Assembly (NCBI GenBank): GCA_029210625.1
Contig: JARGFU010000020.1
Coordinates: forward strand, 15,548 to 79,547
Direction of reading: 5' to 3'
Length of the DNA stretch: 64,000 bases
Source of the DNA: Deltaproteobacteria bacterium
Lineage (GTDB): Bacteria; Myxococcota; Myxococcia; SLRQ01
Part shown: in pieces, positions 1-64,000 of the stretch
Layout: every line of letters starts with the position of its first letter
Position numbering within the stretch: the stretch's first letter is position 1
The notes under the pieces: generated by a model
Told to the model about the DNA's origin: nothing
What the model saw: the letters and a program-made list of their open reading frames with translations, nothing else
Databases searched by the model: none
Position numbers and translations under genes: made by a program

Positions 1-108
1 CTTCGCGGCGGCCTTCTTCGCCGGCTTCTTGGCGGCCTTCGCGGCGGCCTTCTTCGCCGGCTTCTTGGCGGCCTTCGCGGCGGCCTTCTTCACCGGCTTC
101 TTGGCGGC
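1..108. repeat. 36-bp in-frame tandem repeat encoding the KAAKKPAKKAAA tail
   Basis: Three copies of a 36-bp unit occupy 1-36, 37-72 and 73-108. The first two are identical and the third differs by one base (Ala to Val). The array continues off the left edge and degenerates just after 108. It codes for the lysine/alanine/proline tail of the minus-strand MaoC gene. Confidence 0.9.
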
Positions 109-693
109 CTTCGCGGCTGCTCCCCCGGCGCCCGCCCGGGGCTGCCGCTTCCGGGACCGGGCCATCGGAGCCCCGATCCGATCCTGGAGGGACTCGCTGC
201 TGGCCCGGCCGAGGACCACCGGCCCCTCGCCCCGGGCCTGCCTCGCCTCGTCCTCGACGCTGTGGAAGAGCCGCACCCGCGCGCTGCCCTTGAAGACCAG
301 CTCACCCTTGCGGTTCTCGCCCCAGAGCTCGAGGCCGGCGCAGTAGCAGCCTTCCTCGTGGGTGAGCTCCGCCACCCGTCCGTGGCACACGATCTGGTCT
401 CCGGGCCAGACGATCTTGATGAAGCGGGCCGAGAGGTGCTCCAGGTGGCTGCCCGCCCCCTGCCAGCGGGTGACCATCCGGCCGGCGTAGCCCATCGCCA
501 TCATGCTGTGGGCGTGCACGCTGGGCATCCCCGCCTCCCGGGCGGCGATCTCGTCGATGTGCATGGGGTCGAAGTCCCCGGAGGCCGCCGCGTAGCGGAC
601 GATCTGCACTCGATCGATGGGCCTCGAGGTCAGCGTCTCGAGCGTGTCTCCCACGCTCAGCTCCGACCAGTACCTGCGGTGATTGTCCTGCAT
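1..693 (-). CDS. MaoC-family hot-dog dehydratase with histone H1-like tail (C-terminus beyond window)
   Basis: Starts at ATG 693 and stays open to the left edge (231 residues seen), so the C-terminus is missing. Residues 1-150 form a MaoC hot-dog fold with the hydratase signature SGDFDPMH at 38-45, whose Asp40 and His45 are the expected catalytic pair. Such enzymes hydrate or dehydrate enoyl-CoA or 3-hydroxyacyl thioesters. From about residue 177 the protein turns basic, and from 192 it is a repeated K/A/P tail with a 12-residue period (PAKKAAAKAAKK) like histone H1. The dehydratase half is secure from the motif. The tail's role is unknown; it could bind nucleic acid or polyphosphate, or tether the enzyme. 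It lies 25 bp downstream of a second hot-dog gene, suggesting a heteromeric dehydratase similar to HadAB/Htd2 types. Confidence 0.85.
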   Translation of the reverse strand, partial: MQDNHRRYWSELSVGDTLETLTSRPIDRVQIVRYAAASGDFDPMHIDEIAAREAGMPSVHAHSMMAMGYAGRMVTRWQGAGSHLEHLSARFIKIVWPGDQIVCHGRVAELTHEEGCYCAGLELWGENRKGELVFKGSARVRLFHSVEDEARQARGEGPVVLGRASSESLQDRIGAPMARSRKRQPRAGAGGAAAKAAKKPVKKAAAKAAKKPAKKAAAKAAKKPAKKAAAK

Positions 694-718
694 GTCCGCT
701 CCGACCCTTCCCTTCCTT

Positions 719-1153
719 CTAGACCCTGGCCACCAGCTGGTGGCGGCCCCGGTAGACGACCTCGCCCGAGGTCAGGCGGCCGGTCTCGGAGATCACCACG
801 AGCTCCATGGCGCCGCTGATCCCGTCCCGGCTGGAGATCTCGTCGATCCGGTGGGTGACGAGGATCGTCTCCCCCACCACGATCGGCCGCTCGTACTCGA
901 AGACCTGCTCCGCCAGGAGCACCTCTCCGTTCGCCACCCCGAGCAGCTCGCGCAGATCGGAGCCCGCCTCGAAGGTGACCGGGAAGGTGGGCGGCGCGAC
1001 GATGCCGGGATAGCCCATCGCCCGGGCCGCGCGCTCGCTGCGGTGGATGGGGTTGTCCTCTCCGAGCGCATCGGCGAAGCGCCTCACCGCGCCCCGCTCC
1101 ACCAGGTTCCTCCCCGGTGTCGTCGTCCGACCCACCAGCCTGCGATCGAGCAT
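719..1153 (-). CDS. FAS1-like / MaoC N-terminal-type dehydratase subunit
   Basis: 144 residues from ATG 1153. Open frame continues upstream, but similarity to hot-dog dehydratases begins only at MLDRRLVGRTT. Residues 31-37 read GEDNPIH, a variant of the GDxNPxH hydratase signature with Glu for the first Asp; a hot-dog core with GYPGIVAPPTFP follows. This is the MaoC_dehydrat_N family, normally the partner subunit of a second MaoC protein in an (R)-specific 3-hydroxyacyl-thioester dehydratase. The next gene on the same strand, 25 bp downstream, is exactly such a partner, so a heterodimer is inferred. Substrate (fatty acyl, polyketide or mycolate-like) cannot be told from the sequence. Confidence 0.8.
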   Translation of the reverse strand: MLDRRLVGRTTTPGRNLVERGAVRRFADALGEDNPIHRSERAARAMGYPGIVAPPTFPVTFEAGSDLRELLGVANGEVLLAEQVFEYERPIVVGETILVTHRIDEISSRDGISGAMELVVISETGRLTSGEVVYRGRHQLVARV

Positions 1154-1404
1154 CTGACCCTCCTGGCCACCCAATGGCCGGCCTCGCCCCGGTTGGCGCG
1201 GGTGACTCCTGCACTTCCCGCGTTCCCCCGCAGCCCGGGCAGAGGCCCGATCCCGGCGCTGCGCGCCACAGACTACCGGTCTACGCGGGCCGATCAAGCG
1301 TCCATGTTGGGGGCCGGGGACCCCCGGGGGCCCCGGAAATGCCAAATTCTGCCCCTATGGGCCCAATTGACGGCCAGCGGACCCCGTGCGACGCTCGACC
1401 CACC

Positions 1405-1839
1405 ATGTCCAAGAAGAGCCAGCAGACCGCCCTCAACAATCATTTCGCCATCGAGCAGGCTGATCTGCAGACGAGGGTGCTGCTGCTCGAGGACCTGGTG
1501 GCGACCCTGGAGCAGACCCTCTCCGGCCTGCTGGCTCACCTCCAGGCCAGCGGAGACCTCGCCCCCGACGCGAGCTTCGCCCGGAAGTGGGACGAGGCCC
1601 TCGCGATCCTGCGAGAGGCGGGCTGGAAGGAGCGCCCGCTGCCAGGCGAGGCGCCCAAGGCGGGCGTCACCTGCCCGGGCTGCAGCTCGGTGCTCCGCAA
1701 CGTCACCGGCGCGCCCGGTGAGCGCTGCGACTGGTGCGGTCACGTCTTCGTGCTCGTCTGCCCCGGCTGCCAGCGGGAGCTGGAGAACCTCTTCGGTGAA
1801 CCGGGGGACGTCTGCCTCCACTGTCAGCACCGCTTCTAG
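1405..1839 (+). CDS. Small coiled-coil protein with two C-terminal zinc ribbons
   Basis: 144 residues from ATG 1405; the longer open frame upstream is low-complexity and was not used. Residues 15-50 look helical and could form a coiled coil. The C-terminus has four CxxC knuckles, C90/C93, C108/C111, C119/C122 and C137/C140, enough for two treble-clef or rubredoxin-like zinc sites. No enzymatic motif is visible. The next gene, 15 bp downstream on the same strand, also starts with a zinc ribbon, so the two are probably co-transcribed. Function unknown; structural or protein-binding role inferred. Confidence 0.75.
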   Translation: MSKKSQQTALNNHFAIEQADLQTRVLLLEDLVATLEQTLSGLLAHLQASGDLAPDASFARKWDEALAILREAGWKERPLPGEAPKAGVTCPGCSSVLRNVTGAPGERCDWCGHVFVLVCPGCQRELENLFGEPGDVCLHCQHRF

Positions 1840-1854
1840 GCTACAATACCGCCG

Positions 1855-2973
1855 ATGCAATGCCCGGAGTGTGGAAGCGAGCAGCCCGACGGCACCGCGA
1901 TCTGCGACGCCTGTGATGCGATCATCGATCCCTCCTTCCTGGGGGAGGATGCGCCGGAATTCGACGACGAGGGCACCGACCCGGGCCTCGCGGCGGCGCC
2001 GCGGGGCGAGCCCGGCACCCAGATCTTCGACGCGGGAGACTCCCTGGGGCGGGACGAGGGGACCGAGAACTTCGACTCCGGCGAGGCGGGCACCTACGTC
2101 GGCGGCGCGCCGGCCGGGCCCCCGGGCCGCGGCGACGAGGTGGACGAGCCTCCCACCGCCGCCCGGGCCACCGTGCCCGAGGTCCCCGAGGACGACGGGG
2201 AGTACGAATACGAGGACGAGTACGAGGAGGAAGAGGAGCCGTGGGTTCCTCCCGCCGCGAAGCCGGCGCGCGAGGAGTTCGACTACCGCAAGTACGTGAG
2301 CGAGGAGCCGGCGCCCGCCCCCGAGCCCGCCGCGGCCGCCCCGCAGGCCGGGCGCTCCCGCGGCGGCGCCATCGGACGCGCCCGCGGAGGGTCACCCTCC
2401 CCCGCCGTCTCCCCGGGCACCGATCCCGGAGGCTCCGGGGGCGTTCGCGGCGCCCTGGAGTTCGACACCTCCTCCCAGATGATGGACGACTACGAGGCCA
2501 TGGCCCGCAAGCTCTGGGAGAGCTTCATGGGCCTACCGGCCACCGAGAAGGTCTCCATCATCGGCGCCTCCCTGGCCGCCCTCACCGTCCTCTTTCCCTG
2601 GCGGATCGACGTCTCCCCGGCCGGCGTGGCCGACGAGACCATCGGCCTGGTCGGCATGGGCTGGGTGGGCCTCCTCCTGGCCGTCGCCGCCCTGGGCATC
2701 AACTGGTACCGGCTCACCCAGCCGGGCGCGGCCGACAAGGCCCGCACCCTGGCCCTGGCCGTGGTCGGGACCTGCGGGGCGGGGCTCCTCTGGAGCGTCA
2801 TCAGCCTGGGCGCCGCGGCCAGCGGCGGCGAGGTGATGGTGGGAAATCCCCACGGGGTCACGCCGGGGCCGGGCTACGGCCTCTTCATGCACCTCGTCGC
2901 CTGGACGGTGGCGGGGATCGGCGCGGTGGTCTCCCTGAAGGACCTCCCCACCAGCCGGCGCCGGCGCCACTGA
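1855..2973 (+). CDS. Zinc-ribbon membrane protein with acidic disordered linker
   Basis: 372 residues. An N-terminal zinc ribbon (C3, C6, C17, C20) begins at the start codon, supporting that start. Residues 25-200 are a Glu/Asp/Pro/Gly-rich low-complexity linker with a run of acidic residues near 120. The C-terminal third has four likely membrane helices around residues 225-360. This is the common zinc_ribbon-linker-membrane architecture of uncharacterised bacterial proteins. It lies just after another zinc-ribbon gene. Its stop codon directly abuts the stop of the convergent thioredoxin-fusion gene. Function unknown. Confidence 0.75.
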   Translation: MQCPECGSEQPDGTAICDACDAIIDPSFLGEDAPEFDDEGTDPGLAAAPRGEPGTQIFDAGDSLGRDEGTENFDSGEAGTYVGGAPAGPPGRGDEVDEPPTAARATVPEVPEDDGEYEYEDEYEEEEEPWVPPAAKPAREEFDYRKYVSEEPAPAPEPAAAAPQAGRSRGGAIGRARGGSPSPAVSPGTDPGGSGGVRGALEFDTSSQMMDDYEAMARKLWESFMGLPATEKVSIIGASLAALTVLFPWRIDVSPAGVADETIGLVGMGWVGLLLAVAALGINWYRLTQPGAADKARTLALAVVGTCGAGLLWSVISLGAAASGGEVMVGNPHGVTPGPGYGLFMHLVAWTVAGIGAVVSLKDLPTSRRRRH

Positions 2974-3807
2974 TCAGCCGCCGACGAGGGTGCGGAAGTA
3001 GTCCACCGAGGCGGGGGAGGCCCAGTCCCGCGGCCCGATGAACTTCGCGACCACCCGGCCGTCGGGGTCCACGACGTAGGTCTCGGGGAACTTCACCGTG
3101 CCCCAGGCCCGCGTCACCTTCTGCCCCTCGTCCATGAGCACCGGGAAGGGCGGCAGGTTGCCCGAGAAGAACTTCCGCACGTCGCCCACCGAGTCGTCCT
3201 CGCTGATCGCCAGCACCACGAAGCCGCTCTGCTCGAGGGCCTGATGCAGCCGCAGGATGGAGGGCAGCTCCTCGACGCAGGGCGGGCACCAGGTGGCCCA
3301 GAAGTTCACGAAGACGGTCTTGCCCCGGTAGTCCGTCAGGCTCACCGGGGTGCCGGTGAGATCCTTGAGGGTGAACTCGGAGGCGAGCTGATCCATGTGC
3401 AGCCCGTTGAGCTCCACCGGGATCGGCTGCACCGGTCCGAGGAGCCAGCGGGCCATGCTCTCGCCCACCGGCGCCAGGGCGAGGACCAGGCCCACCAGGA
3501 GGATGACCAGGCGATCCCGGGGGGTGATCAGCGGCTGTAGCTTCACGGTGTCCATCGTTCGCGCTCCCCCAGCGCGCTTCAGACGTGCTCGCAGCGCCGG
3601 GGCGTCGAGACGATACTTGAAGGCTCGATGGCCGTCCACGTGGAGGACCGGGATCTCGAGCCGGTAGCGCTCGAAGAGCTCGGGATCGGCGGTGATGTCG
3701 TGCTCCACCAGCCGGAGCGGGATCTCGCGGCCCACCTCCTCGATCACGGCCTTCATCTCCTCGCAGAGGCCACAGTCGTCCTTGGTGTAGAGATCGAGGC
3801 GGATCAT
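2974..3807 (-). CDS. Glutaredoxin-like domain fused through a membrane helix to a TlpA/ResA thioredoxin domain
   Basis: 277 residues from ATG 3807 (an in-frame alternative at 3825 adds six residues; MIRLDLYTKDDCGLC is the natural glutaredoxin N-terminus). Residues 1-80 are a glutaredoxin/DUF836-type fold with C12-G-L-C15. Residues about 98-118 form one membrane helix. Residues 140-277 are a TlpA/ResA domain with NFWATWCPPC (C174, C177) and the cis-proline region KFPETYVVD. TlpA-type domains normally face the periplasm and reduce cytochrome c apoproteins or other thiols; the glutaredoxin-like half would face the cytoplasm. The fusion is seen directly; electron transfer across the membrane is speculation. 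Confidence 0.85.
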   Translation of the reverse strand: MIRLDLYTKDDCGLCEEMKAVIEEVGREIPLRLVEHDITADPELFERYRLEIPVLHVDGHRAFKYRLDAPALRARLKRAGGARTMDTVKLQPLITPRDRLVILLVGLVLALAPVGESMARWLLGPVQPIPVELNGLHMDQLASEFTLKDLTGTPVSLTDYRGKTVFVNFWATWCPPCVEELPSILRLHQALEQSGFVVLAISEDDSVGDVRKFFSGNLPPFPVLMDEGQKVTRAWGTVKFPETYVVDPDGRVVAKFIGPRDWASPASVDYFRTLVGG

Positions 3808-3879
3808 CGGGCGGCAACCTACCACGGGGGTAGCGGGCCTCGCTTGCCGCTGACGGGCCCCCCGGTGGATGATGCGGCG

Positions 3880-5043
3880 ATGGTGGGGCTCCAGGGCGAT
3901 CTGCGAACGATGTCACTGGCGGAGCTGCTGCGCTTCGTCGTGGGCAAGGGGCTGAAGGGGACCATCCGCTGCGCCCAGGGCCCGAACGAGAAGAGCTTCG
4001 TGGTGATCGACGGCCAGGCGGTGCTGGCCTCCTCCAACGACGCCCGGGAGTACCTCGGGCAGTTCCTGATCAACTTCGGTCACGTCACCGAGCAGCAGCT
4101 CGACGAGGCCTTCGAGACCCAGCGCCAGACCACGGTCTACCTCGGCAAGATCCTCACGATGATCGATCTGGTCAGCGAGCCCGAGCTCGAGGCCGTCCTG
4201 CAGCTGAAGATCCGCGAGACGGTCCTCTCCCTCACCGAGTGGACCTACGGCACCTTCTTCTTCCAGCAGGACGTCGTGCCCGACCTCGGCCCGGGGGTGC
4301 AGGTGGCGGTGACGCTGGCCAACATCGAGGAGGAGGCCGACTTCCGCCGGACCGCCTGGGAGTCGATCCGCCAGGTCTTCCCCCGCGGCACCGACCTCCT
4401 CCGGGTCGATCGCGCCGCCCTCGCCGCGGACCACAACAACCCGCTGGATCTGCGCATCCTGGAGTACGCCGAGCAGGGCGAGTCCATCGACGGCATCGCG
4501 CTGCACCTCCACGCCACGCCCTTCGCCTTCTACCAGCGCCTCTTCTCGCTCTACCGCCTCGGGGTGGTGGCGCCCGTCGAGGCCCCGGAGCTCGACGAGG
4601 TGGAGGTGGAGGTGGTGGACCTCGACGCCATCCCGGACGTGATGGGGGCGGCCGCCGACCTCGGCTCCCTCCTCGCCCAGGTGAAGACCTTCCTCGAGGC
4701 CGGGCGCTTCGACGAGGCGGAGACGGTCGCCCGCCGGGCCACCGCCCTGGAGCCGACCGACGCCACGGCGCAGACCGCCCTGCGGGAGGCCGAGCTCCTC
4801 CTCCTCACCCGGCTGCGGGACGAGCTCCTCGTGCAGCCCCGCTGCCCGCGGCTGGTGAGGGACCCCCGGCAGCTCGATCCCCAGAGCCTCGGCCCGGCCG
4901 AGCGCTACCTGATGAAGCGCTTCGACGGGACCCGGACCTTGAGCCAGGTGATCCGGGTCAGCCCGATCCGCGAGCTCGACGCCCTGAAGCTGGTCAAGCG
5001 CTTCCTGGCCACCGGCGTGGTGGTGCTCGAGGAGCCGGCCTAG
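3880..5043 (+). CDS. DUF4388 (PATAN-like) regulatory/scaffold protein
   Basis: 387 residues. ATG 3880 was chosen because the DUF4388 signature [15 protein letters not shown] starts immediately after; upstream frame sequence is antisense to the neighbour. Residues 1-150 form the DUF4388 domain, typical of delta-proteobacterial signalling proteins and often linked to gliding, two-component and GTPase modules. Around 200-235 a winged-helix-like segment follows ([18 protein letters not shown]), then a helical repeat-like stretch near 275-310, and a second winged-helix-like segment at the C-terminus. No catalytic motif. The stop overlaps the convergent DAHP synthase stop by 4 bp. Confidence 0.75.
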
Positions 5044-6053
5044 GAGGCCTCGGCGAGCGCGGCGCGCAGCGCCTTCAGCTGCGCGGCCAGGGTCCGGAAG
5101 TCGGCCGGGGTGAGGGCCTGGGGGCCGTCCGAGAGGGCGTCGGCCGGGGCCCCGTGGACCTCGACCATCACGCCGTCGGCGCCGGCGGCGAGCGCGGCCC
5201 GGGCCATGGGCGCGACGAGCTCCCGCACCCCGGTGGCGTGGCTCGGATCCACGATCACCGGCAGGTGGGACTCGCGCTGCAGCACGCAGACCGCGGAGAG
5301 GTCGAGGGTGTTGCGGGTCGCCGTCTCGAAGGTCCGGATCCCGCGCTCGCAGAGGATGATCTGGGTGTTGCCGCGGCTGGCGACGTACTCGGCCGCCATC
5401 AGCAGCTCCTGGATCGTCGCCGACATCCCCCGCTTGAGCATCACCGGCAGGCCGGCGTCCCCCACCGCCTCGAGGAGGGAGAAGTTCTGCATGTTCCGGG
5501 CGCCGATCTGCAGGATGTCGGCGGTGGCGGCCACCACCTCGAGGGTCTCGGTGTCCTTCACCTCGGTGATGATCGGGAGGCCCGTCTCCTCCCGGGCCTC
5601 GGCGAGGATCGCGAGCCCCTCCTCCTTCAGGCCCTGGAAGGCATAGGGGCTGGTCCGCGGCTTGAAGGCGCCGCCCCGCAGCACGTGGGCGCCGGCGGCG
5701 GCCACCTCCCGGGCGACCCCGAGGGTCTGCTCGCGGGACTCGACCGAGCAGGGGCCGGCCATGATCGTGAACTCGCCCCCGCCGATGATCGTCCCCCGGC
5801 ACTCGATCCGCGTGCCCTCGGGCCGCATGTCCCGGCCCACGAGCTTGTAGGGGCGGGAGACGGGGATGCAGTCGGTCACGCCGGGCAGATCCGCGAAGGG
5901 GGTCGGATCGATGGCGCCCTTGTTGCCGGTGAGCCCGATGGCGGTGCGCCGCTCGCCGGGGATGGGGTGGGCCTGCAGGCCGAGCTTCTCGGCTCTCCGG
6001 CTGACGGCGTCGATCTGTTCGGGGGTGGCCCCGGGGGCCATGACGATGAGCAT
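5040..6053 (-). CDS. aroF: 3-deoxy-7-phosphoheptulonate synthase (DAHP synthase, type I-beta)
   Basis: 337 residues. Catalyses condensation of phosphoenolpyruvate with erythrose 4-phosphate, the first step of the shikimate pathway, in the cytoplasm. Residues 1-75 are the small ferredoxin/ACT-like N-terminal domain found in I-beta enzymes. The barrel follows with [46 protein letters not shown] and DPSHATG, which hold the metal and phosphate ligands. Length is normal for this subclass. The gene starts 43 bp downstream of the export-ATPase module on the same strand, but no functional link is evident. Confidence 0.95.
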
Positions 6054-6096
6054 GCTGTCCTCGCTGTTCGCGCTTCGGTCCGGCCTTCGAGGCGCG

Positions 6097-6447
6097 CTAC
6101 CCTACCTCTCCGGCCAGACGGCCGTACACCCGCCGAAGCCGCAACCACCGGCGGCGCGCCCCGGCTGCCTCCCGTTCATGCACCCCGAGCGCCGCCCTCG
6201 CAAGCCGCACCTCGCTGCCGGCCGCCTCGAGCTCCTGCCGCAGGACCGAGGCGCGGGCCCGGCTCGAGGCCACCACGCCCCGCCAGCCCGCCGCCGCGAT
6301 CCGCGCGAGCGCCGCCCGGGCCGCCGCCTCCTCCCGGAGGGAGCGCTCGAGCCCTGCCCGGGCCGAGGCCTGCGCCCCCGCGGCCCGGGCCATCGCCTCG
6401 GCGGCCTCGTCCACCCGCCTCCGGGCGAGGGTCCGGCGCGCGCTCAC
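6097..6447 (-). CDS. FliJ/SctO-like stalk protein of an export ATPase
   Basis: 116 residues from GTG 6447, whose GTGA overlaps the stop of the ATPase gene by 4 bp. The product is almost entirely helical and rich in Ala, Arg and Glu, as expected of the two-helix coiled coil that inserts in the FliI/SctN hexamer. Sequence alone would not identify such a protein; assignment rests on position directly after a FliI/SctN ATPase, on size and on composition. Last gene of the three-gene module. Confidence 0.65.
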
Positions 6448-7754
6448 GCCGCCACCCGCAGGAGCGCCTCCCGCAGCGCCCCGGGACCGGCGGGCTCCCC
6501 CTCCTGCTGCAGCAGCGCCTCGATCCCGGGCCAGCGCGCCAGAGCCTCGTCGCCCTCCGGATCCCGGCCCGGCTCCCAGGCGCCGAGCACCATCAGCTCC
6601 CGGCGCTCCTCCTGGAGGCGGGCCCAGCGCCGCAGCCGGCGCGCGGCCCGGAGGTGCTCCTCGTCGGCCACCTGCTGGGCCAGGCGGCTCAGGGAGGCGA
6701 CGGGATCGAGGGCCGGGTAGTGGCCGCGCTCGGCGAGCTCCCGCGAGAGGACGAGGTGCCCGTCGAGGAGCCCGCGGAGCTCCTCCTCGAGGCCGGAGCC
6801 CTCCTCGAGGACGGTGTAGATCGCGCTCATCCTTCCGTGGGCGTCGTTCCCGGCGCGCTCGAGCAGGCGGGGCAGGCGGGCGAGGGCCGAGGCCGGGTAG
6901 CCGGCGGGCCCGAGGGGCTCCCCGGCCGAGAGGGCGATCTCCCGCTCCGCCCGCAGGTGACGGGTGAGGGAGTCGACCAGGAGGACGACCTCCCGGCCCT
7001 CCCGGCGGAAGTGCTCGGCCAGCGCCGTGGCCAGGGGGAGCGCCCGCGCCCGCTGGTGCGCCGGGGCCGCGCCGGTGGCGGCGACGATGAGGGTGCGCGC
7101 CCGCGCCTCGGCCGGCAGCCCGCGGCGGAGCTCCTCGAGCTCCCGGCCCCGCTCTCCCACCAGCGCGAGCACGACCACCTCGGCCTCCAGCCCGGCGGCG
7201 AGCCGCGCGACCAGCCGCGTCTTGCCGGTCCCGGCGGGCGCGAAGAGCCCCACCCGCCCGCCGCGCCCCAGGGTGCACAGGGCGTCGATCGACCGCACCC
7301 CCGTCCAGAGGGGCTCGTCCACCGGCCGCCGCGCGTGGGCCACCGGCGGGGGCGCGTCCAATCGCACCGGGGTGAGGCCGCGACGATCGAGGGCCGGCCC
7401 ACCGTCGAGGGGCCGGCAGAGGGGGTCGATGACCCGGCCCAGGAGCGCCGGCCCCGCCGCCGGGACCGGGGTACCCCGCAGGCGGACCGGCGCCCCGATC
7501 TCGAGGCCGGCGGCGGGCCCGCGGAGCAGGAGGGTCGCCTCGTCTCCGCGCAGCGCGACCACCTCCCCCTCCACCTCGCTCCCGGCGCCGGCGGCGGCGC
7601 TCGCCCCGAGCTGCGCCCCGGGCAGGTGCACCCGGGCGTGCTGCCCCCGGAGCGCCAGCAGGCTCCCCTCCGGCCGCAGCCGGGGCAGGCCCTCGAGCGC
7701 GCCGGCGGCGCCGCGCAGGCGCCCGAGGGTCTCGCGCAGCGGGTCGCGGCTCAC
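6444..7754 (-). CDS. FliI/SctN-type export ATPase
   Basis: 436 residues from GTG 7754, whose GTGA overlaps the upstream stop. ATPase that in flagellar and type III secretion systems unloads chaperones and energises export at the inner membrane. Seen: P-loop APAGTGKT (172-179), ALVGERGRE (197-205), Walker B VVLLVDSLTRHL, and the diagnostic LERAGND, IYTVLEEG, LDGHLVLSRELAERGHYPA. The match to F-type beta subunits is weaker than to FliI/SctN. The P-loop deviates from the usual AGSGVGKS, and the segment after IYTVLEEG is a few residues shorter than normal, so this is a divergent family member. No other flagellar or injectisome gene is in the window. Confidence 0.88.
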   Translation of the reverse strand: MSRDPLRETLGRLRGAAGALEGLPRLRPEGSLLALRGQHARVHLPGAQLGASAAAGAGSEVEGEVVALRGDEATLLLRGPAAGLEIGAPVRLRGTPVPAAGPALLGRVIDPLCRPLDGGPALDRRGLTPVRLDAPPPVAHARRPVDEPLWTGVRSIDALCTLGRGGRVGLFAPAGTGKTRLVARLAAGLEAEVVVLALVGERGRELEELRRGLPAEARARTLIVAATGAAPAHQRARALPLATALAEHFRREGREVVLLVDSLTRHLRAEREIALSAGEPLGPAGYPASALARLPRLLERAGNDAHGRMSAIYTVLEEGSGLEEELRGLLDGHLVLSRELAERGHYPALDPVASLSRLAQQVADEEHLRAARRLRRWARLQEERRELMVLGAWEPGRDPEGDEALARWPGIEALLQQEGEPAGPGALREALLRVAA

Positions 7755-8341
7755 GCGGGCTCCTCCCGGATCAAGCCCAGCGCGCCGGCGAGCGCGTCGA
7801 GGGCCAGGCCCGCCCGGGTCTCGACCCGGGCGTCGAGGCCCCCGCCGGGGAGGCGGGCCACCAGATCGCCGGGCGCGAGGGAGGCGTCCACGCGCACCTC
7901 GCCCTCGCCCTCCAGGGCGGCCCGGTCCGCGGGGTGCACCCGCAGCTGGATCTCGGCCCCCGGCGGCGCCCGCCGGTGGACCTCCCGCGCGAGCGCCCGC
8001 AGCAGTGGCCCGCGCTCGGCCGGGATCTCCCGCCACACCTGCTCGGCGACGGCGAGGCAGGCCTCGGCGGCGGCCTGGCAGAGGCGGATCCGCCGGAGAT
8101 GATCGGCCCGGGCCAGCCGCTCCCGGCGGCGCGCGAGCCAGCGCCCGGCGTCGCGGCGCAGCCGTCGCCGCTCCTCCGCCCGGAGCGCCTCGAGCTCGTC
8201 CCGCGCCGTGGCGCGGATCCGGTCGGCCTCTTGCTGCGCCTCCTCGAGCAGCTCGGCCGCCCGGTCCCGGGCCGCCAGCAGGTGCGCGGGGACGATCGGC
8301 CCCTCGAGGCGCAGCAGGCAGGAGAAGTCAGGTTCACCCAT
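7751..8341 (-). CDS. FliH/SctL-like stator protein of an export ATPase
   Basis: 196 residues from ATG 8341; a longer frame to 8512 has no family similarity. Residues 30-90 are an Arg/Glu/Ala-rich helix like the FliH/SctL/AtpF peripheral stalk. The C-terminal half contains IQLRVHPADRAAL and a Gly-rich finish with LDARVETRAGLALDAL, matching the globular C-terminal domain of FliH/SctL (which reads as V-x-x-P near the middle and D-x-R-x-E-x-x-x-G-x-x-D at the end). The adjoining ATPase gene supports the call. First gene of the module; a G-rich tract precedes it. Confidence 0.75.
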   Translation of the reverse strand: MGEPDFSCLLRLEGPIVPAHLLAARDRAAELLEEAQQEADRIRATARDELEALRAEERRRLRRDAGRWLARRRERLARADHLRRIRLCQAAAEACLAVAEQVWREIPAERGPLLRALAREVHRRAPPGAEIQLRVHPADRAALEGEGEVRVDASLAPGDLVARLPGGGLDARVETRAGLALDALAGALGLIREEPA

Positions 8342-8371
8342 GGTGCTCCCCTCTTCCAGGATGCGTGCCAG

Positions 8372-8402
8372 CCCCCTCCAGGCCCCCTCCTGGCCCCCTC
8401 CC
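8372..8402 (-). promoter_or_regulatory. Predicted G-quadruplex tract upstream of the stator gene
   Basis: On the minus strand this reads as G-runs of 3, 5, 5 and 5 bases separated by loops of 1, 6 and 6, from three 11-bp units (gccccctccag type) at 8371-8403. It lies about 30-60 nt before the ATG at 8341, on the sense strand, so it would be in the mRNA leader. Pattern satisfies the standard G3+N1-7 rule; folding is inferred. Confidence 0.4.
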
Positions 8403-8521
8403 GGGGCGCCGGAACCCGGACGCGAGACCGCACGCCGGACCTGGGGTCCGCCTGCCGGACCGCACCCGGGCGGCCCGGAGGCCTTGACGTGCCCCCGCAC
8501 CACCGCCGACAACCCTGGGCC

Positions 8522-9418
8522 GTGGAGGCCCTTCGCGAGACCCTGATCGTCGCCGAGCAGGACCTACGTCACTCCGTGAGGACGACGAAGGCCCTGGCCT
8601 TCCTCCTGATCTACGCGCTGCTCACCCTCGGCGGCGGCGCCCTGATGGTGGAGGCCGCGGCCCGCACCGAGCAGATGGCCATGGAGGCGGCCGAGAAGTT
8701 CGGCATGAGCCCCGAGCAGGCCGAGGCCGAGAAGACCGAGGCGAAGCGCAAGGCGACGGTGGGCGCGCTCGAGTGGGTGATGAGCGACGAGAGCGAGGCG
8801 GAGGCCCAGGCCGACTACCTCCTGGGCTGCCCCCTGATCGTCCTGATCTTCTTCGTGGTGAACATCCTCCTCTTGCCCTTCCTGATCGTCCTGATGACCT
8901 ACGATCAGATCTCGGCCGAGCTGCAGTACCGCTCCGCGCGCTACACCCTCCTGCGCGCCAGCCGGACCTCGCTCCTCCTCGGGAAGATCCTCGCCAACGG
9001 CGTGCTGATCACCGCCATCACGGTGGTCACCAACCTCCTGCTGGTGACCTACGCCCAGGTGCGGCTGGTGGAGTTCGAGCTCTCCTCGGCGCTGGTCTAC
9101 GTCCTGCGCTTCTGGGCCCTGACCCTCCCTCTGGCGCTGGCCTGGGTCTCGATCATCGCCTTCCTCTCCTCGCTCTTCCGCTTCTCCTACCAGGCCCTCA
9201 TGGCCAGCCTGGCCACCTTCTTCGCGACCCTGGTGCTGCTGGCGATGACCCTCTGGGAGAGCTTCGACTTCCTGAAGTACGTGCTGCCCTGGCACTACAA
9301 CGGCCTGCTCCTCTCCCACCGCCTGGGCGATCAGCTCCTCGGGACCGGGGTCTTCCTCTTCATCGCGCTGCTCTTCGGCGGCGCGGCCTGGCTGGTGCTG
9401 AAGCGGAGGGACGTCTGA
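8522..9418 (+). CDS. ABC transporter permease (ABC-2 type)
   Basis: 298 residues from GTG 8522, the only plausible start in frame before the first membrane helix. Six membrane helices are expected: near 20-38, a pair around 100-125, and four between 155 and 297. Between the first two lies a charged loop of about 60 residues rich in Glu, Ala and Lys. ABC-2 permeases pair with a cytosolic ATPase to export lipids, polysaccharides, drugs or metabolites. The ATPase gene follows with an ATGA overlap, so the two form one transporter. Substrate unknown. Confidence 0.85.
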   Translation: MEALRETLIVAEQDLRHSVRTTKALAFLLIYALLTLGGGALMVEAAARTEQMAMEAAEKFGMSPEQAEAEKTEAKRKATVGALEWVMSDESEAEAQADYLLGCPLIVLIFFVVNILLLPFLIVLMTYDQISAELQYRSARYTLLRASRTSLLLGKILANGVLITAITVVTNLLLVTYAQVRLVEFELSSALVYVLRFWALTLPLALAWVSIIAFLSSLFRFSYQALMASLATFFATLVLLAMTLWESFDFLKYVLPWHYNGLLLSHRLGDQLLGTGVFLFIALLFGGAAWLVLKRRDV

Positions 9419-10341
9419 TGTCCGCGCTCGCGCTCCGCCTCGAGGAGGTCGTCAAGCGCTTCGGCAGCCTGCGGGCGGTCGACGGCGTCAGCCTCGAGAT
9501 CCCCGTCGGCTCGGTGTACGGCCTCATCGGCCCCAACGGCGCGGGTAAGACCACGACCTTCTCCCTGGTGAGCGGGTGGCTGCGGCCCAACAGCGGGCGG
9601 GTCGAGGTGCTGGGCACGGACCCGAGGCAGATCCACCGCCTCAAGGGCCGCTTCGCCGCCCTCCCCCAGGATGCGTCGCTGCCGCCGAACACCTCCCTGA
9701 TCCAGAGCCTGAGCTACTTCGCCCGGCTCCAGGGCCTCTCCCGGCCCGCTTCGAAGGTGGCGGCCGAGGAGGCCCTCGCCCTGGTCGGGCTCAAGGAGTG
9801 GAGCAAGGTCCGGGCGCTGACTCTCTCCCACGGCATGGCGAAGCGGGTCGGCCTGGCGCAGGCCTTCCTCGGCAAGCCCGAGCTGGTGCTCCTCGACGAG
9901 CCGACCGCGGGCCTCGATCCGAAGAACGCCCACCACCTGCGCAACCTGATCCGCGAGATGCGCGGCGAGTCGACGATCCTCATCTCCTCTCACAACCTCT
10001 ACGAGCTCGAGGACCTCTGCGATCACGCCGCGATCCTCGATCGCGGGAAGGTGTTGACCTCCGGGAGCATGGCGACCCTCTCCGCCGCCGACCGCGAGGT
10101 GGTGATCGTGCTGGCCGACGTGGATGGCGAGCGCTTCGCCGCCGCCGTCGAGAAGCTCCCGCAGGTGAAGAGCGCGAGCTTCGAGGTGAAGGTGCGGGAG
10201 CTGACGGTGACCTTCGGCGACGAGCCGGGCGAGACGCACCTCACCACCACCGTGCTCGAGGCGCTGATCGGCGCCGGCGCGCGGATCGAGGCCGTCCGCA
10301 AGGGCCGGGGCCTCGAGCGCCGGGTCCTCGAGATCACCTGA
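9418..10341 (+). CDS. ABC transporter ATP-binding protein
   Basis: 307 residues; ATG 9418 overlaps the permease stop. Walker A GPNGAGKTT (38-46), Q-loop ALPQDASL, a divergent signature LSHGMAKR in place of LSGGQ, Walker B LVLLDEPTAGLD and switch His in LISSHNLYELEDL. After residue 215 comes a C-terminal extension typical of ABC-2 exporters of the CcmA/NatA type. Cytosolic motor for the upstream permease. The altered signature occurs in several real exporters and does not by itself mean inactivity. Confidence 0.92.
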   Translation: MSALALRLEEVVKRFGSLRAVDGVSLEIPVGSVYGLIGPNGAGKTTTFSLVSGWLRPNSGRVEVLGTDPRQIHRLKGRFAALPQDASLPPNTSLIQSLSYFARLQGLSRPASKVAAEEALALVGLKEWSKVRALTLSHGMAKRVGLAQAFLGKPELVLLDEPTAGLDPKNAHHLRNLIREMRGESTILISSHNLYELEDLCDHAAILDRGKVLTSGSMATLSAADREVVIVLADVDGERFAAAVEKLPQVKSASFEVKVRELTVTFGDEPGETHLTTTVLEALIGAGARIEAVRKGRGLERRVLEIT

Positions 10342-10355
10342 AAGAGGAGGCCCTC

Positions 10356-11225
10356 ATGCGCGACGCCGCCGTGATCACCTGTGCTCTCACCGGTGTGCTC
10401 ACCGACCCCGCCCGGCACTCGGTCCCGGTGACCCCCGTGGAGATGGCCGCCGAGGCGCGCCGGGCCCGGGACGCCGGCGCCTCCATCGTCCACTGCCACT
10501 TCCGGATGCAGGAGCCCGGCATGGGCCGCCTGCCCTCCTGGGATCCCGAGGTCGCCGCGGCGGTCTGCGACGCCATCCTCGCCGAGGTCCCGGACCTCAT
10601 CATCAACATGAGCACCGGGGTGATGGGGCCGGACATCGCCGCTCCCCTGGCCTGCCTCGAGCGGGTGAAGCCGGAGATGGCCGCCCTCAACGCCGGCTCG
10701 CTGAACTACCTGAAGCTGCGCGCCAACGACGAGTGGGCCTGGCCGCCCCTGCTCTTCGACAACCCCGTCGACAAGATCGAGGGCTTCGCCGCGGTGATGA
10801 AGGAGCACGGGATCGTCCCCGAGTGCGAGTGCTTCGACACCGGCATCCTGCGCAGCGTCGCCCTCTACGCCCGCCGGGGCCTGGTGCCGAGCCCGCCCCA
10901 CGTCTCCCTGGTGATGGGCGTGGCCTCGGGGATGCCGGCCAAGGCCTCGTGGCTGCCACTGCTCCAGGAGGAGATGGTGGAGGGCACCCACTGGCAGGTC
11001 ATCGCCATCGGCCGCCAGGAGGTCTGGGACCTCCACCGCCACACCGCGGAGGCCGGCGGCGACCTGCGCACGGGCCTCGAGGACACCTTCTACCTCCCCG
11101 ACGGCAGCCGCGCCGACTCCAACGGCCCCCTCGTCGAGGTCCTCGCCCGCGTCGCCGAGGAGGCCGGCCGCCGCGTCGCCTCTCCCGACGAGGCGAGAGA
11201 GATCCTGGGGCTGCGAGGGCGATGA
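10356..11225 (+). CDS. Beta-keto acid cleavage enzyme (BKACE, DUF849 family)
   Basis: 289 residues with a strong ribosome-binding site (aaagaggagg at 10341-10350) 5 bp before ATG. BKACE enzymes condense a beta-keto acid with acetyl-CoA and split it to a CoA ester plus acetoacetate, using a zinc ion. Seen: VHCHFR with the two metal histidines H46 and H48, NMSTG, and NAGSLNY. The family covers Kce (lysine fermentation), carnitine and betaine routes; the substrate-specific residues cannot be assigned confidently here. It starts 14 bp after the ABC ATPase, so it may be co-transcribed with the exporter. Confidence 0.88.
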   Translation: MRDAAVITCALTGVLTDPARHSVPVTPVEMAAEARRARDAGASIVHCHFRMQEPGMGRLPSWDPEVAAAVCDAILAEVPDLIINMSTGVMGPDIAAPLACLERVKPEMAALNAGSLNYLKLRANDEWAWPPLLFDNPVDKIEGFAAVMKEHGIVPECECFDTGILRSVALYARRGLVPSPPHVSLVMGVASGMPAKASWLPLLQEEMVEGTHWQVIAIGRQEVWDLHRHTAEAGGDLRTGLEDTFYLPDGSRADSNGPLVEVLARVAEEAGRRVASPDEAREILGLRGR

Positions 11226-11310
11226 GCTGCGAGCTGTGAGCTATGAGCTGCGAGCCTGCTACTGCTCGCGCCCAGCTCGAAGCTCGTAGCTCGTAGCTCG
11301 TAGCTCGAAG
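11224..11310. repeat. Inverted array of 7-bp units (gagctNN / agctcgN) forming a long imperfect hairpin
   Basis: Left arm 11224-11255 is four 7-bp units of the form gagctgc, gagctgt, gagctat, gagctgc plus a partial. Right arm 11274-11310 is five units agctcgt or agctcga plus a partial. The arms are reverse-complementary in register, giving a stem of about 30 bp with mismatches. It fills the gap between the BKACE and phosphatase genes. Could be a terminator-like or REP-like element; no T-run follows. Confidence 0.75.
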
Positions 11311-11355
11311 CCGGCAGGATTGGACCCTCGAGTCGACCGTGCTAGCAAGCCACGC

Positions 11356-11838
11356 ATGGCCCCCTTCCGGATCTGCTTCGTCTGCCTGGGCAACATCTGC
11401 CGCTCCCCTCTGGCCGAGGCCGTCCTCCAGCAGATGGTGCGAACGCGAGGCCTCGAGGATCAGATCGAGATCGAGTCGCGGGGCACGGGCGACTGGCACC
11501 TCGGCCAGCCGGCCGATCCCCGGATGCAGGCCGCCGCGACCCGCCACGGCGTGCCGATGTCCACCCGGGCCGAGCTCTTCGAGGAGGAGGACTTCGCCGA
11601 CTTCGACCTGATCCTCTCGATGGACCGGGCGCGCTTCGGTGAGCTCGAGCGCCGGATGCCCCGGCGGGTGAAGGCGGCGCTGCGCCTCTTCCGCGACTAC
11701 GATCCCGAGGCCAGCGGCCCGGCCGACGTGCCGGATCCCTACTACGGCGGCGAGGACGGCTTCGAGGAGGTCTACCGGATCGTCGAGCGCACCTGCGCGG
11801 CGATGCTCGACGCCCACCAGCGAGGGGAGCTCCCCTGA
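11356..11838 (+). CDS. Low-molecular-weight protein-tyrosine-phosphatase family protein
   Basis: 160 residues from ATG 11356. Signature CLGNICRS at 10-17 gives the nucleophile C10 and R16 of the CX5R loop; the general-acid Asp is in DPYYGG toward the C-terminus. Fold and length are those of Wzb/Etp/YwlE phosphatases. The next gene is a fructosamine-kinase homologue. In other bacteria such pairs have been connected with removal of sugar-phosphate adducts from proteins (the phosphatase acting on ribulosamine 5-phosphates), which is the role favoured here over exopolysaccharide control, because no capsule genes are nearby. Confidence 0.92.
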   Translation: MAPFRICFVCLGNICRSPLAEAVLQQMVRTRGLEDQIEIESRGTGDWHLGQPADPRMQAAATRHGVPMSTRAELFEEEDFADFDLILSMDRARFGELERRMPRRVKAALRLFRDYDPEASGPADVPDPYYGGEDGFEEVYRIVERTCAAMLDAHQRGELP

Positions 11839-11876
11839 CCCTCGAGGAGCACCTCGGGGAGCTGCTGGGGTCGCCG

Positions 11877-12677
11877 GTGCGGGCCTCCCGGGCCGTGGGG
11901 GGAGGCTCGATCTGCGAGGCCCGCCGCCTCCAGCTCGCCGACGGCCGCTCGATCTTCGTGAAGGAGGCGCGCGGCGCGCCGCCCGGCCTCTTTCCGGCCG
12001 AGGCCGAGGGGCTCGCGGCGCTCGGGGCCGCCGGGGGACCGAGGGTGCCGGCGGTGCTCGCGGTCGAGGAGCGCTTCCTCGCCCTCGAGGATCTGGGCGC
12101 GGGCCGGGCCTCGAAGGGAGACTGGGAGCACTTCGGCCACGCGCTGGCCCGGCTGCACCGGCAGAGCGCGGAGGGCTTCGGCTTCGCGGCGGACAACTTC
12201 ATCGGGCGCACGCCGCAGCCCAACGGCTGGATGGCCGACGGCCCGACCTTCTTCGCCGAGCGCCGCCTCCTCCACCTCGGCCGCGCCTGCCGGGACGAGC
12301 GGGGCCTCGATCGGCGAACGCTCCAGGCGCTCGAGTCGATCGCGCGGCGGCTGCCCGAGCTGCTCCCGGACGAGCCCCCGGCGCTCCTGCACGGCGATCT
12401 CTGGACCGGCAACGTGCACCCCTGCGCCAGCGGAGAGATCGCGCTGATCGACCCCGCGGCGCACTTCGGCTACCGTGAGGCCGATCTCGCCATGACCTCC
12501 CTCTTCGGTTCACTTCCGGCCGCCTTCCACGCGGCCTACGAGAGCGCCTGGCCCCTGGCCCCGGGCGCGCGGGAGCGCGTGAGCCTCTTCAACCTCTACC
12601 ACCTCCTCAACCACCTGCTCCTCTTCGGCGGGGGCTACCGCGCCTCGGTGGAGCAGACGGCGCGGCGCTGGGCATGA
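11877..12677 (+). CDS. Fructosamine/ketosamine kinase-family phosphotransferase
   Basis: 266 residues from GTG 11877. Kinase-like fold: GGGSICEARRL loop, FVKEA with the ATP-site Lys, catalytic HGDLWTGNV and metal-binding IDPAAHFGYREADLAM. Phosphorylates ketosamines on proteins so that they fall off (deglycation). The family N-terminus (an LxxxLG-type helix) maps to in-frame sequence upstream of the GTG, TLEEHLGELLG, which has no ATG/GTG/TTG; translation may begin at a CTG at 11835 that would overlap the phosphatase stop as CTGA. Likely operon with the phosphatase before it and PP2C after it (ATGA overlap). Confidence 0.88.
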   Translation: MRASRAVGGGSICEARRLQLADGRSIFVKEARGAPPGLFPAEAEGLAALGAAGGPRVPAVLAVEERFLALEDLGAGRASKGDWEHFGHALARLHRQSAEGFGFAADNFIGRTPQPNGWMADGPTFFAERRLLHLGRACRDERGLDRRTLQALESIARRLPELLPDEPPALLHGDLWTGNVHPCASGEIALIDPAAHFGYREADLAMTSLFGSLPAAFHAAYESAWPLAPGARERVSLFNLYHLLNHLLLFGGGYRASVEQTARRWA

Positions 12678-13396
12678 CGCGGTCGCCCCTCACCATCCAG
12701 GCCGCCGGGCGCTCCGACGTCGGCCGCGAGCGCCAGAACAACGAGGATCGGCTGGTGGTGGTCGAGCCCGACGAGCACGACGCCGGGTGGATCCTCTGCG
12801 TCGCCGACGGCATGGGAGGCCACCCCGCCGGCGAGGAGGCCTCCGGGCACGTGGTGGAGCTCATCGCGGCCTTCCCCCGGGAGGAGGACCTCCCCGATCC
12901 GGGAGGGGATCGCGGGGTGAAGCTCGCCCGGGCGCTGGCCGCGACCTTCGAGCGCGCACACCGGGAGGTGCTGGCGATCGGCGCCGGCGACCCCGAGAAG
13001 ACCGGCCTGGGGACGACCGTCGTCGCCGCGCACCTCGTCGAGGGTGAGCTCCACGTCTTCCACTGTGGAGACTCGCGCTGCTACCTCCTGCGCGAGGAGA
13101 TCCTCGAGCAGCTGACCTCGGACCACGTGGTGGTCGACGGCGGCATCCGCTTCCTCGCGGCTCACGTGGGCATGGCCGAGGGCTTCGTCCTCGAGCACGC
13201 CCGCCGGGATCTCGAGCCCGGGGACCGGATCCTCGTCTGCTCCGACGGCCTGACGGACATGGTACCGGCCGAGGTCTTCGGGCTGGCGCTCCACGAGGCG
13301 CCCGATCCCGAGCAGGCGGTGCTCACGCTGGTGGAGATGGCCCTCCTCGCGGGTGGCCATGACAACGTGAGCGTTGCCGTGGCCTTCGTCTCCTGA
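12674..13396 (+). CDS. PP2C-family serine/threonine protein phosphatase
   Basis: 240 residues; ATG overlaps the kinase stop by 4 bp. All PP2C motifs are present: RQNNEDR, VADGMGGHPAGEEAS, GLGTTVV, CGDSRCYLL, CSDGLTDMV and GGHDNVSV, which carry the Asp ligands of the binuclear Mn/Mg centre. Stand-alone catalytic domain, cytosolic. Such enzymes reverse Hanks-type kinase phosphorylation; no Ser/Thr kinase is in the window. Confidence 0.95.
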   Translation: MTRSPLTIQAAGRSDVGRERQNNEDRLVVVEPDEHDAGWILCVADGMGGHPAGEEASGHVVELIAAFPREEDLPDPGGDRGVKLARALAATFERAHREVLAIGAGDPEKTGLGTTVVAAHLVEGELHVFHCGDSRCYLLREEILEQLTSDHVVVDGGIRFLAAHVGMAEGFVLEHARRDLEPGDRILVCSDGLTDMVPAEVFGLALHEAPDPEQAVLTLVEMALLAGGHDNVSVAVAFVS

Positions 13397-13454
13397 TCTC
13401 CGGGATCCGGCGACGAAGGCCTGCGGCGAGTGACGCCAGCGGCGTCGAGGGCGG

Positions 13455-13688
13455 CTACAGCAGGCGCTGAGTCGCGTAACCCGTCATCTGGTTGTCCCAG
13501 GTGTTCATCTGCCCGGCGAAGAGGGGGCACTCCTGGCAGCTGAAGGAGGGCCAGCCGCGCTTCACGGCGAGGTTGAGGCAGCCCTCGTACTCGGGGCAGA
13601 AGAGGTTCCGCACGGACTCGGAGCCGGTCCGGGACTCGGAGTTGATGACGTTCGTGAGGGGGATCGGGTTGGGCATGGGCTGGTTCAT
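13455..13688 (-). CDS. Small four-cysteine protein of unknown function
   Basis: 77 residues. Cysteines occur as FCPEYEGC and CQECPLF, with a CNLA-type spacing between the pairs, suitable for a metal or iron-sulfur site. No signal peptide or membrane segment. The ORF is supported by a near-consensus promoter 69 bp upstream. Similar short Cys proteins occur in delta-proteobacteria but no function can be assigned. It faces the PP2C gene convergently and is separated from rnd by 116 bp. Confidence 0.7.
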   Translation of the reverse strand: MNQPMPNPIPLTNVINSESRTGSESVRNLFCPEYEGCLNLAVKRGWPSFSCQECPLFAGQMNTWDNQMTGYATQRLL

Positions 13689-13722
13689 CGTGACTCCGCT
13701 TGGTGAAGGCGCCGGCGAGGGC

Positions 13723-13737
13723 TCGACGCGGTGTGTC
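13723..13737. repeat. 15-bp direct repeat, copy 1 (leader side)
   Basis: tcgacgcggtgtgtc; matches 13792-13806 at 14 of 15 bases. It lies downstream of the -10 box of the small Cys gene promoter, inside its leader. Candidate operator half. Confidence 0.55.
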
Positions 13738-13756
13738 TTCCCCGGTGAGTGGCGGC

Positions 13757-13786
13757 TTTATAGGAGGTTTGAATCAGCCCTGTCAA
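13757..13786 (-). promoter_or_regulatory. Sigma-70-type promoter for the small Cys protein
   Basis: Minus strand TTGACA (13786-13781), 18-bp spacer, TATAAA (13762-13757). Both boxes are near consensus and the surrounding stretch is unusually AT-rich for this genome. Start codon is 69 bp further on. Confidence 0.75.
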
Positions 13787-13791
13787 ATTCT

Positions 13792-13806
13792 TCGACGCGG
13801 TGCGTC
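13792..13806. repeat. 15-bp direct repeat, copy 2 (upstream of -35)
   Basis: tcgacgcggtgcgtc; pairs with 13723-13737. It sits just upstream of the -35 box and its last bases overlap the stop codon of rnd. The two copies bracket the promoter. Confidence 0.55.
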
Positions 13807-14947
13807 AAGAAATTGATTTCTCTACAATTTTCAGGACCTCTCCTCCCCACTCCTCGACCCATCTCGGGCCGATCCCGGGAAGATCACGCAGATCGGAGAG
13901 GGATCCGGGCCGCTGCTCGGCGATCAGCTCGAGGTCGCGGGCGGTGGCGATCACCTGCACCTGCACCGAGAGCTCCGCTGCCTTGCCCTGCCGCCACGCC
14001 AGGAGAGCATCGAGGATCGCCCCGTTGCCGCTCGAGGGCCGCCGCGGCGGCCGCGGTCGGCGGGGCGGTGGCGGCTCACGATCCTGGAGGCCCACGCGCA
14101 CCGCCTCGAGGATCCCCTTCTCGAAGCGCTGCCGGCTCGCCTTCGGCATCCCGCCCACCTTGCCCAGCGCATCGCTGCTCTCCGGGCGGGCGCGGGCGAT
14201 CCGGACCATCACGTCGTTGCCCAGCACCATGAAGGGAGGGCGGTTGATCCTCTCGGACCGCGCCTCGCGCGCGAGGTAGAGCGCCCGGACGATCGCGCGC
14301 CCCGCAGGATCGAGCCCGCCGTAGCCCTTGATCTTGTAGAAGCCCTGCTCGTCGAAGCGCTTCTCCTGAGGGCGGGTGGCCATGATCCGCTCGAAGAGGC
14401 GACGCGCGCCCTCCCAGCGTCCCGCGGCCTCGAGCTGGGCGCCGAGGATCCGGCGCAGCTCGATGAGGTGCTCGACATCGGCGGCGGCGTAGCGGAGCTG
14501 CGCGGACTTCAGCGGCCGGCGGCTCCAGTCCGAGCGCTGCTCTCGTTTCGAGAGCTTCACGCCGAAGTGCTCCTCGACCAGCGCGGCCAGGCCCACCTGG
14601 TCGCCGCCGAGGATGAGCCGGGCCCCCTGGGTGTCGAAGAGGCCGGTGAGGGCGATGCCCGCGCTCGCCCGCAGCAGGCGGACGTCGTTCTCGCCCGCGT
14701 GCATGACGATCTCCACCCCCGGATCCTCGAAGGGGGCCTTCAGCAGCTGCAGATCGACGGCGAGGGGATCGATGAGGTAGATGCCCTGCTCGTCGGCGAT
14801 CTGCAGGAGGCAGAGCTTCTCCCGGTAGGCGTAGAAGGCGTCGGACTCGGTGTCGACGCCGAGCACCGTGCCCGCCTTCCAGCGAGCCGCCAGGCGCTCC
14901 ACCTCACGATCGTCGGCGATGAAGCGAGGCTCGTGGCCCTCGCTCAC
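13805..14947 (-). CDS. rnd: Ribonuclease D
   Basis: 380 residues from GTG 14947, which overlaps the psuG stop as GTGA. 3'-5' exoribonuclease that trims tRNA precursors. DEDDy motifs: VDTESDAFYAY (Asp, Glu), MHAGENDVRLL (Asp) and the Tyr/Asp pair in YAAADVEHL. After the nuclease domain come two helical HRDC-like segments, the second ending LPGIGPRWVEEWG. A Pro/Arg-rich linker (PPPPRRPRPPRR) separates them. Normal length. Coupled to a pseudouridine-nucleotide glycosidase. Confidence 0.93.
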   Translation of the reverse strand: MSEGHEPRFIADDREVERLAARWKAGTVLGVDTESDAFYAYREKLCLLQIADEQGIYLIDPLAVDLQLLKAPFEDPGVEIVMHAGENDVRLLRASAGIALTGLFDTQGARLILGGDQVGLAALVEEHFGVKLSKREQRSDWSRRPLKSAQLRYAAADVEHLIELRRILGAQLEAAGRWEGARRLFERIMATRPQEKRFDEQGFYKIKGYGGLDPAGRAIVRALYLAREARSERINRPPFMVLGNDVMVRIARARPESSDALGKVGGMPKASRQRFEKGILEAVRVGLQDREPPPPRRPRPPRRPSSGNGAILDALLAWRQGKAAELSVQVQVIATARDLELIAEQRPGSLSDLRDLPGIGPRWVEEWGGEVLKIVEKSIS

Positions 14948-15903
14948 GCTCCCTCCTGCCCCAGCGGCGGCGGTGGAACCTCCCGCGCCACGTGGCAGGC
15001 GAGGTTCGCGGCGGCCCGGGCGTTGGCCTCGAGGATCGCCAGGTTCACGGCGACCGCGCCGGGCCCGAGCTGCTCGCGCAGGGACTCCAGGAGGAAGGGC
15101 GTGAGGGCCTTTCCGTGCACGCCCTCCTCGCGGGCGCGGGCCGTGGCCGCCTCGACCGCGCCCTGCACCTCGCTCGCCTCGAGCGCGACGGCCCGGGGCA
15201 CCTCGTTGGCGACCAGCAGGCCACCCTTGCGGCCGATGGCCCGGTGGGCCCGGAAGATCCGCGCCACCTCGGCCTCGTCCTCGGCCACCAGCTCCAGGGG
15301 GAGCCCGGTCTCGTTGTAGTAGAAGCCCGGGAACTCCGCGGTCCGCAGCCCCACCACCGGGACCGCGAGCGACTCGAGCCGCTCGAGGGTCGCGGGGAGG
15401 TCGAGGACGGCCTTCGCTCCGGCGCTGACGATCGCCACCGGCGCCTGGGAGAGGACGATGAGATCGCTGGAGACGTCTCCGTGCTCGCTCCAGCCCGGGT
15501 GCACGCCGCCGATGGCGCCCGTCGCCATGACCCGGATGCCCACCCGCGACGCGATCCAGGCCGTCGCCGAGACCGTGGTGCCACCGGTGAGGCCCTTGAC
15601 CATGGCCACCGCGAGGTCGCGCACGCCCAGCTTGGCGCAGGGCGCCTCGGGGTCCGCGAGGCGCTTGAGCTCCTCGTCGTGCAGCCCCACCCGGATCTTG
15701 CCGTCGATCACCCCGATGGTCGCGGAGACCACGCCGGCCTCGCGGGCCGCGCGGGCCGCTCGCCAGGCCGACTGGGAGTTCTCCGGCGCGGGCAGGCCGT
15801 GAGTCAGGACGACCGACTCCAGGCCGATGACGGGGTGGCCCTCGGCGAGGGCCTCCCGGACCTCTGGGCTGACGACGATGGGAGGCGTGGAGGCAATGCT
15901 CAT
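14944..15903 (-). CDS. psuG: Pseudouridine-5'-phosphate glycosidase
   Basis: 319 residues. Splits pseudouridine 5'-phosphate to uracil and ribose 5-phosphate. Seen: GLESVVLTHGLPAPEN at the N-terminus, IGVIDGKIRVGL, KGLTGGTTVSAT, ATGAIGGVHPGW, SAGAKAVLDLPATLE and AEFPGFYYNETG, matching family blocks that hold the Mn ligands and the catalytic Lys. Elsewhere psuG usually pairs with the kinase psuK; none is present here. Its stop overlaps rnd, giving a tRNA-degradation/modified-nucleotide-salvage pair. Confidence 0.94.
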   Translation of the reverse strand: MSIASTPPIVVSPEVREALAEGHPVIGLESVVLTHGLPAPENSQSAWRAARAAREAGVVSATIGVIDGKIRVGLHDEELKRLADPEAPCAKLGVRDLAVAMVKGLTGGTTVSATAWIASRVGIRVMATGAIGGVHPGWSEHGDVSSDLIVLSQAPVAIVSAGAKAVLDLPATLERLESLAVPVVGLRTAEFPGFYYNETGLPLELVAEDEAEVARIFRAHRAIGRKGGLLVANEVPRAVALEASEVQGAVEAATARAREEGVHGKALTPFLLESLREQLGPGAVAVNLAILEANARAAANLACHVAREVPPPPLGQEGA

Positions 15904-15953
15904 GGGAGGCGCACCCTATCAGGCGCCACTGCATCCCCCAAGGTGCGGGATGG

Positions 15954-17744
15954 CTACAGATCGTAGCGTCGCAGCTTACGATCGAGGGTCGGCCGCGAGA
16001 TGCCCAGCCGCCGCGCCACCCGGGCCTTGCGCCCTCCCTCGGCCTCCATCGCCGCCCGGATCGCCCGGACCTCCAGGGCCTCGACCCGCTCGGAGAGCTG
16101 TCCACCGGACGGGCTCTCACCCTCCTCCGTGCTGGTGGAGGGGAGGACGAGCGGCTCGCCCCGCGGGGTGGCGCGCAGGGCCGCCGCCGCGAAGGCCTGG
16201 AGCTCCAGCAGGTTCCCGGGCCAGCGCCGCTCCCGCAGCGCCCGGTGGACCGCCGGGCCGAAGGACGGCACCTCCCGGCCGCGGGAGAGGGCCTCGGCCC
16301 GGAGGAAGGCCTCGAAGAGCCCCCCCACGTCGAGGTCGCGCTCGCGCAGGGGGGGCACCCGCGAGGCCGAGACCCCGGCTGCCTTCAGCCTCCGCACGAT
16401 CGCCCGGGGCGGATCGGGCGCCCCCTCGCCTTGCTCGTCCAGCAGGATCAGCCGGGTCGGCAGATCCACCGGCCGCTGGCCGGCCTCGCGGACCCCGGTG
16501 CCCTGCTCGATCACCTCGAGGAGGCGGCGCTGCAGGGGAACCGGCAGGCCGGCGAAGCCCCGCACGACGCAGCTGCCGCCCCGGCAGCGCTCCAGGAGCC
16601 CCGGGACGATCGACTCGCCTCCCTCGCTGCCGAAGAGCACGGCCGCCGGATCGCTGCCCGGCCGCGGCGAGAAGAGGCCCAGGGGTCGCGCCGCGCCGGG
16701 GTGCCGCTCGTGGGCCAGGCAGGCCAGCAGGGTGCGCCCGGTGCCCGGCTCTCCCTTCAACCAGAGGGCCCCACCCCCGCTCGAGATGCGCAGGACCTCC
16801 TGCGCCACCCCGCGCAGGGCGGCGCTGTCTCCGAGGAGCGTCGGGCTCTCGGGATCGATCCCCCGGCGGAGGAAGTCCGCCTGCAGCCGGCAGCGCTCGC
16901 GCTCGGCCACCCCCGAGAGGGCCAACCCGCCGAGGGCGGCGAGGGTCGCCAGGGCCGCGCCCGCGCGCGGCGACTCCTCCTCCAGGTTGCACTCGGCGAG
17001 GATCAGGCCCTGCGCGCCGCGGGCGTCGACGATGGGAGCCAGGAGGAGGCGGGCCCGGGTCGCGGGCTGGTGCTCCTGATCGCGCACCGCCCTCGAGGGG
17101 CCCCGGTCGACGACCTTCTGGACCAGGCGCCGCTCGTCCAGGGTCTCCCGCAAGAGGGTGGCCGGCAGGGCGATGCCGGGCAGGCCGACGATCACCATCG
17201 GGGAGACCGCGCCGCTCCCGTCGTCCACCTGCAGCACGGCGACGCCCCGGGCGTGGACCAGGCGCATCGCCTCCTCGGCGAGGACGCCGGCGACGCCCAT
17301 CTCGCTGCGCATCGCCTGGAGGCGGCTGGAGGCGGCGCGCAGCTCGTCCTCCCAGCGCCGCCCCGGCCGCTCGGCGCCGACCGGCTCGCTCTCCACCACC
17401 GCGATCTCGTCGTCGAGGAGGAGGAGGCCCCCGGAGAAGCGCGCCGGGTGGAGGCGGGTGCGAGGCTCGTAGACGAAGAAGGTGCGGCCGATGCGGATCC
17501 GGTCCCCGGGACGAAGGGTGTTTCGCCCGGTCGCCCGCTCCCCGTTCAGGAGGGTCCCGTTGCGGGAGCCGAGGTCCTCGAGGATGACCTCGCCCTCGTC
17601 GATCAGGACCCGCGCGTGCACCCGGCTGGCCCGGTCGTCGTGGATGCGGATCCCGCAGCCGGCCGAGCGGCCGATCTCCAGGCCGTCCGTGACCTCCACC
17701 CTCGTCCCCGCGCGGGGACCCGACGCCACCAGGATCGCCGGCAT
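15954..17744 (-). CDS. FHA-GAF protein with degenerate sigma-54-activator AAA domain and Fis-type HTH
   Basis: 596 residues. FHA domain 1-95 with IGRSAGCGIRI, SRVHARV, LGSRNGTLLNG (phosphothreonine binding). GAF-like region about 140-285. AAA region from 300: the P-loop position reads GEPGTGRT (331-338), so the Walker lysine is Arg337; the region that should carry GAFTGA reads LFGSEGGESIVPG; the Walker B position reads SCVVRGFAGL with no acidic pair. The C-terminus ends in an intact Fis-type helix-turn-helix (RKARVARRLGISRPTLDRKL). It probably still binds DNA and phosphopeptides but is not expected to hydrolyse ATP or remodel sigma-54. ATG overlaps the FadL-like stop. Confidence 0.85.
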   Translation of the reverse strand: MPAILVASGPRAGTRVEVTDGLEIGRSAGCGIRIHDDRASRVHARVLIDEGEVILEDLGSRNGTLLNGERATGRNTLRPGDRIRIGRTFFVYEPRTRLHPARFSGGLLLLDDEIAVVESEPVGAERPGRRWEDELRAASSRLQAMRSEMGVAGVLAEEAMRLVHARGVAVLQVDDGSGAVSPMVIVGLPGIALPATLLRETLDERRLVQKVVDRGPSRAVRDQEHQPATRARLLLAPIVDARGAQGLILAECNLEEESPRAGAALATLAALGGLALSGVAERERCRLQADFLRRGIDPESPTLLGDSAALRGVAQEVLRISSGGGALWLKGEPGTGRTLLACLAHERHPGAARPLGLFSPRPGSDPAAVLFGSEGGESIVPGLLERCRGGSCVVRGFAGLPVPLQRRLLEVIEQGTGVREAGQRPVDLPTRLILLDEQGEGAPDPPRAIVRRLKAAGVSASRVPPLRERDLDVGGLFEAFLRAEALSRGREVPSFGPAVHRALRERRWPGNLLELQAFAAAALRATPRGEPLVLPSTSTEEGESPSGGQLSERVEALEVRAIRAAMEAEGGRKARVARRLGISRPTLDRKLRRYDL

Positions 17745-19087
17745 CAGAACTCGTAGCGGACGGCCAGCCCCAGCTGGTAGAGGGTGCCGCCGAAGGTGTA
17801 GTCGATGACCCCGTCGCTCCCCTTGTCCACCTCGCGGGTCGAGAGGAGCATCACCTGCCCGGCGAGGTCGACGGTCACCGGCCGCTGGAAGACCGCCAGG
17901 GGATCGTCGAAGGTGATCCCCAGCCCCGCGGAGAGGACGTGGGTCGAGGCGTCGAGGTAGTTGGTGCGGTGCACCTGGTTGGGCACCGGCGTGGGCCGGT
18001 AGGCGTAGCCGCCGCGCAGCCAGAGGTTCTCGCTCAAGGGGTGCTCCACCCCGAGGCGGGGCGTGAGGTTGTCCACGAAGCCCGGCGAGATCGGCACGCA
18101 GGCGGTGGCGCCCCCGGTGGTCGACTCGAGGAGACGATCCGAGCAGAGATCGAGCACGCTCCCCAGGCCCAGCCCGTCGAGGATGGGGCCGCCGGTGTCC
18201 ATCACGACGGTGACCTCCGGGCTCGGCGCTCGCTGCCAGACGCCGTAGGTGAGATCGGCGGAGATGCGGGTCTTCGTCGAGGGCACCTCCCAGGAGAGCC
18301 CGATCCCGAGCTCGTGCGGCGACCAGAGGGCCGTCCCCTGCAGCCGCAGGTCGAGGTTGCCGATGTCCTCCATCACGATGTTCGCCGGCACCTCGTACTC
18401 CAGGCCGATCTCCTGGCGGAAGACCAGCCCCGCGGTGAAGCCCGCGAAGGGGCCGACGGTGATGCCGGCGACGAGCGCCTCGGTCGTGCGCAGGGAGATG
18501 ACCATCTCGCGCTGCTGGACCTGCCGGGAGAAGAGGTCCACGGCGACAGTGGTGTCCCCGCCGAAGCGGGCGAGCACCTGGAGGCCCACCCCCACCGAGG
18601 CGAAGTCACCCAGGCGAACGGCGACGGCCGGGATGATCACCAGCTTCTGAGCGCTGGCCTGGTAGAGGTAGAAGGAGGGCTTGGGGGAGTCGACGGTGTG
18701 GATCCGCACGATGTAGCCGTGCGGCAGGGTCAGGGCGACCCCCAGCGAGATCCGGTTCTTCACCTTCCCCCCCAGGGGGAAGAGGATGCCGAGGGTGTAC
18801 TGGGCGAAGTCCTGGGGGAAGACCGGCGCCTCGTCGTCGTCGAAGTGGTAGTTCAGCTCGTCGACCTTCAGGCTCGGGCGCACGTACTGGAGGCCGAAGC
18901 CGAAGGTCACCCGGGTGCGGCTCGTGAGGAGGGCCGGGTTGTAGAAGGCGGCCGAGGCGTCGTCGGCCTCGGAGATCTGGGCCCCGCCCATGGCCACGGC
19001 CCGCGGGTTGAAGCCGTAGATGGAGAGGGGACCGGCGGCGGCGGGCATCGCCACGCTCGCCGCGAGGAGGAGCAGGAGCCATCTCAT
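17744..19087 (-). CDS. FadL/OmpP1-family outer membrane channel
   Basis: 447 residues. Signal peptide of about 19 residues ending AAAG, then FNPRAVAMGGAQ and DDASAAFYNPALL, the N-terminal hatch signature of FadL/TodX transporters for hydrophobic compounds. Alternating beta-strand pattern throughout, and the protein ends in aromatic YEF as in outer membrane barrels. Two cysteines lie in an extracellular-loop-like segment (LCSDRLL and ACVPISP). ATGA/TGATG overlaps join it to the genes before and after. Confidence 0.85.
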   Translation of the reverse strand: MRWLLLLLAASVAMPAAAGPLSIYGFNPRAVAMGGAQISEADDASAAFYNPALLTSRTRVTFGFGLQYVRPSLKVDELNYHFDDDEAPVFPQDFAQYTLGILFPLGGKVKNRISLGVALTLPHGYIVRIHTVDSPKPSFYLYQASAQKLVIIPAVAVRLGDFASVGVGLQVLARFGGDTTVAVDLFSRQVQQREMVISLRTTEALVAGITVGPFAGFTAGLVFRQEIGLEYEVPANIVMEDIGNLDLRLQGTALWSPHELGIGLSWEVPSTKTRISADLTYGVWQRAPSPEVTVVMDTGGPILDGLGLGSVLDLCSDRLLESTTGGATACVPISPGFVDNLTPRLGVEHPLSENLWLRGGYAYRPTPVPNQVHRTNYLDASTHVLSAGLGITFDDPLAVFQRPVTVDLAGQVMLLSTREVDKGSDGVIDYTFGGTLYQLGLAVRYEF

Positions 19088-20448
19088 GGATCGTTCACCT
19101 GTTGCTGACAGCCGCCGAGCATCGCGTCGAGGATCGCCACCGCCTCGGCGGGCACCGGGCTCTCCAGCACCTCGACCACCAGGGGATTGAGCAGCCGGGC
19201 GTTCTCCTCCATCAGGAGGATGTCGATGGTCCGGGCCAGGGCGTCGCGCAGGTCCTGATCCTCGGCGAGGTCACCGAAGATCTCCCGCGTCGCCCCCATC
19301 AGGCTGCCGTTCGGATCCAGGTCGAGGAGGGCCTGGAGGGTCTCGACCAGCTCGTCGAGGCCGATCGAGTTCGCCGCCACCGAGAGGTCGTAGAGCATGC
19401 CCAGGATCACGTCGTCGGGGTCGGCCACGGCGTGGCACTCCAGGAGGCCCTGCATCGGCTGGACCATCGAGGGGGTGCGGGCCGGATCGAGGATGTCCAT
19501 CAGCACGCCCATCGCCACGCGCAGGTCCCCCTCGAGGCCGTTGTCCGGGTAGGTCGAGGCCACCGAGGGGTAGACCAGGTCGTTCATCATCTGGTCGAGC
19601 TCGGCCGGGTCGAAGCTGCCGCTGCGGATGATGTCGAGGAGCAGGCGCCCCAGCGCCACGAAGCCGTCCCGGCCGACGTCGCTCTGGATGTCGATCGAGT
19701 CGAGGAAGCGCTCGGCGTCCGGGTTGCGCAGCAGGCGCAGGATCGCGTCGAGCGCCGCGCCCGCGTTCTGGGGATCGAACCAGGCCAGGAAGGCGTCGAC
19801 CACCCCGACGAAGTCGTCCCCCCCGCAGCGGCGGACCACCGTGCGCAGCACCGGCAGGTCGGCGTAGCGGTCGCCCGACACCTGGGGGAAGCCGCCGTCG
19901 ATGTAGCGGAAGATGTCGGCGATCAGCGGGCCGAGATCGAGGAAGGCCTGCTGCATCACCAGGTTGCCGGTCTCGGTGCGCTCGAGGATCAGGCGATCGA
20001 GGGCGCGCCGGACGATGCAGAGGCGGTTCACCCGCGCCAGGCCGTCCTCGCTCGGCGCGCAGTAGCCGGGATCGCCCGGACCGGAGTCGGGATCGATCTC
20101 CGGGGGATCGGTGGCGAAGTCGATGAGGGTGACGAAGACCTCGGCCAGCAGCACCCCCATGGCCGGGGTCTCGGCCCGGGGGTCGTTGCAGGAGGCCGGC
20201 TGCCCGTTCATCGTGCAGGCCGAGAGGGACTCCTCGATCACCGTCCGCAGACCGGCGAAGCGATCGGCGGCGAGCATGCCGTAGAAGGCGGGCGCGAGCT
20301 CGTGGGGCGCCAGGCAGCCGAGCTCCTCCACCGGGGGTGGCTCGGGCGCGTCGACGTTCTCGGCCCCGCAGGGCGCCGCGCCGAGGAGAGCGACGACGAG
20401 GAGCGTGAGCGCGAGCCCTGGCCAGATGCGAGCGATGGACCTCCCCAT
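19084..20448 (-). CDS. Exported protein of unknown function
   Basis: 454 residues with a signal peptide (membrane segment at about 10-25, LTLLVVALLGAAPCG); the Cys is not in a good lipobox. The mature part is mostly helical with repeated Leu/Asp-rich segments, several cysteines (for disulfides) and no recognised catalytic motif. It overlaps the FadL-like gene by 4 bp, so a periplasmic or outer-membrane partner role is likely but not shown. Confidence 0.7.
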   Translation of the reverse strand: MGRSIARIWPGLALTLLVVALLGAAPCGAENVDAPEPPPVEELGCLAPHELAPAFYGMLAADRFAGLRTVIEESLSACTMNGQPASCNDPRAETPAMGVLLAEVFVTLIDFATDPPEIDPDSGPGDPGYCAPSEDGLARVNRLCIVRRALDRLILERTETGNLVMQQAFLDLGPLIADIFRYIDGGFPQVSGDRYADLPVLRTVVRRCGGDDFVGVVDAFLAWFDPQNAGAALDAILRLLRNPDAERFLDSIDIQSDVGRDGFVALGRLLLDIIRSGSFDPAELDQMMNDLVYPSVASTYPDNGLEGDLRVAMGVLMDILDPARTPSMVQPMQGLLECHAVADPDDVILGMLYDLSVAANSIGLDELVETLQALLDLDPNGSLMGATREIFGDLAEDQDLRDALARTIDILLMEENARLLNPLVVEVLESPVPAEAVAILDAMLGGCQQQVNDP

Positions 20449-20494
20449 GGATCGAGAGGGTATCGTCGCCCCGGCTGCCGTGTCGACCGCTCCC

Positions 20495-21349
20495 CTACCC
20501 CTCGGAGGGCTCCTCCCCCGGATCGGAGGGCAGCCGGACCTCCGGCAGCGGATCGGGGTCGTCGATCTGCCAGTAGTCCCCCCAGAGGGTCTTGCCGCCG
20601 TCGAGGGTGATCACCTGCCCCGTCATGTAGGCCCCGGTGGGCCCCGCGAGGAAGATCACCGCCCAGGCGACCTCCTCCATGGTGCCCAGCCGCTTCTGCG
20701 GGACGAAGGTCTGCAGCCCGCGGATCCACTCCGTGCCGAAGGGGTAGCGCTTCAGGCCGCTCGAGGCGATGTAGCCCGGCGCCACCGTGTTGATCCGGAT
20801 GCCCTTGCCGGCCCACTCCACCGCCAGGGTCCGGCTCATCCCCTCCACCCCCGCGCGGGCGGCCACCGAGTGGGCCATGCCCGGGAAGGCGCGGGCGGTG
20901 AGCATGGTGATGTTCACGATCGCGCCGCCGTGCTCGAACATCCAGGCGTCAGCCGCCCCCCGGGTCATGTTCCAGGTCCCGGTGAGGTTGGTCTGCACCA
21001 CCGCGTCCCAGCCGCCCGGGGTGATGGTCTCGGCCGGGGCGAAGAACTGACCTCCGCCGTTGTTCACCAGGCAGTCGATCCGCCCCTCCTCCTCCACCAC
21101 CGAGGCGCAGAGCCGCGCCACCGAGTCGCGGTCCCGGATGTCCACCGGGAAGCCCCGCACCCGGCCGCCGCTCTCCTCGGCGAGGACCTCGGCGGCCCTC
21201 GCCACCTTCTCCTCCTTGCGAGAGGCGATCACCACCTGCGCGCCGAGGGTGGCCATCTCCCGGGCGATCACCGCGCCGATGCCCGTCGCGCCGCCGGTGA
21301 CGATCACCACCTGGTCGGCGAGGAGATCCTGCCGGAAGGGGCTAGCCAT
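20495..21349 (-). CDS. Short-chain dehydrogenase/reductase (PECR/dienoyl-CoA reductase-like)
   Basis: 284 residues. Cofactor loop TGGATGIG (18-25), NNGGG, and NTVAPGYI. The usual catalytic YxxxK is absent: the site reads MAHSVAARAGVEG, as in peroxisomal trans-2-enoyl-CoA and dienoyl-CoA reductases and citronellol-pathway SDRs. Probably reduces an unsaturated acyl-CoA with NADPH. Last gene of the CoA-transferase operon; overlaps the preceding gene by 8 bp. Confidence 0.85.
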   Translation of the reverse strand: MASPFRQDLLADQVVIVTGGATGIGAVIAREMATLGAQVVIASRKEEKVARAAEVLAEESGGRVRGFPVDIRDRDSVARLCASVVEEEGRIDCLVNNGGGQFFAPAETITPGGWDAVVQTNLTGTWNMTRGAADAWMFEHGGAIVNITMLTARAFPGMAHSVAARAGVEGMSRTLAVEWAGKGIRINTVAPGYIASSGLKRYPFGTEWIRGLQTFVPQKRLGTMEEVAWAVIFLAGPTGAYMTGQVITLDGGKTLWGDYWQIDDPDPLPEVRLPSDPGEEPSEG

Positions 21350-22385
21350 CGTGCCGGGAGACCTGCCAGTCGGCGGACCAGTCGGCGGGGAGGTAGTCGC
21401 CGGCGAGGACCTGCTCCGGCCTCACCCACTCCACCCGCCCGCAGCGGCTCTCGAGGGTCCTCCACGCCCCCTGCCCCTTGCGCCGGTAGCGCAGCGTGAC
21501 CTCGGCCAGGGAGCAGTGGGCGTTGTAGCGCAGGGTCCCGTCCGGATCCCGGTAGCAGACCCGCTGCCAGGCGATCCCCTCGGGGGCCCGCACCTCGGCC
21601 TCGACCTCCACGCCCTCCCCCGCTCCGGAGAAGGTCCAGCGGCCCAGCTGATCCTCGGCGCGGTTCGCCCGCGGGCCCACCAGATCGTGGAGGCGGTTCA
21701 GGCTGAAGATCTCTCCCTCGGTCCGCAGGCAGAGGGTGGTCAGCGGCCCCATGGTGAGCGCCTCCAGGCAGGTCTCGCCGTCGCCGAAGCCGTTGCACTG
21801 CATCCAGGTCCAGCCCCGCGCCGTCCGCCGGCTCGCCGTGTGGCCCTGGTGGCCGGGCGCGCGCTCGAGGGTGTAGCGCCGGTCGCCCACCTGGACGTGG
21901 CCGTCGACGCGCAGCGACTCGTTGACGCTGCGGTGCCGGGTCTTGCCGAGCGTCCCCATGATCCCGTTGACGGTCGCGTTGCGGATCAGGGTCCAGCTGA
22001 AGGGATCCGGCTCGTAGCGCAGGTCCCAGGAGATCTCGCCCAGGGGAGAGTCGAGCCGGCCCTGGTTGTGGTCGTCGCCGATCTCCCCGAGCCCATCCGG
22101 CGCCCGGTAGAGGAAGGGCTCGTTGTCGATGTACACGTGGTCGGCGTTCAGGCGCCGGCTGACGAAGAAGCCCGCGGTGGGATCCTCCCGGTCGGTGATC
22201 CCCGCCCAGATCCTCCCCTCGCGCTCCCCCTCCACGGTGCGGTCCAGGGTGAAGCGGAACCAGAAGGCGAAGCTCCCGTCCTCCGGCCCCGCGAGGCCGT
22301 ACCACTTCTCGGTCGACCCTCGGGGGTCGCCGGAGGGCCAGGGGAAGTCCGCCGCGTTGCCGAGAGGATCGTAGACCGCTGTCAT
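21342..22385 (-). CDS. CrtC/lipocalin-like beta-structure protein of unknown function
   Basis: 347 residues from ATG 22385. Sequence is rich in Trp, Tyr and His (FAFWFRFTLD, WTWMQCNGFGD, RTEGEIFSLN), in a beta-rich pattern like tocopherol-cyclase/hydroxyneurosporene-hydratase (CrtC) relatives. No signal peptide. It sits between CoA-transferase subunits and an SDR, so it may act on a lipid or terpenoid intermediate. Assignment is by general resemblance only. Confidence 0.55.
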   Translation of the reverse strand: MTAVYDPLGNAADFPWPSGDPRGSTEKWYGLAGPEDGSFAFWFRFTLDRTVEGEREGRIWAGITDREDPTAGFFVSRRLNADHVYIDNEPFLYRAPDGLGEIGDDHNQGRLDSPLGEISWDLRYEPDPFSWTLIRNATVNGIMGTLGKTRHRSVNESLRVDGHVQVGDRRYTLERAPGHQGHTASRRTARGWTWMQCNGFGDGETCLEALTMGPLTTLCLRTEGEIFSLNRLHDLVGPRANRAEDQLGRWTFSGAGEGVEVEAEVRAPEGIAWQRVCYRDPDGTLRYNAHCSLAEVTLRYRRKGQGAWRTLESRCGRVEWVRPEQVLAGDYLPADWSADWQVSRHDG

Positions 22386-22389
22386 GCCA

Positions 22390-23019
22390 TCACCCGCGCA
22401 GCTCGGCTCCGGTCGCGGCTCGCAGGTCCTCCAGGGAGATGTCGGGAGCACATTCCACGACCTGGAGCCCCTCCGGCCCCACGTCCAGAACCCCCAGGTC
22501 CGTGATGATCCTGTCCACCACGCCCTCGGCCGTCAATGGGTAGGTGCAGCGCTCGAGGATCTTCGGCTCGCCGCTCTTGGCGGCGTGCTTCATCAGCACC
22601 AGCACCCGGCGCGCGCCGGCGGCCAGATCCATCGCCCCGCCGATGCCCATCGTGCGCCCGCCGGGGATCGTCCAGTTCGCCAGGTCGCCGTTCGCCGCCA
22701 CCTGCATCGCGCCGAGGATCGCCAGATCGACGTGCTTGCCGCGGATCATCGCGAAGGAGAGGGCCGAGTCGAAGGTCGAGCCCCCGTCCACCACCGTGAC
22801 CGTCTGCTTGCCGGCGTTGATCAGCTGCGGGTCCTCCTCCCCCTCCACGGGGAAGGGGCCCATGCCGAGCAGGCCGTTCTCGCTGTGGAACCAGACGTCG
22901 GAGTCGGCGCCGAAGTAGCCGGCCACCAGGGTCGGCAGGCCGATGCCCAGGTTCACGATCATCCCCGGCGCGATCTCGTCGGCGGCCCGGCGGGCCATGT
23001 CGTCGTTGCTCCAGGGCAT
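22390..23019 (-). CDS. scoB: 3-oxoacid CoA-transferase, beta subunit
   Basis: 209 residues. Transfers CoA from one acyl-CoA to an acid with a Glu thioester intermediate; SENGLLGMGP holds the catalytic Glu47. VNLGIGLPTLVA and GGAMDLAAGA are further family blocks. Two bp after the alpha subunit. Whether the acid is acetoacetate, oxoadipate or another compound cannot be told. Confidence 0.93.
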   Translation of the reverse strand: MPWSNDDMARRAADEIAPGMIVNLGIGLPTLVAGYFGADSDVWFHSENGLLGMGPFPVEGEEDPQLINAGKQTVTVVDGGSTFDSALSFAMIRGKHVDLAILGAMQVAANGDLANWTIPGGRTMGIGGAMDLAAGARRVLVLMKHAAKSGEPKILERCTYPLTAEGVVDRIITDLGVLDVGPEGLQVVECAPDISLEDLRAATGAELRG

Positions 23020-23021
23020 CG

Positions 23022-23756
23022 TCAGCTCCCCTCTACCTTGCGCACGGTGCGGTACTCGAAGGGATCCTCGTGCTCGGGCACGTGGACCAGGTGGTGGACG
23101 AAGATCCCGGGCAGGTGGATGTCGTCGGGATCCAGCTGGCCGAGCTCGACCAGCTCGTCCACCTCCACCAGGGAGGTCTCGGCGGCGGTCGCCATTACCG
23201 GCGAGAAGTTCCGCGCGGTCCGCCAGAAGCGCAGGTTCCCGAAGGGGTCGCCCACCCGGGCCCGGATCAGGCTGAAGTCGGCGTGGAGGGCCTCCTCGAG
23301 GAGGTGCTTGCGCCCGTCGAAGATGCGGGTCTCCTTCCCCTCCTCGACCACCGTGCCAGCGCCGGTCGGCGTGTAGAAGGCGGGGATCCCGGCCCCCGCC
23401 GCGCGCATCCGCTCGACGAAGGTGCCCTGGGGGATCAGCTCGACCTCCAGCTTGCCCTCGGCCATGAGGCGGTGCTGATCCTCGTTGTTGCCCACGTAGG
23501 TGCCGATCACCTTCCGCACGATGCCCGCGCGCAACCAGGTGGCCAGGCCCATGCCGAGGTTCCCGGCGTTGTTGGAGATCAGGGTGAGGTCCCCGACCCC
23601 CTTGCGCACGACGGCCTCGATCAGGGCCTCGGGGTTTCCACAGAGGCCGAAGCCCCCGACCATGATCCGCGCGCCGCTCTCGATCGGGGCGACGCAGGCG
23701 TCGGCGCTCTCCCGGACCTTGTCACGGTGGCGCCCCATCCCGGCGATGCTGTTCAT
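23022..23756 (-). CDS. scoA: 3-oxoacid CoA-transferase, alpha subunit
   Basis: 244 residues. Family blocks IMVGGFGLCGNPE, ISNNAGNLGMGLA, FYTPTGAGTVV and ARVGDPFGNLRF. An AAAGGAG ribosome-binding site lies about 10 bp before ATG 23756, which settles that start. First gene of the operon scoA-scoB-CrtC-like-SDR. Confidence 0.93.
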   Translation of the reverse strand: MNSIAGMGRHRDKVRESADACVAPIESGARIMVGGFGLCGNPEALIEAVVRKGVGDLTLISNNAGNLGMGLATWLRAGIVRKVIGTYVGNNEDQHRLMAEGKLEVELIPQGTFVERMRAAGAGIPAFYTPTGAGTVVEEGKETRIFDGRKHLLEEALHADFSLIRARVGDPFGNLRFWRTARNFSPVMATAAETSLVEVDELVELGQLDPDDIHLPGIFVHHLVHVPEHEDPFEYRTVRKVEGS

Positions 23757-23784
23757 CTCGCTGCAGCTCCTTTCGCCCGGTGTT

Positions 23785-24591
23785 CTACTTCAGCGCCCAG
23801 GGCGGCACCACCTGAACCACCCGCCCCTCCCCGGCCCCCGGCGCGACCGCGGCCCGGGCGCAGGCGGCGAGGTAGCGCTGGGCGAGCCGGGCGGCCTCGG
23901 GCAGCGGCGTTCCCCGGGCGAGGAGCGCCGCGAGGGCCGCCGCGTGGGTGCAGCCCCCACCCCGGGTCCCGGGCCCCGGGGCGCGGACGACCCGCATCCG
24001 CTCGACGCCCTCGGCCGTGACGAGGAGGTCCTCGGGGTCCCCCTCCCGGTCACCCCCGGTCAGGAGCACGGCGCCGGTGCCCGCCTCCAGCAGGCGCCGG
24101 GCGGCGGCCAAGCAGGCGCCCTCGTCGGGCAGGGCCTCACCCGCCAGGGCCTCGAGCTCCCGGCGGTTGGGCGTGGCCACCCGGGCCAGGGGCAGGAGCC
24201 GCCCGGCCAGGGCCCGGGAGACCTCCTTCCCGCTCATCTCGGCGCCGGTGCTGGCCGCGACGATGGGATCCACCACCAGCTGCGGCCGGGGCTCCGCGGC
24301 CTCCAGCACGCCGGCGAGGACCTCGACGATCTCGACCGTGGGGACCAGGCCCACCACCAGCGCCTCGACCCCGGGATCCTCCAGGATGGTCTCGAGCTGC
24401 TCGGCCACCAGCGCCGGCGGCATCGGGAAGACCCGGCGCACCTCGGTCGTGGACTGCACCGTCACCGAGGTGACCACCATGGACCCGTGGCAGCCGAAGG
24501 CCGCGAAGGTGCGCAGATCCGCGGCCAGGCCCGCGTAGCCGGCGCTATCCGTCCCGCCGGCGCTGGCGCAGCGAGGCATCGCGCCGCTCAT
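23785..24591 (-). CDS. thiD: Hydroxymethylpyrimidine/phosphomethylpyrimidine kinase
   Basis: 268 residues. Ribokinase-fold enzyme of thiamine synthesis. The N-terminus ASAGGTDSAGYAGLAADLRTF corresponds to the family's AGSDPSGGAG-IQADLKT block, VDPIVAASTGAEM follows, and GPGTRGGGCTHAAALAA is the anion-hole/catalytic-Cys segment. Slightly divergent at the N-terminus. Last gene of the dNK-coaBC-udg operon; overlaps its neighbour by 4 bp. No other thi gene is nearby. Confidence 0.87.
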   Translation of the reverse strand: MSGAMPRCASAGGTDSAGYAGLAADLRTFAAFGCHGSMVVTSVTVQSTTEVRRVFPMPPALVAEQLETILEDPGVEALVVGLVPTVEIVEVLAGVLEAAEPRPQLVVDPIVAASTGAEMSGKEVSRALAGRLLPLARVATPNRRELEALAGEALPDEGACLAAARRLLEAGTGAVLLTGGDREGDPEDLLVTAEGVERMRVVRAPGPGTRGGGCTHAAALAALLARGTPLPEAARLAQRYLAACARAAVAPGAGEGRVVQVVPPWALK

Positions 24592-25325
24592 CGCCCCGCT
24601 CCGCGCCGGCCGCGCTCGACCAGCGCCTGCAGGACCGAGCCCTCGACGACCCGGCCGCGCAGGGCGGGATCGATCGCGGCCTCGGCCAGGGCCGCGGCGA
24701 TCTCCCTGCCGGTGCGGGGGGCCCAGCGATCCGCCAGGCGGCGGATGCCCGCCCTCCGGGCGGCGCCGATCAGGCCGCCCGAGACCCGCGCCGCCAGGCG
24801 CTCGGCGGGCCGCTCCTCCGGCCGGTCCTCGCCGCTGATCACCGCGGGGCGCAGGACCGTGAAGGGCTGCCCGCTCTCCCGCAGGGCGGCCTCCATCCGG
24901 GCCCGGGCGCCGTAGTAGCCCCGGGTCGCCCCGGCCCGCACCCCCACCGCGGAGAGGTAGACGTAGCGCGCGTCGGGCGCCACCCGGCGGCAGGCCTCGA
25001 GGAGGAGGAGGGAGCAGCCCAGGTCTACCCGCTCGTAGGTGTCGGCGCCTCCGGAGGCGCGCCTTCGGGCCCGGGTGGTCCCCAGGAGGGCGAAGACCGC
25101 GTCGGGGCGGGCCGCCCCCAGGGCCGCGTCCAGGGCCTCCGGGGAGAAGGGAGCGAGGGCCAGGCGCGCGCCCCGCGCGCTCCAGGGGCCCTCCAGCGCC
25201 TCGCGGGAGAGCGAGTCGGGGCGCAGGTGGGCGGTGACCTCCCAGCCGCGCTCGAGCCCCTCCTCCACCAGGGAGCGGCCGGTGTAGCCGGAGGCGCCGG
25301 CCACGAAGATCCGGGGCGGGCTCAT
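24588..25325 (-). CDS. NAD(P)-binding NmrA/HSCARG-type oxidoreductase-like protein
   Basis: 245 residues from ATG 25325. Rossmann entry FVAGASGYTGRSLVEE; then FALLGTTRAR, YVYLSAVGVRAG, YYGARARMEAAL, FTVLRPAVISG. This is the atypical SDR/NmrA pattern seen in proteins with regulatory or reductase roles. The YGxxKxxxE-like motif (YYGARARME) keeps the Tyr but has Arg in place of Lys. Overlaps both neighbours by 4 bp. Specific role unknown. Confidence 0.8.
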   Translation of the reverse strand: MSPPRIFVAGASGYTGRSLVEEGLERGWEVTAHLRPDSLSREALEGPWSARGARLALAPFSPEALDAALGAARPDAVFALLGTTRARRRASGGADTYERVDLGCSLLLLEACRRVAPDARYVYLSAVGVRAGATRGYYGARARMEAALRESGQPFTVLRPAVISGEDRPEERPAERLAARVSGGLIGAARRAGIRRLADRWAPRTGREIAAALAEAAIDPALRGRVVEGSVLQALVERGRRGAGR

Positions 25326-26134
25326 TCCGAGAGGCGCTTCATCACCGCCTGGAGATCCTGCCAGGCCTCCCGCTTGGCCGCCGGGTTGCGCAGGAGGTAG
25401 GCCGGGTGGAGGGTCGGCATCAGGGGGACGCCGGCGTAGGTCGCCCAGCGACCCCGCACCCGGGTGATCCGGGCCTGGTAGTCGCCCAGCAGGCTCTGCA
25501 CCGCGAAGCGGCCGAGGCCGACGATCACCTTCGGCTGGAGGGCCGCGAGCTGCTCCTTCAGGAAGGGCTCGCAGGCGGCGACCTCGGCGGGCTCGGGATC
25601 CCGGTTCCCCGGCGGCCGGCACTTCACGACGTTGCAGATGTAGACCTGCTCCCGGGAGTAGCCCATCGCCTCGATCATCTTCGTGAGCAGCTCCCCGGCC
25701 CGCCCGACGAAGGGCTCCCCCCGCCGGTCCTCCTCGGCCCCCGGCCCCTCACCGACGAAGACCAGGTCGGCCGCGGGGTTGCCCACCCCGAAGACGAGGT
25801 TGCGGCGCCCGGCGTGCAGCCCGCAGCGCTCGCAGTCGCCCAGGCGCTCGCGGATCGCCCGGAGGGCCTCCGAGCCGACGCCGTGCTGGTAGCCCTGCGG
25901 GCCGCTGCCCGCGCCGGGGCCCCGCGGGGCCTCCGGGCGCGCCGACCTCGGCTCGGACCCGGGCGTGGGGGCCCTGGCCGCCTGCCGGGGCGCGGGCGCC
26001 GGGGTCGGCGCCGGGGCCGGGGCCGGGGCCGCCGCCGCTGGCTCGCCGGACGCGGGGATCCGGCCGAGGCCCGCCCGCAGCCGCCAGAGCAGGTGCGCCT
26101 CCAGGCGCTCCTCGATGGTCCGCGAGCCGCTCAC
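25322..26134 (-). CDS. Family 4 uracil-DNA glycosylase
   Basis: 270 residues from GTG 26134. Removes uracil from DNA. Iron-sulfur cysteines C101, C104, C172 and C188 fit the family 4/5 [4Fe-4S] site. Motif [10 protein letters not shown] (128-136) with the family 4 Glu/Asp environment, and motif B HPAYLLRN (243-250). Residues 1-88 are an extra N-terminal part: a helix then a Pro/Ala linker ([14 protein letters not shown]) not needed for catalysis. Overlaps the coaBC-like and NmrA-like genes by 4 bp each. Confidence 0.93.
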
Positions 26135-27285
26135 GCCCGATCCCTCCACCAGGCCGCCACCCGGTCCAGGATGGCCTCGGCGAGCCGCCCCTTCTCCTGC
26201 CGGGGCAGCGCGGTCTCCCCCTGCGCGTCGACCAGGGTCGCGACGGAGTCGTCCGCCGCGAAGGCCCCCTCGGGGCCGTCCACCCGGTTGGCCACGACCA
26301 GGTCGAGCCCCTTGCGCTCGAGCTTGCTCCGGGCGTTCTCCACCAGCCGCTCGGTCTCGGCAGCGAAGCCCACCAGGAAGGGTCGATCGCCCCGGCCCGC
26401 CACCGCCGCCGAGAGCCGGGCGAGCACGTCGGGGGTGCGCACCATCTCGATGGAGCGGCGCTCGCCGCTCTTCTTCACCTTCTCGGGGGCCCGCTCGGCG
26501 GGCCGCCAGTCGGCCACCGCGGCGGCCGCGATCATCACGTCGATCTCCCCGGCCCGGGCCTGCACCAGGGCGTCGAGCTCCTCCGCGGATTCGAAGGGGT
26601 GCAGCTCGATCCCGGCCGGGACGGGCAGCGCGGTGGGCCCGAGGCAGAGCTCGACCCGGGCGCCCCGCCGCCGGGCGGCCGCCGCCAGGGCGAGGCCCAT
26701 CCGGCCGCTCGAGGGGTTCGAGAGGAAGCGGACGGGATCCAGGTACTCCCGGCTGGGCCCGGCGGTGATCAGCACCCGGGCGCCCTCGAGGTCGAGGGCG
26801 GCCAGCCCCCCCAGGAGGGCCTCGACCAGGGCCGCCTCGTCCTGCCCGCCGGGGAGGAAGGTGTGACCGGCCCCGGCCAGGGCGCGTCGCGGCCCCGCGA
26901 GCCAGGCCGGCTCGGGATCCGGCCCGCCCGCCTCCACCAGGACCAGCGGCGCCTGCCTGCCCGCGCCGCTGGCGATCGGCCCCAGCCAGCCCCCGCCCGA
27001 GGCCAGCGCGGCCAGGGTCGCGGCGTCGGCGCCGAGGACCATCCGCCCGGCGAGCACCGCCGGCCAGCGCTCGGGGGGCGTCAGCCGGGCCCCGGGGCAG
27101 GCGATGTGAAAGCTGCGGCGGGGCACCCAACGCTCGAGCTCGGGGTCGAGGGCCAGGTGGAGCGCGTGCCCCCCCTCGAGGAGGCGGCGCGAGAGGCCGA
27201 GCGCCCTCCAGGCCTCCGGGCCCGCCACCACGGCCAGGCCCAGCTCGGCGGGCCGGGTGGCCCGCGCTGTCCTCTCGGCGCCCAT
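26131..27285 (-). CDS. coaBC: CoaBC-like protein: intact phosphopantothenoylcysteine synthetase half, decayed decarboxylase half
   Basis: 384 residues from ATG 27285. CoaB (about 170-384) shows ITAGPSREYLDPVRFLSNPS, SSGRMGLALA, AAAVADWRP, KVKKSG and VGFAAET, as in working synthetases. The N-terminal half aligns in layout with the CoaC flavoprotein but lacks its active His, and the PAMNxxMW block reads VEAGGPDPEPAW. CoaC activity is therefore doubtful; a separate CoaC elsewhere is inferred. GTGA overlap with the glycosylase; 2 bp after dNK. Confidence 0.82.
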   Translation of the reverse strand: MGAERTARATRPAELGLAVVAGPEAWRALGLSRRLLEGGHALHLALDPELERWVPRRSFHIACPGARLTPPERWPAVLAGRMVLGADAATLAALASGGGWLGPIASGAGRQAPLVLVEAGGPDPEPAWLAGPRRALAGAGHTFLPGGQDEAALVEALLGGLAALDLEGARVLITAGPSREYLDPVRFLSNPSSGRMGLALAAAARRRGARVELCLGPTALPVPAGIELHPFESAEELDALVQARAGEIDVMIAAAAVADWRPAERAPEKVKKSGERRSIEMVRTPDVLARLSAAVAGRGDRPFLVGFAAETERLVENARSKLERKGLDLVVANRVDGPEGAFAADDSVATLVDAQGETALPRQEKGRLAEAILDRVAAWWRDRA

Positions 27286-27287
27286 GA

Positions 27288-27902
27288 TCAGAGGTGCCGC
27301 TCGATCCGCTCGAAGAGCTCGAGGCGGTCCTCCATGTCCTGCAGGTAGTCCATCCGGTCCGACTCGATGGTGACGACCTCGGAGAGATCGTAGCGCTCGA
27401 ACCAGTCCTCGTAGAGGCGGTTGAGGCGGCGCAGGTAGGCGATGGGGATCTGCTGCTCCTCGGGCCGGCCGCGCTGGCCGATCCGCTTGCGGATCGTCCG
27501 GACCGGCGCCCGCAGGTAGATCATGATGTCGGGCGGCTGCAGGGAGTCGCTCACGACCTGGTAGAGCTCCTGGTAGGTCTTCCAGTCCCGGCCGGTGATC
27601 TTGCGGGTGAGGTGGAGGTTCCGGGCGAAGATCTCCGCGTCCTCGTAGATCGTCCGGTCCTGCACCACGGTCCCGTCCTCCGCCTCCAGCTGGCGGTGAA
27701 GGCGGAACTTGTGGGTGAGGAAGTAGACCTGGGAGTGAAAAGCCCAGGCCTTCATGTCCTCGTAGAAGTCCTTGAGGTAGGGGTTGCCCTCGTTGGGCTC
27801 GAAGAAGGGCTTGAGCCCGTAGCGCCGGCAGAGGAAGTTCACGAGCTCGGTCTTGCCCGCGCCCATGTTCCCGGCGACCGCGATGAACTTCTTTCTGGCC
27901 AC
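27288..27902 (-). CDS. Deoxynucleoside kinase (dGK/dAK type)
   Basis: 204 residues from GTG 27902, preceded by a weak site AGGGAGC; longer frame upstream is GC noise. P-loop AGNMGAGKTEL, the EPNEGNPYL substrate loop, DRTIYEDAEIFA (catalytic DR), YLRAP and lid region RGRPEEQQIP. Phosphorylates deoxynucleosides (purine type most likely) for salvage. First gene of an operon that also carries uracil-DNA glycosylase. Faces a divergently transcribed TPR lipoprotein. Confidence 0.92.
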   Translation of the reverse strand: MARKKFIAVAGNMGAGKTELVNFLCRRYGLKPFFEPNEGNPYLKDFYEDMKAWAFHSQVYFLTHKFRLHRQLEAEDGTVVQDRTIYEDAEIFARNLHLTRKITGRDWKTYQELYQVVSDSLQPPDIMIYLRAPVRTIRKRIGQRGRPEEQQIPIAYLRRLNRLYEDWFERYDLSEVVTIESDRMDYLQDMEDRLELFERIERHL

Positions 27903-27964
27903 GATGCTCCCTGCTATCACCCCTTCCGGGCCCTCGAAAGGTGTGGTACCGCGACCCCTTGCAG

Positions 27965-27984
27965 AGGCCCGTTTTTTCGGGCCT
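27965..27984. other. Perfect 7-bp hairpin with a T6 loop between dNK and the TPR lipoprotein
   Basis: aggcccg-tttttt-cgggcct. It lies in the 115-bp divergent region, 34 bp before ATG 28018. The T-run is in the loop and not after the stem, so it is not a standard terminator. Possibly a leader hairpin. Confidence 0.4.
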
Positions 27985-28017
27985 TCCCGGCGTCCCCGGG
28001 CGCCGCCCCGACTCCAG

Positions 28018-29385
28018 ATGAAGCACCTCCTGCGAACCACTCCGATCCTGCTGGCCCTGACGCTGGCCGCCGGCTGCGCCCACGGCCGGGCCGGCAAGGG
28101 CAGCCCGGCCGAGCAGCAGGCCGCCCGCCTCGAGGCCGGGCAAGAGGCGCTGCGGAAGGGGGAGCCCGAGAAGGCCATCGAGCGCTTCGAGAAGGCCCTC
28201 GCGGTCGACGACGCCTCGGCCCTCGCCCACCGCAAGCGGGTCGAGGCCTACATCCGCCTGGGCCGCACCGCGGAGATCGTCGCGATCTACCGGGCCCGCG
28301 CGGCTCGCGAGGGCGACGCCTACGGCCGCTACGCCCTGGCCCTCGCCCTCTATGCCAGCGCGACCACCCACGCCGACGAGGCGCTCGCCCTCCTCGAGGC
28401 GGCCGGCGCCCTGAAGCCCCAGGAGGCCGAGTTCCCTTACCGGCGGGGGGTGATCCTCCTCGACCGCGAGACCTACCCCGCCGCCATCGAGGCCTTCGAG
28501 CAGGCCGTCGCCCTGGACCCGGTGCGCACCGCCTACCGGGTGCCCCTGGCCCTGGCCCTCCACCACGCCGGCCGGCAGGCCGAGGGGATGAAGGTGCTCT
28601 CCGACCTGCTCACCCTGCACCCCACGGCCGAGGAGGTGGAGAAGGCCCGCAAGGTCGCCGAGGACCTCTCCGGCCGCTTCACCGGCGTCCCCGAGGCCGC
28701 CCGCCAGCGGATGGATCTCGCCATCGGCTGGCTGGAGCAGGCCGACGTCCCGCAGAACGCCATCGACCTGCTGCGCGACGTCCTCCAGGAGTTCCCCGAC
28801 CTGGCGATGGCGCACGCCCTCCTGGGGCTCGCCTACCAGCGGATCGACAGCGCCGGCGAGGCCCTCGTGCACTTCCGGCGGGCGATCGAGATCGACCCCG
28901 AGGCGGCGCTGCCGCACCTCTACCTGGGCAACTTCTACCTGGGCAAGGACCGCCACGCCGAGGCGGTGGAGGAGTACGAGACGGCCCTGGTCCACAACCC
29001 CCTGCTCCTCGCGCCCCACCAGATGCTGGCCGAGATGGCCGTGCAGCGAGGGGATCAGGAGCGCGCCGAGCGGCACCTGCGGGCCTGGAGCCTCCTCGCG
29101 CCCGGCACCACCCGGCCGATGCTGGCGCTGGCCCGGATCTTCACCCGGGCCGGCCGGGTCGCCGAGGCCGAGGCCGAGCTGCAGCGGGTGCTCGAGCTGG
29201 AGCCGTCCAACATCGAGGCCCACCTGGGCATGGCCGCGGTCTCGGTCCACCGCTTCTCGAACGCCAAGACCAAGGGCGAGCGCAAGCAGTGGAAGGAGAC
29301 CGCCGAGACCCACCTCGACGCGGTCTCCGACGTGCAGCCGGAGAACGCCGCGGTGAAGACGCTGCGCAAGCGCCTGGGCAGCTGA
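28018..29385 (+). CDS. TPR-repeat lipoprotein
   Basis: 455 residues from ATG 28018. Signal peptide with lipobox LAAGC (Cys about 19), then helical tetratricopeptide repeats through the rest, e.g. AIERFEKALAVDDASALAH, AIEAFEQAVALDP, ALVHFRRAIEIDPEAALPH and AEAELQRVLELEPSNIEAH. An outer-membrane- or periplasm-anchored scaffold. Partner unknown. The stop is 8 bp before the XdhC gene. Confidence 0.88.
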   Translation: MKHLLRTTPILLALTLAAGCAHGRAGKGSPAEQQAARLEAGQEALRKGEPEKAIERFEKALAVDDASALAHRKRVEAYIRLGRTAEIVAIYRARAAREGDAYGRYALALALYASATTHADEALALLEAAGALKPQEAEFPYRRGVILLDRETYPAAIEAFEQAVALDPVRTAYRVPLALALHHAGRQAEGMKVLSDLLTLHPTAEEVEKARKVAEDLSGRFTGVPEAARQRMDLAIGWLEQADVPQNAIDLLRDVLQEFPDLAMAHALLGLAYQRIDSAGEALVHFRRAIEIDPEAALPHLYLGNFYLGKDRHAEAVEEYETALVHNPLLLAPHQMLAEMAVQRGDQERAERHLRAWSLLAPGTTRPMLALARIFTRAGRVAEAEAELQRVLELEPSNIEAHLGMAAVSVHRFSNAKTKGERKQWKETAETHLDAVSDVQPENAAVKTLRKRLGS

Positions 29386-29393
29386 CCTTCGCG

Positions 29394-30242
29394 ATGTGGC
29401 AGCTCCTCCCCGCCCTGCGTGAGCTCGTCGAGGGGCGCCAGACCGGCGCCCTGGCCACCGTCGTGCGCGCCTCGGGCTCGGCCCCCCAGAAGCCCGGGGC
29501 CCGGCTCCTCCTGCGGGAGGACGGCTCCACGGTGGGAACCGTCGGCGGGGGCACGGTCGAGGCCCGCGTGCTGGAGCACCTCGAGGCCTGCCTGCGGACC
29601 GGCAAGGCCGGGACGATCAGCTTCGACCTGGTCCGCGATCTGGGCATGTGCTGCGGAGGCAGCATGGAGGTCTTCATGGAGCGCATCGAGGCGCCCGATC
29701 GGCTCGTCCTCTTCGGCGCCGGCCACGTCGCCCAGCCCACGGCGAGCCTCGCCCGCTCGGTGGGCTTCGCCCCGGTGATCGTGGACGAGCGCGAGGACTG
29801 GAACACCCCCGAGCGCTTCCCCGGCGCCGAGCACCTGCTCCTGCCCCCGGCCGAGGCCGTGGAGCGGCTCGCCCTGCGGGACGACGACTGGATCCTGATC
29901 ATGACCCACGAGCACCGCCAGGACGAGGAGGTGCTCGAGCTCTGCCTGCCCCGCCCGCACCGCTACCTCGGGATGATCGGCAGCAAGCGCAAGGTCTTCC
30001 AGACCCTCCAGCGGATCGCCGCCCGCGGGCCCCTGCCCGAGCTCGGCCGCCTCCACGCCCCCATCGGCGCCCCCCTGGGCGCGGTGGGGCCGGAGGAGAT
30101 CGCCGTCAGCATCGTCTCGGAGCTCATCGCCCTGCGCCGGGGCGCCGCGCTGCCCGGGATGAGCGTCACCCACAGCCCCCGGCTCCAGCAGGTCCTGGAG
30201 GGCGCCCTGAGCCCCACCGACGCCGCCCGGGAAGAGGGTTGA
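29394..30242 (+). CDS. XdhC-family protein (molybdenum cofactor insertion/sulfuration)
   Basis: 282 residues from ATG 29394. N-terminal XdhC/CoxI domain (ATVVRASGSAPQKPGARLLL, TVGGGTVEARV, DLGMCCGGSMEVFME with paired Cys) and C-terminal Rossmann-like domain (LVLFGAGHVAQPTASLARSV, ILIMTHEHRQDEEVL, YLGMIGSKRK). XdhC binds molybdopterin and helps load xanthine dehydrogenase. No xdhA/xdhB genes are in the window, so its client enzyme is elsewhere. Confidence 0.9.
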   Translation: MWQLLPALRELVEGRQTGALATVVRASGSAPQKPGARLLLREDGSTVGTVGGGTVEARVLEHLEACLRTGKAGTISFDLVRDLGMCCGGSMEVFMERIEAPDRLVLFGAGHVAQPTASLARSVGFAPVIVDEREDWNTPERFPGAEHLLLPPAEAVERLALRDDDWILIMTHEHRQDEEVLELCLPRPHRYLGMIGSKRKVFQTLQRIAARGPLPELGRLHAPIGAPLGAVGPEEIAVSIVSELIALRRGAALPGMSVTHSPRLQQVLEGALSPTDAAREEG

Positions 30243-30280
30243 GCGTCCCGCACGGGTGGCTCTATCCTTCTAGGTCCGAC

Positions 30281-30742
30281 GTGATCCCCTCCTCCCCGAG
30301 CCAGTCCGGCAGCTACCCTGCCGTCCACGCCAGCTCCGACATCCCCGGACGCTGGATCGACCGGACCAGCCCCTACTTCGTGCACCGGATGGTGATCCTG
30401 GGGAGCTGGCTCGCCCTCTCCCTCGTCTGCGTCCTCTGGGCCACCAGCGGTGGGGAGGAGAACGATCTCTCCGCCCGGGTGATGGTCGTCGACACCGGCT
30501 TCGGGATCGCGGTCAGCGTGCAGAACGAGAGCGACGAGGTCTGGACCAACGTCCAGCTGCAGCTCGAGCCAGGGGGCTGGATCTACCGCAAGCCGGCCTT
30601 CCGCCCCAACGAGCGCTTCTCGGTGCAGGTGCAGAAGTTCGAGGCCGTTGGACCGCAGGGGCCCCGGCACCCCGAGCAGAACTTCAAGCCGAAGCTCGTC
30701 CGGGTGGTCACGGAAGAGGCGACCTACCAGAAGCCCTTCTAG
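30281..30742 (+). CDS. Single-pass membrane protein of unknown function
   Basis: 153 residues from GTG 30281 (no ATG available before the helix). One membrane segment near 38-57 (MVILGSWLALSLVCVLWAT), then an extracytoplasmic domain of about 95 residues with a beta-sandwich look (IAVSVQNESDEVWTNVQLQL). No recognised family. Its end faces the response regulator gene, 9 bp away. Confidence 0.6.
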   Translation: MIPSSPSQSGSYPAVHASSDIPGRWIDRTSPYFVHRMVILGSWLALSLVCVLWATSGGEENDLSARVMVVDTGFGIAVSVQNESDEVWTNVQLQLEPGGWIYRKPAFRPNERFSVQVQKFEAVGPQGPRHPEQNFKPKLVRVVTEEATYQKPF

Positions 30743-30751
30743 GCCTCTCGC

Positions 30752-31201
30752 CTACTTGTTGCGCTCGCCCGCGGCCTCGTTGCTCTGACGGAGCTGCTCG
30801 ATGAGGTTCTTCATCTTCCGGCGCTCATCGGCGGCGGCGAGGATCTTCTCGACCTTCGAGAGGACCTCCTTGATGTCATCGAAGGGCTTGAGGATGTAGC
30901 CCCGGGCCCCGAGGTCCATGGCCTCGATGGCCGTCTCCAGGGAGGCGTAGGCGGTGATCATGACCGCCTCCGGGCCGGACTCCATCGCCCGCGCCTTGCG
31001 GACGATCTCCATGCCCGAGTCGTCGGGGAGGTTCTTGTCGGTGATCACCAGATCGAAGCCCCCCGTCTCCATCTGGGAGATCCCCTCCGAGCAGGTCATG
31101 GCGATCGAGACGTCGTAGCCCGCATCGCGCAGCAGCTCGCCGAGCACGATGTTGACCGCGTCCTCGTCATCCACCACGAGAATGCGCTTGGGATCCGCCA
31201 T
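30752..31201 (-). CDS. Single-domain response regulator
   Basis: 149 residues. Receiver domain 6-122 with acidic pair DDE at 11-13, phospho-acceptor D55 (LVITDKNLP), Thr in MITAYAS and Lys in YILKPFDD. A charged helical tail of about 25 residues follows and there is no output domain, so it acts by protein contact or as a phosphate relay. Eight bp after the soluble histidine kinase. Confidence 0.92.
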   Translation of the reverse strand: MADPKRILVVDDEDAVNIVLGELLRDAGYDVSIAMTCSEGISQMETGGFDLVITDKNLPDDSGMEIVRKARAMESGPEAVMITAYASLETAIEAMDLGARGYILKPFDDIKEVLSKVEKILAAADERRKMKNLIEQLRQSNEAAGERNK

Positions 31202-31209
31202 TGCTCCTC

Positions 31210-31998
31210 CTAGGCCTCCGGCTCCGCCAGAGGGATGTCCATTACCATAGCCGTGCCCATCCCTTCGAAGCCCTCGAGGGGAACCTCGCTCGCGGACAGG
31301 ATCTCGAGCCCGCCGCCGCAGGCGTCGAGGATCTCCTTGACGATGGGCAGGCCGAGCCCGGTGCCCCGCTCCGGGCCCTTGGTGGTGAAGAAGGGCTCCA
31401 GGATCTTCGCCCGGACCTCCTCGGGGATGCCGGGACCGGAGTCCACGACGTAGACCTTCACCCGCCCCGGCTCCACCTTGCCCACCACGAGGACCCGCCG
31501 ATCGTCCTGCCCCTCCACCGCGTCGGCGGCGTTGGTCAGCAGGTTCACCAGCAGCTGCTGGCCGCGGACGGGGTCGAGGGCCACCAGCGGCACCTCGTCG
31601 GGGAAGCTCACCTGCACGTCCACCCGGGCCTTGGCCAGCCGGTGATCGACCAGCATCAGCACGCTCTCGACCACCGCGGGCAGATCGGCCCGGGCGTCGG
31701 CCTCACCGATCGACTGCCGGGCGTAGTTGCGCAGGCGCACCACCAGCTGCTCCAGCACGATCGCCTGCTCCTCGATGAAGGCGGCGCGCCGCTGGGCGCC
31801 CTCGTCCGCCTCGAGCTGGGCCTTGAGCATCTGGGCGAAGGCCTTGATCGCCAGCAGGGGCTGGGCCACCTCGTGGGCGAGGGAGGCCACCTCCTGCCCC
31901 AGGTCGGCGAGCTTGGCCGACTGGATCAGCATGGAGCGGCAGCGCTCGAGCTCCTCCCGAAGCTGCTCCACCTCACGGGGTGTCGGGTCGGTCGTCAC
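31210..31998 (-). CDS. Soluble histidine kinase
   Basis: 262 residues, no membrane segment. Short N-terminal coiled coil, HisKA-type phosphorylation site SLAHEVAQPL with H42, then HATPase_c blocks LLTNAADAV (N box), VVDSGPGIP, FFTTK and GTGLGLPIV. The gene overlaps the FecR-protein stop. It probably phosphorylates the adjoining receiver protein. Input signal must come from a partner, as no sensor domain is present. Confidence 0.92.
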   Translation of the reverse strand: MTTDPTPREVEQLREELERCRSMLIQSAKLADLGQEVASLAHEVAQPLLAIKAFAQMLKAQLEADEGAQRRAAFIEEQAIVLEQLVVRLRNYARQSIGEADARADLPAVVESVLMLVDHRLAKARVDVQVSFPDEVPLVALDPVRGQQLLVNLLTNAADAVEGQDDRRVLVVGKVEPGRVKVYVVDSGPGIPEEVRAKILEPFFTTKGPERGTGLGLPIVKEILDACGGGLEILSASEVPLEGFEGMGTAMVMDIPLAEPEA

Positions 31999-32927
31999 TC
32001 CCAGATGTTCCCTTCGGTCGACACTTTCAGCTTCAGGGCCTTCTGCGGCTCATCCTTGCGGACGACGGTCGGCGAGTCAACGCGCTCGATTCGCCCGCTG
32101 AGGTCCTCGGCGATCACCGAGAAGTGGTTCTCCCCCTTCTTCAGCGGCAGCGTCCGCTCGAAGGAGCCGTCGGGGCCGACCTCCACCGTCTGTCCGCCGA
32201 TGCGCAGGGTGGAGCCCTGGCCGGTCATCCCGGTGAGGACGACGGCGTCCTCGGTGGTCTCCCCCTCCGGCCACTTCACCCGGAGGAAGACCTGCGCCGG
32301 GATCGCGACCGGGTTGCTCGGCGCCGCGTCGGGCAGCGCCACGGCCTGCTTGCCGGCCGCCACGGTCACCCGCTCGCCCTTCGCGACCAGGTCGACCTTG
32401 CCCGACTCGGTGGCGACGCCCAGGAGGCCCTCCCGGCTGGCGACCACCTGGAAGCGGCCACCCTGGGTCTCGGCGCGCGCGTCACCCGTCGCCGCGGAGA
32501 ACTCGTAGGCCTTGCTCTCCTGGCGGGGGATGTCGGCGGCCACGCGACCCTCGGCGATGACGAAGCGGCTCTTGCTCTCGTCATCCGCGGCGACGGTCAC
32601 CGTCGAGTTCGGCTTCACGGCTAGCTTCGAGCCGTCCTTCGCACGGAACATGCCCCGGCTGAAGGCGCCGGTGCGCAAGACCGCCCCCTCGCCCAGCACG
32701 TCTCCGGTCTCGAGCTTCTTCCAGCTGCCGTCCTTCTGGCGCACCTCGACCTGCCCGATCAGGGACTCGACCTGCAGTCCACCGGTGAGGGCGCCCTCGC
32801 CGCCCTCGCCGCCCGCCCGATCCCGGGTGGTCGCCATCGAGGGCCAGGCCAGCAGGGTCGCCGCCAGGGCCACCACGGTGACGACCACGCAGGTCCCGGT
32901 CCAGATCTTGGTACCGCGCGCGCTCAT
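31995..32927 (-). CDS. FecR-domain membrane-anchored protein
   Basis: 310 residues. N-terminal membrane anchor about 10-28, linker, FecR-type domain (LIGQVEVRQKDGSWKKLETG, GDVLGEGAVLRTGAFSRGMF) and a C-terminal Ig-like module (VVLTGMTGQGSTLRIGG, SFERTLPLKKGENHFSV). FecR domains usually regulate ECF sigma factors, but none lies here; it is inserted between two histidine kinases, suggesting it feeds or modulates them. Confidence 0.85.
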   Translation of the reverse strand: MSARGTKIWTGTCVVVTVVALAATLLAWPSMATTRDRAGGEGGEGALTGGLQVESLIGQVEVRQKDGSWKKLETGDVLGEGAVLRTGAFSRGMFRAKDGSKLAVKPNSTVTVAADDESKSRFVIAEGRVAADIPRQESKAYEFSAATGDARAETQGGRFQVVASREGLLGVATESGKVDLVAKGERVTVAAGKQAVALPDAAPSNPVAIPAQVFLRVKWPEGETTEDAVVLTGMTGQGSTLRIGGQTVEVGPDGSFERTLPLKKGENHFSVIAEDLSGRIERVDSPTVVRKDEPQKALKLKVSTEGNIWE

Positions 32928-32959
32928 CCCGACATTCTAGCCCAGGAAGGGTCCGTGGG

Positions 32960-34789
32960 TCAGGATTCGCCCCTGCCGGCGGCCCGCAGGGGGAGGCGCA
33001 GGCGAACCTCGGTCCCCTCCCCCTCCGTGCTCTCGATGGTGATCCGCCCCCCGTGGGACTGCAGGGTCTGGTGGGTCACCGAGAGGCCGAGGCCCGGGCT
33101 GCGCCAGTCCGACTTCGTGGAGAAGAAGGGCTCGAAGACCCGGGAGAGGTTCGCCTCGGGGATGCCCACGCCGTCGTCGATCACGGCGATCACCCCGAAG
33201 TCGCCCTCTCGATGGGCCGTGACCGAGATCCGCCCCGCCTCCCCCACCGCCTGCCGGGCGTTGGAGAGCAGCGCGAGGACCGCCTCCTGGATCTGGCCCA
33301 GGTTCCCCTCGGCCAGCAGGGGCTGGTCTCCGGCGTCCACCTCGAGGGTGATCCCGGCCTCCTCCATCGTCGAGCGGCGGAGGCTGACCGCGGACTCCAC
33401 GGCCTCGCGCAGGTCGAACTCGACCCGGCTCTCGCGCTCGCCCTGCTCGGAGAAGCGCAGGAGGTTCATGGTGACGTCCCGGCAGCGCTTGGCGTCCTTC
33501 TCGATCCGCTCCAGGAACTTCCGCTCCGGATCCTCGGCGCCGCGCTTGGCGAGCATCAGCTGGGCCATGCCCAGGATGCCGGTGAGGGGGTTGTTCAGCT
33601 CGTGGGCCACCCCGGCGCCGAGCTCGCCCACGGCCGCGAGCTTGCGGCTCTGGAGCAGCTGGGCCTGGGCCACCTTCAGCTCCTCGGTGCGCTCGTCGAC
33701 CCGGTCCTGCAGCTCGCGGTTGAAGGCCTCGATCTCCTCCTGGGAGACCTCCAGGGCGCTGGCCATGGCGTTGAAGGCCGTGGCCAGATCCTGGATCTCG
33801 CCCGGCCCTCGCGCCTCGGCGCGGGTGGAGAGATCCCCCGAGGCCAGGGAGGCCGCGCTCTCGGAGATCTGCACCACCGGCCGGCCGATCTTCCGGCCGA
33901 GCCCCAGGCCCATGGCCACCGCCACCAGGAGGGCGAAGGCCAGGATGCCGGCGATCCGCAGCAGCAGGCGGTTCGCCTCGGCCAGCGCCACCCCCCGGGG
34001 CCGCTCGACCACGGCGACCCAGTCGATCCCTCGCAGCCGGGCCGTGGTCCCGACCCACTCGGTGCCGTCGTCGGCCACCACCGGCGTGTCGCTCTCCAGG
34101 TAGGCGTCGATCCTCGGCCGGTCGGTGCCGAAGAGGGCGCCGTCCGCGTGGGCCAGCACCCGGCGCTCACGGTCGACGATGAAGGCCACGCCCACCTCGG
34201 CGTGGGGCACGTTGGCGACGATCTCCTGCAGGGGAGTGAGGATCAGCTCCACCCCGATCACCGCGTCGAGCTGACCCGGCAGGTGGGCGGCCATCGCCAC
34301 GCACATGGTGTGCTTGCGCTCCACCAGGTAGGGCCTCCCGATGGCCAGGCCGGTCTTGCGGGCCTCGGCCAGGGGCAGCTTGCTGCGGAAGCGCAGGAGG
34401 TCCTCGGAGTCGGCGGGCAGGCGCTGCCCCTGAGCCTCCGCCTCGCTCAGGTAGACCTCGGGGAGGATCGAGCTGCCCTCGGCGTCGTAGAGGCCGACGA
34501 TGTCGACCTCCTCCAGCTGCCGGTAGATCAGCCGCAGCGCCCCCAGCCGCGCGCGGTCATCGAGGGAGTCGAAGTCGATGACCTCACCGGTGAGGCGGAG
34601 CCGCTCAGTGACCTCGTTGAGCCAGAGATCGGCGGCGCCGGCGACGCCGCCGACCGTGCTGCGCTGCACGGCGATCGCCTGCTCCTCCAGGGAGCTGCGC
34701 GAGAGCAGGGCAATGCTGCCTCCCACGAGAAGGAGAGGCACCGTCGCCGCCAGACCCAGCGCCAGCGCAAGCCACTGCCAGAGCCGCAC
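32960..34789 (-). CDS. Membrane sensor histidine kinase with periplasmic Cache-like domain and HAMP
   Basis: 609 residues from GTG 34789. Helix about 8-29, periplasmic sensor about 30-275 (dCache pattern with VVERPRGVALAEA at its end), helix 276-297, HAMP 298-350, coiled coil, HisKA site GAGVAHELNNPL with H396, HATPase_c with LLSNARQAV, DDGVGIP, FFSTK and GLGLSVTH. Transcribed 60 bp after rplQ and in line with the FecR/soluble-kinase/receiver genes. Confidence 0.93.
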   Translation of the reverse strand: MRLWQWLALALGLAATVPLLLVGGSIALLSRSSLEEQAIAVQRSTVGGVAGAADLWLNEVTERLRLTGEVIDFDSLDDRARLGALRLIYRQLEEVDIVGLYDAEGSSILPEVYLSEAEAQGQRLPADSEDLLRFRSKLPLAEARKTGLAIGRPYLVERKHTMCVAMAAHLPGQLDAVIGVELILTPLQEIVANVPHAEVGVAFIVDRERRVLAHADGALFGTDRPRIDAYLESDTPVVADDGTEWVGTTARLRGIDWVAVVERPRGVALAEANRLLLRIAGILAFALLVAVAMGLGLGRKIGRPVVQISESAASLASGDLSTRAEARGPGEIQDLATAFNAMASALEVSQEEIEAFNRELQDRVDERTEELKVAQAQLLQSRKLAAVGELGAGVAHELNNPLTGILGMAQLMLAKRGAEDPERKFLERIEKDAKRCRDVTMNLLRFSEQGERESRVEFDLREAVESAVSLRRSTMEEAGITLEVDAGDQPLLAEGNLGQIQEAVLALLSNARQAVGEAGRISVTAHREGDFGVIAVIDDGVGIPEANLSRVFEPFFSTKSDWRSPGLGLSVTHQTLQSHGGRITIESTEGEGTEVRLRLPLRAAGRGES

Positions 34790-34849
34790 GCCAGGGATCC
34801 TAGCTCGATTCCCGCCTCGAAGGGTGACGGGAGTTCGGGAAGGGCCGTA

Positions 34850-35200
34850 CTAGACGAGCTCGATGATGGACATCGGCGCGTTGTCGCCCTGGCGCCGCCC
34901 GACCTTCATGATCCGGGTGTAGCCACCAGTGCGCTCGGCGTAGCGAGGGCCGATCTCCTCGAAGAGCTTCTTGAGGACGTCGCTGTTCTGCACGTCCCGG
35001 AACGCCCGACGGCGGGCGGCCAGGTCACCCTTCTTGGCGAGGGTGATGAGCTTCTCCGCCACCCGCCGCAGGTCCTTGGCCTTGGCATCGGTGGTCTGGA
35101 TCCGCTCGTGCTCCAGCAGCGAGGTCGCCATGTTGCGGAACATCGCCTTGCGATGGGAGGCCGTACGGCTGAACTTACGGCCAAGCTTCTTGTGACGCAT
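34850..35200 (-). CDS. rplQ: 50S ribosomal protein L17
   Basis: 116 residues, last gene of the alpha cluster, 38 bp after rpoA. N-terminus [20 protein letters not shown] is the L17 signature, and [18 protein letters not shown] follows. Binds 23S rRNA near the exit tunnel in the large subunit. No U-rich terminator was seen after it; the sensor kinase follows 60 bp on, so read-through is possible. Confidence 0.97.
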
Positions 35201-35238
35201 CGTCTCTACCTCTGAAAACGACTTGGGGGGGAGAGATC

Positions 35239-36252
35239 CTAGTCGCCAGACTTCGGCGGCGGGAGGCTCTCGGGCTTCATGCCCAGCGAGAGGCCCATCT
35301 CCGCGAGGATCTCCTTGATTTCCTTGAGCGACTTGCGACCGAAGTTCTTGGTCTTGAGCATGTCGGCCTCGGTCTTCTGCACGAGGTCGGCGATGGTCTT
35401 GATGTTGGCGTTCTGCAGGCAGTTCGCCGACCGCACCGAGAGCTCGAGCTCGTCCACCGAGCGGTACAGGTTCTCGTTGACCTCGGTCTCGCCCGTGTCG
35501 GCCTCGGGCTCGGGATAGGTCGCGGCCTCCTCGGTCTCATCGAAGTTGATGAAGATCGCCAGCTGCTCCTTGACGATCTTGGCGGCGTAGGCCACCGCGT
35601 CCTGAGGCACCACGGAGCTGTCGCTCCAGATCTCGAGGACGAGCCGGTCGTAGTCGGTCCGCTGACCCACGCGCGCGCTGGTCACGTTGAAGTTGACCTT
35701 CTTGATCGGCGAGAAGAGCGAGTCGATGGGGATGGTCCCGATCGGCTGCCCTTCCTTCTTGTTCTGGTCCGCGGGCTGATAGCCGCGGCCCCGGCGGCAG
35801 GTCATCTCGATGACGGCCTTGCCACCCTCGGCGATGGAGAAGAGGTGGTGACCCGGGTTGAGGACCTCGACGGTGGAGTCATGGATGATGTCACCGGCGG
35901 TGACGTCCTTGGGCCCCTGAGCCTCGATCCGGATGGTCCGCTCCTCGAGGGTGTCCATCCGCAGGAGGACCTCCTTGAGGTTCAGGATGATGTCGGTGAC
36001 GTCCTCGACCACGTCGGGGATCGTCGCGAACTCGTGGTCCACGCCCTCGATGCGCACGGAGGTGATCGCCGCCCCCTGCAGGGAGGAGAGCAGCACCCGC
36101 CGCAGGGCGTTGCCGAGGGTGAGGCCGAAGCCCCGCTCGAGCGGAGCAGCGACGAACTTCCCGTAGGTGCCAGAGAGGTTGTCCTGGTCGACCACCAGCC
36201 CGCGGGGCCGGAAGAGATCGCGCCAGTTCTTTGCGGTAACGACATCAACCAT
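35239..36252 (-). CDS. rpoA: RNA polymerase alpha subunit
   Basis: 337 residues. alpha-NTD about 1-230 ([20 protein letters not shown] for dimerisation and beta contact) and alpha-CTD about 260-325 ([37 protein letters not shown]) for promoter UP elements and activators. Normal length. Between rpsD and rplQ as usual. Confidence 0.98.
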
Positions 36253-36276
36253 GATGCTTGCCTTTCGCGACCCTCC

Positions 36277-36297
36277 CCTGCACTGACCTCGTGCAGG
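36277..36297 (-). other. Hairpin in the rpsD-rpoA gap
   Basis: cctgcac and gtgcagg form a perfect 7-bp stem around a 7-base loop, about 25 nt before the rpoA start. May affect rpoA translation; no T-run. Confidence 0.35.
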
Positions 36298-36346
36298 ACC
36301 ATTCGGCCGCCGTAAGAGCAGGAATTTCTACTGCGACTGCTTTCGA

Positions 36347-36973
36347 CTACTTCGAGTAGAGCTCGACGATCAGGCTCTCCTGGATGGGCATCGTGATGTC
36401 CTCACGCGCCGCCGGAGAGATCACGGTGCCGGTGTAGGCCGCCGCGTCCAGCTCGATCCAACCAGGGACGCCCCGACGCTCGACCGCCTCGAGGGCGGCG
36501 TTGATCCGAGCGACCTTCTGGCTCTTCTCCCGGACGGTGATCTTCATGCCGGGCTTGGTCTGGAAGGAGGGGATGTTCACCTTCCTGCCGTTCACCCGGA
36601 AGTGCCCGTGGCGCACGAACTGACGCGCCTCGGTGCGGGTGTCGGCGAAGCCCATCCGGAACACCACGTTGTCGAGGCGATGCTCGAGGAGGCGCAGGAG
36701 GTTCTCGCCGGTCTTGCCCTTCTTGCGAGCGGCCATGGCGTAGTAGTTGCGGAACTGCTTCTCGAGCAGCCCGTACATCCGCTTGACCTTCTGCTTCTCG
36801 CGAAGCTGGACGCCGTACTCGGAGAACTTGGTCCGCGCCTGGCCGTGCTGGCCCGGCGGATAGGGGCGACGCTCGATGGCGCACTTGTCGCTGTAGCAGC
36901 GGTCACCCTTCAGGTACATCTTCAGATTCTCGCGCCGGCAGAGCCGACACACCGATTCCACGTAGCGTGCCAT
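36347..36973 (-). CDS. rpsD: 30S ribosomal protein S4 (zinc form)
   Basis: 208 residues. Zinc-binding Cys C9, C12, C26 and C31 are all kept (CRLC then CYSDKC). RNA-binding S4 domain in the middle ([18 protein letters not shown]). 16S assembly initiator; in many bacteria it autoregulates the alpha operon. 9 bp after rpsK. Confidence 0.98.
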
Positions 36974-36982
36974 GACGACCTT

Positions 36983-37366
36983 CTAGACGCGGCGCCGCTT
37001 CGGGGGGCGGCAGCCATTGTGGGGGATGGGGGTGACGTCCTTGATGAGGGTCACCTTCAGACCAGCGGCACCGACGGCGCGCATTGCCGACTCGCGGCCA
37101 GCACCCGGTCCGTTCACCATGATCGCGACCTGCCGGACGCCGTGCTCCATGGCCTTGGAGCAGGCATCGCCGGCGGCCACCTGGGCGGCGAAGGGCGTGC
37201 TCTTTCGAGAACCCTTGAAGCCCTTGGAGCCGGCCGAGGACCAGGACAGGACGTTGCCCTGCTGATCGGTGACCGAGATGATCGTGTTGTTGAACGTCGC
37301 CTTCACGTGGACCACGCCCACGGGCACGTTCTTCTTGACGCGCTTGCGCCCTTTCTTCTCCGCCAT
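36983..37366 (-). CDS. rpsK: 30S ribosomal protein S11
   Basis: 127 residues. [31 protein letters not shown] and the C-terminal [18 protein letters not shown] are S11 signatures. Platform protein contacting 16S rRNA and the E-site mRNA. Between rpsM and rpsD. Confidence 0.98.
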
Positions 37367-37378
37367 GGATTCGACCCT

Positions 37379-37747
37379 TTACTTCTTCTTGCGCGCGACG
37401 CTGCGGCGAGGGCCCTTGCGCGTGCGTGCGTTGGTGTGAGTGCGCTGACCACGAACGGGCAAGCCCTTCCGGTGGCGCAGGCCGCGGTAGCAGCCCAGGT
37501 CCATCAGACGCTTGATGTTCATGTTGATCTCGCGGCGAAGATCGCCCTCGACCTTGATCCCAGCCTCGATGGCGTCACGGATCTTACGGACATCGTCGTC
37601 ACCGAGGTCCTTGGTCCGGGTGGCCGGATCGACTCCGGCGCGCTCGCAGATCAGACCGGCGGTGTGGTCGCCGATGCCGTAGATGTAGGTGAGGGCGGTG
37701 CTGACTCGCTTCTCGCGAGGCAGGTCGACCCCTGCAATACGTGCCAC
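37379..37747 (-). CDS. rpsM: 30S ribosomal protein S13
   Basis: 122 residues. [20 protein letters not shown], helix-hairpin region and basic tail [18 protein letters not shown]. Contacts the P-site tRNA and 16S head. Follows rpmJ directly (27 bp); infA is not between them. Confidence 0.98.
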
Positions 37748-37774
37748 GGTAAAACCTCCAGAAAAACCGGGAAA

Positions 37775-37891
37775 CTAGCCCTGACGCTGCTTGTGGCGGG
37801 GATTCGCCGAACAGATCACGCGCACCACGCCTTTGCGGCGGATGATCTTGCAGCGGTTGCACATCTTCTTGACGGACGCTCGAACCTTCAT
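37775..37891 (-). CDS. rpmJ: 50S ribosomal protein L36 (zinc form)
   Basis: 38 residues, very short gene found by reading the gap between adk and rps[21 protein letters not shown] with C11, C14, C27 and H33 for one zinc, ending PRHKQRQG. Binds 23S rRNA. Zinc-binding (C+) form, not the zinc-free paralogue. Confidence 0.96.
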
Positions 37892-37924
37892 CTCGTCCAA
37901 CTCCAAATCCGTGGGAAGCGCGCC

Positions 37925-37953
37925 TAATTAGCAGGTGGGAACGTCCGACGCAA
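37925..37953 (-). promoter_or_regulatory. Candidate promoter before rpmJ-rpsM-rpsK-rpsD-rpoA-rplQ
   Basis: Minus strand TTGCGT (37953-37948), 17-bp spacer, TAATTA (37930-37925), 34 bp before the rpmJ start, in the 66-bp adk-rpmJ gap. Could drive the alpha cluster separately. Confidence 0.5.
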
Positions 37954-37957
37954 GCCG

Positions 37958-38605
37958 TCAGACAGCACCCAGTGCCTCGGCGATACGCTCCGCAATCTCC
38001 TCGATCCCGCCCACGCCAGGGACGCGGGCGAGCACTCCTCGCTTCTCGTAATAGGCCTCAAGAGGGGCCGTCTGCTGGTGGAAGGTCACCAGCCGCTGCT
38101 GGATCGCCTCCGCCTTATCGTCTTCGCGCTGGCTCAGCGCGCCCCCGCATTTATCGCAAGTATCCGGATTCATTGGCGGATCAAAGGCCACGTGGTAGCC
38201 CGCGCCACAGGCGGCGCAGGTCCGCCTCCCCGAGAGGCGCTCGATGATCGCGTCATCCGGCACCTCGAGGCAGAGCACCCGATCCAGGGCCTCTCCCCGC
38301 TCGGCGAGCAGGGCGTCGAGGGCCTCGGCCTGGGGGAGGGTCCGGGGGAATCCGTCCAGGATGTAGCCGGCGGCGGCGTCCTCCTGGGCGATCCGCTCCT
38401 CGACGATCCCCACCACGACCTCGTCCGGCACCAGCTGGCCGCCGTCCATGTACTCGGCCGCCTTCAGCCCCATCGGGGTCCCCTCCGCCTTGGCGGCCCG
38501 GAGGATCACTCCGGTGGAGACCTGGGGGATGCCCAGGCGCTCGCAGATCCTCACGGCCTGCGTGCCCTTGCCGGCCCCCGGGGGCCCAAAGAAGACGAGT
38601 CGCAC
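37958..38605 (-). CDS. adk: Adenylate kinase (zinc-lid form)
   Basis: 215 residues. Interconverts AMP, ADP and ATP. P-loop FGPPGAGKGT (6-15), ILDGFPRT, and a long lid with C130, C133, C150 and C153 (CAACG, CDKCG) that binds zinc. Sits after secY as usual; map and infA, the usual next genes, are absent. Confidence 0.97.
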   Translation of the reverse strand: MRLVFFGPPGAGKGTQAVRICERLGIPQVSTGVILRAAKAEGTPMGLKAAEYMDGGQLVPDEVVVGIVEERIAQEDAAAGYILDGFPRTLPQAEALDALLAERGEALDRVLCLEVPDDAIIERLSGRRTCAACGAGYHVAFDPPMNPDTCDKCGGALSQREDDKAEAIQQRLVTFHQQTAPLEAYYEKRGVLARVPGVGGIEEIAERIAEALGAV

Positions 38606-38617
38606 GGTCGAAGACCC

Positions 38618-39937
38618 CTAGGCGGCCCGCCGGGTCCGACCCCGGATGCGCGGACCGCTCGGGCCGGTGAAGCCCTCATAGTGCCGCGTGATGAGGTGGG
38701 ACTCGATCTGCTGCACGGTGTCCAGCCCGACGCCGACGATGATCAGCAGGCTGGTGCCGCCGAAGTAGAAGGGCACACCGTAGCGGTTGATGAGCAGGGT
38801 CGGCAGGACGCAGACCGCGGCCAGGTAGAGGGAGCCACCGAAGGTGATCCGGGAGAGGACCCGATCGATGTACTCGGCCGTCTTCTTGCCCGGGCGGATG
38901 CCGGGGATGTAGCCGCCGTACTTCTTCAGGTTGTCCGCCACGTCCACCGGATTGAAGGTGACCGCGGTGTAGAAGAACGCGAAGAAGACGATCATCAGGA
39001 CGTAGAGGCCGTTCCCGGTGAAGGTGTTGAGGTTGAAGACCTCACCCACGTAGCTCATCCAGGGGAAGATCCCCTCGAGGGTCTGCGGGAACATCAGCAG
39101 GGACGACGCGAAGATCGGGGGGATGACGCCGGCGGTGTTCACCTTCAGGGGAAGGTGGGTGCTCTGGCCGCCGTACATCTTCTGGCCGACCGCCCGCTTG
39201 GCGTACTGCACCGGGATCCGGCGCTGCGCCCGCTCCATGTAGACGATGAAGCCGGTCACCACCACCATGAAGCCGACGAGCAGCACCAGGGTGAAGGGAT
39301 CGAGCTGCTGGGTCGAGGTCGTCATCCGCCAGGTGCTGAGGATGGCGTCGGGCAGGCCCGCCACGATACCCGCGAAGATCAGCAGGGAGATGCCGTTGCC
39401 GATGCCGCGGTCGGTGATCTGCTCGCCCAGCCACATCAGGAAGCAGGTGCCGCCCGTGAGCGTGAGCACCGTCATGGCGCGGAAGCCCCAGCCGGGGTTC
39501 GGCACCACGAGCTCTCCCGCGTCGATCTGGATGCCCTCGAGCATCGTGGCGATCGCCACACCCTGGATGATCGCCAGGAGGATCGTCCCGTAGCGGGTGT
39601 ACTGGGTGATCTTCTTCTGACCGGCCTCGCCCTCCTTCTTCAGCTTCTCGATGGCCGGCACGACCACCGCGAGCAGCTGCAGAATGATGGAGGAGGAGAT
39701 GTAGGGCATGATGCCCAGGGCCATGATGGAGAGCTGCTCCAGCGCTCCACCGGAGAAGAGGTTGAACATCCCCAGCAGGCCACCGGTCGAGCCGACGTAC
39801 TTCTGCATCACGACCCGGTCCACGCCGGGCACACTGATGAAGATGCCGACCCGATAGACAGCGAGCATCGCCAGAGTGAAGGCGATCCGATTACGCAGCT
39901 CGGTGATGCGGAAGATGTTCAGCAGGGCGTTCATCAT
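38618..39937 (-). CDS. secY: Protein translocase subunit SecY
   Basis: 439 residues, about ten membrane helices. [28 protein letters not shown], and a C-terminal loop ending [13 protein letters not shown]. Channel of the Sec translocon. Follows rplO, as in spc operons generally. Confidence 0.97.
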
Positions 39938-39975
39938 GCGAGCAAACCTCTCGGTTGGAGGGCTTCGCCTTGTCG

Positions 39976-40455
39976 CTACTCGGCAGCTGCGCTCTTGGGA
40001 GCCTTACGGGGCAGGTCCACGAGCTCCACGGTCCCGCCCGCGGCCTCGATCTTGGACTTGGCCGCGGCGCTGATCTTCTGGACACGGACGGTGAGCTTCT
40101 TGGAGATCTCACCGTTGCCCAGGATCTTCACCCCGTCCTCGATCTTCCGGACCATGCGGGCCGCCTTCAGGCTGTCGAGATCGACGGTGTCGCCATCGTT
40201 GAAGCGACTGTCGAGGACCGCGACGTTGAAGACGTTGTAGACCTTGCCGTCGTGGTGGAAACCGAACTTCGGCAGGCGACGCTGGAGGGGCATCTGCCCG
40301 CCCTCGAAGCCCGAGTTGTTCATGTTGCCCACGCGGCTCTTCTGGCCCTTGTAGCCACGGCCGGCGGTCTTGCCGAGCCCGGAGCCGGGGCCCCGGCCGA
40401 CGCGCTTGCGACGCTTGTTGGAGCCCTTGGGGGCCTTGAGGCTGTGCAAGTTCAC
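39976..40455 (-). CDS. rplO: 50S ribosomal protein L15
   Basis: 159 residues. N-terminal basic part [19 protein letters not shown] and [17 protein letters not shown] are L15 marks. Late-assembly 23S binder. Overlaps rpmD by 4 bp. Confidence 0.98.
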
Positions 40456-40634
40456 TTCGAAACCTCCTCCACCGCGATGAGATGCCGAACCTTGTCGATC
40501 ATCCCGCGGGTGGGGCCATCATCCTTGAGGACCCGGCTCTTGCCGATCTTGCCGAGCCCGAGCCCCTTGAGGGTCTCGAGCTGGCGCACGGTGGAGCCCG
40601 AGCCAGACTTGATCTGAGTCACCTTGAGAGCCAT
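40452..40634 (-). CDS. rpmD: 50S ribosomal protein L30
   Basis: 60 residues from ATG 40634, preceded by GGAGG about 10 bp upstream; an in-frame TTG at 40643 would add three residues but lacks that spacing. LKVTQIKSGSG and TLKGLGLGKIGKSRVLKD are family blocks. Between rpsE and rplO. Confidence 0.95.
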   Translation of the reverse strand: MALKVTQIKSGSGSTVRQLETLKGLGLGKIGKSRVLKDDGPTRGMIDKVRHLIAVEEVSK

Positions 40635-40639
40635 CGAAC

Positions 40640-41227
40640 TCAAGCCTCCGCTTCCTGGGCATCGGCCTCGGGGGCGGCCTCGTGCTGAACGCGAACGTTC
40701 ATCTGGGGATGCTCGATACCGGAGAGGACCTCGGCGACGTCCTTGCCGCGGATCCGGGCGATCTCGGCCGGCGAGCGAAGGCGCATCAGGCCCTGCATCG
40801 TGGCCTTGACCACGTTGTGGGGGTTCCGCGAGCCCTGGCTCTTGGTCAGGATGTCGCGGATGCCCACGGCCTCGACCACCGCGCGCACCGGGCCACCGGC
40901 GATGACGCCGGTACCGGGGGAGGCGGGACGGAGGAGGACGCGGCCGGCACCGAAGATGCCGAGCACCTCGTGCGGGATCGTGTTGCCCACCAGCGGCACG
41001 GAGACGAGGCTCTTCTTGGCCCGCTCACCGGCCTTCCGGATCGCCTCGGGGACCTCGTTGGCCTTGCCGGTGCCGACGCCCACGTGACCATCCGCATCCC
41101 CCACGACGACGAGCGCGGTGAAGGAGAAGCGGCGGCCGCCCTTGACGACCTTGGCGACGCGGTTGATGTGGACGACGCGATCCGAGAGATCGAGGTCGTT
41201 CGGATTGATTCTTTCGTTGATAGCCAT
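40640..41227 (-). CDS. rpsE: 30S ribosomal protein S5
   Basis: 195 residues. [39 protein letters not shown] and [10 protein letters not shown]-type block ([19 protein letters not shown]). Slightly long at the acidic/Ala C-terminus. Decoding-fidelity protein near the mRNA entry. Abuts rplR with no gap. Confidence 0.98.
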
Positions 41228-41578
41228 CTAGAACTCCAGACCCGCCTCACGCGCGGCCTCGGCAACAGCCTTGACCCGCCCGTGGTAGAGATAACCGCCC
41301 CGGTCGAAGACCACCGCCTTGACGCCCTTCTCGGAGCAGCGCTTGGCGACGGCATCACCGACGGCCTTGGCGCGAGCGGTCTTGTCGCCCTCGGCCAGCG
41401 CCTTCTCCCGAGAGGAGGCGAAGGCCAGCGTCACACCGGCGTCGTCGTCGATGACCTGGGCATAGATGTGCTTCAGGCTCCGGAACACCGCCAGGCGCGG
41501 ACGCTCGCTCGAACCCCGAATCTTCTTGCGAACCCGACTCTTCCGATGCAGCCGAGCGTTTTCCTTCTTGGTCGCCAT
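41228..41578 (-). CDS. rplR: 50S ribosomal protein L18
   Basis: 116 residues. [32 protein letters not shown], and [19 protein letters not shown]. Binds 5S rRNA. Basic N-terminus of normal size. Confidence 0.98.
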
Positions 41579-41610
41579 GACCCTACTCCTCGTGTGCTAG
41601 CCGACCGCCC

Positions 41611-42147
41611 TTAGGCGCCGGTCTTGCCAACCTTGCGCCGGATGTGCTCCTCGGCGTACTTGATTCCCTTGCCCTTGTAGGGCTCCGGCGGACGCAGCGC
41701 GCGCACCTGCGCGGCCGCCATTCCCACCGCCTGCTTGTCGATACCCTCGAGCACGATCTGGGTCGGCGCGGGGGTCTGGGCGGAGACACCCTCCGGGAGG
41801 GGGTAGACCACCGGGTGGCTGTAGCCGAGGGCGAGATGGAGCTCCCGGCCCTTGGCCTCGGCACGATAGCCGACGCCGTTGATCTCGAGCTTGCGGACGA
41901 AGCCCTCGGTCACGCCGTGGACGGCGTTCGCGATGAGGGAGCGCACCATCCCGTGAACCGCGCGGGAGGTCCGGCTGTCGCTCGGGCGCTCGACGATGAT
42001 CTGCTTGCCGTCGATGCGAACGCTGGCGCGCTGATCGAGGGCGAACTCCATCTTACCCTTGGGACCCTGGACCGTGATGGTCCCCTCTCCGAGCTGGGCG
42101 CTGGCCGCGCCGGGGAGGTCGATGGGCAGCTTTCCAATACGAGACAT
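41611..42147 (-). CDS. rplF: 50S ribosomal protein L6
   Basis: 178 residues from ATG 42147 (MSRIGKLPIDLPG); the upstream frame extension is not L6. ITVQGPKGKMEF, LEINGVGYRAEA, YSHPVVYPLP and the C-terminal PPEPYKGKGIKY. Large-subunit protein by the factor-binding site. Confidence 0.98.
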   Translation of the reverse strand: MSRIGKLPIDLPGAASAQLGEGTITVQGPKGKMEFALDQRASVRIDGKQIIVERPSDSRTSRAVHGMVRSLIANAVHGVTEGFVRKLEINGVGYRAEAKGRELHLALGYSHPVVYPLPEGVSAQTPAPTQIVLEGIDKQAVGMAAAQVRALRPPEPYKGKGIKYAEEHIRRKVGKTGA

Positions 42148-42178
42148 GACTTGCTCCTGAACCGTCTGACTGCCGGTC

Positions 42179-42571
42179 CTAGTAGACCGAGCAGAGGACC
42201 TCACCACCGACGCCGAGCTCGCGGGCCTTGCGGCCGACCATCACGCCCCTGGAGGTGGAGAGAATGGAAATACCCATGCCGGCGAGGACGCGAGGGATCT
42301 CGTCCTTGCCGACGTACTGACGGCGGCCCGGGCGGCTGACGCGCTGGGCCTTCTCGATCGCGGGGAGCCCGCGGCCGTCGTACTTGATCGTCACGGTGAT
42401 GGAGCCCTGGGGCCCCTCGCTGTGCTCGGTCACGTCCTCGACGTAGCCCTCATCCTTCAGGATGTTGGCGATCGCCAGCTTCAGCTTGGACTTCGGCACC
42501 ACGCAGGTGTCGTGATGCGCCAGCTGGGCGTTCCGGATGCGGGTGAGCAGATCTGCGACTGGATCGGTCAT
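42179..42571 (-). CDS. rpsH: 30S ribosomal protein S8
   Basis: 130 residues from ATG 42571 (MTDPVADLLTRIRNAQ). VPKSKLKLAIANILKDEGY, RRQYVGKDEIPRV and C-terminal GISILSTSRGVM-type block. Binds 16S helix 21; in E. coli it represses the spc operon. Confidence 0.98.
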   Translation of the reverse strand: MTDPVADLLTRIRNAQLAHHDTCVVPKSKLKLAIANILKDEGYVEDVTEHSEGPQGSITVTIKYDGRGLPAIEKAQRVSRPGRRQYVGKDEIPRVLAGMGISILSTSRGVMVGRKARELGVGGEVLCSVY

Positions 42572-42637
42572 TGTTCCTTCTTTCGGTGATGGTTTCGCGA
42601 GCCACCAGCGGCCCGGACCTTTCACCCTCGAGTGTTG

Positions 42638-42823
42638 CTACCAGCTGGCCTTGACGACGCCGGGCACTTCGCCGTGCAGGGCACGGTTCCGGAAGCAGAT
42701 ACGGCAGAGCTCGAACTTCCGGATGAAGGCGCGCGAGCGGCCGCACACCATGCAGCGATTGTACGCCCGGACCTTGAACTTCGGCGCGCGGCGGGACTGG
42801 GCCATCTTGGACTTCTTAGCCAT
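42638..42823 (-). CDS. rpsN: 30S ribosomal protein S14, type Z
   Basis: 61 residues with zinc knuckle C24, C27, C40 and C43 (CMVC, CRIC). The short 61-residue zinc form, not the 101-residue zinc-free form. Confidence 0.97.
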
Positions 42824-42835
42824 CGAACTGATCTC

Positions 42836-43396
42836 CTAGTTGCGGAAGGGAATTCCGAGCGCGCGAAGCAGCGCTCGCCCCTCCTCGTCGTTCCGCGCGG
42901 TGGTCACGACGGTGACGTTGAGGCCACTGATCTTCTGGACCTTGTCGTAGTCGACCTCGGGGAAGATGATCTGCTCCCGCACACCGAGGGAGTAGTTGCC
43001 GTTCCCGTCGAAGGCCTTGGAGGGGACACCCCGGAAGTCGCGCACCCGCGGCAGGGCCACGGAGATCAGGCGATCGAGGAACTCCCACATCCGGTCCGCC
43101 CGCAGCGTGACGGTGCAGCCGATCTGCTGTCCCTCGCGCAGCTTGAAGTTCGCGATGGACTTCCGAGCGCGGGTGCGCACCGGCTTCTGCCCGGTGATCG
43201 CCGCCAGCTCCTGCTCGGCCGAGTCGAGGAGCTTCGGGTTGGCCAGAGCCTCGCCCATGCCCATGTTCACGACGACCTTCTGAACCCGGGGAACCTCCAT
43301 CGGGTTGGTCCAGCCGAACTCGGTCATCAGGTTGGAAACGACTTCCTCGCGGTACTTCTTCTGCAGCCGAGGCATCTGCTTCTTTTCGGTCGCCAT
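42836..43396 (-). CDS. rplE: 50S ribosomal protein L5
   Basis: 186 residues from ATG 43396 ([15 protein letters not shown]); an extension in frame to 43420 overlaps rplX and is not conserved. [29 protein letters not shown] and [20 protein letters not shown]. Binds 5S rRNA and P-site tRNA. Confidence 0.97.
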
Positions 43397-43398
43397 GA

Positions 43399-43725
43399 TC
43401 AATCCACCTGCTCTTTGCACTTCTTGCAGATCCGGACCTTCTTGCCGTCCTTGTTCTCACCGCGGCCGAGGCGGGTAGCCTCGTTGCACTTGGGGCAGAC
43501 GACGGACAGGTTCGAGATCGCGATCGGACCCCAGGACTCGATGATTCCGCCTTCGGGGGCGGAGGCCGAGCGGCCCTTCTTCATGTGACGCTTCACGAGG
43601 CGGACGCCCTCGACCCGCGCCCGGCCCTTGTCCCGAAGGATCTCCAGGACCTTGCCGGTCTTGTTCTTGTCCGACCCGCTGAGCACCTTCACGGTGTCGC
43701 CGGTCTTGATGTGAACGGACAGCAT
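43399..43725 (-). CDS. rplX: 50S ribosomal protein L24 with zinc-ribbon tail
   Basis: 108 residues from ATG 43725 (overlaps the rplN stop by 1 bp; an in-frame GTG at 43728 is an alternative). KOW motif at the start ([19 protein letters not shown]), and C77, C80, C100 and C103 form a zinc ribbon at the end. First protein to bind the 23S 5' domain. Confidence 0.96.
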
Positions 43726-44093
43726 CACAGCACCTCCGGAGCCAGCGAGATGATCCGCATGAAGCGCTTGGCGCGCAGCTCGCGGGCCACCGGCCCAAAA
43801 ATACGAGTACCCAGGGGCTCACTGTCCTTGTTGATGAGCACCGCCGAGTTGTCGTCGAACTTGATGTAGGAACCGTCGGCGCGCCCGATCTCCTTGGCCG
43901 TACGCACGATGACGGCTCGCGCCACATCGCCCTTCTTGACCTTCGAGTTCGGCGCGGCCTCACGGACGGAGACGACGATGATGTCGCCCACCGACGCGTA
44001 CTTGCGCTTGCTGCCGCCGAGAACCTTGATGCACACGAGCTTCTTGGCACCCGAGTTATCAGCGACATCCAAAATGGTTTCTGCCTGGATCAT
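43725..44093 (-). CDS. rplN: 50S ribosomal protein L14
   Basis: 122 residues. [44 protein letters not shown] and [19 protein letters not shown]. Interface protein of the 50S, bridges with the 30S. Confidence 0.98.
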
Positions 44094-44129
44094 CGTCCAC
44101 TCCTGCTCTTCAAACTGGACGCTGGTGCG

Positions 44130-44393
44130 TCAGACCTGCTGAGCCTTCTCGAGAGTCTCCACCACGCGCCAACGCTTCGTCTTCGAGAGCGGGCGGGACT
44201 CCACGATCCGGACCTTGTCGCCGACCTGGCAGCTGTTCTCGGGATCATGCGCATGGAAACGGTTCCGCCGCTGGAGGTACTTCCCGTAGATCGGGTGCTT
44301 CACCCGGCGGGTCACCTCGACGGTCACCGTCTTGTCCATGGCGTTGCTGACCACGACGCCCAGGCGAGACTTCTTCTGTCCACGCTTCTTCAT
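44130..44393 (-). CDS. rpsQ: 30S ribosomal protein S17
   Basis: 87 residues. [32 protein letters not shown] and [17 protein letters not shown]-fold 16S binder. Overlaps rpmC by 4 bp. Confidence 0.98.
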
Positions 44394-44584
44394 GACTCAC
44401 TTCCCTTTTCACGACGCACGGTCTTCACCCGGGCGATGTCGCGCCGGAGCGACCGGAGCTCGGCCGTCGAGTCCAGCACGGCGGTGCTGTGACGGACCTT
44501 GAGATCGAAGAGCTTGCGGCGCAGCTCGGACTCGCGCGTGGCGAGCTCTTCGACGCTGAGATCTCTGAGTTCGACGGTCTTCAT
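44390..44584 (-). CDS. rpmC: 50S ribosomal protein L29
   Basis: 64 residues, two-helix protein ([35 protein letters not shown]). Near the tunnel exit, part of the SRP/trigger-factor site. Abuts rplP exactly. Confidence 0.97.
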
Positions 44585-45004
<420 letters not shown>

Positions 45005-45039
45005 TGTTCTCTCCTGCTACTGACGCGAGGCCGAACGGC

Positions 45040-45708
45040 CTAGGCGCGCGCGCGGGGCTGCGGCGCGGGCGCGATCGCACCCTTGGGCAGCACCTCGCCC
45101 TTGAAGATCCAGACCTTCACCCCGATGCGACCCTGCTTGGTCTTCGCCTCGGTGAAGCCATACTCGATGTCCGCCCGCAGGGTGTGCAGGGGCACCCGCC
45201 CCTCGCGGTACCACTCGTAGCGGCCCATGTCGGAGCCACCCAGGCGACCCGAGCACGCGATCCGGACGCCCTTGGCGCCGAACTTGGTGCAGGTGCCGAG
45301 GGCCTTCTTCATGGCCCGGCGGAACGCGATGCGCCGCTCGAGCTGCGTCGCGATGTTCTCGGCCACCAGCTGCGCATCGACCTCGGCCTTACGGACCTCG
45401 ATGATGTTCAGGTAGACCTCGCTCTCGGTCAGGCCCTGCAGCTCCTTCTTGACCTGCTCGACGCCCGCGCCCCGCTTGCCGATGACGATGCCCGGCCGAG
45501 CGGTGTGCACGTTGACCTTCACCTTGTTGGCGGCCCGCTCGATGTCGACCCGGGAGATACCCGCGTGACCGAGAGACTTCCGCACGTGATCCCGGATCTT
45601 CAGATCCTCGTGGAGCCACTTGGCGTAGTTCTTCTCCTCGTACCAGCGAGACGACCAGGTGCGGATCACGCCGAGGCGGAACCCCATCGGATGTACTTTC
45701 TGACCCAT
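45040..45708 (-). CDS. rpsC: 30S ribosomal protein S3
   Basis: 222 residues. [22 protein letters not shown] domain with [16 protein letters not shown], and a C-terminal [20 protein letters not shown]. mRNA-entry helicase ring protein. Confidence 0.98.
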
Positions 45709-45727
45709 TCGAAAATCCTCTTTTGGG

Positions 45728-46069
45728 CTAGCGAGCCTGGTCGTCGACGACGACGGTCACGTGGCTGCTGCGCTTCGAAATCCAGTAAGCCCGGCCCATG
45801 GCCCGAGGCATGATCTTCCAGGCGATGGGACCACCGTCGACGGCGATCTTGCTGATCACCAGGCGATCCACGTCGACGTTCGGGTCGGCCTGAGTCGCGT
45901 TGGCCACGGCGCTCTGGATGAGCTTCGCGACCGGCTTGGCGGCCCGCTTCTGGCTGAACTGAAGCTCGGAGAGCGCGGCGCCGACCGGCTTGCCCCGGAC
46001 CATGTCGGCCAGGAGACGCACCTTCCGGGGGGCCATGCGCAGGTTCCGCAGTTTCGCTGTGGCTTGCAT
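45728..46069 (-). CDS. rplV: 50S ribosomal protein L22
   Basis: 113 residues. [32 protein letters not shown] and [20 protein letters not shown]. Its loop lines the exit tunnel. Between rpsC and rpsS. Confidence 0.98.
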
Positions 46070-46080
46070 CGGCGATTCTC

Positions 46081-46356
46081 CTACTTCTTCGCCTTTCGGT
46101 CGGCCGCGTGGCCACCGAAGGTACGGGTGGGGGCGAACTCGCCGAGCTTGTGGCCGACCATGTTCTCCGTGACGAACACGGGGATGAACTTGCGGCCGTT
46201 GTGGACCGCGAAGGTGTGACCCACGAACTCGGGCAAGACGGTCGAACGACGAGACCAGGTCTTCACGACCTTCTTCTCGTTCGACTTGTTGAGCGTCTCG
46301 ACCTTCTTCACCAGATGGTCGTCGACGAAGGGGCCCTTCTTGATTGAACGCGCCAT
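46081..46356 (-). CDS. rpsS: 30S ribosomal protein S19
   Basis: 91 residues. [40 protein letters not shown] and [19 protein letters not shown]. Head protein with S13. Confidence 0.98.
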
Positions 46357-46374
46357 AATAATTCCTCCCGCGAC

Positions 46375-47205
46375 CTACTTCTTGCCGCGGCGCTTGACGA
46401 TGTACTTGCCGGTCCGCTTGTTCCGACGAGTCTTGTAACCCTTGGTCGGCATACCCCAGGGGGACACGGGATGGGGGTTGCCCTGCCCGGCCCGACCCTC
46501 ACCACCACCGTGGGGGTGATCGACGGGGTTCATCACGCAACCGCGGACGTGGGGACGACGGCCGCTCCAGCGAGTCCGGCCGGCCTTACCGATCCGCACC
46601 AGGTTGTGGAGCGGATTGGAGAGCTGACCGATGCTGGCCCGGCAGGTGAGGAGCACCCGGCGAACCTCGTGAGAGGGCAGGCGCACCATGGCGTAGCTGC
46701 CCTCCTTGGCGAGGAGCTGGGCGACGCCGCCGGCGGTCCGGACGATCTGACCGCCCTTGCCCGGCTTGAGCTCGATGTTGTGGATCTGGGTGCCCAGGGG
46801 GATGTTCCGCAGGGGCAGGCAGTTCCCGGGCTTCACGTCCGCGCGATCGGCCGAGAGGACGGCCTGACCGACCTCGAGGCCCACCGGAGCGAGCATGTAG
46901 CGCTTCTCGCCGTCGGCGTAGACGACGAGGGCGATCCGGGTCGAGCGGTTCGGATCGTACTCGATCGTCGCGACCCGCCCGGGGACATCGAGCTTGTTCC
47001 GCTTGAAGTCGATGATCCGGTAGCGCTGCTTGTGGCCGCCACCGCGGTGACGGGTGGTGATCCGGCCCCGCTGGTTGCGGCCGGCCTTGCGCTTCTTGGC
47101 AACGGTGAGGCTCTTCTCCGGCTTGTCCCCCGAGAGGGTGGAGAAGTCCTGACTGGTCATCAGGCGACGCCCCGGCGTCCTCGGCTTGTACTTTTTCAGT
47201 GCCAT
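46375..47205 (-). CDS. rplB: 50S ribosomal protein L2
   Basis: 276 residues. [20 protein letters not shown] start, [17 protein letters not shown], and the C-terminal [13 protein letters not shown] loop with the conserved His near the peptidyl transferase centre. Confidence 0.99.
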
Positions 47206-47229
47206 GACTAGCTCCTTGAAACCCCTGGC

Positions 47230-47532
47230 CTAGGCCGGGGTGCCGCCCTCGATGAGATCGATCTCGTCGCCCTCACGCAGCGTGACGATGGCCTTCTTCC
47301 AGGTGGCCCGCTGACCGAAGTGGAAACCCATCCGCTTCGGCTTGCCGCGCACCACCAGAGTACGAACGCCGGTCACCTTCACATCGAAGAGCTTCTCGAT
47401 GGCGTCCTTGATCTGGATCTTGTTGGCCCGGCGGTCGACCTCGAACGCGTAGGCGTTCTCGGTCTCGCGCTGGAGGTCGTGCTTCTCGGTGAGAAGCGGA
47501 CGCTTCACGATCTGGTAGGTGTCGAGCCTCAC
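47230..47532 (-). CDS. rplW: 50S ribosomal protein L23
   Basis: 100 residues. [33 protein letters not shown] and [20 protein letters not shown]. Tunnel-exit docking protein. Overlaps rplD by 4 bp. Confidence 0.98.
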
Positions 47533-48149
47533 TGGAGTGCCTCCTCGATCGCCTTCGCCGAAGCGGTGGTCAGGACCAGGGCCTCGTGCCGCAGGATGTC
47601 GCGGACGTTCATGCCCTCGGGGGGCAGGACCTGGAAGGAGGAGAGGTTCCGCACCGACTTCTGCAGGTTGTCGTTCTCTCGCCCCTCGACGATGAGCGCC
47701 TTGCGAAGGCCCAGGCCGCCGAGCATCTGCGCCGCGCTCTTGGTCTTGATCGCCTCGAGCTCGAGGTTGTCGATGATGAAGAGCATCCCCTCCTTGGCGC
47801 GGAGAGAGACCGCGGAGCGGAGGGCGCCCTTACGCACCTTCTTCGGCAGGGCATAGCCGTAGCCGTGAGGCTTCGGCCGCATGGCCCGGCCGCCACCGAC
47901 CCACTGGGAGGCGCGGGTCGAACCCTGACGGGCGCGGCCGGTCCCCTTCTGGCGGTAGGGCTTGGCGCCGCCGCCGCTCACCTTGGAGCGGTTCTTCACG
48001 GAATGCGTCCCCTGCCGGGCCTTGGCGTGCTGCCACTTGATCACCTCGTAGAAGAGGTTCTCGTTCACCCGGGCGGCGAAGACGGCGTCATCCAGCTCGA
48101 TGGTGGACACCTTCTTACCGGACTGGTCTTTCACGTCGAACGTTGCCAT
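47529..48149 (-). CDS. rplD: 50S ribosomal protein L4
   Basis: 206 residues. Family marks [38 protein letters not shown] and [11 protein letters not shown]-type block. Tunnel constriction protein; in E. coli it represses the S10 operon. It starts only 18 bp after rpsJ, so rplC (L3), which normally lies here, is missing. Confidence 0.98.
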
Positions 48150-48167
48150 CGCTGTGTACCTCGCTCG

Positions 48168-48470
48168 CTACTTGATCTCGACGTCGACGCCCGCGGCCAG
48201 GTCCAGCTTCATCAACGCGTCGAGCGTCTGCTGGGTAGGCTCATGGATGTCGAGGAGCCGCTTGTGAGTCCGGATCTCGAACTGTTCACGACTCTTCTTG
48301 TCGATGTGAGGAGACCGAAGAACGGTCCAGCGGTTGATCTTGGTCGGCAGGGGGATGGGACCAGCCACCCTCGCTCCCGTCTTCTTGGCCGTCTCTGCGA
48401 TCTCGCCGGCCGACTGGTCGAGCAGCTTGTGATCGTAGGCCTTGAGCCGAATTCGAATCTTCTGTGCCAT
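48168..48470 (-). CDS. rpsJ: 30S ribosomal protein S10
   Basis: 100 residues. [40 protein letters not shown] and RTHKRLLDI. Head protein, also the Nus-antitermination factor NusE. Follows tuf by 49 bp and precedes rplD. Confidence 0.98.
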
Positions 48471-48519
48471 CAGCTAAACCCCGACTTCAGGGATGATTGA
48501 GTGAAGCGAAACCTTCGCC

Positions 48520-49710
48520 CTACTCGAGGATCTCGGTCACCACACCGGCGCCGACCGTCCGACCGCCCTCGCGAATCGCGAAGCGGAGTTCCTTCTCCAT
48601 CGCGATCGGCGTGATCAGCTGGACGTCCATCTGGACGTTGTCGCCCGGCATGACCATCTCGGTGCCCTCGGGGAGGGTCACCATGCCGGTCACGTCCGTG
48701 GTGCGGAAGTAGAACTGCGGACGATAGCCGTTGAAGAAGGGAGTGTGACGACCACCCTCCTCCTTCGCCAGCACGTAGACCTTGGCCTTGAACTTCGTGT
48801 GCGGGGTGATGGAGCCGGGCTTGGCCAGCACCTGGCCACGCTCGACCTCGTCCCGCTTCACGCCACGCAGCAGCGCGCCGATGTTGTCGCCCGCCTGGCC
48901 CTCGTCGAGGAGCTTGCGGAACATCTCGACGCCGGTGCAGGTCGTCTTGCTGGTCTCCTTGATGCCGACGATCTCGATCTCGTCGCCGACGTGGATCGCG
49001 CCACGCTCGATACGGCCGGTCACGACCGTGCCGCGGCCCGAGATGGAGAAGACGTCCTCGATGGGCATCAGGAAGGGCTTGTCGACGTCGCGCTCGGGGG
49101 TCGGCACGTAGGTGTCGACGGCCTCCATCAGCGCGTCGATCGAGCCGGAGGCGATCTCGCTGTCCTCGCCGTCGAGGGCCTTGAGGGCCGAGCCGCGCAC
49201 GATCGGGATGTCGTCGCCCGGGAACTCGTAGTTGGAGAGCAGCTCGCGGACCTCGAGCTCGACGAGGTCGAGGAGCTCGGGATCGTCGACCATGTCGACC
49301 TTGTTCATGTAGACCACGATCCGAGGCACGCCGACCTGACGGGCCAGCAGGATGTGCTCACGGGTCTGGGGCATCGGGCCGTCGGCCGCGGACACGACCA
49401 GGATCGCGCCGTCCATCTGCGCGGCGCCGGTGATCATGTTCTTCACGTAGTCGGCGTGCCCCGGGCAGTCGACGTGCGCGTAGTGCCGCGACTCGGTCTG
49501 GTACTCGACGTGGGCGGTGGCGATGGTGATGCCGCGCGCCTTCTCCTCGGGAGCCTTGTCGATCTGATCGAAGGCGGTGAACTCGGCGCCGCCCTTGGTC
49601 GCCAGCACCTTGGTGATCGCGGCGGTCAGGGTGGTCTTGCCGTGATCCACGTGACCGATCGTTCCGATGTTCACGTGCGGCTTGTTGCGCTCGAACTTCT
49701 GCTTGGCCAT
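48520..49710 (-). CDS. tuf: Elongation factor Tu
   Basis: 396 residues from ATG 49710 ([19 protein letters not shown]). G1 GHVDHGKT, G3 DCPGHADY, G4 NKVD, followed by domains 2 and 3. Carries aminoacyl-tRNA to the ribosome. A frame extension upstream to 49788 is not EF-Tu. Only one tuf in the window. Confidence 0.99.
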
Positions 49711-49750
49711 CTCTCTCTCCTGAATGGGAACCGCGCGAAAGGGCGGACCT

Positions 49751-51832
49751 TTAGCCTGTCCCGCGGACTCGCGCAATGATCTCGTCACTCACGCTCTTGG
49801 GGACTTCTTCGTAGTGGTCGAACTGCATGGTGTAGGTGGCCCGCCCCTGGGTGGTGGACCGCAGGTCGGTGGCGTACCCGAACATGGCCGCCAGGGGCAC
49901 CATGGCCCGGATCACCTGGACGGAACCCCGGGGATCCATGCCCTGGATCCGGCCCCGCCGGGAGTTGATGTCGCCGATGACGTCGCCCATGAACTCCTCG
50001 GGGGTGACGACCTCGGTGGCCATCACGGGCTCGAGGAGCACCGGGCGGGCCTTCTGGGTGCCGGCCTTGAAACCCATGGATCCCGCGACCTTGAAGGCCA
50101 TCTCGGAGGAGTCCACGTCGTGGTAGCTGCCGTCGTAGAGCTCGACCTCGACGTCGACCATGGGGTAGCCCGCGAGGGGGCCGGCCTGCAGGGCCTCTTC
50201 GACGCCCTTCTTGACCGCCGGGATGTACTCCTTGGGGACCACGCCGCCGACGATGCCGTTGACGAACTCGAAGCCCTCGCCGGGCTGGCGGGGCCGGAGG
50301 CGGAGCCGGACGTGCCCGTACTGGCCCCGGCCGCCGGACTGGCGGACGAAGCGGCCCTCGGACTCGACCTCGCGGGTGATCGTCTCGCGGTAGGCCACCT
50401 GGGGCTTACCCACGTTGGCGCCGACCTTGAACTCGCGCTGGAGGCGGTCGACGATGATCTCGAGGTGGAGCTCGCCCATGCCGGCGATCAGGGTCTGGCC
50501 GGTCTCCTCGTCCGTGCGGACGCGGAAGGAGGGATCCTCGACGGCCAGCTTCTGCAGGGCGACGCCGAGCTTCTCCTGGTCGGCCTTGGTCTTCGGCTCG
50601 ATCGCGATGTCGATGACCGGATCCGGGAACTCCATCTTCTCGAGGACGACCGGGTCGTTGGCCAGCGAGAGGGTGTCGCCAGTGGTGGTGCCCCGGAGGC
50701 CCACGGCGGCGACGATGTCGCCGGCGTAGCACTGATCGAGGTCTTCCCGCTTGTTGGCGTGCATGCGCAGGAGGCGCCCGAGGCGCTCCTTGCGGCCCTT
50801 CACGGAGTTGTACACGTGGCTGCCGGCCTCGAGCGTGCCCGAGTAGACCCGCAGGAAGGTCAGCTGACCGACGTAGGGGTCGGTCATGATCTTGAACGCC
50901 AGCGCCGCGAAGGGGGCGTCGTCGTCGGCGGGCCGCTCGACCTCCTCGCCCTTCTCGTTCAGGCCCCGGATGGCGGGGACCTCGACCGGCGAGGGGAGGT
51001 ACTCCACGACGGCGTCGAGGAGGGGCTGCACGCCCTTGTTCTTGAAGGCGGTGCCGCAGAGGACCGGCACGATCTTGATGGCCACGGTGGCCTTGTGGAG
51101 CGCCTTCTTGATCTGCGCCGTGTCGAGCTCCTTGCCCTCGAGGTAGTCCTCGAGGAGGTGATCGTCGAACTCGGCGACCGACTCGAGGAGCCGCTCACGG
51201 CCCATGTCGGCCTCGTCCTGGAGGTCCGCCGGGATGTCCTCGACGTGGTACTTCGCCCCGAGGGACTCGTCGTCGAAGAGGACGGCCTTCATCTCCACGA
51301 GGTCGATGTGGCCCCGGTACTTGTCCTCGGACCCGATCGGCAGCTGGATCGGCACCGGGTGAGCGTCGAGGCGCTTCTCGATCTCGGAGACGACCCGATC
51401 GAACTCGGCGCCGATGCGGTCCATCTTGTTGACGAAGGCGATCCGCGGAACCTTGTACCGGTCGGCCTGGCGCCAGACGGTCTCGGACTGGGGCTCCACG
51501 CCGCCGACGGCGCAGAAGACGGCCACGGCACCATCGAGGATCTTCAGGGAGCGCTCCACCTCGATGGTGAAGTCGACGTGCCCCGGGGTGTCGATGATGT
51601 TGATCCGGTGGTCTTTCCAGAAGCAGGTGGTCGCAGCGGAGGTGATCGTGATGCCACGCTCCTGCTCCTGCTCCATCCAGTCCATGGTGGCCGTGCCCTC
51701 ATGGACCTCACCGATCTTATGCGAGACGCCGGTGTAGTACAGGATACGCTCAGTCGTCGTCGTCTTCCCGGCATCGATGTGGGCCATGATGCCGATGTTG
51801 CGAACTCTCTGGAGTGGGTACAGGCGGGGCAC
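49751..51832 (-). CDS. fusA: Elongation factor G
   Basis: 693 residues. G1 [16 protein letters not shown]3 DTPGHVDF and G4 NKMDR. Domains II-V follow with [14 protein letters not shown]-type block in domain IV and the [16 protein letters not shown] end. Translocase. 40 bp before tuf. Confidence 0.99.
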
Positions 51833-51932
51833 GACGGATTTCCTCGGAAGAGACGGTGGGCTGCTCGCCTTCGACCCCGCACGCGGGGCCTCGGCTGCAG
51901 GCCGAGAGCGACATCCTGTTGTTAGAGAACGG

Positions 51933-51950
51933 CGTCTCCGGAAGGAGACG
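51933..51950 (-). other. Hairpin in the rpsG-fusA gap
   Basis: Perfect 7-bp stem cgtctcc/ggagacg with a 4-base loop in the 159-bp gap between rpsG and fusA. No T-run after it. May be a translational or processing signal. Confidence 0.3.
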
Positions 51951-51991
51951 TTGGGCCAGCAGGGGCCCTTGATACGACTTCGACTCCTTGG

Positions 51992-52465
<474 letters not shown>

Positions 52466-52476
52466 TTACTCCGAAC

Positions 52477-52848
52477 CTAGTTGGGCTTCTTCGCGCCGTA
52501 CTTCGACCGGCCCTGGCGGCGATCCTGGACGCCGACCGCGTCGAGGGTGCCGCGAACGATGTGGTAGCGGACGCCGGGGAGATCCTTCACACGACCGCCA
52601 CGGATGAGCACCACGGAGTGCTCCTGGAGGTTGTGGCCCTCACCCGGGATGTAGGAGGTGACCTCGATGCCGGTGGTCAGCCGAACACGAGCCACCTTCC
52701 GGAGGGCCGAGTTGGGCTTCTTGGGGGTGGTGGTGACCACGCGGGTGCACACGCCACGCTTCTGCGGGCACTTCTGGAGCGCCGGAGCCTTCTCCTTGGC
52801 CTTCAGGCGGCTGCGGCCCTTGCGAATGAGCTGTTCGATCGTAGGCAT
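52477..52848 (-). CDS. rpsL: 30S ribosomal protein S12
   Basis: 123 residues from ATG 52848. Decoding-centre protein. [20 protein letters not shown] shows the wild-type streptomycin-sensitive lysine, and [13 protein letters not shown] holds the Asp that is methylthiolated in many bacteria. First gene after the str promoter. Confidence 0.98.
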
Positions 52849-52866
52849 CGTTTCAGTCCACATCCC

Positions 52867-52887
52867 GTCCGAGGGCGAACCTCGGAC
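52867..52887 (-). other. Leader hairpin of the str operon
   Basis: gtccgag/ctcggac, perfect 7-bp stem with 7-base loop, 19 bp before ATG of rpsL and downstream of the attenuator. Could hold ribosome-access signals. Confidence 0.4.
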
Positions 52888-52890
52888 AGC

Positions 52891-52932
52891 AAAAAAGAGG
52901 AAATCGTTCTGGCTTGTGGGCCGGACGATTTC
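52891..52932 (-). terminator. Apparent intrinsic attenuator in the rpsL leader
   Basis: On the minus strand gaaatcgt (52932-52925) pairs perfectly with acgatttc (52907-52900), and after ctc come six T (52896-52891). A small ggc/gcc stem can form inside the loop. It lies between the promoter and rpsL, so RNA polymerase could stop about 60 nt into the leader. Confidence 0.65.
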
Positions 52933-52957
52933 GGGTACCGATCCAAAAAGGAGCGGC

Positions 52958-52987
52958 TATTTAGCTGATCCAACTTCAGAGTGTCAA
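52958..52987 (-). promoter_or_regulatory. Promoter of the rpsL-rpsG-fusA-tuf gene group
   Basis: Minus strand TTGACA (52987-52982), 18-bp spacer, TAAATA (52963-52958). The expected start lies about 100 nt before rpsL ATG 52848. Confidence 0.7.
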
Positions 52988-52996
52988 GCGAAACTA

Positions 52997-53030
52997 CCGG
53001 GGCCGCCCTCGAGAAAAAAGGCGACCCCGG
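52997..53030 (-). other. 11-bp stem hairpin between rpoC and the str promoter
   Basis: ccggggtcgcc pairs with ggcggccccgg with one G-U; the 12-base loop contains six T. Just upstream of the str promoter. It may help end the rpoC transcript, although the T-run is in the loop. Confidence 0.45.
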
Positions 53031-53032
53031 AA

Positions 53033-53060
53033 GAACACCTGAAAAACAGTTCAGGCCTTC
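53033..53060 (-). terminator. Possible rpoC terminator hairpin
   Basis: On the minus strand ggaag-g-cctgaa...ttcagg-tgtt-cttcc forms a two-part stem immediately after the rpoC stop, followed by GC then six T further on. Weaker than a textbook terminator. Confidence 0.35.
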
Positions 53061-53061
53061 C

Positions 53062-57201
<4,140 letters not shown>

Positions 57202-57253
57202 TGCGAGCCTCGGTTCTTCTTTTTAGAAAGAGAGGAAAGTCGTCGGGACGCCA

Positions 57254-61444
<4,191 letters not shown>

Positions 61445-61503
61445 GACCGGGGCCTCTTCCGTAATGAGGGAGGGGGGCGGCTACTACAAAAGACGGACGG
61501 GAC

Positions 61504-61533
61504 GGCTGGCCCACCCCGGAGGGTGGACCGGCC
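61504..61533 (-). other. Hairpin between rplL and rpoB (possible attenuator)
   Basis: ggccggtccaccc and gggtgggccagcc pair over 13 positions with two G-U pairs and loop tccg, followed by a mixed tail ending in four T. Position equals that of the partial terminator/processing site known between rplL and rpoB in E. coli. Confidence 0.45.
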
Positions 61534-61554
61534 GCCCGAATCCGCAAATCGGTG

Positions 61555-61926
61555 CTACTTGATCTCGACAGCGGCGCCGGCCGCCTCGATCTTCTTCTTG
61601 ACGTCCTCGGCCTCCTCCTTGCTCACGCCCTCCTTGATGGGGGCGGGAGCGGACTCGACGAGGTCCTTGGCCTCCTTGAGGCCCAGTCCGGTCAGCGCGC
61701 GCACCTCCTTGATCACGTTGATCTTCTTGGCGCCCGCGTCCTTCAGGATGACGTCGAACTCGGTCTGCTCCTCGGCGGCCTCGGCGGGGCCAGCGGCGGC
61801 GGCCGCGATGGCCACGGGAGCCGCGGCGGAGACGCCCCACTTCTCCTCGAGAAGCTTCACCAGCTCGGCGGCCTCCATGACCGTGAGCTCAGACAGGTTG
61901 TCCGCGATAGCGTTGAGATCTGCCAC
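61555..61926 (-). CDS. rplL: 50S ribosomal protein L7/L12
   Basis: 123 residues. Dimerisation domain [20 protein letters not shown], Ala-rich hinge near 35-55, factor-binding C-domain ([20 protein letters not shown]-type block and [17 protein letters not shown]). Stalk protein of the large subunit. Confidence 0.98.
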
Positions 61927-62019
61927 TTCGATACTCCTTCTTGAATTTTGCCGTGCTCATCGACTCTGCGAGGGCGCGGCGTATGACTTGCTTGAAAAGG
62001 TTGGTCGAAGGGGGCCTGT

Positions 62020-62547
62020 TCAGGCCTCCTCCTTCTCGGTCTTTGCCTTGATCACCTGAGCGATCTGCTGCCCAGGCGTGTTGAGCAGACGAACCAGCGT
62101 CGTCGCCGGCGTGTTGAACAGCGCGAGAAGCTGACTGCGCAGCTCGGGGAGCCCTGGCATCTTCGCCAGCGCCTCGACCTGTGCGGCATCGATCCTCTTG
62201 CCCTGCACCACACCGCCACGGACGTCGATCTTGTCCTTGTTGGCCTTTTCCTTGAGGAACTCGTGGACGATCTTGGCCGGGGCAACGACGTCGTCGTAGC
62301 CGAACACCATGGCGGTCGGACCGACGAAGTGATCTACGATCTCCTCGGCGGGCGTGCCCTTGGCGGCCAGACGGGCGAGCGTGTTCTTGACCACCCGGTA
62401 CTCGACGCCGCTGTCACGGAACTGCTTGCGCAGCGCAGTGATGGTGTCGACGTCGATGCGGGTGAATCCAACGGCCAGCATAGCCTCTGCAGAAGCGAAC
62501 TTCTGGTTCAGCTCGGCGACCATCTGCTCTTTGACGTGTCTCTCCAT
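62020..62547 (-). CDS. rplJ: 50S ribosomal protein L10
   Basis: 175 residues. VGFTRIDVDTITALRKQFRD, EYRVVKNTLARLA and C-terminal L7/L12-binding helix. Together with L7/L12 it forms the stalk and in many bacteria represses its own mRNA through a leader. Very strong ribosome-binding site. Confidence 0.97.
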   Translation of the reverse strand: MERHVKEQMVAELNQKFASAEAMLAVGFTRIDVDTITALRKQFRDSGVEYRVVKNTLARLAAKGTPAEEIVDHFVGPTAMVFGYDDVVAPAKIVHEFLKEKANKDKIDVRGGVVQGKRIDAAQVEALAKMPGLPELRSQLLALFNTPATTLVRLLNTPGQQIAQVIKAKTEKEEA

Positions 62548-62867
62548 TCGCTTTCACCTCCTTTCCCCTGTGGGCTCGGATCCTCCCTTTCGCTCGTGAA
62601 TCACGGCATCGGATCCGGCGTGGGCCCTTTCAGGGGAAACGGTGTTGCCCGCATCTCGATGTGGGCAGCCTCGCATCTTCCTTCCAGGCCCCCCTGGCCG
62701 AGAGGCCCGAGGGGGGCGTGTGCGACGGCCACCTCGAAGCCCTCGTCTGGACCGGCGGTGAGATGGGGTCTCACCTTTCACGCCCCCTCCCACGAGCAGG
62801 GCGACCGCGTCGTCTTCGACCAGGACTATTGAACTGTGCGGATTACGACTCGAAACAGCGCCTGGGA
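62548..62867 (-). promoter_or_regulatory. Long rplJ leader, candidate L10 leader region
   Basis: 320 bp with no gene between rplA and rplJ. On the minus strand it contains GTCGAAGACGACGCGGTCG-like sequence about 45 nt after rplA, reminiscent of the kink-turn part of L10 leaders, then long GC-rich stems. No convincing promoter boxes were seen. A covariance-model match would be needed to confirm. Confidence 0.45.
62554..62563 (-). promoter_or_regulatory. Perfect anti-16S ribosome-binding site of rplJ
   Basis: AAGGAGGTGA on the minus strand, full complement to the 16S 3' end, 6 bp before ATG 62547. Confidence 0.85.
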
Positions 62868-62874
62868 TCAGGCG
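62859..62874 (-). terminator. Weak hairpin at the rplA stop codon
   Basis: cgcctg/caggcg with a 4-base loop overlapping the rplA stop, followed by ctgttt. Possible partial terminator or mRNA processing site. Confidence 0.35.
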
Positions 62875-63563
62875 TTGACCTTGTACTCCTGTAGATCCAG
62901 CGGCACGCCCGGCCCCATGGTGGAGCTCAGGGAGGCCTTCTGGAGGTAGTTGCCCTTGGCGGCCGGCGGCTTGTGCTTGATCACGGTCTCCATGAGGGTC
63001 TGGATGTTCTCCTCGAGGGCCTTTTCCGCGAAGGAGAGCTTGCCGACCGGGGCGTGCACGATGCCGGCCTTCTCGACCCGGAACTCGATCTTGCCCGCCT
63101 TGGCCTCCTTGACCGCCTTCTCGACGTCCATGGTCACGGTGCCGACCTTCGGGTTGGGCATCAGACCGCGGGGACCGAGGACCCGGCCGAGCTTGCCGAC
63201 CACGGCCATCATGTCCGGGGTGGCGATGGCCTTGTCGAACTCGAGCCAGCCGCCCTGGACCTTCTCGGCCAGATCGTCGGCGCCCACGACGTCGGCGCCG
63301 GCCTCCTCGGCCTCCTTGGCCTTCTCGCCCTTGGCGAAGACGGCCACGCGCACCGACTTGCCGGTGCCGTTGGGGAGGACGACCGCGCCCCGGACCATCT
63401 GGTCGGCGTGGCGGGGATCGACGCCGAGGTTCACCGAGAGCTCGACGGTCTCGTCGAACTTGGTGTGGTGGGCGTCCTTGAGGATCTTGATGGCGTCGGC
63501 CAGGGAGTAACGCAGGTTCCGATCGACCTTGGAAACTGCGGCCTTGTGCTTCTTACCGGGCAT
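62868..63563 (-). CDS. rplA: 50S ribosomal protein L1
   Basis: 231 residues. [59 protein letters not shown]1 stalk protein and, in several bacteria, repressor of its operon. Between rplK and rplJ. Confidence 0.98.
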
Positions 63564-63637
63564 GATTGGTTCTCCTTCGAGCGGTGCGTACGAGTCGGCT
63601 TTCGTCCGGCTCTCCCGCCAGGGAAATGAACAGTGGC

Positions 63638-63664
63638 GTCCCCGAGAGCGGGGGCGCCGGGGAC
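63638..63664 (-). other. Hairpin at the end of rplK
   Basis: gtccccg/cggggac, perfect 7-bp stem with 13-base loop, overlapping the rplK stop codon; about 75 nt before rplA. No T-run. Confidence 0.35.
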
Positions 63665-64000
63665 TAGTCGGTGACCTCGATACCCATCGACCGCGCCGTA
63701 CCGGAGATCGTCCGGACGGCCGCGTCGAGATCGGCGGCGGTGAGGTCGGGCTCCTTCATCTTCGCGATCTCCTCGACCTGGGCGCGGGTGACCGTGGCCA
63801 CGCGCTCCCGCAGGGGATCGTGAGCGCCCTTCTCGATCTTGGCGGCCTTGAGGAGCAGCCGCGAGGCGGGCGGGGTCTTGGTGATGAAGCTGAAGCTGCG
63901 ATCCGCGTAGACCGTGATCACGACGGGGATGATGTGCCCCTCGGCGGCCTGCTTCTGGGTCTTGGCGTTGAACTGCTTGCAGAACTCCATGATGTTCACG
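63664..64000 (-). CDS. rplK: 50S ribosomal protein L11 (N-terminus beyond window)
   Basis: The C-terminal 112 residues of the usual 141 are present. The first visible codon is GTG in the conserved [15 protein letters not shown] stretch and is internal, not a start. FITKTPPAS, the Pro-rich joint, and the RNA-binding C-domain ending [16 protein letters not shown] follow. GTPase-centre protein; operon continues upstream out of the window. Confidence 0.96.

Follow-up and report, generated by a model that had tools for sequence, protein, structure and literature searches.

The window, i.e. the whole stretch of 64,000 nucleotides that was analysed (part of contig C20), carries on its minus strand the genes rpoB, rpoC, rpsL, rpsG, fusA, tuf, rpsJ, rplD, rplW and rplB, followed in the same direction by rpsS, rplV, rpsC, rplP and onward (Table 1). 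The canonical S10 operon has the order rpsJ-rplC-rplD-rplW-rplB-rpsS-rplV-rpsC-rplP-rpmC-rpsQ, and here the other genes examined retain their usual order and strand: rpsJ, rplD, rplW, rplB and the later genes are contiguous, in order and on one strand. The gene for ribosomal protein L3, rplC, is absent from the cluster, as the original prediction had claimed, since reading of the open reading frames (ORFs) revealed a gap of 18 bp between rpsJ and rplD, which offers space for barely more than the ribosome-binding region of rplD and is too short to hold a gene remnant. No L3-like ORF was found at this junction among the ORFs of the window, and neither these ORFs nor a search of the whole genome yielded a second or partial rplC near it. 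An autoregulatory RNA leader upstream of rpsJ, the L4 leader, is known from gammaproteobacteria; in the S10 region analysed here (30000-64000), no Rfam RNA leader family was matched at its gathering score, and the lineage may lie outside the Rfam models.

Table 1. Genes at and around the rpsJ–rplD junction (feature, position in the window, strand, remark).
rpsJ–rplD junction, site of rplC in the canonical S10 operon	48150..48167	-	without rplC remnant
rpsJ (S10), 100 aa, intact	48168..48470	-	S10 87-90% identical to other Myxococcia
rplD (L4), 206 aa, intact	47529..48149	-	Pfam PF00573, E 2.2e-64
rplW (L23)	47230..47532	-	syntenic in relatives
rplB (L2)	46375..47205	-	syntenic in relatives
tuf (EF-Tu), upstream neighbour of rpsJ	48520..49710	-	start taken at [16 protein letters not shown]
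fusA (EF-G)	49751..51832	-	syntenic in relatives

A Pfam profile search identified one Ribosomal_L3 gene in the entire genome, located on a different contig (C9, at approximately 204.6-205.2 kb), and the expectation of an L3 gene at another genomic site was thus borne out by one intact copy. The rplC ORF (L001:1390-2055) encodes 221 aa, and its product scores 268.7 bits against the NCBIfam profile L3_bact (TIGR03625; cut-off 142.9), with residues 4-207 of 221 aligned to positions 1-202 of 202 of the profile. It is a full-length bacterial uL3 by this curated cut-off, and approximately 50% identical to L3 of Bacillota. The relocated gene presumably provides the ribosome with its only L3, a normal one, and incorporation of its product into the 50S subunit would be expected because this is the sole L3 gene detected in the genome. 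The next gene begins 3 nt past the rplC stop codon, and for this reason rplC probably leads an operon in this genome.

The same bare junction was present in all 45 relatives in which it was read, and hence in 46 of 46 genomes, comprising this genome, 13 other Myxococcia, 17 other Myxococcota, 12 members of the GH18 phylum, Prado148 and two Spirochaetota MAGs. In the relatives, rpsJ and rplD are adjacent on the same strand, mostly 5-65 bp apart, with no L3 gene between them. Searches for L3 and for L4 each identified the gene in 57 of 58 relatives, and the two genes were never adjacent. Both lie on one contig in 27 relatives, and single-contig genomes are among the rows compared; by their coordinates, the two genes share a strand and are separated by 36-208 kb in 26 of these 27, the exception being G047, in which they are 1.2 Mb apart on opposite strands. 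Neither S10 nor L4 was encoded beside L3 in any of 38 genomes of other Myxococcota families (flanks of usually 3-4 kb on each side, less at contig ends) or at any of 30 loci of the GH18 phylum (flanks of only approximately 1.2 kb), and the MAG GH18 (L077), a match from the general collection, likewise carries L3 without S10 or L4. A 311-kb single-contig Myxococcota genome of 87% completeness (G092; L166, L286) has kept both the free-standing rplC and the bare junction.

Using the same method, the canonical order was recovered at 28 of 30 Spirochaetota loci and at all fetched loci of Bacillota, Chloroflexota, Calditrichota and Poribacteria. In total, 105 of 109 outgroup-type loci are canonical, in a sampling that does not extend to Bdellovibrionota and Desulfobacterota, the nearest sister phyla; of the remaining four loci, one is that of GH18 and three belong to two Spirochaetota MAGs. 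The locus tags of rplC and rplD are consecutive in Nitrospina gracilis, consistent with canonical order (PMC3578206).

A tree of 148 L3 rows places all free-standing L3s in a single clade (ultrafast bootstrap 99, SH-aLRT 95), inside which the Myxococcia and Prado148 (Myxococcaceae, Myxococcota) constitute a clade of their own (99/92). Because Prado148 falls inside family f2 of the relatives in this tree, that family is taken to be Myxococcaceae and the class Myxococcia. The combined S10 and L4 tree unites the Myxococcota and GH18 rows (90/80). The free-standing L3s also differ from bacterial uL3 (TIGR03625) in the loop that precedes the GSIG motif, which reads [TS]HGTHE..RH in most of them (also given as HGTHE..R(H/N)), with His in 95 and Glu in 93 of 96 rows of the alignment and with variants such as SSTAHEHHRH in some Myxococcia. 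The corresponding operonic loops are HGS-(R/K)YHRR in Bacillota and mostly HGS-xFHRx in Spirochaetota, and the His-Glu pair was absent from the operonic L3s sampled, a sample that falls short of all bacteria. Equally long loops occur elsewhere, e.g. in actinobacterial L3, by which the distinctive trait of the loop is judged to be the His-Glu pair and not its length. In the columns after GSIG, G[AS]IGQRKTPG is the prevailing sequence of the Myxococcia proteins, and it places Arg-Lys at two positions that we take to be Asn-Gln in E. coli L3, the Gln presumably being the PrmB methylation site. One L3 (L135:3306-3926, G061) carries a C-terminal extension of approximately 80 residues, unlike the other L3s read.

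The L3 of Myxococcia also diverges faster relative to L4 and L2. From pairwise distances, the L3/L4 divergence ratio was highest in Myxococcia (1.4), followed by the other free-standing groups (0.9), Spirochaetota (0.84) and a mostly-Bacillota set (0.70), and the L3/L2 ratios were 2.2, about 1.7 and 1.17, the first being that of Myxococcia. This suggests a mild acceleration of L3, strongest in Myxococcia, within the constraints that saturation and uneven sampling place on such a comparison.

The two Spirochaetota MAGs, G147 (MAG B62_G9) and G179, are placed inside Spirochaetota by the S10 and L4 tree (98/90), and in both rpsJ adjoins rplD without an intervening rplC (S10 loci L195 and L262). 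Their L3s (L106/L223 and L221, respectively) are of the His-Glu type and fall inside the free-standing clade. Both are flanked by the same genes on both sides, among them an apparent dCMP deaminase gene that adjoins L3, and judging by these shared flanks two separate chance contaminations are ruled out. When all Spirochaetota L3s were held together in an AU test, that topology was not rejected (p = 0.26), and lateral displacement of L3 in these MAGs is therefore unproven by the tree alone, though plausible. A broader proposal, to which we give even odds, is that the free-standing L3 with its His-Glu loop represents a distinct lineage able to spread between phyla, and that the lineage of G147 and G179 acquired an L3 of the Myxococcota/GH18 group and lost its operonic rplC. 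This would constitute horizontal displacement of a core ribosomal protein that adjoins the peptidyl transferase centre, enabled by a self-contained gene outside the S10 operon.

Upstream of the relocated rplC, promoter-like sites are conserved by clade. In an alignment of 30 Myxococcia upstream regions, the Myxococcaceae share a TTGACG-N16-TATCTT/TACATT block, and a family with genomes of 4-5 Mb carries TTGAC(A/T)-N17-TAGAA(A/G) or TACAAG; the corresponding site of the present genome, TTGACC-N18-TAGAAG, lies 151 nt ahead of the start codon of rplC. A sigma70-like site within 300 nt upstream of rplC was detected at 37 of 56 Myxococcia loci (66%, against 2.5% of control windows; some genomes are counted twice and many are closely related), at 12 of 36 loci of other Myxococcota (33%, control 6.2%) and at 24 of 30 loci of the GH18 group (80%, control 3.6%), compared with 38% against a control of 24% at canonical loci. 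These consensus matches are consistent with transcription of the relocated rplC from a putative promoter of its own, which, together with the distance of the gene, sets the arrangement apart from the canonical operon. No Rfam RNA leader was matched at rplC.

The genes that accompany the relocated rplC are linked to it clade by clade, and no universal neighbour was found. Many Myxococcota have, downstream of rplC and on its strand, genes for OMP_myx_plus outer-membrane barrels and a GltC-like TPR protein; in others, spanning several families, and at 11 of 30 GH18-group loci, the gene after rplC encodes an RlmE-like 23S rRNA methyltransferase, while in one family rplC follows an enolase gene (named from its sequence). 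The barrels and the TPR protein recall Myxococcus gliding cluster G2, which consists of gltC, gltA, gltB and gltK (PMC3169522). However, two of the TPR proteins score 229 and 211.3 bits against a GltC (NF033756) cut-off of 450, which makes them relatives and leaves identity with GltC unsupported; the module beside rplC (L112:929-4153 and L124:7436-11187) is apparently related to the gliding machinery rather than being glt itself. The RlmE-like gene lies directly downstream of rplC at L133, L135, L139, L142, L146, L229 and L241, among others. RlmE is the 23S rRNA (U2552) methyltransferase, and L3 and the modified nucleotide are both situated near the peptidyl transferase centre. At a further set of loci (L149, L152, L155, L164, L165 and L168), belonging to one group of families that includes those with genomes of 1.3-1.8 Mb, rplC is directly followed by a conserved protein of 96-128 aa, one member of which was searched against Pfam and NCBIfam and gave no match.

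We consider a single ancient relocation of rplC, followed by vertical inheritance under a dedicated promoter, to be the best reading of these data (probability approximately 0.86). The gene would have moved once to a different place in the chromosome, in an ancestor shared by Myxococcota and the GH18 group, so that only a short junction now separates rpsJ from rplD, and would have been inherited vertically since; we infer both the direction and the date of this move. Having left the S10 transcript, rplC would be expressed from its own sigma70-like promoter, located approximately 60-220 nt upstream of the start codon, and may lead an operon with the beta-barrel and GltC-like TPR genes or with the RlmE-type gene. 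Promoter strength and gene dosage would then serve to match L3 supply to that of the other ribosomal proteins. The L3 loci share no single universal neighbourhood that would mark an ancestral landing site. Of the original reading, the absence of rplC from the cluster and its presence elsewhere in the genome stand, and the analysis adds that the arrangement is, on this evidence, no peculiarity of one genome but of ancient date in the phylum and in a related group. The further suggestion that the stoichiometry control of the S10 operon is broken is unsupported: with no known RNA leader matched by Rfam in the S10 region, such a control is itself only hypothetical here, and what the sequence displays is a promoter-like site belonging to rplC.

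Alternatively, a foreign L3 may have arrived at another site in the ancestor of Myxococcota, after which the native operonic rplC was deleted. The free-standing L3s do stand apart as a clade and by their characteristic loop, the L3 of this genome is at least as similar to Bacillota and actinobacterial L3s (approximately 50% identity) as to those of its class-mates, and the two Spirochaetota MAGs resemble such a displacement; however, the L3 tree offers no donor group, the clade being nested in no sampled phylum, and the high divergence of L3 within the class is explicable by its faster relative rate, such that we regard this origin as unlikely. Several independent relocations across the phylum, as might be suggested by the differing rplC neighbours among families, are very improbable in view of the single L3 clade, the common loop signature and the lack of an operonic copy among the genomes examined, and Myxococcia have the same outer-membrane barrel and GltC-like genes beside rplC as other Myxococcota families. 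Finally, although this genome is a draft of 64 contigs, there is next to no chance that misassembly or faulty binning removed rplC from the contig, given the intact copy elsewhere in the same genome and the presence of the same junction in single-contig genomes and many independent assemblies. An assembly deletion at the junction, or relatives with rplC in this position, had been named at the outset as counting against the relocation; the former is ruled out by the intact distant copy and by the identical arrangement in all 45 relatives read, and none of the relatives examined carries rplC here.

The gene, the protein and the cluster are already known, while the relocation is apparently undescribed: no account of it in Myxococcota was found in the open-licence literature, to which the search was confined (subscription journals were outside its scope), even though any annotated myxobacterial genome should show it. 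Few gene orders of bacteria are as well conserved as that of the S10 cluster, from which rplC is routinely used as a marker, and L3 is an essential ribosomal protein. A phylum that keeps the cluster without L3 thus represents a natural experiment, which indicates that L3 need not be co-transcribed with S10 and L4 and renders testable how L3 dosage is matched to that of the other ribosomal proteins without a shared operon. In practical terms, blocks of ribosomal-protein markers taken from one contig will miss L3 in Myxococcota, and the bare rpsJ–rplD junction together with the HGTHE loop provides a simple shared character for placing Myxococcota and related MAGs.
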